Shown here piece after piece: positions 1-33,976 of a stretch of 33,976 nucleotides of DNA. This DNA is from Alphaproteobacteria bacterium. Lineage in GTDB: Bacteria; Pseudomonadota; Alphaproteobacteria; Bin95. The notes beneath the pieces are model-generated. The model saw only the letters and a list, made by a program, of their open reading frames with translations, did no database searches and was not told the origin of the DNA. How positions within the stretch are numbered: position 1 is the first letter of the stretch; each line of letters opens with the position of its first letter. The position numbers and the translations under genes were made by a program. The DNA is taken from positions 1-33,976 of the forward strand of contig JAPORR010000009.1 of assembly GCA_026710105.1 (NCBI GenBank). Direction: 5' to 3'.

Positions 1-126
1 CCGGTGGATGAGAGCCTGGGGCTGGTGAACGATTATCTCACACGTCCGGGAAAGTCCTTGTCGCAAAAGAACTTGCTTACATGCAGTGCCCCGATGCACC
101 TACCTGTGGCGAGAAATCCGGGCTAG
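1..126 (+). CDS. Possible 3' end of an unidentified gene
   Basis: The first reading frame is open from the window edge to a TAG just ten bases before cbiD. It would encode about 41 residues (PVDESLGLVNDYLT near the edge, ending VARNPG). I do not recognise the sequence. The close spacing to cbiD would suit a cobalamin-operon partner, but a 42-codon open stretch is unremarkable in GC-rich DNA, so it may be non-coding. No clear promoter or ribosome binding site for cbiD is visible in this stretch. Confidence 0.22.
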   Translation, partial: PVDESLGLVNDYLTRPGKSLSQKNLLTCSAPMHLPVARNPG

Positions 127-135
127 AATCCCTTC

Positions 136-1218
136 ATGGTGGAGCTGAGGCGAGGCTGGACAACGGGGGCCTGTGCGGCGGCGGCGGCGCGAGCCGCCTG
201 CGAGCGGCTGTTCACGGGACACCTGCCGGACCCGGTCGCCATAGACCTGCCGCATGGCCTCCGGGCCTCCTTCTCTCTCACAGAGACCGGAGCATGGGTC
301 GGAGTGCGCAAGGACGCCGGTGACGACCCGGACACGACTCACGGCGCCATTGTGCGCGCTCGCCTGCGCCCTGCACCGCCCGGCACGGGCGTAGCCTTCC
401 GCGCGGGGCCGGGCGTCGGGACGGTCACCCTGCCAGGCCTACCGCTCGCGGTCGGCGAGCCGGCGATCAATCCGGGGCCGCGCGCCATGGTCGCCGCCAA
501 TCTCCGCGCGGTGGCTGACGAATACGGTATGGCGGCCGACCTCACGGTCGAAATCGGTATTGAAGACGGCGAGGCGCTGGCACATCACACCGCCAATGCC
601 CGACTCGGCATAGTGGGCGGGCTGTCGGTGCTCGGCACCACCGGGGTTGTCATCCCCTATTCCTGCGCGGCCTGGGTCCATGCGGTGCATCGCGGCGTGG
701 ATGTGGCACGTGCCGCCGGCCTCGACCATGTCGGCGCCGCCACCGGACGCGGCTCAGAGGCGGCCCTGCAAGCCCGGCTCGGCCTGCCGGACCACGCCAT
801 GATCGACATGGGTGATTTCGCCGGCGCGCTGCTGAAATATCTCCGCCGGCAGCCGGTGTCCCGGCTAAGCTTGGCGGGCGGCTTCGGCAAGCTCTCCAAG
901 CTGGCAGCCGGACATCTGGACCTGCATGCTGACCGCAGTCCGGTGGATATTCCGCGCCTCGCGGCGGAGCTGACGGCGCTGGGTGGGCCGGACGCCAGCG
1001 GGGTAGTAAGCGCAGGCGCGGTGCTAGCGCTCGCTGGAGACCTGCCGCTAGCCCAGCGCATCGCCGAGCAGGCGCGCGAAACAGCGCGCGCCGTGCTTGC
1101 TGGCGGCACGGAGGTGGATGTCCATATCTTTGATCGCCGTGGCCGCCTCGTCGGCACCGCACCCTGCGGCCAGACAGCCGGCTATTGCTCCCCCAGCGTC
1201 TCGATCACTGCCGTGTAG
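136..1218 (+). CDS. cbiD: Cobalt-precorrin-5B C1-methyltransferase CbiD
   Basis: CbiD methylates C1 of the corrin macrocycle during ring contraction in cobalamin synthesis, with S-adenosylmethionine as donor; it acts in the cytoplasm. The identification rests on the family's N-terminal signature RRGWTTGACAAAAA (residues 5-18) and on a length of 360 residues, normal for CbiD. Further family-like stretches are the glycine-rich LSLAGGFGKLSKLAAG region (about residues 247-262) and the C-terminal TAGYCSP motif. The start is the ATG just before the signature; its Shine-Dalgarno match is poor, which may mean translational coupling to something upstream. CbiD is best known from the anaerobic (early cobalt insertion) route, while many aerobic alphaproteobacteria use CobF at this step, so the rest of the cob/cbi cluster outside the window would decide the pathway. 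Its 3' end overlaps the convergent dehydrogenase gene by 37 bases. Confidence 0.93.
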   Translation: MVELRRGWTTGACAAAAARAACERLFTGHLPDPVAIDLPHGLRASFSLTETGAWVGVRKDAGDDPDTTHGAIVRARLRPAPPGTGVAFRAGPGVGTVTLPGLPLAVGEPAINPGPRAMVAANLRAVADEYGMAADLTVEIGIEDGEALAHHTANARLGIVGGLSVLGTTGVVIPYSCAAWVHAVHRGVDVARAAGLDHVGAATGRGSEAALQARLGLPDHAMIDMGDFAGALLKYLRRQPVSRLSLAGGFGKLSKLAAGHLDLHADRSPVDIPRLAAELTALGGPDASGVVSAGAVLALAGDLPLAQRIAEQARETARAVLAGGTEVDVHIFDRRGRLVGTAPCGQTAGYCSPSVSITAV

Positions 1219-2069
1219 TAGTGTTTCGCAAAACCGGCCTTGCGGGTACGCTCCATGAGGCTACGGGTAACAGCGGCAGCGCGCATCTCGACCCCGGCAC
1301 CTTCGGCGAAGTCGAGCGCGTAGCCCAAGTCCTTCAGGATATAGTCGGTTGGGAAGGCGCCTTCGGTCGGGTGGACACCTGTCAGCAAACACTTCATGCC
1401 GTGATTGCGCAGCACGAAGCTGTCGGCGGAGCTACGCGCAAGCGTCTCGAACAACACCTCGCCATCCACCGCTCCAGAGGCACGGGCAGCGGAGAGTGCC
1501 TCGGCGAGCGCTACCACCGTCATGGCAACGACCATGTTGTTTAGCAGCTTGACCGTCTGGCCTGCGCCCACGGCGCCGCAATGAGTGATCTCCGCAGCCA
1601 TGCAGGCAAGCAGGGGACGGATATGCGCAACAGTTTCCTGCTTGCCGCCGACCATAATCGAAAGCGTGGCGTTTCTGGCTGCCTCGGCCGTACGGGCAAC
1701 GGGCGCATCGGCGAACGCGGTGCCGCGAACGGCGCAGGCCTGCGCGAGGTCGCGGGCGAGGTCGGGCGGCGCAGTAGAGCAGTCCACTAGGGTCTGCCCC
1801 GGCCCCATCGCCGCGATCAGCCCGTCTTCGCCGAGGCAGACACTGCGCAATTGCGGCGCACCCGGCAGCGACAGCAGCACCGTATCGGCGCGCGCCGCGA
1901 TGTCGTCCAAGCCCGCCGCTTCCGCGCCTTCCGCCGCGAGGCGGGCCAGGGGTTCCGGTCTGGTGTCGTGGCACAGCACCCGCTTGCCGGATCTCCTCAA
2001 AAGGTTCCGGCACATTGGCTCGCCCATAACGCCGAGCCCGATAAATCCGACCGTGTTGTTGTCCGCCAT
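1182..2069 (-). CDS. NAD(P)-dependent beta-hydroxyacid dehydrogenase (3-hydroxyisobutyrate dehydrogenase family)
   Basis: A 295-residue member of the 6-phosphogluconate/3-hydroxyisobutyrate dehydrogenase superfamily, which oxidises small beta-hydroxyacids with NAD(P). Visible hallmarks are the Rossmann dinucleotide motif GFIGLGVMG (residues 8-16), the substrate-binding DCST motif (96-99) and the catalytic lysine in GAGQTVKLLNN (K174, with N177 or N178). Length is typical. I chose the ATG giving MADNNTVGF; an ATG 15 bases upstream and a TTG 30 bases upstream are alternatives, but the TTG would lie inside the palindrome of the divergent promoter. The exact substrate (3-hydroxyisobutyrate, tartronate semialdehyde or another) cannot be read from the sequence. 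It is divergently paired with a TRAP transporter, so it may act on the compound that transporter imports; that link is inference. Confidence 0.88.
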   Translation of the reverse strand: MADNNTVGFIGLGVMGEPMCRNLLRRSGKRVLCHDTRPEPLARLAAEGAEAAGLDDIAARADTVLLSLPGAPQLRSVCLGEDGLIAAMGPGQTLVDCSTAPPDLARDLAQACAVRGTAFADAPVARTAEAARNATLSIMVGGKQETVAHIRPLLACMAAEITHCGAVGAGQTVKLLNNMVVAMTVVALAEALSAARASGAVDGEVLFETLARSSADSFVLRNHGMKCLLTGVHPTEGAFPTDYILKDLGYALDFAEGAGVEMRAAAVTRSLMERTRKAGFAKHYYTAVIETLGEQ

Positions 2070-2086
2070 GTCCTTGTGCCCCATTT

Positions 2087-2105
2087 CCAGTCTGTGCAAG
2101 ACTGG
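2087..2105. promoter_or_regulatory. Palindrome in the dehydrogenase/TRAP divergent promoter gap
   Basis: CCAGTCT-gtgca-AGACTGG is a perfect 7-base inverted repeat with a 5-base centre. It sits in the 73-base gap between the dehydrogenase start and dctP. The geometry suits a dimeric repressor or activator controlling both arms. No regulator gene adjoins it in the window, so the binding protein is unknown. Confidence 0.4.
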
Positions 2106-2142
2106 CCTGGAGCCGATATCCGATCAAGGGAGGACAATCTCG

Positions 2143-3219
2143 ATGTTGCAACTGGTCAAGACTGTTGTGGCGGCTGCCGTCGCAGGTGCAGTCGTGCTTG
2201 GTGCGGGCGCCGGTGGCGCCGCCGATTACGGCAAGAAGGAATTCACGGTGGTAGGTACCTGGGGGTTCCTCGACCACTGGAAAGAGCGCGAGTCCAAGTT
2301 CTGGCAGGAGGTTATTCCAGAAGCGTCCGGTGGTGCGCTGACCGCCAATGCGAAACCGCAGACCGAACTCGGCCTTTCCGGCTTCGAGATCATGCGGTTG
2401 CTCAAGCTCGGTACCTATGATGCGGTCCACGGCGTGACGACCTATGTCGCGCAGGACAGCCCAGCCATTGAGGGCGCCGACCTCGCGGGAACCATCCAGG
2501 ACCTCGCCACGTTCCGCAAGGCGGTCCAGGCTTATGCCCCCGTGATCGAGCGCGAATTCGCCGAAAAATACGATGCGAAACTCCTGATGCTCTACGCATG
2601 GCCAAGCCAGCAGCTGTGGTGCAATCTCGGCGACAAGAGCATCACCCAGTTCAGCCTTGAGGACCTCCAAGGCAAGAAGATCCGCACCTATTCAACCACG
2701 CTCGGCGACTTCATCGAGGGCGTCGGCGGCAGTGCCGTGACCATCGCCTTCGCCGAGGTCGTGCCGGCCCTGCAGAAGGGCGTCGCGGATTGCGGCCTTA
2801 CAGGCACGCTCCCTGCCTACAACGCCAAGTGGTGGCAGGTGGTAACCCACAATATCCGCATCCGCCTGGGTTTCGCCTCCTCCTTCCTCGCTATGAACAT
2901 GGACAGCTGGAACAGCCTGACCGCCGACGCGCAGAACCTCATCATGGAGAAACTGAAGGTTCTGGAAAAGGAGATGTGGGACGCCACGGCGAAGAACGAC
3001 CAGCGCGGCATGGATTGCAATGCCTCTGGCCCGTGCGACTTGGGCGATCCGGGCGGCATGACGCCGATCGAGATCTCGGACACCGACCGCACGAAACTGA
3101 AGCAGATCGTGACCGACTTCGTAGTCAAGCGCTGGGCAGAACGCTGCGGCACGCAGCAATGCGTCGATGACTGGAACGCAACCGTCGGCAAGATCGCCGG
3201 AATCGAAGCGAGCTTGTAA
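2143..3219 (+). CDS. dctP: TRAP transporter substrate-binding protein (DctP family)
   Basis: A periplasmic solute-binding protein of a tripartite (TRAP) transporter, 358 residues. It binds an organic acid outside the inner membrane and hands it to the DctQM permease. The start is an ATG 9 bases after a strong AAGGGAGGA site; the open frame continues far upstream but without support. Residues 1 to about 27 form a Sec signal peptide (MLQLVKTVVAAAVAGAVVLG, then an alanine/glycine-rich cleavage region). The family's conserved arginine, which usually pairs with the substrate carboxylate, is likely the one in GKKIRTYS. The C-terminal third holds four closely placed cysteines (DCNASGPCD and RCGTQQCVDD), suggesting periplasmic disulfides, unusual for DctP. 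It is followed by the two permease genes. The ligand cannot be named; the divergent hydroxyacid dehydrogenase hints at a hydroxy- or keto-acid. Confidence 0.9.
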   Translation: MLQLVKTVVAAAVAGAVVLGAGAGGAADYGKKEFTVVGTWGFLDHWKERESKFWQEVIPEASGGALTANAKPQTELGLSGFEIMRLLKLGTYDAVHGVTTYVAQDSPAIEGADLAGTIQDLATFRKAVQAYAPVIEREFAEKYDAKLLMLYAWPSQQLWCNLGDKSITQFSLEDLQGKKIRTYSTTLGDFIEGVGGSAVTIAFAEVVPALQKGVADCGLTGTLPAYNAKWWQVVTHNIRIRLGFASSFLAMNMDSWNSLTADAQNLIMEKLKVLEKEMWDATAKNDQRGMDCNASGPCDLGDPGGMTPIEISDTDRTKLKQIVTDFVVKRWAERCGTQQCVDDWNATVGKIAGIEASL

Positions 3220-3248
3220 TCCGGTCGGGGGGTGCACGCCGAACCGCC

Positions 3249-3272
3249 GGGGCGCCGCAGCTGCGGCGCCCC
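3249..3272 (+). other. Perfect 24-base palindrome (mRNA stem-loop) between dctP and dctQ
   Basis: GGGGCGCCGCAG followed directly by its reverse complement lies 30 bases after the dctP stop. In RNA it would form a very stable GC stem. No T-run follows, so full termination is less likely than attenuation or 3'-end protection, which would keep the binding protein in excess over the permease. Such stem-loops are common between binding-protein and permease genes. Factor binding to the DNA is also possible. Confidence 0.6.
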
Positions 3273-3337
3273 GCTTCCCGGTTGCGGTACCGGTATAGCC
3301 GGTGTGGTGGGTGTGCGCCCGCTGGAACGGAGGCGCC

Positions 3338-3934
3338 ATGTTCGAACGCATCTACATAGCGCTTGAGTGGATTTCCCGTCGGGCGGTTTGGGTCGGCGGG
3401 GCTGCTCTGTTGGCTGCGGCAGTCATGGTTACACTCGATGTGCTCAGCCGCAAATTTCTTAATGTGACCATGAGTGGCGCGGACGAGATCTCCGGCTATG
3501 TCTTCGCCGCCAGCACGACCTGGGCCTATAGTTACTGCCTGCTGCATCGGGCGAATATCCGCATCGATGCACTCTACAATTTTATGCCGCGCTGGCTGTG
3601 CGCGCTTCTGGATGCTGTGGCGGTGCTGCTGCTGCTGATCTACAACTCGGAGCTGGCGCGGCGCGCCTGGAATGCCTTCATTGAATCCTGGGACAAGGAC
3701 TCGGTCTCGATCACCACCCTCGCTACGCCGCAATGGATTCCGCAGTTTTTCTGGGCCTCGGGACTGGTGTTCTTCGAGCTAGTTCTGGTTTTTGTCTTCC
3801 TCTACACGCTGGTCGGCCTGCTACGGCACGACCTTGATCTCGTCAGGCGCATTGCCGGTGTACCCAGCGTCGCCGAAGAGATCGAGGCCGAGACCCACGG
3901 CATGAACCTCCGAACCGGAACACAGGAGGATTGA
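3338..3934 (+). CDS. dctQ: TRAP transporter small permease subunit (DctQ family)
   Basis: This 198-residue inner-membrane protein is the small four-helix subunit that pairs with DctM. Hydrophobic segments lie at about residues 15-37 (AVWVGGAALLAAAVMVTLDVL), 48-68, 87-107 (LLDAVAVLLLLIYNSELA) and 135-160. The start ATG follows GGAACGGAGG at suitable distance; an upstream in-frame extension lacks hydrophobic or family character. The conserved DctQ pattern, an early VxxDVxxRxF-like stretch (here TLDVLSRKFLN) followed by an acidic/tyrosine segment (ADEISGYVFA), is visible. It lies four bases before dctM, so the two permease subunits are translated together. Function in symport driven by a sodium or proton gradient is family knowledge. 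Confidence 0.9.
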   Translation: MFERIYIALEWISRRAVWVGGAALLAAAVMVTLDVLSRKFLNVTMSGADEISGYVFAASTTWAYSYCLLHRANIRIDALYNFMPRWLCALLDAVAVLLLLIYNSELARRAWNAFIESWDKDSVSITTLATPQWIPQFFWASGLVFFELVLVFVFLYTLVGLLRHDLDLVRRIAGVPSVAEEIEAETHGMNLRTGTQED

Positions 3935-3938
3935 CGCC

Positions 3939-5228
3939 ATGGCGCTTGGGATCCTCGTCGCCCTAATGCTGATGGTGGTCGCCGCGGTGCCCGTGGCAGC
4001 CATTCTGGGCATTCTCTCCTTCGGCCTCGACTCGCTGTATTTCGGCGGGCGGTTGACCCCTGCGATCGGCGAATTCGTCTGGGACAAGAGCAAGGAGTTC
4101 ATCCTGGTCGCCGTGCCGATGTTCATCCTGCTTGGCGAGATCATGCTCCGAGCCGGCATCGCGCAGCGCATGTACAACGCCGTCGCGCAATGGCTTTCCT
4201 GGCTGCCAGGTGGGCTGATGCACGCCAATATCGGCTCCTGCGCCATCTTCGCAGCATCGTCGGGTTCTTCGGTCGCCACTGCCGCCACCGTTGGCACCGT
4301 CGCCTACCCGCAGATCGAGCGCCGCGCCTATAATGAGCGGCTGTTCCTCGGCTCGCTGGCGGCCGGCGGCACGCTTGGCATCCTGATCCCGCCTTCGATC
4401 AACCTCATCCTCTACGGCCTGCTGACCGACAGTTCCGTGCCGGAACTCTATCTCGCCGGTATAATTCCCGGGATTATCCTCTCGACGCTGTTCATGGCCG
4501 CCATCGTCGTTGCCTGTCTCTGGCGTCGCGACTGGGGCGGGGCACGCATCGAGACCAATTGGCGCGCCCGCATTCGCACCCTGCCGGACCTGGTGCCACC
4601 GATCCTGCTGTTCGTGGTGGTGGTCGGGTCGATCTATGCGGGCGTGGCGACGCCAACAGAGGCTGCGTCGGTCGGCGTGTGCTTCGCGCTATTGCTCTCC
4701 GCATGGACGCGCACGCTCAAGCTCTCCATGTTGCGCGAGGCCTTCGAGGGCACCATGCGCACCACGGCGATGATTATGCTCATCATCCTGGCGGCGGTGT
4801 TCCTCAACTTCGTCCTAGGCTTCATCGGCGTCACACAAGCGATGATAAATTTCATGGCCGAGCTTGGGCTGACGGCGCTCGAATTCATGGTCCTGCTAGT
4901 GATCTTCTACCTCATCCTCGGCATGTTCATGGAAACGCTCTCCATGATGCTAACCACCGTGCCGGTGATCTTCCCCATCGTCGTGCAGATGGGCTTCGAC
5001 CCCGTCTGGTTCGGCGTGATGATTACCGTGCTGATGGAGACGGCACTCATCACACCACCGATCGGCGTCAACCTCTATGTGGTGCAGGGCATCCGCTCGC
5101 GCGGTGGCAAGTTCAACGATGTCGCCTATGGGGCCCTGCCCTTCGTGGTGTCGATGCTGGTCATGGTCGTGCTGCTGATTGCCTATGAGGACTTGGCGCT
5201 CTACTTGCCGACGCTGGTCTACCGCTGA
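3939..5228 (+). CDS. dctM: TRAP transporter large permease subunit (DctM family)
   Basis: The 429-residue large subunit forms the transport channel of the TRAP system in the inner membrane. It is very hydrophobic, with roughly twelve predicted membrane segments starting at the first residue (ALGILVALMLMVVAAVPVAA). Family landmarks include FILLGEIMLRAGIAQRMY, the ASSGSSVATAATVGTVAYPQ loop region, GTLGILIPPSINLILYG and GVATPTEAASVGV; the glycine/proline-rich ILIPPS and TPTEAA motifs are diagnostic of DctM. An AGGAGG site precedes the ATG. It completes a dctPQM operon. The next gene, thiD, is convergent. Confidence 0.94.
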   Translation: MALGILVALMLMVVAAVPVAAILGILSFGLDSLYFGGRLTPAIGEFVWDKSKEFILVAVPMFILLGEIMLRAGIAQRMYNAVAQWLSWLPGGLMHANIGSCAIFAASSGSSVATAATVGTVAYPQIERRAYNERLFLGSLAAGGTLGILIPPSINLILYGLLTDSSVPELYLAGIIPGIILSTLFMAAIVVACLWRRDWGGARIETNWRARIRTLPDLVPPILLFVVVVGSIYAGVATPTEAASVGVCFALLLSAWTRTLKLSMLREAFEGTMRTTAMIMLIILAAVFLNFVLGFIGVTQAMINFMAELGLTALEFMVLLVIFYLILGMFMETLSMMLTTVPVIFPIVVQMGFDPVWFGVMITVLMETALITPPIGVNLYVVQGIRSRGGKFNDVAYGALPFVVSMLVMVVLLIAYEDLALYLPTLVYR

Positions 5229-5273
5229 TACGGCCTATGGCAGACTTTTCGGCGACCCGCTGCACACCATGAC

Positions 5274-5289
5274 GGCCGCCTGCGCGGCC
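5274..5289. terminator. Small hairpin between convergent dctM and thiD
   Basis: GGCCGC-ctgc-GCGGCC is a 6-base-pair GC stem with a 4-base loop in the 77-base gap between two converging genes. Position suggests a bidirectional terminator, but no T-run follows on either strand, so it would be atypical or Rho-assisted. Confidence 0.3.
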
Positions 5290-5305
5290 TCGTGCTCGCC
5301 TATCC

Positions 5306-6091
5306 TCAGGCGAACCTTCGCACTGTGATCATGTGGTTGAGCGGCCCGTGCCCGCGCCCGAGGCCGGGGGCAGAACGCATCGCCGCATGCACGAAATCGC
5401 CCGCACGTCTCACGGCCGAGGCAAGGTCAAAGCCCTGTGCGAGGCCGGTCGCCGCGGCGGATGCCAGCGTGCAACCCGTGCCGTGGGTATGCTTTGTGGC
5501 GAGCCGCTCATGCTCGAACACTGTTTCGCCGCCCGCCGCAAGCAGCCGGTCGCACACAAGGATACCCGTGCCATGCCCGTCCTTCAGCAATACGGCACCT
5601 GCGCCGAGCGCCGCCCAGGACGGCCAGACCGGGGGGCGTCCGTCCAGCAGCGCCTCGGCTTCCGGCATGTTCGGCGTCAACAGCGCTGCCAGGGGCAGCA
5701 TGCACCGGCGGAGTGCCTCGACCGCATCGGCGCGAAGCAGCGCGTGCCCCCCCTTCGCTACCATGACAGGATCGACCACGACTGGCACGCCCAGCGCTTC
5801 CCGCTTGAGCGTCTCGGCCACCGCCTCGATCGTTTCCGCATCGTGCAGCATGCCAGTCTTGACCGCATCGGCGCCGATATCGCGCAGCACGACGCGCATC
5901 TGGTCGGCGATAAAGCCAGGTGGCACGGGATGGACACCGTGGACGCCTTCGGTGTTCTGCGCCGTAAGCGCGGTCACCGCCGTCATGGCGTAGCCACCGA
6001 GCGCCGTGCAGGTCTTGATATCCGCCTGAATACCCGCGCCGCCGCCGGAGTCCGAGCCCGCGACGATCAGCAGGCGGCCTCGCGCACCCAT
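5306..6091 (-). CDS. thiD: Hydroxymethylpyrimidine/phosphomethylpyrimidine kinase
   Basis: ThiD phosphorylates hydroxymethylpyrimidine and then its monophosphate to give HMP diphosphate, the pyrimidine half of thiamin. The 261-residue length matches a monofunctional ThiD. Signatures of this ribokinase-fold family are clear: the N-terminal GSDSGGGAGIQADIKT (residues 13-28), the central VVVDPVMVAKGG stretch, LTPNMPEAEALL, and the C-terminal HGTGCTLASAAA anion-hole region with its catalytic-base position. It begins two bases after the glmM stop and is the last gene of the long minus-strand operon. No other thiamin gene and no THI-box riboswitch was noticed nearby, so its expression probably follows the housekeeping operon. 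Confidence 0.95.
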   Translation of the reverse strand: MGARGRLLIVAGSDSGGGAGIQADIKTCTALGGYAMTAVTALTAQNTEGVHGVHPVPPGFIADQMRVVLRDIGADAVKTGMLHDAETIEAVAETLKREALGVPVVVDPVMVAKGGHALLRADAVEALRRCMLPLAALLTPNMPEAEALLDGRPPVWPSWAALGAGAVLLKDGHGTGILVCDRLLAAGGETVFEHERLATKHTHGTGCTLASAAATGLAQGFDLASAVRRAGDFVHAAMRSAPGLGRGHGPLNHMITVRRFA

Positions 6092-6093
6092 GT

Positions 6094-7455
6094 TCAGACC
6101 GCAGCTCGGATATCTGCGGCAAGACCCTCCACGACCTCACCGACGAGATGCTCATCCTCGGCCTCGGCCATGATGCGGATCAGCGGCTCGGTGCCGGATT
6201 TGCGGATCAGCAGCCGCCCGATGCCGTCGAGCTGGGCCTCGGCATCCGCCACCGCCCGCTGCACGGCCGGCACCATCAGCGGGTCGCGGGCGCCGTAGCG
6301 CACATTCTCCAAGCGCTGCGGCAACGGCTCGAACAGGGCCAGCGCCTCCGAGGCCGGCTTGCCGCTTCTCACTAGCTCGGCTAGCACCTGCAAGGCTGCC
6401 AGCAGGCCGTCGCCTGTCGCGCAGAAGTCCCGCAGAACGATATGTCCGGACTGCTCGCCCCCGACATTGAGGGCGCGGGCGCGCATGTGCTCGACCACAT
6501 AACGGTCGCCGACACGGGTGCGTTCCAGACGAAGCCCGATGGTGTCGAGATAACGCTCAAGCCCCAGATTGGACATGACAGTCGCGGCAACCGCGCCGCC
6601 GCGCAGCTGCCCACAGCGTTGCCAGGCGGCTGCAATCAAGGCCATGACCCGGTCGCCGTCCACCGGCCTACCGGTTTCATCAGAGAGCACGAGACGGTCA
6701 GCGTCGCCATCGAAGGAGAGGCCGATATCGGCACGGCAATCCCGCACCGCCCGGCAGATTGTCTGGGGATGCGAGGCGCCGCAGGCCTCGTTGATGTTCA
6801 TGCCATCCGGCGAGACGGCGACAGGGATAACCTCTGCCCCCAATTCCGACAGCACAGCCGGTGCCACCCGGTAAGCGGCCCCATTGGCGCAATCGACAGC
6901 GATCCTGAGGCCGTCCAACCGCATGCCCTGGGGAAAGCTGCTCTTCACGACTTCGATATAGCGGCCCTGCGCATCTTCCATGCGCCGGGCGCGGCCGAGT
7001 GCCTCCGGGGAGGCCCGGCGGCTCTCCACTTCGGCCATGACCGCTTCGACGCCTTGCTCCTGTGCATCGGAGAGCTTGTAGCCGTCAGGACCGAAGATCT
7101 TGATGCCATTGTCGTGAAAGGGGTTGTGCGAGGCAGACAGCATGACGCCAAGGTTAGCCCTGAGCGAGCGCGTCAGCACGGAAACTGCCGGCGTGGGCAG
7201 CGGCCCGACCGTAACCGCCTCCCAGCCGAGTGCGATGAAGCCGCAGACCAGCGCTGGCTCCAGCAGATAGCCGGAAAGGCGGGTGTCCTTGGCGATAATG
7301 GCGGTGCGCTGCCCGCTGCCGTCGAATCGGTCGGCCGCAGCCATCGCCACGCGCATCATCGTCTCCGGCGTCATCGGCTCCGCATTCGCACGCCCGCGAA
7401 TGCCGTCTGTGCCGAACAGCCTGCGCGTTCCGATCCCGTCCATGCCCTCAAACAT
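6094..7455 (-). CDS. glmM: Phosphoglucosamine mutase
   Basis: GlmM converts glucosamine-6-phosphate to glucosamine-1-phosphate, feeding UDP-GlcNAc for peptidoglycan and lipid A. The four alpha-phosphohexomutase landmarks are present: the N-terminal [11 protein letters not shown], the phosphoserine loop MLSASHNP (S109 as the phosphoryl carrier), the Mg-binding DGDADR (249-254), the sugar-binding GGEQSGH, and the C-terminal phosphate site [12 protein letters not shown]. At 453 residues it has normal length. I chose the ATG that overlaps the folP stop by eight bases (MFEGMDG); the next ATG, twelve bases on, has a closer GAGG and is a real alternative. The open frame continues upstream through folP but that part is not GlmM-like. 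The pair folP-glmM behind ftsH is a well-known bacterial arrangement. Confidence 0.96.
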
Positions 7456-8281
7456 GGCGAAGCGCTTCCCAGACCGCAAGCGCGCGCCGGGTCTCATCGA
7501 CATCGTGTACCCGAAGCAGGCGCACACCCCGGTCCAGCGCGAACAGGCCTGCTGCCAGCGACTCGGGAATGCGGCGTTTCGGGTCCGGTTCGCCCGAGAT
7601 CCGCCCAAGTGATCCCTTGCGCGAGACGCCGAGCGCCACCGTGCAGCCGAGCGCGCAAAACCGCTCGAGGCCCCGCAGCAGGGCAAGATTGTGCTCCAGC
7701 GTCTTGCCGAAACCGTAGCCCGGATCGACGGCGAGACGATCTGGGCTTATGCCTACCGCCTGGCAGGCCGTGACCCGCCCGGCGAGGAAGACGAAAACAT
7801 CCTCGACCACATCTTCATAACGCGGATCGTCCTGCATGGTTTCCGGGGTGCCTTGCATGTGGACCAGCACGGCACTGGCACCGGTTTCGGCGACGAGGTG
7901 CAGCGAGGCCGGGTCGGCGGTGAGGGCCGACACATCGTTCGCGATGCCAGCACCGGCGGCAAGCGCGGCGGCAAGCACGCCCGGATGACGGGTATCGACG
8001 GAGACGAGGATGCCGTCCTCGGCAAGCGCCGTGACGACTGGCAGGATGCGGCGGCATTCCTCTGCCTCATCGACCGCGGAGGCCCCCGGACGGGTCGATT
8101 CGCCACCAACATCAACGATATCTGCACCCGCGGCTGCCAAGGCCCGGCCACGCTCCACGCCCGCCTCGGGGGCAAACCAGTTGCCGCCGTCGGAGAAGCT
8201 GTCTGGGGTGACATTCACCACCCCCATGATCAGCGGCCGCCGGGTAGAGAGACCGGCAAAGCGGGAAGGTTGGCTGGGCAA
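7448..8281 (-). CDS. folP: Dihydropteroate synthase
   Basis: FolP condenses 6-hydroxymethyl-dihydropterin diphosphate with p-aminobenzoate to dihydropteroate in folate synthesis; it is the sulfonamide target. Both signature loops are intact: [16 protein letters not shown] (residues 18-33) and [10 protein letters not shown] (59-68), and the C-terminal SRKGSLG phosphate/pABA region is present. The length (277 residues) is typical. The only plausible start is a TTG 21 bases after the ftsH stop; there is no in-frame ATG before the first catalytic loop, and no convincing Shine-Dalgarno, so translation probably depends on coupling to ftsH. An ATG inside IMGVVN would remove the first strand of the TIM barrel and is unlikely. 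Confidence 0.95.
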
Positions 8282-8302
8282 GACCGGTACCCGATGGAGC
8301 GC

Positions 8303-10231
<1,929 letters not shown>

Positions 10232-10287
10232 GGTCTTTAGCGATCGCCTCCGGCTAGGATGGAAGATTCAGAACAGTCCCTCTGATC

Positions 10288-11571
10288 CTAGTTAAGTTCC
10301 GCGCCGCTGGAAACAAGGGCGAACCCTGGGCCCGCCAGCGGAGAGCGCGGCCGGAATGTCGCATGAGGAGGGGCCGTGTGGTCAAGACGGCATCCGGCCC
10401 CGCCAGATTCCAGCAATCTGCCGTCCTTGGAGAAAAAGGCGGGCAAGGCATAGTCGAGTGCCGCCGGCCAAGGCCGCACGGCGCGCGCGGCCGCGTGCTG
10501 CCGCCGTCGGACCGCAATCGGGAGCGGGCCGGGATTGACGACCTCGAAACGCCCGTCCCACAGGCCGCTATCACCGGGATCGAGGCGCAGCGTCTCGTAA
10601 ACCCGCCCGGCCTCCCGTCCGCACCACCAGCCGGTGCGCGCTTGAATCATCGCGCAACCTCCCAGCACGCACGCTGCAGGCGCTGCCCTGAGACGCGCAG
10701 CGAGGCGAGTCACCCTTGCGCTGCGGGGCGGATGGTGAGCGCCGCCGAGAGTGGCGAGCAGGCGTCCGAGCGCAGCTTCGCCGACCGGTGAGGCGAGTAG
10801 GCGGGGAAGATCGACACGGGCGATGCCACTTTCGTGGAGTTCGATCGTCTCGGCCAGCAATTCAGCCGTCCGATCCTCGCGCCGCCGCCGCTGCGGCCCT
10901 CGCTCGACCGCCTCCCAGCCGAGCCGGCGCCGCCACTCGGGACTCATGGTGGCGCGTAGCCGACCCCGCGCCGAAAGAGGTGAGAGATTTGTCGGGTCGT
11001 CGGCCCATTCGACACCGAGGCCGAGCAGATATGCCTCCAGCTCCCGCCGCGGCCGGTCCAGCAGCGGGCGCAGCAGGCGCATCTGCGGATGTTCGATCAC
11101 GGGCGCCATGCCGGCGAGACCAAGCGCGCTGCTGCCGCGTTCGGCGCGCATGGCTGCGGTCTCACCCTGATCCTCCGCCTGATGACCGAGCAGTAGGTGC
11201 AGGGCCCCCGCATCTCGGCAGGCCTCGGCAAGCAGCCGGTAGCGAGCCCAGCGGGCGGCTGCCTGGAGATTGCCGGGGGCGAGCGGCCCCATGCGAGCAA
11301 GGATACGGTGCGGAATACCGAAACGGGCGAGGCGGGTGCCGGCACACGCAGCTTCGGTGGTCGATTCGGGTCGCAGACGGTGGTCGACGGTGACGGCAAT
11401 GAGATCCCCGCCGCGCGCGGTGACCCAGGCCTTGGCCATCAGCGCAAGCGCCATGCTGTCTCGTCCGCCAGAGACGGCGACGACGAGGCGCGGCGCTGGC
11501 TCGAACGGACCGAGCCGCTTCATGGCGCTGTCGAACGCTGGGTCGGATGGCGGCGGGCCAGACCTCAGCAA
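10288..11571 (-). CDS. tilS: tRNA(Ile)-lysidine synthetase
   Basis: TilS adds lysine to C34 of the CAU-anticodon tRNA-Ile, so that it reads AUA codons; it is essential in most bacteria. The N-terminal PP-loop ATPase motif AVSGGRDSM (residues 32-40) and the LLGHQAEDQGET stretch are diagnostic. The rest is arginine-rich and less conserved, as usual for the family. The start is uncertain. An ATG 48 bases downstream (MKRLGPFEP) would leave only a short lead before the PP-loop; I prefer a TTG that overlaps the cpoB stop because the helix before the PP-loop (PAFDSAMKRLGPFEP) reads like the normal TilS N-terminus. Length is then 427 residues. Its place between cpoB and ftsH is conserved in alphaproteobacteria. 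Confidence 0.9.
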   Translation of the reverse strand: MLRSGPPPSDPAFDSAMKRLGPFEPAPRLVVAVSGGRDSMALALMAKAWVTARGGDLIAVTVDHRLRPESTTEAACAGTRLARFGIPHRILARMGPLAPGNLQAAARWARYRLLAEACRDAGALHLLLGHQAEDQGETAAMRAERGSSALGLAGMAPVIEHPQMRLLRPLLDRPRRELEAYLLGLGVEWADDPTNLSPLSARGRLRATMSPEWRRRLGWEAVERGPQRRRREDRTAELLAETIELHESGIARVDLPRLLASPVGEAALGRLLATLGGAHHPPRSARVTRLAARLRAAPAACVLGGCAMIQARTGWWCGREAGRVYETLRLDPGDSGLWDGRFEVVNPGPLPIAVRRRQHAAARAVRPWPAALDYALPAFFSKDGRLLESGGAGCRLDHTAPPHATFRPRSPLAGPGFALVSSGAELN

Positions 11572-12251
11572 TTCAGCCGCCGGCGCTCGACATCGGCATC
11601 GGCGATCACGGCGGGCGGCGCCTGTCCATGCTTGCGGGCCAGCAACGACAATGCGATGCAAGCCTCCCCCGGCTTGCCATCGGCGGCGAACGCCTTGCTA
11701 AGCTTCAACAGGTTGTCGGGCGCCTTGGAGCCTTCCGGGTCCTTCTCGTAGGCGAGCAGAAACTGTTGCGCTGCCTCGCCGTGCTTTGCCTGTCCGGCAA
11801 AGCTTCGGGCCAGCCAGTGTCGGGCGTTATTGGCCAATTCGTGCTCAGGGAAATCCTCCAGAAACCGTGTGAAGACCTGCTCGGCCTCCTGGAAACGCGC
11901 CTGGCGCATCAGGTTTAGGCCCTGCTTGTATTGCGCCAGGACATCTCCTCCAGGCAGCACGCCCGGCGGGACCACGCCGTCAGCTTCGGCGACCGGCACG
12001 CCGGCCTCCTCTGCTGTCGGCACTTCAGGGGATTCGGTCGATGGCGCCGCCGCCTTGCGTTCCAGCGCCTGCACGCGCTCATCAAGGCCATCGAGGCGGC
12101 GCTGCAAGCGTTCGACCGTATCGGTGAGAGCTCGCAGGTCACGCTCATAGGCTGAAAGCCGGTTCAGGACCGGAAGAAGCGTCTGGTCGGCCGTCTGCGC
12201 CACTGCCGTCGAGGACAGGGCGCAGAACAGCAGGAACGCAGCGAGGCGCAT
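11565..12251 (-). CDS. cpoB: Cell division coordinator CpoB (YbgF), Tol-Pal associated
   Basis: CpoB is a periplasmic partner of TolA that links outer-membrane constriction to peptidoglycan synthesis. The 228-residue protein starts with a Sec signal peptide (about residues 1-18, cleavage after AVA). A coiled coil follows at about 25-70 (heptads in LNRLSAYERDLRALTDTVERL), then a low-complexity Pro/Glu/Ala linker, and a C-terminal TPR domain beginning near YKQGLNLMRQARFQEAEQVF. This domain order is exactly that of CpoB. It begins seven bases after the pal stop. The last codons (RRRLNC) overlap the preferred tilS start. Confidence 0.93.
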   Translation of the reverse strand: MRLAAFLLFCALSSTAVAQTADQTLLPVLNRLSAYERDLRALTDTVERLQRRLDGLDERVQALERKAAAPSTESPEVPTAEEAGVPVAEADGVVPPGVLPGGDVLAQYKQGLNLMRQARFQEAEQVFTRFLEDFPEHELANNARHWLARSFAGQAKHGEAAQQFLLAYEKDPEGSKAPDNLLKLSKAFAADGKPGEACIALSLLARKHGQAPPAVIADADVERRRLNC

Positions 12252-12258
12252 GGCCGGA

Positions 12259-12774
12259 TCAGTCGAGGATCATCACCGCACGGCGATTGATGGCCCAGGC
12301 CTCCTCGTTCGATTCGACCGCTAGAGGCCTTTCCTTGCCGTAGCTGACGATCCGCACCCGATTGGCAGCGATACCGGACGCGAGCAGGTAGCTACGCACC
12401 TCGGCCGCGCGCCGTTCGCCGAGTGCGAGATTGTATTCACGGGTGCCGCGCTCGTCCGCATGGCCTTCGATAACCACCGACAAGCTGCTGTGAGCGGTAA
12501 GCCAGTTCGCCCAAGAGGTAACCTGGTCTTGCGCCCCCGTGTCGAGGTCGTGCCGGTCATAGGCGAAATTCACCTTGTCGCCGATAATTTGCTGCAACTC
12601 TTCCGCTGAGCCCGGCGGCGGTGCCACCGCCTGAGAGTCGACGCCTTGGTTTTGCCCTGACTCCGCCTGGGTGCCCGTCGCGGCGGCGGCATTGTCGTCG
12701 TCCAAATTCGAGCCCGTCTCGCAGGCGGCGAGCAACAAGAGCGCCATCGCCGACGCCAGCAGTTTCATTGGCAT
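12259..12774 (-). CDS. pal: Peptidoglycan-associated lipoprotein Pal
   Basis: Pal is an outer-membrane lipoprotein whose periplasmic OmpA-like domain grips peptidoglycan and is moved by TolB/TolA during division. The start is the ATG behind AGGAGG with a 9-base spacer; the frame is open further upstream but only from here does the lipoprotein signal make sense. The lipobox is LLAAC, with C18 as the lipidated residue. A disordered Asp/Ala/Gln linker spans about residues 19-55, then the OmpA C-domain with NFAYDRHDL, the peptidoglycan-binding GHADERGTREYNLALGERRA and the final NRRAVMIL. The chain is 171 residues. The 88-base gap upstream is the longest gap inside the tol segment. Confidence 0.96.
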   Translation of the reverse strand: MPMKLLASAMALLLLAACETGSNLDDDNAAAATGTQAESGQNQGVDSQAVAPPPGSAEELQQIIGDKVNFAYDRHDLDTGAQDQVTSWANWLTAHSSLSVVIEGHADERGTREYNLALGERRAAEVRSYLLASGIAANRVRIVSYGKERPLAVESNEEAWAINRRAVMILD

Positions 12775-12862
12775 ATGAGTTCTCCTCCTTCGGTTTCGCG
12801 GCGTGAAAGCCGGTCGCGAATCCGCCCCATTGTGCGGTATTCGATATGCAGCACAAGAGCGT

Positions 12863-14200
12863 TTACGGGGAAATCGGCGACCAGGCAGGATCGGATGCGT
12901 CAGTGTCAGTTGCAATCCGGCGGGGAGCGCCTCCGGTGATGTTAACCTGCCACAAGCCGGGAGAGAATCCCTCGCGGCGGTCTTGAGCACTGTTCTGCTT
13001 GAAATAGGCCAACACGCGCCCGTTCGGCGACCAGGTCGGCCCTTCGGCGTGGTAGGCCGAGTCAAGAAGCCTCACATCCGTGCCGTCGGGGCGCATGGTG
13101 CCGATGTGGAATTGCCCGCCCAGGATCCGGGTAAAGGCGATGAGGTCGCCGCGCGGTGACCAGACCGGCGTGGCGAACCGGCCCTTGCCAGTACTGATCC
13201 GCCGGGGTTCGGATCCGTCAGCGTCCATGACATAGAGCTGCTGGGTGCCGCTCCGCTTGGATTCGAACACGATCCGCGTGCCGTCCGGGCTGTAGGATGC
13301 CGCCGCGTCAATGCCGGCAGTGTGTGTCAGGCGCATGAGCTGGCGCGTGCCGAGATCCATCGAAAAAATATCCGAATTGCCCTCTTCCTGGGTCATCGTT
13401 ATCAGCACGCTGCGGCCGTCCGGCGAGAAACGCGGCGCATATTGCATGCCGGGGAACCGGCCGAGCGCTTCCTGCTGGCCGGAGTCGATGTTCAGGACAT
13501 GAACGCTCGGCGGCTCGTTCGGGCGATCGTAAGAGAGGTAGATGATTTCTTGCTTCGTCGGCGAGAAGCGCGGCGTCAGCACGAGATTAGCCCCGTCCGT
13601 CAGATAGCGCGCCTGCGCACCGTCCTGGTCCATCAGCATCAACCGTTTGCGACGCTGGTCCGCAGGGCCTGTCTCCGAGACGAACACGATGCGGCTGTCG
13701 AAATAGCCATCTTCGCCCGTCACCTGCTTGTAGATTGCATCGGCAATCTTGTGGGCGAGCCGGCGCCAGTTCTCTGGTAGAGTGGTGTATGTCACGCCCG
13801 CGAGCTGCTGCTGCGTCAGCACATCCCAGAGCCGGAACAGGGCGTGCAGGCGCCCGTCTGTCTGCATCGAGGTCTTGCCGACGACCAATAGATGGGCGCC
13901 GATGACACGCCAATTGTTGAAGTTCGGGCGAAGGTCGGCGTCTTCACCGCGGGAGAGGAATGCCTCTTCGGGAAGTGCCCGGAAAAGGCCAGAGCGCGCG
14001 AGGTCGGCGCTGACAACATTGGCGATTTCCCCGCCAAACCGAGCAGATTCCCTGTCCGCGCCGGCGAACGGCGCGATGGCAACCGGCACCGGATCCGGGA
14101 CACCCTCGGTGATTTTGACAGTAATCTGCGCCGCAGTCGGCAGAGAGGCTGCAACGAACAGCAGCAGGAAGACAGCAAGCCTGGGAAATGAAAACGACAT
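12863..14200 (-). CDS. tolB: Tol-Pal system beta-propeller protein TolB
   Basis: TolB is a soluble periplasmic protein that binds Pal and is released by TolA. The 445-residue chain begins with a signal peptide (MSFSFPRLAVFLLLFVAASL, cleaved near TAAQ), then the N-terminal alpha/beta domain (VPVAIAPFAG onward), then a six-bladed propeller recognisable from repeated blade motifs: PRFSPTKQEIIYLS, APRFSPDGRSVLIT, AASYSPDGTRIVFES, TPVWSPRGDLIAFT, GPTWSPNGRVLAYF and a final DPAWSP. I chose the ATG at MSFSF; a TTG nine bases upstream is possible. It lies 18 bases after tolA. Confidence 0.96.
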   Translation of the reverse strand: MSFSFPRLAVFLLLFVAASLPTAAQITVKITEGVPDPVPVAIAPFAGADRESARFGGEIANVVSADLARSGLFRALPEEAFLSRGEDADLRPNFNNWRVIGAHLLVVGKTSMQTDGRLHALFRLWDVLTQQQLAGVTYTTLPENWRRLAHKIADAIYKQVTGEDGYFDSRIVFVSETGPADQRRKRLMLMDQDGAQARYLTDGANLVLTPRFSPTKQEIIYLSYDRPNEPPSVHVLNIDSGQQEALGRFPGMQYAPRFSPDGRSVLITMTQEEGNSDIFSMDLGTRQLMRLTHTAGIDAAASYSPDGTRIVFESKRSGTQQLYVMDADGSEPRRISTGKGRFATPVWSPRGDLIAFTRILGGQFHIGTMRPDGTDVRLLDSAYHAEGPTWSPNGRVLAYFKQNSAQDRREGFSPGLWQVNITGGAPRRIATDTDASDPAWSPISP

Positions 14201-14218
14201 CAGCGACAACTTTCTCTG

Positions 14219-15097
14219 CTATTGCATTTGACTCGGGTCGAATTCCAGGATGAGGGGCTCCCTCAGCCACAATGCCATCTTTGTCGACGGAAGATCGATC
14301 TGTTCGCAATCCGGATGACGCAGCGCCCGCTCCGCCCGCTCACGAGCGGCACGATAGCTGCGGCTGCTCTTGGGTTCGATAGTCTTGATCGGTTGGGTCA
14401 CGCGGCGATCTGGTCCGAGTTTAACTTCGAACTTAACGACATGGCGTTCCGATGGGGCGAGGCCAGGAATCGTCTGCCAGCAGCGGGTAAGCTGCTGTTT
14501 CAGCCTTTCGAGTTCAGCGACGGTGAACGCTGCTTCTTCGGCCTCCTCGCTCGGTGTCCCGTCCACAAGCGCCGCCTTGCGCAGCGTTGCCAGATCGTCC
14601 CCGCTCGCTGCCTTGCGCAGCGTTGCGAGGTCGTCAGCCGGGTTCTTGGGTGCAGCCTGCGGCGGTGGGGGCGGCGTTGGTGCCAGCTCTGGGGGCTTGG
14701 GGGGCGCTTTCGCCTGCGGAGGCCCCGGCTTCGCAACCGGCGGCTTGGGTTCCAGCGGCGGTTTGGGTTTGGGAGGCACGAGCGCAGCGACCTCGACGGG
14801 TTTTTCCGGCTCCACGGGCGGCGCGGGCGGCGCGACGAAAGGGGGGGTGACGGGTTCGATGGGAAGCGGTTCCGCGGCGACCGGTTCAGGTGGCTCAGGC
14901 GGCGTTTCGGGGGCCAGCGGCTCCACCGGCGGCAGAGGCGCCTTGGCTTCCGTGTGCTCGCTCACTAACTTGGCTCTGACGCGAACCTCGTTCTCGAACG
15001 GGTCGGGCGGGTCGTGCAGCGCAGGCAGTCCTACTGCTGCTAGGATCAGCAAGCCGAGATGGGCCAACGCCGAGAGGAGCAGGGCCGCATGGCTCAC
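14219..15097 (-). CDS. tolA: TolA-like envelope energy-transducing protein
   Basis: TolA spans the periplasm and carries proton-motive energy from TolQR to Pal/TolB. The protein has 292 residues: one N-terminal membrane helix (about residues 4-24, ALLLSALAHLGLLILAAVGL), a long rigid Pro/Glu/Lys/Ala-rich region (about 45-165), and a C-terminal domain (about 190-285) with the conserved pattern LTRCWQTIPG ... VKFEVKLGPDRRV ... HPDCEQIDL. In many TolA proteins the spacer is a long alanine/lysine helix; here it is proline-rich, more like TonB, which is common in alphaproteobacteria. Position, and not sequence alone, supports TolA over TonB. The start is GTG, overlapping the tolR stop by four bases (GTGA). 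It contains a duplicated DDLATLRKAA segment. Confidence 0.9.
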   Translation of the reverse strand: MSHAALLLSALAHLGLLILAAVGLPALHDPPDPFENEVRVRAKLVSEHTEAKAPLPPVEPLAPETPPEPPEPVAAEPLPIEPVTPPFVAPPAPPVEPEKPVEVAALVPPKPKPPLEPKPPVAKPGPPQAKAPPKPPELAPTPPPPPQAAPKNPADDLATLRKAASGDDLATLRKAALVDGTPSEEAEEAAFTVAELERLKQQLTRCWQTIPGLAPSERHVVKFEVKLGPDRRVTQPIKTIEPKSSRSYRAARERAERALRHPDCEQIDLPSTKMALWLREPLILEFDPSQMQ

Positions 15098-15540
15098 GGC
15101 GAAGCCCTGTCGTCCGGTAGCTCAGCTCTCAGCACCACAACGTTGAAGCCTGCCGCCTCGAGCGCGCCCATGATCTCCATCACCCGCCCATAGGCAATGC
15201 TCCGGTCGCCGCGAACATGGACATCGACGGACGGATCCCGTCGTGCGTCCTTGATCGCACGAATCTTCGCCGGGAGTCCGTCAAGGTTCACTTCGGTTTC
15301 CTGGATATGGACCTTACCTTCGGCGTCGATGCTGACCACTAGAGGCTCTTCGTTTTCAGTGAGCTGCGCGGCCTCGGTTTCCGGCAGGTCCACCGGCACG
15401 CCGACCGTTAGCAGCGGCGCGGTAATCATGAACACGACCAGCAATACCAGCATGACATCGACCAGCGGCGTCACATTGATCTCGCTCATCGGACGGTATC
15501 TGCGTCCGCGCCGGCCCGGCCCTCCGAGCGGGGCGACCAT
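15094..15540 (-). CDS. tolR: TolR (ExbD family) proton-channel subunit
   Basis: TolR forms, with TolQ, the inner-membrane proton channel that drives TolA. The 148-residue protein has the ExbD/TolR layout: a short cytoplasmic arginine-rich start, the signature MSEINVTPLVDVMLVLLVVFMITAP (from residue 18) with the channel aspartate D28 in the single membrane helix, and a periplasmic domain ending GALEAAGFNVVVLRAEL. The ATG is one base after the tolQ stop. Confidence 0.96.
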   Translation of the reverse strand: MVAPLGGPGRRGRRYRPMSEINVTPLVDVMLVLLVVFMITAPLLTVGVPVDLPETEAAQLTENEEPLVVSIDAEGKVHIQETEVNLDGLPAKIRAIKDARRDPSVDVHVRGDRSIAYGRVMEIMGALEAAGFNVVVLRAELPDDRASP

Positions 15541-15541
15541 C

Positions 15542-16267
15542 TCACCCAGCCTCCGAAAGCTCGCGTGAGGTTACGGTCACCACGTCGGCGACGAGCCCGT
15601 CCAGCCGGGCGCCGTAGCGGCTGATGTCGTTCGAGAACTTGTTGTAGGCGACGACCGCCGGAATCGCGGCGACAAGCCCGAGCGCGGTCGCGAACAGCGC
15701 CTCGGCGATACCCGGGGCCACCACGGCGAGATTGGTCTGCTTGGACGCCGCGATCGCGGCGAAGCTGTTCATGATGCCCCAGACCGTCCCGAACAGGCCG
15801 ATGAATGGCGACACGGACCCGACCGAAGCAAGGAAGATCATGTGCCGCTCAATGCGGTCCATCCAGCGGCCGGCCTCGACTGTCATCACCCGTTCGACAC
15901 GCGCCTGCAGTGCTTCGCGCGCCGCGACATCCCTGAGTTTGCCGCTCTCGAAGGCACCCTGCAGCTCTAACATCGCCTCGCCAAACACGCAGCTCATCGG
16001 GTCGCGGTCCTGATGTCTCGTCTGCTCGTGCAGGTCTTCGAGAGATGCGACCGACCAGAAAAGCTCCTCGAAGCGGCCAGCATCGCGGTTGAGGCGGCGA
16101 ATCCGGCGCCATTTGTCGAAAATGATCGCCCAGGACACGACCGAGGCAACCAGCAAGACGAGCATCACCGCCTTGACCACCAGGTCGGCCTGTAAAAACA
16201 GGCCGAACGGGGACAACGCATCCGTCACCGCCAGCGAATCCGCAAATGGCATCTCCCAATCACCCAT
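15542..16267 (-). CDS. tolQ: TolQ (ExbB/MotA family) proton-channel subunit
   Basis: TolQ is the polytopic subunit of the TolQR motor. The 241-residue protein has three membrane helices: about residues 24-45 (LVVKAVMLVLLVASVVSWAII), about 135-158 and about 170-192, with the family stretch SVGSVSPFIGLFGTVWGIMNSF and the GIAEALFATALGLVAAIPAVVAYN segment that contains the conserved channel-lining threonine. The ATG giving MGDWEMPFADS, seven bases after ybgC, follows an AGGTGG site; an in-frame TTG-led extension into ybgC is ignored. Confidence 0.95.
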   Translation of the reverse strand: MGDWEMPFADSLAVTDALSPFGLFLQADLVVKAVMLVLLVASVVSWAIIFDKWRRIRRLNRDAGRFEELFWSVASLEDLHEQTRHQDRDPMSCVFGEAMLELQGAFESGKLRDVAAREALQARVERVMTVEAGRWMDRIERHMIFLASVGSVSPFIGLFGTVWGIMNSFAAIAASKQTNLAVVAPGIAEALFATALGLVAAIPAVVAYNKFSNDISRYGARLDGLVADVVTVTSRELSEAG

Positions 16268-16274
16268 AGACCAC

Positions 16275-16709
16275 CTAACCTTCCCTTGTATTACCCTGCA
16301 ATTGGGCAAAAACATGGCGTAATTGCGCCGGAACCCGCCTGGGACGGCCGTTTTCGCCGAGTCTGGCGATGCGGATACGAATTGTTACCAACAGCACGCT
16401 GGCCCGCCATATACTCTGTGCCAACGATATTGTCGCGCCGCTGACGCGCAACGGCCGTGTGCACACCTCCAGCGCGTCGTCCAGCCCGGCGGGGTGGTGG
16501 TAGCGGAGGGTGCAATCGACTACGGCGAAGGCGAGGTCGCGATTGCTGTAGCCCAACTGCCGGAGCCATTCGGTACGTGCCCGTTCGGCGAAGCGCAGAT
16601 AGGCGGCATGATAGACGATGCCGCCAGCATCAGTGTCCTCATAATAAATCCGGACCGGGAAGACATGGTCCTCCGGCCCAGGCCACCCATCTCTGGAATC
16701 AGTCGTCAT
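16275..16709 (-). CDS. ybgC: YbgC-type acyl-CoA thioesterase (hot-dog fold)
   Basis: YbgC is a small cytoplasmic acyl-CoA thioesterase that is nearly always the first gene of tol-pal clusters; it has been linked to phospholipid synthesis, and its role in Tol function is unclear. The 144-residue chain has the 4-hydroxybenzoyl-CoA thioesterase motif [19 protein letters not shown] (about residues 23-41) with the catalytic aspartate in DTDAGG, and the ERARTEWLR helix. The ATG overlaps the ruvB stop by eleven bases; a much longer open frame upstream is a shadow of ruvB. Confidence 0.94.
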
Positions 16710-17721
16710 CGAACAGATCCGCGGCGCGGCGCTTTGGGGCGAGGCCAAGGCACTCCCAGCCCCGGTCGGACAGCACGCGTCCGCGCGGCGTGCGCAGCAC
16801 CAGCGCTTCACGAATGAGATAGGGCTCCACCACCTCCTCCAGCACGTCGCGCTGCTCGGCGAGGGTGGCAGCCAGCGCCTCCGCTCCGGCCGGGCCGCCG
16901 CCATAGGCTTCCGCCAGACAACGCATATAGCGCCGGTCCATTGCATCGAGGCCAAGCCGGTCCACCTCCAATTGCACCAGAGCAGAGTCGGCGGCTACCT
17001 GGTCGATCTCGCCGCGCCCGGCCACGGCAGCGAAGTCGTGGACGCGGCGCAGCAACCGGCCGGCGATTCGTGGTGTGCCGCGCGCGCGCTTGGCGATCTC
17101 CAGCGCGCCCACTTCGCTCGTTGGAATGCCGAGCAGCCCGGCGGCGCGCGCCACGATCCGCGCCAGTTCCTCCGGCTCGTAGAATTCGAGGCGCAACGGG
17201 ATGCCAAAGCGCTCACGCAGCGGCGTTGTCAGCAGGCCGGCGCGTGTCGTGGCGCCCACCAGGGTGAAGGGTGGCAGGTCGATGCGCACCGAACGTGCCG
17301 CCGGACCTTCGCCGATCATCAGGTCAAGCTGGCAGTCCTCCAGGGCCGGATAAAGGATTTCCTCCACTGCCGGGTTCAGGCGGTGGATTTCATCGATGAA
17401 CAATACATCGCGCGGCTGGAGGTTGGTGAGCAGCGCGGCAAGGTCGCCGGCGCGCAGTATGACCGGGCCGGAGGTCGCGCGGAAACCGACGCCGAGTTCG
17501 CGCGAAACGATCTGCGCCAGTGTCGTCTTGCCGAGACCAGGAGGCCCGACGAACAGCACATGGTCCAGCGCCGAGCCGCGCGCCTTGGCCGCGTTGATGA
17601 AGACCTTGAGGTTGCGTCTGAGACGTTCCTGACCGACGAATTCGTCCAACGTCTCTGGGCGTAATGCGGCGTCGCGGTCTCCCGGGCCGCGCTCCGGCGC
17701 AACGTTCCGCTCCGCTGTCAC
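16699..17721 (-). CDS. ruvB: Holliday junction branch-migration ATPase RuvB
   Basis: RuvB is the AAA+ hexamer that drives branch migration with RuvA. The 340-residue length is standard. Key elements: the N-terminal [19 protein letters not shown], Walker A GPPGLGKT (59-66), Walker [10 protein letters not shown], the sensor-1 [17 protein letters not shown] region with the arginine finger, and the C-terminal winged helix with [24 protein letters not shown]. The start is a GTG inside GTGA, sharing four bases with the ruvA stop; the longer upstream frame runs through ruvA and has no family character. Confidence 0.97.
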
Positions 17722-18308
17722 CGCGCCAGCTCCCGCAGGCTCGCGCGGACCAGATCGTCGAAGCCGGCCTCCTCGCCGAAGCCGCGCCGCGCTGCCGCAG
17801 CCGCAGCCAGCGCCTCGGAGCGCCCGTAGCCAAGATTGACCAACGCCGAAAGCAGTTCGTCCCCGGCGGCAGCACCCGCCACGGCAGGCGCGGAGAGCGA
17901 CACGGCAGGCATGTCGACCTTGCCCTTGAGCTCGTTGACGATGCGCGCGGCGAGCCGTGGGCCGACACCTTCGGCACGCGCGAGCGCCTTGCGATCCTCG
18001 GCGAGTAGAGCCGTCGCAAGCTCGTCGGGCGACAACGCGGAAAGCAGGGCCAGGGCCACGCGTCCACCCACGCCTTGCACGCCAGTCAGGAGGCGGAACC
18101 AGTCCCGTTCGGCGGCATCGGCGAAGCCATAAAGCGCGATTGAATCCTCGCGAACTCGCGTCTCGACCAGCAGGGTGGCGTCCTGTCCGTTCTGCAGCCG
18201 TCCGGCCGTGCGGCTGGAAGCGTGGACCACATAGCCGACACCCGCGACATCGACGATCAGCGCCTCGCCATCGCCGAGACCGATCCGGCCTGTCAACCGT
18301 CCGATCAT
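17718..18308 (-). CDS. ruvA: Holliday junction DNA-binding protein RuvA
   Basis: RuvA holds the four-way junction and recruits RuvB. The 196-residue protein shows the OB-fold N-terminus [10 protein letters not shown], the [18 protein letters not shown] and [19 protein letters not shown] helix-hairpin-helix motifs (about residues 73-90 and 110-128), a flexible Ala-rich linker and a small C-terminal RuvB-binding domain (about 148-196). The ATG overlaps the ruvC stop (ATGA). Confidence 0.97.
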
Positions 18309-18802
18309 CTGGCTGCCACCGCAAATGGCAGGCCGTGCGCATGGGCCACTGCCACCGCCAGCGCATCGGCGGCGTCCGGACCCGCCGGGTTGCAGCCCGG
18401 CAGCAGGATGCCAATCATATATTGCACCTGCGCCTTGTCCGCCCCGCCGGAGCCCACCAGCGCCTTCTTGATGCTCCGCGCGGCATATTCCGTCACCGGC
18501 AGGCCGGCAGTGGCGGAGGCGACCAGTGCTGCGCCGCGTGCCATACCGAGTTTCAGCGCTGCGCCGGCGCTGCGGTGGACAAAGGTTTCCTCGATCGCCG
18601 CCATGTCCGGCCCATAATCCTCGATCACCTGTGTCACGCTGGCGAACAATTCGGCCAGCCGGTCGGCGATCCCGGCTTCGGGGTCAGGCCTGAGCTCGCC
18701 ATTGGCGACATGGATGAGGCGGCTACCATGCGCCTCGACGATGCCCCAGCCCGTGATACGCAAGCCGGGGTCGAACCCGATGACACGCGCGCGCGCCGTC
18801 AT
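18305..18802 (-). CDS. ruvC: Holliday junction endonuclease RuvC
   Basis: RuvC cuts Holliday junctions symmetrically as a dimer. The 165-residue chain has the RNase H-like acidic centre: the first aspartate in [13 protein letters not shown] (D10), the glutamate in [20 protein letters not shown], and the C-terminal pair in [13 protein letters not shown]. Start and stop each share bases with neighbours (yebC upstream, ruvA downstream), so the four genes are translationally coupled. Confidence 0.97.
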
Positions 18803-19548
18803 CCGGCCAGCCGGGCGAGCACCTCGTCCGACACGTCGTAATTGGCCGAGACGTTCTGCACATCGTCATGGTCATCGAGTGCCTCGAGCAGCTTGAAGAG
18901 CGTGGCAGCGGGCTCTTCGCCGACGGGCACGAGGGTTTGTGGCTTCCATACGAGCCGCGCGGCCTGCGGTTCGCCGACCGAGCGCTCCAGCGCCTCGCGC
19001 ACGGCATGCAGGTCTTCTGGCGCCGTGAACACATCATGGCCCTCGACGTCCGAGACCATATCGTCGGCTCCGGCTTCGAGCGCTGCCTCGAACATTTCGT
19101 CACCACTGGCGGCGTCGCGGGCGAAGCGCACAAGCCCCGCTCGGTCGAACAGGAAACTCACCGAGCCGGTCTCGCCGAGCGAGCCGCCGTTCTTAGAGAA
19201 AGCAGCACGCACATCCGCCGCCGTGCGGTTGCGGTTGTCGGTCAGCGCCTCGACGATTACCGCGACCCCAGCCGGCCCGTATCCCTCATAGCGCACTTCC
19301 TCGTAAACCGCCCCGCCATCGTCGCCGGCGCCGCGTTTCATCGCTCGGTCGATACGGTCGCGCGGCATGTTAGCGGCGCGGGCTGCCTGGATCGCAGAGC
19401 GCAGCCGAGGGTTCGAGTCAGGGTCGGGGGAACCCAGTTTTGCCGCCACTTCGATTTCGCGCCCGATCTTGGTGAACAGTCTCGCCCGCTTGGCGTCCTG
19501 CGCACCCTTGCGATACATGATGTTCTTGAACTGTGAATGTCCGGCCAT
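18799..19548 (-). CDS. yebC: YebC/PmpR-family (TACO1-like) regulatory protein
   Basis: A 249-residue YebC-family protein, described in other bacteria as a transcription regulator and, more recently, as a factor helping ribosomes through difficult sequences. Signatures are [21 protein letters not shown] at the start, [14 protein letters not shown], the [20 protein letters not shown] stretch and the [14 protein letters not shown] motif. MAGHSKW is the commoner N-terminus; SQF is a mild variation. It is the first gene of the sixteen-gene operon and is followed by ruvC with a four-base overlap, a widespread gene pair. Confidence 0.95.
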
Positions 19549-19605
19549 CGGCCTGCCACTCCCCCTCCGCCGCGATTTCGGAACCCGTGGCTATATGAGG
19601 GACTT

Positions 19606-19611
19606 ATTATA
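19606..19611 (-). promoter_or_regulatory. Possible -10 element upstream of yebC
   Basis: A perfect TATAAT reads on the minus strand 58 bases before the yebC start. At 17-base spacing the -35 position reads ACGGGC, a poor match, so the promoter is only tentative. It is the best candidate for transcription of the long operon within the window. Confidence 0.35.
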
Positions 19612-19710
19612 CCCGAGGAACCCTGACGGCCCGTTCCTCCCTTGCCCTCGTTCCTGCTTTACCCCAGTATAGCGCTCTCACCCAAACGCTCAGGCTCTGG
19701 GACACCCTTC

Positions 19711-20184
19711 ATGGCCCTGATAGAGACCCACCGCCAGCTTGTCTACCGCTTGCTGCCGCCGCGCCAACTGGCAGCACCTGGAAGGGCCGCCTGAAGCAGA
19801 GCACCAGCTCTACAATGTGGCGCTCGAGGATCAGATCGACTGCTATCGCAAGACGGGTAAGTCGCTCACTTACTTCGACCAAGAGCCTAACCGCCTGCCG
19901 GGCGGCCCGAGATGGCGGCCGCAGATCCTCCCGCGCGGGACGCTGAAGCGACCAGGCCTTCAAGGGCTTCTTCCGGCGCATGAAGGCGGATTTCCCGAAG
20001 CACGATCTGTGGCCATGTCGCGCATGCCCATTTCAATGCGGCACAGAACATGCGCGACCGGGGTCTCAAAGCCCTGACACGCTCCGGGATTGGGGCAGCT
20101 GCACGGCGAAGGGCGTTGGCACAAGCCACCCCGATGAGCCATGAAATCAATGCGGAGGAGTCTGAGGGCCACTCACGTGTATAA
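19711..20184 (+). pseudogene. Decayed, internally deleted TnpB (IS200/IS605 OrfB) gene
   Basis: Pieces of a TnpB protein occur in order on the plus strand but in three frames. First comes THRQLVYRLLP, the N-terminal strand; then LYNVALEDQIDCYRKTGKSLTYFDQ (from about 19808) in the next frame; then DQAFKGFFRRMKADFP (from 19950) in the third; and finally, from 20008, CGHVAHAHFNAAQNMRDRG, which resembles the second half of the zinc ribbon and the last RuvC motif. Normal TnpB has some 200-250 residues between the FFRR helix and that ribbon; here they are missing. The last motif reads HFNAA where an aspartate normally precedes NAA, so the catalytic residue also seems lost. Neither TnpA nor clear element ends were recognised. 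It separates the yebC operon from the YmdB-like gene and cannot encode an active protein. Confidence 0.72.
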
Positions 20185-20189
20185 GTCTC

Positions 20190-21011
20190 CTATATAACGC
20201 AGGCAGGCAAGGTCTGCGAGAGCCGCCCCCCGACCCGCACGGGTTCGGCGCTGAGCGCCAGCCCCGTCTGGTCGTCGGTTTCGACGAAGAGGCCGCACAC
20301 GGTCGCCGGGCCGGCCGCCGGCTCCGGCCGGCCGGCCGACATCTTGCGCACGAAGCGGTGCATCGGTTCTTCCTTAGCCATGCCGATGACCGAGTCGTAG
20401 TCGCCACACATGCCGGCGTCGGTCTGGTAGGCCGTACCCTTGGGCAGCACCGTGGCGTCGGCTGTTGGCACATGGGTGTGTGTGCCGACCACGACCGACG
20501 CCTCACCATCAAAGAAGTGTCCGAAGGCCATCTTCTCGCTGCTCGCCTCGCCATGGAAGTCGATCAGGATCGCATCGGCCGCCCCGCCAAGGGGGTAGCG
20601 CTTGAGCGCGCGCAACACGGCTGCGAACGGGTCGTCCAGTGGGTCCATAAAGAGGCGGGCCATCGCGCTGACGACTACTGCACGCCGTCCGTCACGCAGC
20701 GCGACCTCGGCAAGCCCGCGCCCCGGCGTGCCGGGCGGAAAATTGATCGGGCGGAGCAGCCGCGACTCGCGTTCCATATAAGGAATGATTTCCTTGCGAT
20801 CCCAGACATGATTGCCGGAGGTTACGACATCGGTACCGGCCGCGAACAGGCCTTCGACCATGTCGGGCATCATGCCGATGCCGTGGGCCATGTTCTCACC
20901 GTTGACCACGGCCAGGTCCACAGCGAGCCGTCGGCGCAGCTCGGGCAACTCTTTCGCCACCGCATCGCGGCCCGACCGGCCCATCACATCGCCGAGAAAG
21001 AGGATTCGCAC
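20190..21011 (-). CDS. YmdB-family metallophosphoesterase (TIGR00282-like)
   Basis: A 273-residue calcineurin-like metallophosphoesterase. In Bacillus, YmdB hydrolyses cyclic nucleotides in vitro and affects biofilm decisions; the role in proteobacteria is not settled. Metal-ligand motifs are visible: LFLGDVMGRSGRDA, VVNGENMAHG, SGNHVWDRKEI, LIDFHGEASSEK and GTHTHVPTADATVLP. I chose the GTG (VRILFLGDV) eight bases after GGAG; an ATG 33 bases upstream would overlap the end of the cyclo-ligase gene. The gene follows that ligase by 13 bases. Its 3' end abuts the tnpB remnant, which may have separated it from yebC. Confidence 0.88.
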   Translation of the reverse strand: MRILFLGDVMGRSGRDAVAKELPELRRRLAVDLAVVNGENMAHGIGMMPDMVEGLFAAGTDVVTSGNHVWDRKEIIPYMERESRLLRPINFPPGTPGRGLAEVALRDGRRAVVVSAMARLFMDPLDDPFAAVLRALKRYPLGGAADAILIDFHGEASSEKMAFGHFFDGEASVVVGTHTHVPTADATVLPKGTAYQTDAGMCGDYDSVIGMAKEEPMHRFVRKMSAGRPEPAAGPATVCGLFVETDDQTGLALSAEPVRVGGRLSQTLPACVI

Positions 21012-21024
21012 GTCATGCTCTCCG

Positions 21025-21564
21025 CTAGAAATATCTGAGATCATGCTCCGTCACGATGCCGGCGAGCGGCCGGTCATGCGGCCCGACGGGCACAGCCTCC
21101 ACCTTCTGTGCCGCATAGGCTGCCCCGATGGCAAGCGCGCCAGTCGCCGCAATCGTCCGATCGTAATAACCGCCGCCATAGCCAAGGCGGTTGCCGCAAG
21201 CATCGAAGGCCAGAAGCGGCACCAACAGCACATCTGGTTCCGCGGGCGGTCCCGTCGGCTCCCACAGGCCGAAGGGGCCAGGCGTCAGCATGTCGCCCGG
21301 CCGCCAGAGGCGGAATTCCAGCACCGCACCGCGCGGCCCAGTTACCGGCAGCGCGATCAGCCGACCGCGCGCGCCGAGCGCCAGCAACAGCGGGCGAGGG
21401 TCTATCTCTCTCCGCACCGGCCAATAACCGGCGATGCATCGCCCTTCAACCGCGGCACTCCGGCAGAGCACGCCCGGTGGGAAGCCGGCTCGCCGCCGAA
21501 GCATCCCGTGGCGCAGGGCTGCCTTTGCGGAAGCAAGTGAAGCCGCCCTGGCCGTCGGTCTCAA
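21025..21564 (-). CDS. 5-formyltetrahydrofolate cyclo-ligase
   Basis: This enzyme (YgfA/MTHFS) uses ATP to convert 5-formyl-THF to 5,10-methenyl-THF. The 179-residue length and the C-terminal signature FDACGNRLGYGGGYYDRT are typical; the N-terminal SAKAALRHGMLRRRAGF helix supplies the basic ATP-binding residues. The start is a TTG with a perfect GGAGG six bases upstream; the only in-frame ATG would cut the N-terminal helix. The first codons and the ribosome binding site overlap the 3' half of the 6S RNA candidate, as in the well-known ssrS-ygfA pairing, so translation may need RNA read-through and unfolding. Confidence 0.92.
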   Translation of the reverse strand: MRPTARAASLASAKAALRHGMLRRRAGFPPGVLCRSAAVEGRCIAGYWPVRREIDPRPLLLALGARGRLIALPVTGPRGAVLEFRLWRPGDMLTPGPFGLWEPTGPPAEPDVLLVPLLAFDACGNRLGYGGGYYDRTIAATGALAIGAAYAAQKVEAVPVGPHDRPLAGIVTEHDLRYF

Positions 21565-21694
21565 ACCAATCCTCCGGGACCCTCGCCAACGAGGTGGGCG
21601 TCGTGTGCCGAAGCCAGGACTTCGGCAGGGACAACTCCCTGGAGTTTCGGTAACGGCCCCGGGATATCGCTAGCCAGACGCACCGGGCAGCTTC
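21540..21694 (-). ncRNA. ssrS: Candidate 6S RNA
   Basis: 6S RNA mimics an open promoter and sequesters housekeeping RNA polymerase in stationary phase. Position is diagnostic: between zapA and the 5-formyl-THF cyclo-ligase gene, the classic ssrS location. The minus-strand transcript would fold into a rod: GCUGCCC near the 5' end pairs with GGGCGGC near the 3' end, CGUC with GACG further in, CCGGG with CCCGG next, then a bulged centre and a terminal hairpin UGCCGAAG-uccugg-CUUCGGCA. Smaller stems AACUC/GAGUU and CCUCG/CGAGG flank it. About 155 nucleotides is the usual size. Ends are estimates; no covariance search was possible. Confidence 0.65.
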
Positions 21695-21700
21695 GCCACA

Positions 21701-21729
21701 ATTTTATTCGGGCGCGAGTCTGGATGCAA
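21701..21729 (-). promoter_or_regulatory. Promoter for the 6S RNA candidate, overlapping the zapA stop
   Basis: On the minus strand a -35-like TTGCAT and a -10 TAAAAT (five of six matches) are separated by exactly 17 bases. The -10 includes the zapA stop codon TAA. Transcription would begin about six bases later, right at the base of the predicted rod structure, which supports both calls. Confidence 0.5.
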
Positions 21730-22012
21730 CCGACTCGACTCTAACAGCGAGGTATTCCAGTGCCATCGCCAACTCTTCCAAGTCGGGCGTCGCTTCCTGC
21801 CTGCGGGCTGCCTGTTCGCGGATGAAGTCGTCGGCCAGCATGACGCTGGCCATGATGACGAGATTAAGGTCGTTCACACGGCCCATCTGGGACGCGAGTT
21901 CACTGACACTCGCGCTCAGCAGCGCGCCGGCCGAACGGATGCGCTCTTCCTGGCCGTCTTCACAGGCAAGGTTGTACTGCTTACCATTGATCGTGATAGC
22001 GACTTGAGCCAA
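21704..22012 (-). CDS. zapA: Cell division protein ZapA
   Basis: ZapA binds FtsZ and promotes Z-ring bundling. The 102-residue protein matches the family: the N-terminal AQVAITINGKQYNLACEDGQEERI, followed by a long coiled coil (about residues 30-100) with ASQMGRVNDLNLVIMASVMLADD. The start is a TTG (reading M-AQVAITING) nine bases after GGAG and four bases after the upstream gene's stop; an earlier in-frame TTG has no ribosome binding site and would overlap that gene. The stop codon lies in the -10 box of the 6S promoter. Confidence 0.9.
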   Translation of the reverse strand: MAQVAITINGKQYNLACEDGQEERIRSAGALLSASVSELASQMGRVNDLNLVIMASVMLADDFIREQAARRQEATPDLEELAMALEYLAVRVESVASRLAPE

Positions 22013-22016
22013 GACT

Positions 22017-22223
22017 TTATTCTCCGCTTTCAACCGTCATGTCGAGACGGGCTATCACGGCGTCGAGCCGCGTCGCGACCTGATCGTGCAGGACCCGCAA
22101 CGCAGAGAGCTCCGCTTCGGCTCCGGAAGCAAGGCTTGGGGCTGAATCAAGCCGCTCCAGCGCGGCGTCAATGCGCGCTAGCGACGCCTCTATACGCGAT
22201 ATCACGGGTTTGTTTCCGGTCAT
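22017..22223 (-). CDS. DUF4164-like small coiled-coil protein
   Basis: A 68-residue protein, nearly all predicted alpha-helical coiled coil (IEASLARIDAALERLDSA, then ALRVLHDQVATRLDAVIARLD). Its size, heptads and place directly upstream of zapA fit the DUF4164 family of alphaproteobacteria, whose function is unknown; a role beside ZapA in division is only guilt by association. The ATG (MTGNKPVIS) was chosen because upstream codons in the same frame lie in the divergent promoter region. There is no signal peptide or membrane segment. Confidence 0.75.
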   Translation of the reverse strand: MTGNKPVISRIEASLARIDAALERLDSAPSLASGAEAELSALRVLHDQVATRLDAVIARLDMTVESGE

Positions 22224-22273
22224 GCGAGTCTCGGCCTTATCCAAGCTATTATTTGACAGCCCGCGGCGGCCAG

Positions 22274-22305
22274 CGTCAACAAACCGCTCTCCGGCTGTGT
22301 TGACG
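22274..22305. promoter_or_regulatory. Inverted repeat with divergent -35-like boxes between DUF4164/zapA and tkt
   Basis: CGTCAACA and TGTTGACG form a perfect 8-base inverted repeat with a 16-base centre. Each arm contains a TTGACG, a good -35 hexamer pointing outward. On the minus strand a TCAAAT lies 17 bases beyond, a plausible -10 for the zapA arm; on the plus side the -10 is weak. The repeat could be two back-to-back promoters or an operator. Confidence 0.4.
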
Positions 22306-22369
22306 GTGCCTGCCCAGGGCGGGCATTTTGTGCCTCTCCATGTAGCCGAACCTGGACCTCCCGACTCCC

Positions 22370-24346
22370 ATGTCCGCCCAACCCGATCTTGCCGCGATGG
22401 CGAACGCGCTGCGTGCACTCGCCATGGATGCCGTCGAGCGAGCGAAATCCGGCCATCCGGGCATGCCGATGGGCATGGCAGATGTGGCGGCTGTGCTGTT
22501 CACGCGCTATCTGCGCTACGATGCGAGCGTGCCTGACTGGCCGGACCGGGACCGGTTCGTGCTCTCCGCCGGCCACGGTTCGATGCTGCTCTACGGCCTG
22601 CTGCACCTCACAGGCTATCCCGGCATGGACATGGGCGAGATCGAGCGGTTCCGCCAGCTTGGCAGTGCTACACCCGGTCACCCCGAATACCGCCACAGCC
22701 CCGGCGTCGAGACCACGACCGGGCCGCTCGGCCAGGGCATCGCTATGGCAGTCGGCATGAGTATAGCCGAGCGCGCGATGAACGCCGTGTTCGGCGACGA
22801 TCTAGTGGATCACCGCTGCTGGGTGATCGCGAGCGATGGCGACCTGATGGAAGGCGTGTCGCACGAGGCCGCGGCGCTTGCAGGCCATCTGCAGCTCGGG
22901 CGGCTGATCGTCCTCTATGACGACAACGGCATCTCCATTGACGGGCCGACCGCGCTCGCCATGTCGGACGACCCGGCGCAGCGGTTCGAGGCCTGTGGCT
23001 GGCATACTACCAGTTGTGACGGCCATGACGCGCAAGATATCGCCCGCGCCATCGACGCCGCATGTGCTGACCCACGGCCTTCGCTCGTCTCCTGCCGAAC
23101 GATCATCGCAAAGGGCGCGCCGACCAAAGCCGGGACTGCCGCGTCACACGGCGCGCCACTCGGCGCGGAGGAGGTTGCGGCGGCGCGTGAAGCGCTTGGC
23201 TGGACGCATGCCCCCTTCGTCATTCCCGAGGAGATCACCGCGGCCTGGCGCAAGGCGGGCGCCCGGGGTCGGGTGGCGCGGGACGCCTGGTCGCTGCGGC
23301 TTCAGGTAAGCGCGGACCGGGCGGAATTCGAGCGGCGCATGAGCGGCGCGTTGCCTGTGGGCTTCGGGGCTGCCATGGCGGACCACAAGGCGGGCCTGCT
23401 GGCGGACCCGCCGGAGATCGCTACCCGGCAGGCATCACAGCGCGCCCTCGGCGCGGTGAACGCCATACTACCGGAAACCATCGGCGGCTCCGCCGACCTG
23501 ACCGGCTCCAACGGCACACTGACAGAGGGCCTCGCCCCCCTGTCAGCGGATAATTACGGTGGCCGCCACCTCCATTATGGCGTGCGTGAGCATGGCATGG
23601 CGGCGGCGATGAACGGCATGGCGCTGCATGGCGGCATCATCCCCTATGGCGCCACCTTCCTCACCTTCACCGACTATTGCCGCCCCTCCATCCGCCTCGC
23701 GGCGTTGATGGGCGTGCGCTCGATCTTCGTCATGACGCATGATTCCATCGGCCTCGGCGAAGACGGACCGACGCACCAGCCCGTCGAGCATCTGGCGAGC
23801 TTGCGCGCCATGCCGGGCCTCGTCACCATGCGCCCGGCGGATGCGCTGGAGACGGCGGAATGCTGGGAGTTCGCGCTGTCGCTTAAGGGGCCGTCAGTGC
23901 TGGTACTAACGCGCCAGGGCGTGCCGCCGGCCCGCACCGCACCGGCAGCGGAAAATCTATCAGCGCGCGGGGCCTATGTGCTCGCTGATTGCGAGGGCGC
24001 ACCGGCGGCCGTGTTGATCGCGACCGGCTCCGAAGTCGCGATCGCGCTGGAGGCAAAGACGGTGCTCGACGCATCGGATGCGCCGACGCGTGTAGTCTCG
24101 ATGCCGTCCATGGAGCTGTTCGAGCGCCAGGACGCCGGTTATCGCTCGCATGTATTGCCGGAGGGGCCGGTGCGGGTCGCGATTGAGGCCGCTGTGTCCT
24201 TTGGCTGGGAGCGCCATGTCGGGCCGGATGGGGCGGTGGTCGGCATGGATGGCTTCGGTGCCTCGGCCCCGGCCCCGGTGCTTTATGAACATTTCGGCAT
24301 CACAGCCGAGCGGGTGGTGCAGGAAGTGCGCATCCGGCTCGGCTGA
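22370..24346 (+). CDS. tkt: Transketolase
   Basis: Transketolase moves two-carbon ketol units between sugar phosphates in the pentose phosphate and Calvin pathways, using thiamin diphosphate. The 658-residue chain has the expected order: KSGHPGMPMGMADVA (from residue 26, with substrate-binding H29), the SAGHGSMLLYGLLHL segment, GPLGQGIAMAVGMSIAE, the TPP/Mg motif DGDLMEG (156-162) with DDNGISIDG, then the pyrimidine-binding domain with the catalytic glutamate in GVREHGMAAAMNG and the phosphate-binding THDSIGLGEDGPTHQPVEH. The ATG is the first in frame; its ribosome binding site is weak. It is followed 45 bases later by gap and is divergent from zapA, an alphaproteobacterial arrangement. Confidence 0.97.
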   Translation: MSAQPDLAAMANALRALAMDAVERAKSGHPGMPMGMADVAAVLFTRYLRYDASVPDWPDRDRFVLSAGHGSMLLYGLLHLTGYPGMDMGEIERFRQLGSATPGHPEYRHSPGVETTTGPLGQGIAMAVGMSIAERAMNAVFGDDLVDHRCWVIASDGDLMEGVSHEAAALAGHLQLGRLIVLYDDNGISIDGPTALAMSDDPAQRFEACGWHTTSCDGHDAQDIARAIDAACADPRPSLVSCRTIIAKGAPTKAGTAASHGAPLGAEEVAAAREALGWTHAPFVIPEEITAAWRKAGARGRVARDAWSLRLQVSADRAEFERRMSGALPVGFGAAMADHKAGLLADPPEIATRQASQRALGAVNAILPETIGGSADLTGSNGTLTEGLAPLSADNYGGRHLHYGVREHGMAAAMNGMALHGGIIPYGATFLTFTDYCRPSIRLAALMGVRSIFVMTHDSIGLGEDGPTHQPVEHLASLRAMPGLVTMRPADALETAECWEFALSLKGPSVLVLTRQGVPPARTAPAAENLSARGAYVLADCEGAPAAVLIATGSEVAIALEAKTVLDASDAPTRVVSMPSMELFERQDAGYRSHVLPEGPVRVAIEAAVSFGWERHVGPDGAVVGMDGFGASAPAPVLYEHFGITAERVVQEVRIRLG

Positions 24347-24391
24347 GTTCCGGGGTGCCGAACGAACGAGGCCAACGAGGGAGACAACGGT

Positions 24392-25396
24392 ATGGCAGCC
24401 AGGGTTGCAATTAACGGGTTCGGACGCATTGGGCGCCTCGCATTGCGCGCGGCACTGGAATCGGGGCGCAACGATCTGGAATTCGTCGCGATCAATGATC
24501 TAGGCTCGGTCGAGGCGAACGCACATCTGCTGAAATACGACTCGACCCACGGCCCTCTGCCTTTTGACGTTAAGGCGTCGGGCGGCGGCATGGAGGTCGC
24601 CGGGCGGTCCATCGAGGTGGTGGCGGAGCGCAACCCGGAGGCGCTGCCCTGGGGCCGCCTCGGCATCGACATCGTGTTCGAATGCACCGGCATATTCGCG
24701 AGCAAGGCCAAGGCTGCCGCTCATCTGGAGGCCGGCGCGCGGAAGGTGCTAGTTTCCGCCCCAGCTGACAATGCCGACCTCACGGTTGTCTACGGCGTCA
24801 ACCATGAAGGGCTGGAAGCAGCCCATACCGTCGTCTCCAACGCCTCCTGCACGACCAATTGCCTGGCGCCGGTGGCGCAGGTTCTGCATCATGCGGTTGG
24901 CATTGAGCGCGGCTTCATGACTACGATTCACGCCTTTACCGGTGACCAGGCGATCCTCGACACGCTGCATGGCGACCTGCGCCGGGCGCGCGCGGCCGGC
25001 CAGTCGATGATCCCGACCTCGACGGGCGCCGCTCGCGCTGTCGGGCTAGTACTGCCGGAGCTTGCCGGCAAGCTCGACGGCACCTCGGTGCGCGTGCCGA
25101 CCGCAAATGTGTCGCTGATCGACTTCAAGTTCTCCGCTGGCAGCGCCACGACCGAGGACGAGGTGAACACCGCCATCGCCGAGGCGGCCAACGGCCGGCT
25201 GAAAGGCATTCTCGGCGTCAACGAAGCGCCGCTGGTCTCCACCGACTTCAACCACGATCCGCATAGCGCAGTGTTCGACGCGACTCAGACCAAGGTGATT
25301 GACGGCAGCTTCGTGCGCGTCATGGCCTGGTACGACAATGAATGGGGCTTTTCCAACCGTATGTCCGATACGGCTGCCGCGCTCGCAGCAGCCTGA
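24392..25396 (+). CDS. gap: Type I glyceraldehyde-3-phosphate dehydrogenase
   Basis: GAPDH oxidises glyceraldehyde-3-phosphate to 1,3-bisphosphoglycerate. The 334-residue length is standard. Features: Rossmann motif INGFGRIGR (7-15), D36 in the position that favours NAD over NADP, the active-site [10 protein letters not shown] with C153, the general base H180 in [10 protein letters not shown], and the C-terminal [25 protein letters not shown] lies before the ATG. Unlike many relatives, no phosphoglycerate kinase gene follows; instead a dioxygenase gene converges on it seven bases away. Confidence 0.98.
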
Positions 25397-25403
25397 GCGG
25401 GAA

Positions 25404-26279
25404 TCACGCCGCCTGCGGCTGTTCGCCCTGGATCTGGGTGCGGTGCAGCCGGCGGCGCGTCGCGGCGTCGAAGGGGTCGCGGCGATGCATGGTGCAACGA
25501 TTGTCCCACAGCACCACATCACCCACCCGCCAGCGGTGGCGGTAGGTGAAGCGGTCCTGTTCAACATGGCGCCATAGCTCGTCGAGCAGCGCTTCTGAAT
25601 CCGCCACCATCATACCCTCTACATAGGAGTTGAGCCGCCGGCCGAGATAGAGCACGGGCCGCCCGCTCTCCGGATGCACTGGCACGGCCGGATGGCTGGC
25701 GCCGGGCACTTGGCTCACATCCGCCACCTCGTCAAAGCCGGCACGCAGATAGCCGCCAGAATTGACGCTCGAATCGTGGCGCAGACGAGCGGACTCCAAC
25801 TGGGCGCGTAGCGTCGGCGGAAGGGCCTCCAGCGCGGCATACATGTTCAGGAACCAGGTGTCGCCACCCTCCGGCGGGATTTCCAACGCATAGAGCGCGC
25901 TCGCCTTGGGCGGGCGCTCTTCATAGCTCATATCGGTATGCCAGGACGCCTCCCCGGCGCCAAGCGAGCCGATGGGTTTGCCGTCCTTGACGATGTTGGA
26001 AATCACATAGAGTTCTGGCACGCCTTCCACCATGGTCTGGCCGTTTTCCATGATCGGCGCATGGTCGAGCTTGCCAAAGCGCGAGGAGAAGGCGACGAAA
26101 TCCGTATCCGTCAGCGTCTGCCCGCGAAACACCAGCACGCCATGCTCAATCCAGGCAGCGTGAATCGCGGCGAAGGTCTTGTTATTGAGTGGCCGGGAGA
26201 GGTCCACCCCCTCGATCATGGCGCCCAGCGCAGCCCCTGTCGGCACGGCTGCGACGATCTGCTCGACACCTTCCGGCAT
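25404..26279 (-). CDS. TauD/TfdA-family Fe(II)/2-oxoglutarate-dependent dioxygenase
   Basis: A 291-residue non-haem iron dioxygenase of the taurine/2,4-D dioxygenase family, which hydroxylates a substrate while decarboxylating 2-oxoglutarate. The iron triad is visible as H114 and D116 in ASWHTDMSYEERPPKAS and H264 in DNRCTMHRRDPF; the arginine that binds 2-oxoglutarate lies in AATRRRLHRTQI. GGEA-type length and the VFRGQTLTDTDFVAFSSRFG segment are typical. AGGAGG lies nine bases before the ATG. Taurine, other sulfonates and aromatic ethers are family substrates; this one is not predictable. It sits at the border of the phosphonate island, 154 bases after the PhnM-like gene, so a part in organophosphonate or sulfonate use is possible but unproven. 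Confidence 0.88.
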   Translation of the reverse strand: MPEGVEQIVAAVPTGAALGAMIEGVDLSRPLNNKTFAAIHAAWIEHGVLVFRGQTLTDTDFVAFSSRFGKLDHAPIMENGQTMVEGVPELYVISNIVKDGKPIGSLGAGEASWHTDMSYEERPPKASALYALEIPPEGGDTWFLNMYAALEALPPTLRAQLESARLRHDSSVNSGGYLRAGFDEVADVSQVPGASHPAVPVHPESGRPVLYLGRRLNSYVEGMMVADSEALLDELWRHVEQDRFTYRHRWRVGDVVLWDNRCTMHRRDPFDAATRRRLHRTQIQGEQPQAA

Positions 26280-26433
26280 GGCCTTAGCCTCCTCGTTCGG
26301 TGAGACGCCGTACTGTCGGTCAAGAAGTGCTGCAGGTCAATGCACCATGCCTGTGGGCCCGGCGCGCAGGCTTCTGGGGACCATAAACGCGAACTTGTTT
26401 TCCGCCCCCCCTACGACCAGGGCATTGATGCGT

Positions 26434-27594
26434 TCAGTGGATACCCGTAACCCATCCGCCGGCGATAGTCGTCCTTGGCCGAGGAAGGATGCCCTTGTTC
26501 ACGTCGACGATGACGATATCGGCGCGCTTGCCTTCGGCGATTTCACCACGGTCGTCCAGACCTGCGGCTTTGGCCGGGGCACTCGAAATGAACGACCACG
26601 CGTCTGCTAACGACAGGCCCTGTTCCTGGTGCAGTTTGAAGGCCGCCGCGAGTGGCGCCGGATAGTAGTAGTCGGAGGCAAGAATGGTACACAGCCCTTT
26701 GGAGATCATCTCAACGGCTGAGATGGCGCCGTTATGGCTTCCGCCGCGCACTACATTGGGGGCTCCCATGACGATCGGGTTGTCGTAAGTGCGGGCTTGC
26801 GCCGCCGTCTCTTCGGTTTCGGGGAACTCGCAGATCTCACACCCCAAATCGTTGTAGTAGCTTCGGGTTTCGGGCGAGGCGTCATCGTGCGAGAGCTGCC
26901 GGATGCCACTGTCACGGGCTGCCGCTGCCAGCTTTTCAACCGCTTCTCGCACCTGGTCCTTCCTAGCCATGACCTCTTCCATATAGGCCACAAATTCCAC
27001 CTCCGACATGCCAGTCCGATGGGCGTATTTGGACATCTCGGAGAAATCGTTCCGTTTGGCATAGATCTCCGGGAAGTGGTCATTGAACGCGAGGAGGCCG
27101 ATCCGGCCCGCACGAATCCAATCAGCAACTTCGTCTGCCGCTGGCGTATTGTATGTCTCGAAGCGGATATGGACGTGTGTGTCACACCGTAAGTGTCCTT
27201 TCAAATCCTCCCTTGTCTCCATCAGCCGGACGAAGTTGTCGCGCCCACGCAGTCCGGGCTCCCACGAATATGTAATTCCGTGAAAGGCCGTCGTGATTCC
27301 ATTCGCAATCATCTGGCTATCGGTATCCAGCAACGCCAGGCCGAGATCGAACTGAACATTCGGCCGCGGCATAATTTGGCGCTCGAAGGCGTCACCATGG
27401 ATATCGACGATCCCCGGCAGAACGAAACCTCCCGCCGCATCCACCACCCGGAGGAGTGACACAGGGTCCGGATCGGTGCCCAATGCCGCGATGAGCCCAT
27501 CGCAGACGAGGACATTCGTCCGGGCAATGTCGCCATCGGCCAACACCACGCGACCGTTGGTGATCAATATCGATGGGGGGTGCTGAGCATCCAT
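26434..27594 (-). CDS. Second PhnM-like amidohydrolase
   Basis: A 386-residue metal-dependent hydrolase of the PhnM group. PhnM removes diphosphate from alpha-D-ribose 1-methylphosphonate 5-triphosphate to give the PhnJ substrate. Visible are the amidohydrolase VLPGIVDIHGDAFER (metal HxD at H66 and D68), PRPNVQFD, a FNDHFPE stretch matching the MDHTPGQ region of PhnM, SHDDAS (H236-D238) and MGAPNVVRGGSHNG. The substitutions against canonical PhnM are consistent: HGDAFER replaces H(S/T)DNxxK and HIRFET replaces HxRCEL. Since a canonical PhnM lies on the other arm of this cluster, this is a paralog with possibly altered specificity. The ATG follows GAGG by nine bases. Confidence 0.85.
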   Translation of the reverse strand: MDAQHPPSILITNGRVVLADGDIARTNVLVCDGLIAALGTDPDPVSLLRVVDAAGGFVLPGIVDIHGDAFERQIMPRPNVQFDLGLALLDTDSQMIANGITTAFHGITYSWEPGLRGRDNFVRLMETREDLKGHLRCDTHVHIRFETYNTPAADEVADWIRAGRIGLLAFNDHFPEIYAKRNDFSEMSKYAHRTGMSEVEFVAYMEEVMARKDQVREAVEKLAAAARDSGIRQLSHDDASPETRSYYNDLGCEICEFPETEETAAQARTYDNPIVMGAPNVVRGGSHNGAISAVEMISKGLCTILASDYYYPAPLAAAFKLHQEQGLSLADAWSFISSAPAKAAGLDDRGEIAEGKRADIVIVDVNKGILPRPRTTIAGGWVTGIH

Positions 27595-27825
27595 TCTTTT
27601 TGTCCTCGCCAAACTGACCCCGCTTATAGGGCATCAATTTGGCGGTTCGATGAAACTGCTGGATGAAAAGCCACCTCGACGAACTGACATGCGCCTTGCT
27701 GTGCTTGCTGCCATAATCGGGCTGTCCCCCTGAGTCGTCGAACAGGCTCAAATCATGACCCCTGTGGTTCAGAAGTCGGATGCTTCGGTGAGCGTCCAAG
27801 TAATTCACGGAATCCCCCTCATGAG
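27595..27825. other. 231-base gap between the DUF1045 gene and the PhnM-like gene
   Basis: Both flanking genes are on the minus strand, so this stretch holds the 5' leader of the PhnM-like gene, including GCGAGGAC before its ATG. Short open frames here (up to about 50 codons) have no recognised relatives. I see no convincing promoter, terminator or RNA. The gap is long for an operon and suggests separate expression or a past deletion, for example of phnN. Confidence 0.4.
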
Positions 27826-28536
27826 TCAGAGGCAACCGCCTCTGGTAGAACCGGTCAGTTCGAATCGTTTGATAGCCTGAAAGGGAACACCGGCCTCAAT
27901 TTGCTCACATAGGGTAACGGCATCGACCCAGAACTCGTCGTCGCACAGGGGTTTCAGCATCGGCAGCAATGTTTCGGCAAGGCGCTGCCGCGTCCCGTCT
28001 TCCAGCCATCCGGTCAAGGTGAGGTGGAACCGGAATTCCTCCAACACGTAGGGATATCCCCAAGTCAGAAGATACTCTTCCTGGCGTGCCGTAAGACCGT
28101 GACGCCGGCGCCGGGCAAGCTCTTCCTCCGACGGCGGCGCACGGAATCGATCGAACTCACGGACACATGCGGCGGCGAATCGGTTTAATTCCGGCGCCGT
28201 TGCACTCGGGACCAATGCCAGGAATCCGTTCAAGTCCTTGAGCATTAGGCTGGGTACGCGGAAGGATGCGCGGGTGCTGACAAAGTTAGCAAGATGCTCA
28301 AACACCTGTCCCAGATCCGTATCCTCGGCCAGCTGGAAAGGCGGTTTCAGGGTTCCATGAAATCCATAAACCGCCGGCGTTTCTGTAGCTTGGCGCAATT
28401 CACCCTCTGGCAGAGAATCGATCGAAATCTGTGACATCGCTGCGCCAGAACAAACGTCCCAGCCTAGCCATCGAGTACCAAACTCCCCTAGTGGGCTCTG
28501 GGGTTTGGGAACAAAGTAAAGTGCATAGCGGGGCAT
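27826..28536 (-). CDS. DUF1045 phosphonate-operon protein with 2H phosphoesterase motifs
   Basis: A 236-residue member of the DUF1045 family, found in alphaproteobacterial C-P lyase clusters. It has two HxT motifs, H60-G-T62 in YGFHGTLKPPF and H171-L-T173 in FRFHLTLTGW, spaced as in the two-histidine (2H) phosphoesterase fold; the duplicated lobes start with YALYFVP and end with FELTG. 2H enzymes open cyclic phosphates, including ADP-ribose 1'',2''-cyclic phosphate. C-P lyase produces 5-phosphoribosyl 1,2-cyclic phosphate, normally opened by PhnP, which is not seen here, so this protein could serve that step; that is inference. It begins at an ATG in the promoter gap shared with phnG. Confidence 0.87.
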   Translation of the reverse strand: MPRYALYFVPKPQSPLGEFGTRWLGWDVCSGAAMSQISIDSLPEGELRQATETPAVYGFHGTLKPPFQLAEDTDLGQVFEHLANFVSTRASFRVPSLMLKDLNGFLALVPSATAPELNRFAAACVREFDRFRAPPSEEELARRRRHGLTARQEEYLLTWGYPYVLEEFRFHLTLTGWLEDGTRQRLAETLLPMLKPLCDDEFWVDAVTLCEQIEAGVPFQAIKRFELTGSTRGGCL

Positions 28537-28598
28537 GGTCTTGGGTCAATGAGTATTGCGGAATTTCGACCTATTTAGACCATTTTGGTTTTAAGCGC

Positions 28599-28625
28599 AT
28601 GATAACAGCGTCTCTGAACTGTCAA
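28599..28625 (-). promoter_or_regulatory. Candidate promoter for the DUF1045 arm
   Basis: On the minus strand a perfect -35 TTGACA and a -10 TATCAT (five of six) are 15 bases apart, a little shorter than ideal. The -35 overlaps the first half of the candidate Pho box, so a bound activator for phnG could block this arm. The surrounding 155-base gap is clearly AT-rich. Confidence 0.4.
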
Positions 28626-28663
28626 AATTTCATCACTTGTCCTTCATCGGGTGATGGTCTAAT
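28619..28663 (+). promoter_or_regulatory. Candidate Pho box and -10 for phnG
   Basis: Three 7-base units, CTGTCAA, TCATCAC and CCTTCAT, are separated by exactly four bases each (the 11-base period of PhoB sites, consensus CTGTCAT). Ten bases after the last unit is TCTAAT, five of six matches to a -10, the spacing seen in PhoB-activated promoters that lack a -35. Only the first and third units match well, so this is tentative. Confidence 0.42.
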
Positions 28664-28706
28664 CGAGAGCAATCCATAAACGCCAAATTCAATGGAAGAT
28701 ACACAG

Positions 28707-29183
28707 ATGTCCATTGTGGATAGGCGCGGGGAATCGCGTATCGAAGACCGGCAGTACTGGATGTCGATCCTATCCAAGGCCGATCCTCGGCAATTGCAAA
28801 AAATCTGGGAAAACACAGATGCAAAGCCTGATTTCATACATCTGCGCCAGCCGGAAACCGGGTTGATAATGGTCCGCGCGCGTGCCGGCGGGACCGGTCA
28901 GCGTTTCAACTTCGGGGAGATGACCGTGACTCGCTGTACCGTCGTCCTCAAGGATGGCACACAGGGGTTCGGATATGTTGCCGGTACAGATCGGCGCCAT
29001 GCCGAACTTGCAGCCGTGTTCGACGCAATGATGTTGTCGAGCGAGGATCGGGAGCCCCTTGAAGAATGGCTTTTGGCACCGCTCGCTAAAGCCTATACCG
29101 AGCGTCGCCAAACCGAATCCGCCAAATCGGCGGCGACTAAGGTGGACTTCTTTACCGTTGTGCGGGGGGAGGGGCCGAAATGA
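28707..29183 (+). CDS. phnG: Phosphonate C-P lyase subunit PhnG
   Basis: PhnG is part of the PhnGHIJ core complex; with PhnI, PhnH and PhnL it attaches the phosphonate to the ribose of ATP with loss of adenine. The 158-residue chain carries the family's YWMSILSKADPRQLQKIW start, RQPETGLIMVRARAGGTGQRFNFGEMTVTRCTV core and GYVAGTDRRHAELAAVFDAM, including the arginine/histidine pair near the subunit interface. I chose the ATG eight bases after GGAAG; an in-frame ATG 15 bases upstream (MEDTQ) is an alternative. The stop overlaps phnH by four bases (ATGA). It is the first gene of the plus-strand arm. Confidence 0.95.
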   Translation: MSIVDRRGESRIEDRQYWMSILSKADPRQLQKIWENTDAKPDFIHLRQPETGLIMVRARAGGTGQRFNFGEMTVTRCTVVLKDGTQGFGYVAGTDRRHAELAAVFDAMMLSSEDREPLEEWLLAPLAKAYTERRQTESAKSAATKVDFFTVVRGEGPK

Positions 29184-29794
29184 CACGGCTCGCTGCGCCC
29201 GCCACTCGCCGGGAGATACCCCCCGGATTCGCTGATCCTGTATTCGATGCCCAGTCGATCTTTCGCCATGTCCTGACGGCGATGTCGGAACCGGGCACCA
29301 TCATTCACATAGGAGGCGAGTTGGACCCGCCGTCTCCCCTCGGTCATGCAAGTGCTGCCCTTGCGCTTACGCTGATGGATTTCGAGACCCCCATATGGCT
29401 CGACGGCCCGGTGGCGGCGGCAGCTTCCGACTGGGTGCGTTTTCACTGCGGCGCCCCGCTCACTCAGACCGAATCGGAGGCAACTTTCGCAATTATGAGC
29501 GAAGCACCCAACTGCCTTCCGTTGACCCGGTTCAATAGGGGGACTGACGAGTATCCGGAGCACGGCGCAACATTGATCATTCAAGTGGTCGCGATTGAAG
29601 CGGAGGGCACATTATCGCTCACCGGACCTGGCATCGACGGCAGCCGCTCGATCGATGTCATCGGTATGCCCCAGGACTTCTGGGAGCAACGCGCCCAAAC
29701 CAACTCACTGTTCCCGCGCGGCGTCGATCTGATTCTAACCGCTGCCGAGGTTGCCGTAGCCATTCCGCGAACAACGTTTGTGGAGCCTATGTAA
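29180..29794 (+). CDS. phnH: Phosphonate C-P lyase subunit PhnH
   Basis: PhnH belongs to the C-P lyase core complex and, although it has a PLP-transferase-like fold, binds no PLP. The 204-residue length and the sequence PGFADPVFDAQSIFRHVLTAMSEPGTI at the N-terminus are typical, as are PPSPLGHASAALALTLMDFETPIWL, the middle ATLIIQV strand, LTGPGIDG and the C-terminal NSLFPRGVDLILTA motif. Its last base is the first base of the phnI start codon (TAATG). Confidence 0.95.
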   Translation: MTRLAAPATRREIPPGFADPVFDAQSIFRHVLTAMSEPGTIIHIGGELDPPSPLGHASAALALTLMDFETPIWLDGPVAAAASDWVRFHCGAPLTQTESEATFAIMSEAPNCLPLTRFNRGTDEYPEHGATLIIQVVAIEAEGTLSLTGPGIDGSRSIDVIGMPQDFWEQRAQTNSLFPRGVDLILTAAEVAVAIPRTTFVEPM

Positions 29795-30891
29795 TGTATG
29801 TGGCGGTTAAAGGTGGCGAGAAGGCCATCGAGAATTCCCTCAAACTGCTTGCCGAAGAGCGCCGCGGCGACTCGAATGTGCCGGTGCTCACCCTCGAGCA
29901 GATCAAGTCCCAAATGGCTATCGCGGTCGACCGGGTGATGACCGAAGGATCGATTTACGACCGGGATTTAGCCGCCCTCGCAATCAAACAAGCTCAGGGC
30001 GACATCATCGAGGCGGTCTTTCTGCTCCGCGCTTACCGTACGACCCTGCCGCGCTTCGGTGTCTCCAAGCCGGTCGATACGGCGAAGATGGCGATTCGCC
30101 GGCGTATCTCGGCGACCTATAAGGACCTACCGGGTGGGCAAGTTCTTGGCCCCACCTATGATTATACCCACCGCCTCTTAGATTTCGATCTTGCCGATCA
30201 TCATGTAAACCGCCCGGAGGCCGCACCAACAGCTCCCAGGGCAGTTGCTGATGGCATGCCCCGGGTGACTGATATTCTAAACTCCGAAGGGCTGATCGAA
30301 GAAGAGGCAACAGAACCAGAAACCAGACAGGTTGCGGACCTCACCCGCGAACCGCTTGATTTCCCCGCCGATCGCGACGTACGCCTCCAGAATCTCGCCC
30401 GCGGCGACGAGGGATTTCTTCTGGCGCTTGGCTATTCATCGCAGCGTGGCTACGGCAATACGCACCCCTTTGCCGGTGAAATTCGCATGGGTAAGGTCTC
30501 GGTGGAGATCGAGCCCGAGGAACTCGGGTTTGCCATCGATATCGGCGATATCCAGCTGACCGAATGCCAGATGATCAACCAGTTCCAGGGCACCGCGGAG
30601 ACGCCACCACAATTCACCCGCGGCTATGGTTTGGCATTCGGCCAATGCGAGCGCAAGGCGATGGCCATGGCACTGGTCGATCGCTCGCTCCGCTCGCGGG
30701 AGCTCGGCGAAGAAACCACCTCACCGGCCCAGGACGAGGAGTTCGTCCTCTACCACACAGACAATGTCGAAGCGTCAGGCTTTCTGCAGCATCTGAAACT
30801 GCCCCACTATGTCGACTTCCAATCCGAACTGGAGTTGGTCCGGCGCTTGCGCGGCGAGTACGAGGCCCGCCGACAGCAGACAGCGGAGTAG
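29794..30891 (+). CDS. phnI: Phosphonate C-P lyase subunit PhnI
   Basis: PhnI is the nucleosidase subunit: it displaces adenine from ATP with the phosphonate, helped by PhnG, PhnH and PhnL. The 365-residue protein starts MYVAVKGGEKAIENSLKLL, the family signature, followed by QIKSQMAIAVDRVMTEGSIYDRDLAALAIKQAQGD, RRISATYKDLPGGQVLGPTYDYTHRLLDFDL and the C-terminal LALGYSSQRGYGNTHPFAGEIRMG, TECQMINQFQ and YGLAFGQCERKAMAMALVDRSL regions. It is translated in a one-base overlap with phnH and ends four bases before phnJ. Confidence 0.97.
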   Translation: MYVAVKGGEKAIENSLKLLAEERRGDSNVPVLTLEQIKSQMAIAVDRVMTEGSIYDRDLAALAIKQAQGDIIEAVFLLRAYRTTLPRFGVSKPVDTAKMAIRRRISATYKDLPGGQVLGPTYDYTHRLLDFDLADHHVNRPEAAPTAPRAVADGMPRVTDILNSEGLIEEEATEPETRQVADLTREPLDFPADRDVRLQNLARGDEGFLLALGYSSQRGYGNTHPFAGEIRMGKVSVEIEPEELGFAIDIGDIQLTECQMINQFQGTAETPPQFTRGYGLAFGQCERKAMAMALVDRSLRSRELGEETTSPAQDEEFVLYHTDNVEASGFLQHLKLPHYVDFQSELELVRRLRGEYEARRQQTAE

Positions 30892-30895
30892 ACCC

Positions 30896-31837
30896 ATGAA
30901 CGAGCAGACCATTCCCGCATCAGGGACACCAGCCAGCGGCAAAACGGGTTACAACTTCGCTTATCTGGATGAGCAGACCAAGCGGATGATCCGCCGCACA
31001 ATCCTGAAAGCGGTATCAATTCCCGGTTACCAAGTTCCCTTCGGCAGCCGCGAGATGCCGCTACCCTATGGATGGGGCACTGGCGGCATCCAGGTAACAG
31101 CAAGCGTCATTGGCCCTGATGATACGTTGAAGGTCATCGATCAAGGTGCCGACGACACGACCAACGCCGTTTCCATCCGTCGGTTCTTCGCCCGAACTGC
31201 CGGTGTCGCGACCACGGACGAGACCGGCGAGGCGACGGTCATTCAGACCCGGCACCGAATACCAGAAGAGCCACTGAAACATGGCCAAATACTCGTCTAC
31301 CAAGTGCCGATTCCCGAACCCCTGCGCTGGCTGGAGCCCCGGGAATCAGAAACCCGGAAGATGCACGCCCTGCAAGAATACGGGGTTATGTATGTCCGGC
31401 TATACGAAGATATCTCCAAATATGGGCACATCTCGACTGCCTACGATTATCCTGTGATTGTCAATAGCCGCTACCTAATGCGTCCGTCCCCTATCCCGAA
31501 ATTCGACAACCCCAAGATGGACAATAACCCTGCACTGCAGCTGTTCGGCGCTGGCCGCGAGAAGCGCATCTATGCGGTGCCGCCTTACACCTCAGTCAAA
31601 AGCCTGGATTTCAAGGATTACCCATTCGAGATCCAGAAATGGGAGGAAGATTGTGCTCTGTGCGGCGCTGAAAACAGTTTTCTTGACGAGATCATTATCG
31701 ACGATCAGGGAGGCCGCATGTTCGTCTGCTCGGATTCGGATTATTGCCAGAAGCGCCGTGAGGCCGGCTACCGGGGCAAGGATCCGAGCGCACCGAGGGG
31801 CAATGAACTACTTGACGACGCCGCGGAGTCAGCCTGA
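30896..31837 (+). CDS. phnJ: C-P lyase PhnJ (radical SAM iron-sulfur enzyme)
   Basis: PhnJ cleaves the carbon-phosphorus bond of ribose 1-phosphonate 5-phosphate, releasing an alkane and 5-phosphoribosyl 1,2-cyclic phosphate. It is a non-canonical radical SAM enzyme. The 313-residue protein has the exact cluster pattern CX2CX21CX5C at C253, C256, C278 and C284. The N-terminal GYNFAYLDEQTKRMIRRTILKAVSIPGYQVPFGSREMP region includes the glycines around the proposed glycyl-radical site, and PYGWGTGGIQVT is conserved. The ATG lies four bases after phnI; the longer upstream frame lies inside phnI. The stop shares a base with phnK. Confidence 0.97.
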   Translation: MNEQTIPASGTPASGKTGYNFAYLDEQTKRMIRRTILKAVSIPGYQVPFGSREMPLPYGWGTGGIQVTASVIGPDDTLKVIDQGADDTTNAVSIRRFFARTAGVATTDETGEATVIQTRHRIPEEPLKHGQILVYQVPIPEPLRWLEPRESETRKMHALQEYGVMYVRLYEDISKYGHISTAYDYPVIVNSRYLMRPSPIPKFDNPKMDNNPALQLFGAGREKRIYAVPPYTSVKSLDFKDYPFEIQKWEEDCALCGAENSFLDEIIIDDQGGRMFVCSDSDYCQKRREAGYRGKDPSAPRGNELLDDAAESA

Positions 31838-32622
31838 TGACGTTGGAAGAAGAAAGGTTGCTGCTTCGTGTAACTAACCTCACCAAATACTATGATCTGA
31901 TCATCGGTTGCCGGAACATCAGCTTTGATCTCTACCGGGGCGAAGTGCTGGGCATCGTCGGCGAGTCGGGATCAGGTAAGTCGACGCTATTGAACTGTAT
32001 CTCCGCGCGTATGGAGCCGTCCGCCGGCATGGTCGAATACGATACGCGCGCGGAAGGGCTGAAAGACCTGTTCCAGCTTTCCGAGGCGGAACGGCGGATG
32101 TTAATGCGCACCGATTGGGGGTTCGTCCATCAAAATCCCTGCGATGGTCTGCGCATGGGGGTCAGCGCCGGCGCCAATATCGGCGAGCGGCTGATGGCGG
32201 TCGGAGCTCGTGTCTACGGCGATATCCGAGAGTCGGCTAGCGCGTGGCTCACGCGGGTGGAGTTCGATACTGACCGTATGGATCATCTGCCCCGCACATT
32301 CTCGGGCGGTATGCAGCAGCGGGTACAGATTGCGCGTAACTTGGTCACTGAACCGCGCCTCGTGTTCATGGACGAGCCCACCGGCGGTCTTGATGTTTCG
32401 GTCCAGGCCCGGCTGCTCGATCTGTTGCGCAAACTGGTAGATGACCTCGGATTGTCGGCGATCATCGTTACCCACGATCTGACTGTCGCCCGGATGCTAT
32501 CCCATCGCCTGATAGTGATGCGGGGCGGCGAAGTGGTGGAAAGCGGTCTCACCGATCAGGTGCTCGATGACCCTCAGCACCCCTACAGCCAGCTGCTGGT
32601 CTCGTCGATCCTGCAGGCCTAG
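31837..32622 (+). CDS. phnK: C-P lyase-associated ABC ATPase PhnK
   Basis: PhnK is a soluble ABC-type ATPase that docks on the PhnGHIJ core rather than driving import. The 261-residue chain has Walker A GESGSGKST (42-50), the Q-loop FVHQNPCDGLRMGVSAG, signature FSGGMQQRVQIARNL, Walker B LVFMDEPTGGLD and the H-loop VTHDLTVARM. The sequence and order (J, K, L) match PhnK rather than an oligopeptide importer ATPase, its nearest look-alike family. No partner permease gene lies beside it. Confidence 0.95.
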   Translation: MTLEEERLLLRVTNLTKYYDLIIGCRNISFDLYRGEVLGIVGESGSGKSTLLNCISARMEPSAGMVEYDTRAEGLKDLFQLSEAERRMLMRTDWGFVHQNPCDGLRMGVSAGANIGERLMAVGARVYGDIRESASAWLTRVEFDTDRMDHLPRTFSGGMQQRVQIARNLVTEPRLVFMDEPTGGLDVSVQARLLDLLRKLVDDLGLSAIIVTHDLTVARMLSHRLIVMRGGEVVESGLTDQVLDDPQHPYSQLLVSSILQA

Positions 32623-32631
32623 GAGCGTCAT

Positions 32632-33345
32632 ATGACCAAGCAATATTCGAGTGTATCTCTAGCCGTCAAAGATCTCTCGAAAACCTTCGTGTTGCATGAA
32701 CAGGGCGGTACGAAGCTACCGGTGCTCAATGCCTTTGACATGCAAGTGTTAGGAGGCGAGTGCGTTGCTCTAGTCGGTCCATCCGGAGCCGGTAAGTCGA
32801 CGCTGCTCAAATGCATCTACGCCAACTATCTGAGCGATTCGGGTTCCATCAGGATCAACCTCGATGACACCACGCATGATATCCGGAGCGCTCCACCGCG
32901 AGAAATCGTAAGGCTGCGAAAAAGCACTATCGGGTACGTATCTCAGTTTCTGCGGGTGATTCCGCGAGTTTCCTCCCTTGACGTGGTGGGCGAACCGCTT
33001 CGTTCCATTGGCGTAGACGAGAGACTGGCATCGGACAAAGCTCGCGAACTGCTGACTCGTCTGAATATTCCGGAGCGCCTGTGGCCGCTACCGCCGGCCA
33101 CTTTCTCGGGTGGCGAGCAGCAGCGGGTGAACATCGCCCGGGGCTTTGCTATCGACTATCCGGTGCTGTTGCTCGATGAGCCGACCGCCGCACTTGATCG
33201 TGCCAATGGTGAGGTTGTCATTGAACTGATCAATGAAGCGAAAGACCGTGGCGCCGCCATCATAGGGATTTTCCACGACGAGGAAGTGCGGGACGCTGTA
33301 GCGACCAGCGTCGCTGAGGTCGCCCCCATTCAGAGGGCAGCCTGA
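32632..33345 (+). CDS. phnL: C-P lyase-associated ABC ATPase PhnL
   Basis: PhnL is the second ABC ATPase of the C-P lyase pathway and is required for the nucleosidase step with PhnI. The 237-residue protein has Walker [11 protein letters not shown] (49-58), the Q-loop region [15 protein letters not shown], the signature [15 protein letters not shown] and Walker [13 protein letters not shown], ending with a degenerate H-loop [12 protein letters not shown], which is typical of PhnL. AGGAG lies before the ATG, nine bases after phnK. Confidence 0.96.
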
Positions 33346-33348
33346 GCC

Positions 33349-33976
33349 ATGACAGAGTTGCTTCTCACCAACGCGCAGCTGGTACTCAGCGATCGAGTGG
33401 TACGCGGGACGCTTCGAGCGCAGGACGGACAAATTCGCGACATCGATGAAAGCCAGACCACCGTGTCAGACGCCATCGATTGCGGTGGCGACTATGTGCT
33501 GCCTGGGTTGGTCGAGCTTCACTCCGACAATATGGAGAAACACTTTGCGCCGCGGCCTGGCGTGCAGTGGCCTGAGCTCTCAGCGGCAATCGCCCATGAT
33601 GCGCAAATGGCAGCGGCAGGGATCACAACGGTGTTCGACGCTCTCCGGGTCGGCGATAGTTTTCGGCAGGCCGAGAACAGGGGCGACCGTTTCCTTCGCA
33701 TGGCCCACGCGATTCGGGATGCCCGGGATAACGATACCTTCAGAGCTGATCACAAAATTCATATCCGGTGCGAGCTGTGCCACGCCGATGTGATCCAAAG
33801 CTTCGAGAAACTATCGGCGGAGCCTGAAGTTTGCTTGGTTTCGCTGATGGATCACACGCCAGGCCAACGCCAATTTGTCGATATCGGCAAGTTCGCCGAG
33901 TACTATCAGGGCAAGTATGGGCTCACCGATAATGAACTGGCCGATTACATGCGCGACCTCAAATGGGCGCACGAAG
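33349..33976 (+). CDS. phnM: Canonical PhnM (5' part, cut by window end)
   Basis: About 209 N-terminal residues of alpha-D-ribose 1-methylphosphonate 5-triphosphate diphosphatase are present. The start is an ATG three bases after the phnL stop. The sequence follows well-studied PhnM closely: YVLPGLVELHSDNMEKHFAPRPGVQWPE with the metal-binding HxD, GITTVFDALRVGD, KIHIRCELCH, VSLMDHTPGQRQF and YYQGKYGLTDNELADYM. The remaining part, including the SHDDA motif, lies beyond the window. It gives the cluster a regular PhnM in addition to the divergent paralog on the other strand. Confidence 0.95.
   Translation, partial: MTELLLTNAQLVLSDRVVRGTLRAQDGQIRDIDESQTTVSDAIDCGGDYVLPGLVELHSDNMEKHFAPRPGVQWPELSAAIAHDAQMAAAGITTVFDALRVGDSFRQAENRGDRFLRMAHAIRDARDNDTFRADHKIHIRCELCHADVIQSFEKLSAEPEVCLVSLMDHTPGQRQFVDIGKFAEYYQGKYGLTDNELADYMRDLKWAHE

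Follow-up and report, generated by a model that had tools for sequence, protein, structure and literature searches.

The DUF1045 gene and its C-P lyase locus

The window analysed here, a 33,976-nucleotide stretch of alphaproteobacterial DNA, carries a set of C-P lyase genes in which the gene for a DUF1045 protein lies between phnM on the minus strand and phnGHIJKL on the plus strand (Table 1). The original prediction had located this gene and its two H-x-T motifs correctly, and its strand can now be supplied: the plus strand of the interval has many stop codons, and the gene runs from position 28536 down to 27826 on the minus strand. PhnJ is the C-P bond-cleaving subunit and makes 5-phosphoribosyl 1,2-cyclic phosphate (PRcP), while PhnM is the RPnTP diphosphatase. 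The longest reading frame of the complete phnM opens with a TTG at 27612, although the ATG listed in Table 1 is its likely start. The locus also holds part of a second phnM-like gene, cut short by the end of the contig; a marine Rhodobacteraceae cluster likewise has two phnM copies (PMC3840354). The 3.35-Mb genome as a whole contains a single DUF1045 gene, and no phnN turned up on 20 of its other contigs (the genome has 246). A TauD-family dioxygenase gene lies directly downstream of phnM, and a role for it in phosphonate use is possible.

Table 1. Coordinates of the genes discussed; positions refer to the window unless another locus is named
Feature	Position	Strand	Basis
TauD-family dioxygenase gene, downstream of phnM	25404..26279	-	
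phnM, co-directional with and downstream of the DUF1045 gene	26434..27597	-	NF011987 462 bits, TIGR02318 352 bits
DUF1045/TIGR03223 2H-type protein, 236 aa, ATG start, proposed PRcP phosphodiesterase	27826..28536	-	translation, NCBIfam, Pfam, AlphaFold, Foldseek
phnG, divergent from the DUF1045 gene	28692..29183	+	TIGR03293 170 bits
phnH	29180..29794	+	TIGR03292 197 bits
phnI	29794..30891	+	PF05861 562 bits
phnJ	30893..31837	+	PF06007 503 bits
phnK	31837..32622	+	TIGR02323 381 bits
phnL	32632..33345	+	TIGR02324 331 bits
Second phnM-like gene, truncated by contig end at 33976	33349..33976	+	sequence, translation
Dead PhnP beside intact DUF1045, first of two related genomes	L259 5265-6005	-	
Dead PhnP beside intact DUF1045, second of two related genomes	L281 4879-5679	-	
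2H-like protein adjoining phnM, Nostoc sp. WHI	L179 15117-15743	+	
2H-like protein adjoining phnM, G1074	L282 10470-11093	-	

Family membership is far above chance. The protein scores 255 bits against NCBIfam TIGR03223, "putative phosphonate metabolism protein" (cut-off 248.95; still a "hypothetical equivalog" in NCBI's June 2026 model), and 180 bits against Pfam PF06299, the DUF1045 family (cut-off 24.3). There is also a sub-threshold Pfam match to 2_5_RNA_ligase2, and among the NCBIfam families no PhnP model (TIGR03307) is matched. The motifs H60-G-T62 and H171-L-T173 sit at the predicted residues and provide the two H-x-T/S elements of the 2H superfamily. R3, G25, H60, T62, P66, F105, G160, H171 and L174 are invariant in an alignment of 47 homologues, and identity to the other aligned members ranges from 31 to 45%. 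Across 68 DUF1045 rows, some of them duplicates, H60, T62, H171 and T173 are near invariant; each of the two histidines is preserved in 67 rows, and the rows that have lost one of them are paralogues encoded at a distance from phn genes in two Rhizobiaceae-like genomes. The AlphaFold model (pLDDT 95.9, pTM 0.91) has the two-lobed 2H fold that had been proposed from the motifs. A search of the PDB by sequence returned no significant relative of the family; high-ranking Foldseek matches to the model are mostly 2H proteins, including YjcG, Arabidopsis cyclic phosphodiesterase, LigT and Usb1. The plant enzyme among these closest matches is one that opens ADP-ribose 1'',2''-cyclic phosphate.

Distribution of DUF1045 and PhnP

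No PhnP had been noticed in the window, and none exceeds the cut-off in the genome as a whole. The best match to the PhnP profile reaches 41.7 bits, where the cut-off is 272; it is a metallo-beta-lactamase gene (C38:7143-7898) between tatD and mazG, neighbours whose names were assigned by eye, and we rejected it as a PhnP on account of both its score and this neighbourhood. This PhnP-like metallo-beta-lactamase beside tatD continues in frame into a MazG-like domain in an apparent gene fusion (L070 1144-2757, C38).

Our first survey set comprised 397 Pseudomonadota genomes, of which 103 have PhnJ and 90 have DUF1045 over the cut-off; G180, G234 and G349, where DUF1045 is matched weakly, were not counted as having a member. 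DUF1045 occurs in 76 of the 103 PhnJ genomes as against 14 of the 294 without PhnJ, and in every one of the 71 alphaproteobacterial PhnJ genomes. When whole genomes were searched, PhnP over the cut-off was found in none of the 76 genomes that combine PhnJ with DUF1045 and in 25 of the 27 that have PhnJ without DUF1045; all 71 PhnJ alphaproteobacteria surveyed lack it. The second set consists of 57 PhnJ genomes (the 50 behind the named PhnJ loci and seven further gammaproteobacteria, with possible near relatives between the sets). Here 24 have DUF1045 only, 24 have PhnP over the cut-off only, one (Kuenenia) has a divergent PhnP with all active-site residues intact, five have neither and three have both. 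At none of 80 loci, taken with 10 kb on each side where available, do the two enzymes occur together. Linkage of DUF1045 to the pathway is frequent: it lies within 15 kb of phnJ in 59 of the 76 genomes with both genes and is unlinked in 17. The proposed check of phnP across DUF1045 genomes thus reveals mutual exclusion in PhnJ genomes, except where a genome has two clusters or a degenerate PhnP.

This pattern bears on an alternative in which the tatD-linked PhnP-like metallo-beta-lactamase opens PRcP, while DUF1045 either takes a different cyclic phosphate of this pathway as its substrate or serves to repair a by-product. Such a protein is available, since it is present in the genome studied here and, at 50-86 bits, in many other DUF1045 genomes. 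However, PhnP-profile matches of similar weak strength occur in 14 of 14 control genomes, of which E. coli alone has PhnJ, so the protein does not track the pathway; moreover, it resides in a tatD-metallo-beta-lactamase-mazG cluster, and its involvement would leave the exclusion between PhnP and DUF1045 unexplained. We therefore regard this alternative as improbable. A phnP gene has been reported in alphaproteobacteria such as Marivita by KEGG-type annotation (PMC8774927), and calls of this kind may rest on the tatD-linked metallo-beta-lactamase.

The three genomes of the second set with both enzymes (3/57) are informative in their own right. G741 (Rhodobacteraceae UBA6796) carries two PhnJ clusters on different contigs, one with DUF1045 and the other with PhnP. 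In G768 (Burkholderia sp. H160), PhnP accompanies one of two PhnJ genes, and a DUF1045-phnN piece and the other PhnJ lie on separate short contigs. In these two-cluster genomes, each type of cluster appears to bring its own enzyme along. The third genome, G461, has a single operon with the gene content phnCDE-GHIJKLM-DUF1045-phnN-phnP', in which both H-x-T motifs of DUF1045 are intact and PhnP' is degenerate: H76, H78, D80, H81, H143, D164 and H200 are replaced, and H222, C21, C23, C26 and H225 are kept. From the PhnP crystal structure, we take the first six of the replaced residues to be metal ligands, H200 to be catalytic, and C21, C23, C26 and H225 to form a zinc site. All twelve residues are kept in 53 of 53 other PhnPs. 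This arrangement recurs in a congener, G790, whose dead PhnP' is 78% identical and likewise lies beside an intact DUF1045, so the lesion in G461 cannot be put down to faulty sequencing. The dN/dS of the dead gene is below 1 (0.49 or 0.17, by two methods), and its protein may therefore retain a non-catalytic role. It represents one event, in 1 of 54 PhnPs, and is a strong hint of mechanism, not statistics.

The number of genomes should be read against their shared history. Many independent switches between PhnP and DUF1045 had been hoped for, yet the states need just two changes on the PhnJ tree, with 55 rows and again with 146; the many genomes thus amount to few independent evolutionary events. 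The exclusion is clean, and within families part of it reflects common ancestry of the cluster types. The strongest independent evidence comes from the genomes with two clusters and from the dead PhnP.

Several loci depart from these patterns. Two enterobacterial genomes, G320 (L138) and G323 (L139), which are related to genomes of the PhnP type, have complete C-P lyase operons and neither PhnP nor DUF1045, and nothing obvious in those operons suggests itself as a replacement enzyme. Extra, divergent PhnJ copies (379-397 bits) accompany a normal PhnJ in G067, G071, G170, G285 and G741, possibly as a second type of C-P lyase. At least 11 genomes have a clear DUF1045 and lack PhnJ; in three of them (L127, L132 and L109 in G268, G355 and G393) phnM, DUF1045 and phnN lie together as a module, perhaps a remnant, or perhaps serving the salvage of PRcP that arises from PRPP decay. 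In Rhizobiaceae-like genomes, a further DUF1045 gene lies at a distance from the phn genes (L108, L110, L135, L136). The H-x-T motifs are altered in the paralogues of L108 and L110, and those of L108, L110 and L136 are all neighboured by genes for an FAD oxidoreductase (DAO) and for Methyltransf_30; apart from this Rhizobiaceae paralogue, copies of DUF1045 unlinked to phn genes share no conserved neighbours.

Proposed reaction and its alternatives

When the named loci are restricted to those of 15 kb or more, phnN occurs at 26 of 27 loci that have PhnP, at 13 of 16 that have DUF1045 and at 2 of the 26 where neither is linked (DUF1045 loci versus neither, Fisher p = 1.9e-6), and in both phnN-positive loci of the last group the genome carries DUF1045 elsewhere. 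PhnN acts on ribose 1,5-bisphosphate, and its coupling to DUF1045 points to this compound as the DUF1045 product.

We interpret the DUF1045 protein as the enzyme that opens PRcP, towards the end of phosphonate breakdown, in species without PhnP, and give this reading a probability of about 0.86; it withstood each of the tests applied here. The protein's substrate, the bond broken and the product are those that we infer from the evidence above. The exclusion of PhnP in PhnJ genomes supports, as a predicted function, the proposal that DUF1045 opens the cyclic phosphate where PhnP is absent. H60/T62 and H171/T173, one motif in each half of the fold, would serve as general base and acid in a metal-free reaction. 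The protein would thereby fill the step that is taken in E. coli by the unrelated, metal-dependent PhnP, and its product would feed PhnN. The chemistry fits as well: in PRcP, as in the substrate of the plant enzyme, the cyclic phosphate bridges positions 1 and 2 of ribose, and opening by that enzyme leaves the phosphate at C1, where PhnN needs it.

The bond broken varies among 2H enzymes, and three of the 16 DUF1045 loci have no phnN nearby, as might be expected if DUF1045 opened PRcP on the other side to give ribose 2,5-bisphosphate, or carried it on to phosphate and ribose 5-phosphate in the manner reported for PhnPP. This outcome is less probable still than the first alternative, because PhnN often adjoins DUF1045 in the 13 remaining loci and is missing where a cluster has neither of the two enzymes, and the plant cyclic phosphodiesterase leaves its phosphate on C1''. 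The least probable alternative is that DUF1045 is an RNA 2',3'-cyclic phosphodiesterase or ligase-like protein whose place among the phn genes is accidental or regulatory: it has LigT, Usb1 and YjcG as structural relatives, certain copies show no linkage to the pathway genes and a few lack the H-x-T motifs, but the family is kept in 71 of 71 PhnJ alphaproteobacteria and in few genomes without PhnJ, and it is exclusive with PhnP.

Proteins resembling DUF1045 also occur in cyanobacterial clusters. The one in Nostoc sp. WHI follows phnM, is 208 residues long and has the motifs H42-x-T44 and H151-x-T153. Among 292 cyanobacterial genomes, the 2H-like protein was found in one besides Nostoc, where it adjoins the phnM of a different PhnJ type; both clusters are without PhnP and PhnN. 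The two proteins match the DUF1045 profile weakly (19 and 17 bits, cut-off 24.3; hhalign probability 58%). When plasmids were searched with the cyanobacterial protein as query, a single hit came up, from Streptomyces, and it has no phn genes nearby. The gene could be a second recruitment and a third solution to the PRcP step. We envision, at somewhat less than even odds, that PRcP opening is an exchangeable slot in the pathway: DUF1045 would have displaced PhnP in some lineages, leaving the dead, still conserved PhnP of G461 and G790, and cyanobacteria would separately have recruited a distantly DUF1045-like 2H protein beside phnM.

C-P lyase is one of the chief means for bacteria of sea and soil to obtain phosphorus from phosphonates; it converts methylphosphonate to methane and breaks down glyphosate. 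If the proposed role is true, it would complete the pathway in alphaproteobacteria and correct the "phnP" labels on a housekeeping metallo-beta-lactamase.

Earlier proposals and comparison with known systems

That DUF1045 stands in for PhnP is not a new proposal: it has appeared in publications from 2009 onwards. According to the part of PMC10574752 that recounts it, Podzelinska 2009 found rcsF in 16 operons without phnP and proposed it as a stand-in; Martinez 2013 (PMC3840354) and, in the account within PMC8235418, Hove-Jensen 2014 proposed the same. The best published experiment is a complementation in which a Rhodobacteraceae fosmid with rcsF and without phnP allows E. coli deleted for phnHIJKLMNOP to grow on several phosphonates, methylphosphonate included (PMC3840354); the effect is that of the whole fosmid, with rcsF not singled out. 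From its description as a 2H protein in a Rhodobacteraceae phn cluster, we infer that this rcsF is DUF1045. The phosphate-stress proteins listed for strain MED193 also include a DUF1045 protein (PMC10132767). No direct enzyme assay of DUF1045 was found in the openly accessible papers. The present analysis adds comparative evidence, including operons with a broken PhnP beside an intact DUF1045, and this arrangement makes the idea of replacement far more specific than the operon counts in print.

Nothing sets the protein apart from TIGR03223/PF06299, called rcsF in the C-P lyase papers: family, motifs and place beside phnM are the same. PhnP (TIGR03307), the metallo-beta-lactamase phosphoribosyl cyclic phosphodiesterase, shares the proposed reaction and step and has an exclusive distribution, whereas its metal-dependent chemistry and its fold are unrelated to the 2H fold of DUF1045, for which no metal site is expected. 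Arabidopsis cyclic phosphodiesterase (PDB 1fsi, 1jh6, 1jh7) aligns with the DUF1045 model at a Foldseek E-value of 2.9e-5 and a TM-score of 0.64-0.68, depending on the target. Like the role proposed for DUF1045, its reaction opens a ribose 1'',2''-cyclic phosphate, in this case on ADP-ribose 1'',2''-cyclic phosphate; the two proteins differ in that they are only about 11-12% identical and DUF1045 is longer, with an extra helical part. The best structural match to the model is B. subtilis YjcG (PDB 2d4g; E 6e-7), which is also the best, though non-significant, match by sequence in the PDB; at 13% identity, it is a putative RNA ligase-like protein with no tie to phosphonates. Loci of the Eggerthella type and from Bacillota in our sample are without PhnP, DUF1045 and PhnN. 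PhnPP of Eggerthella is a PHP-domain cyclic phosphodiesterase that acts on the same intermediate and is reported to release phosphate and ribose 5-phosphate; it differs from DUF1045 in fold and from the end product predicted for DUF1045.
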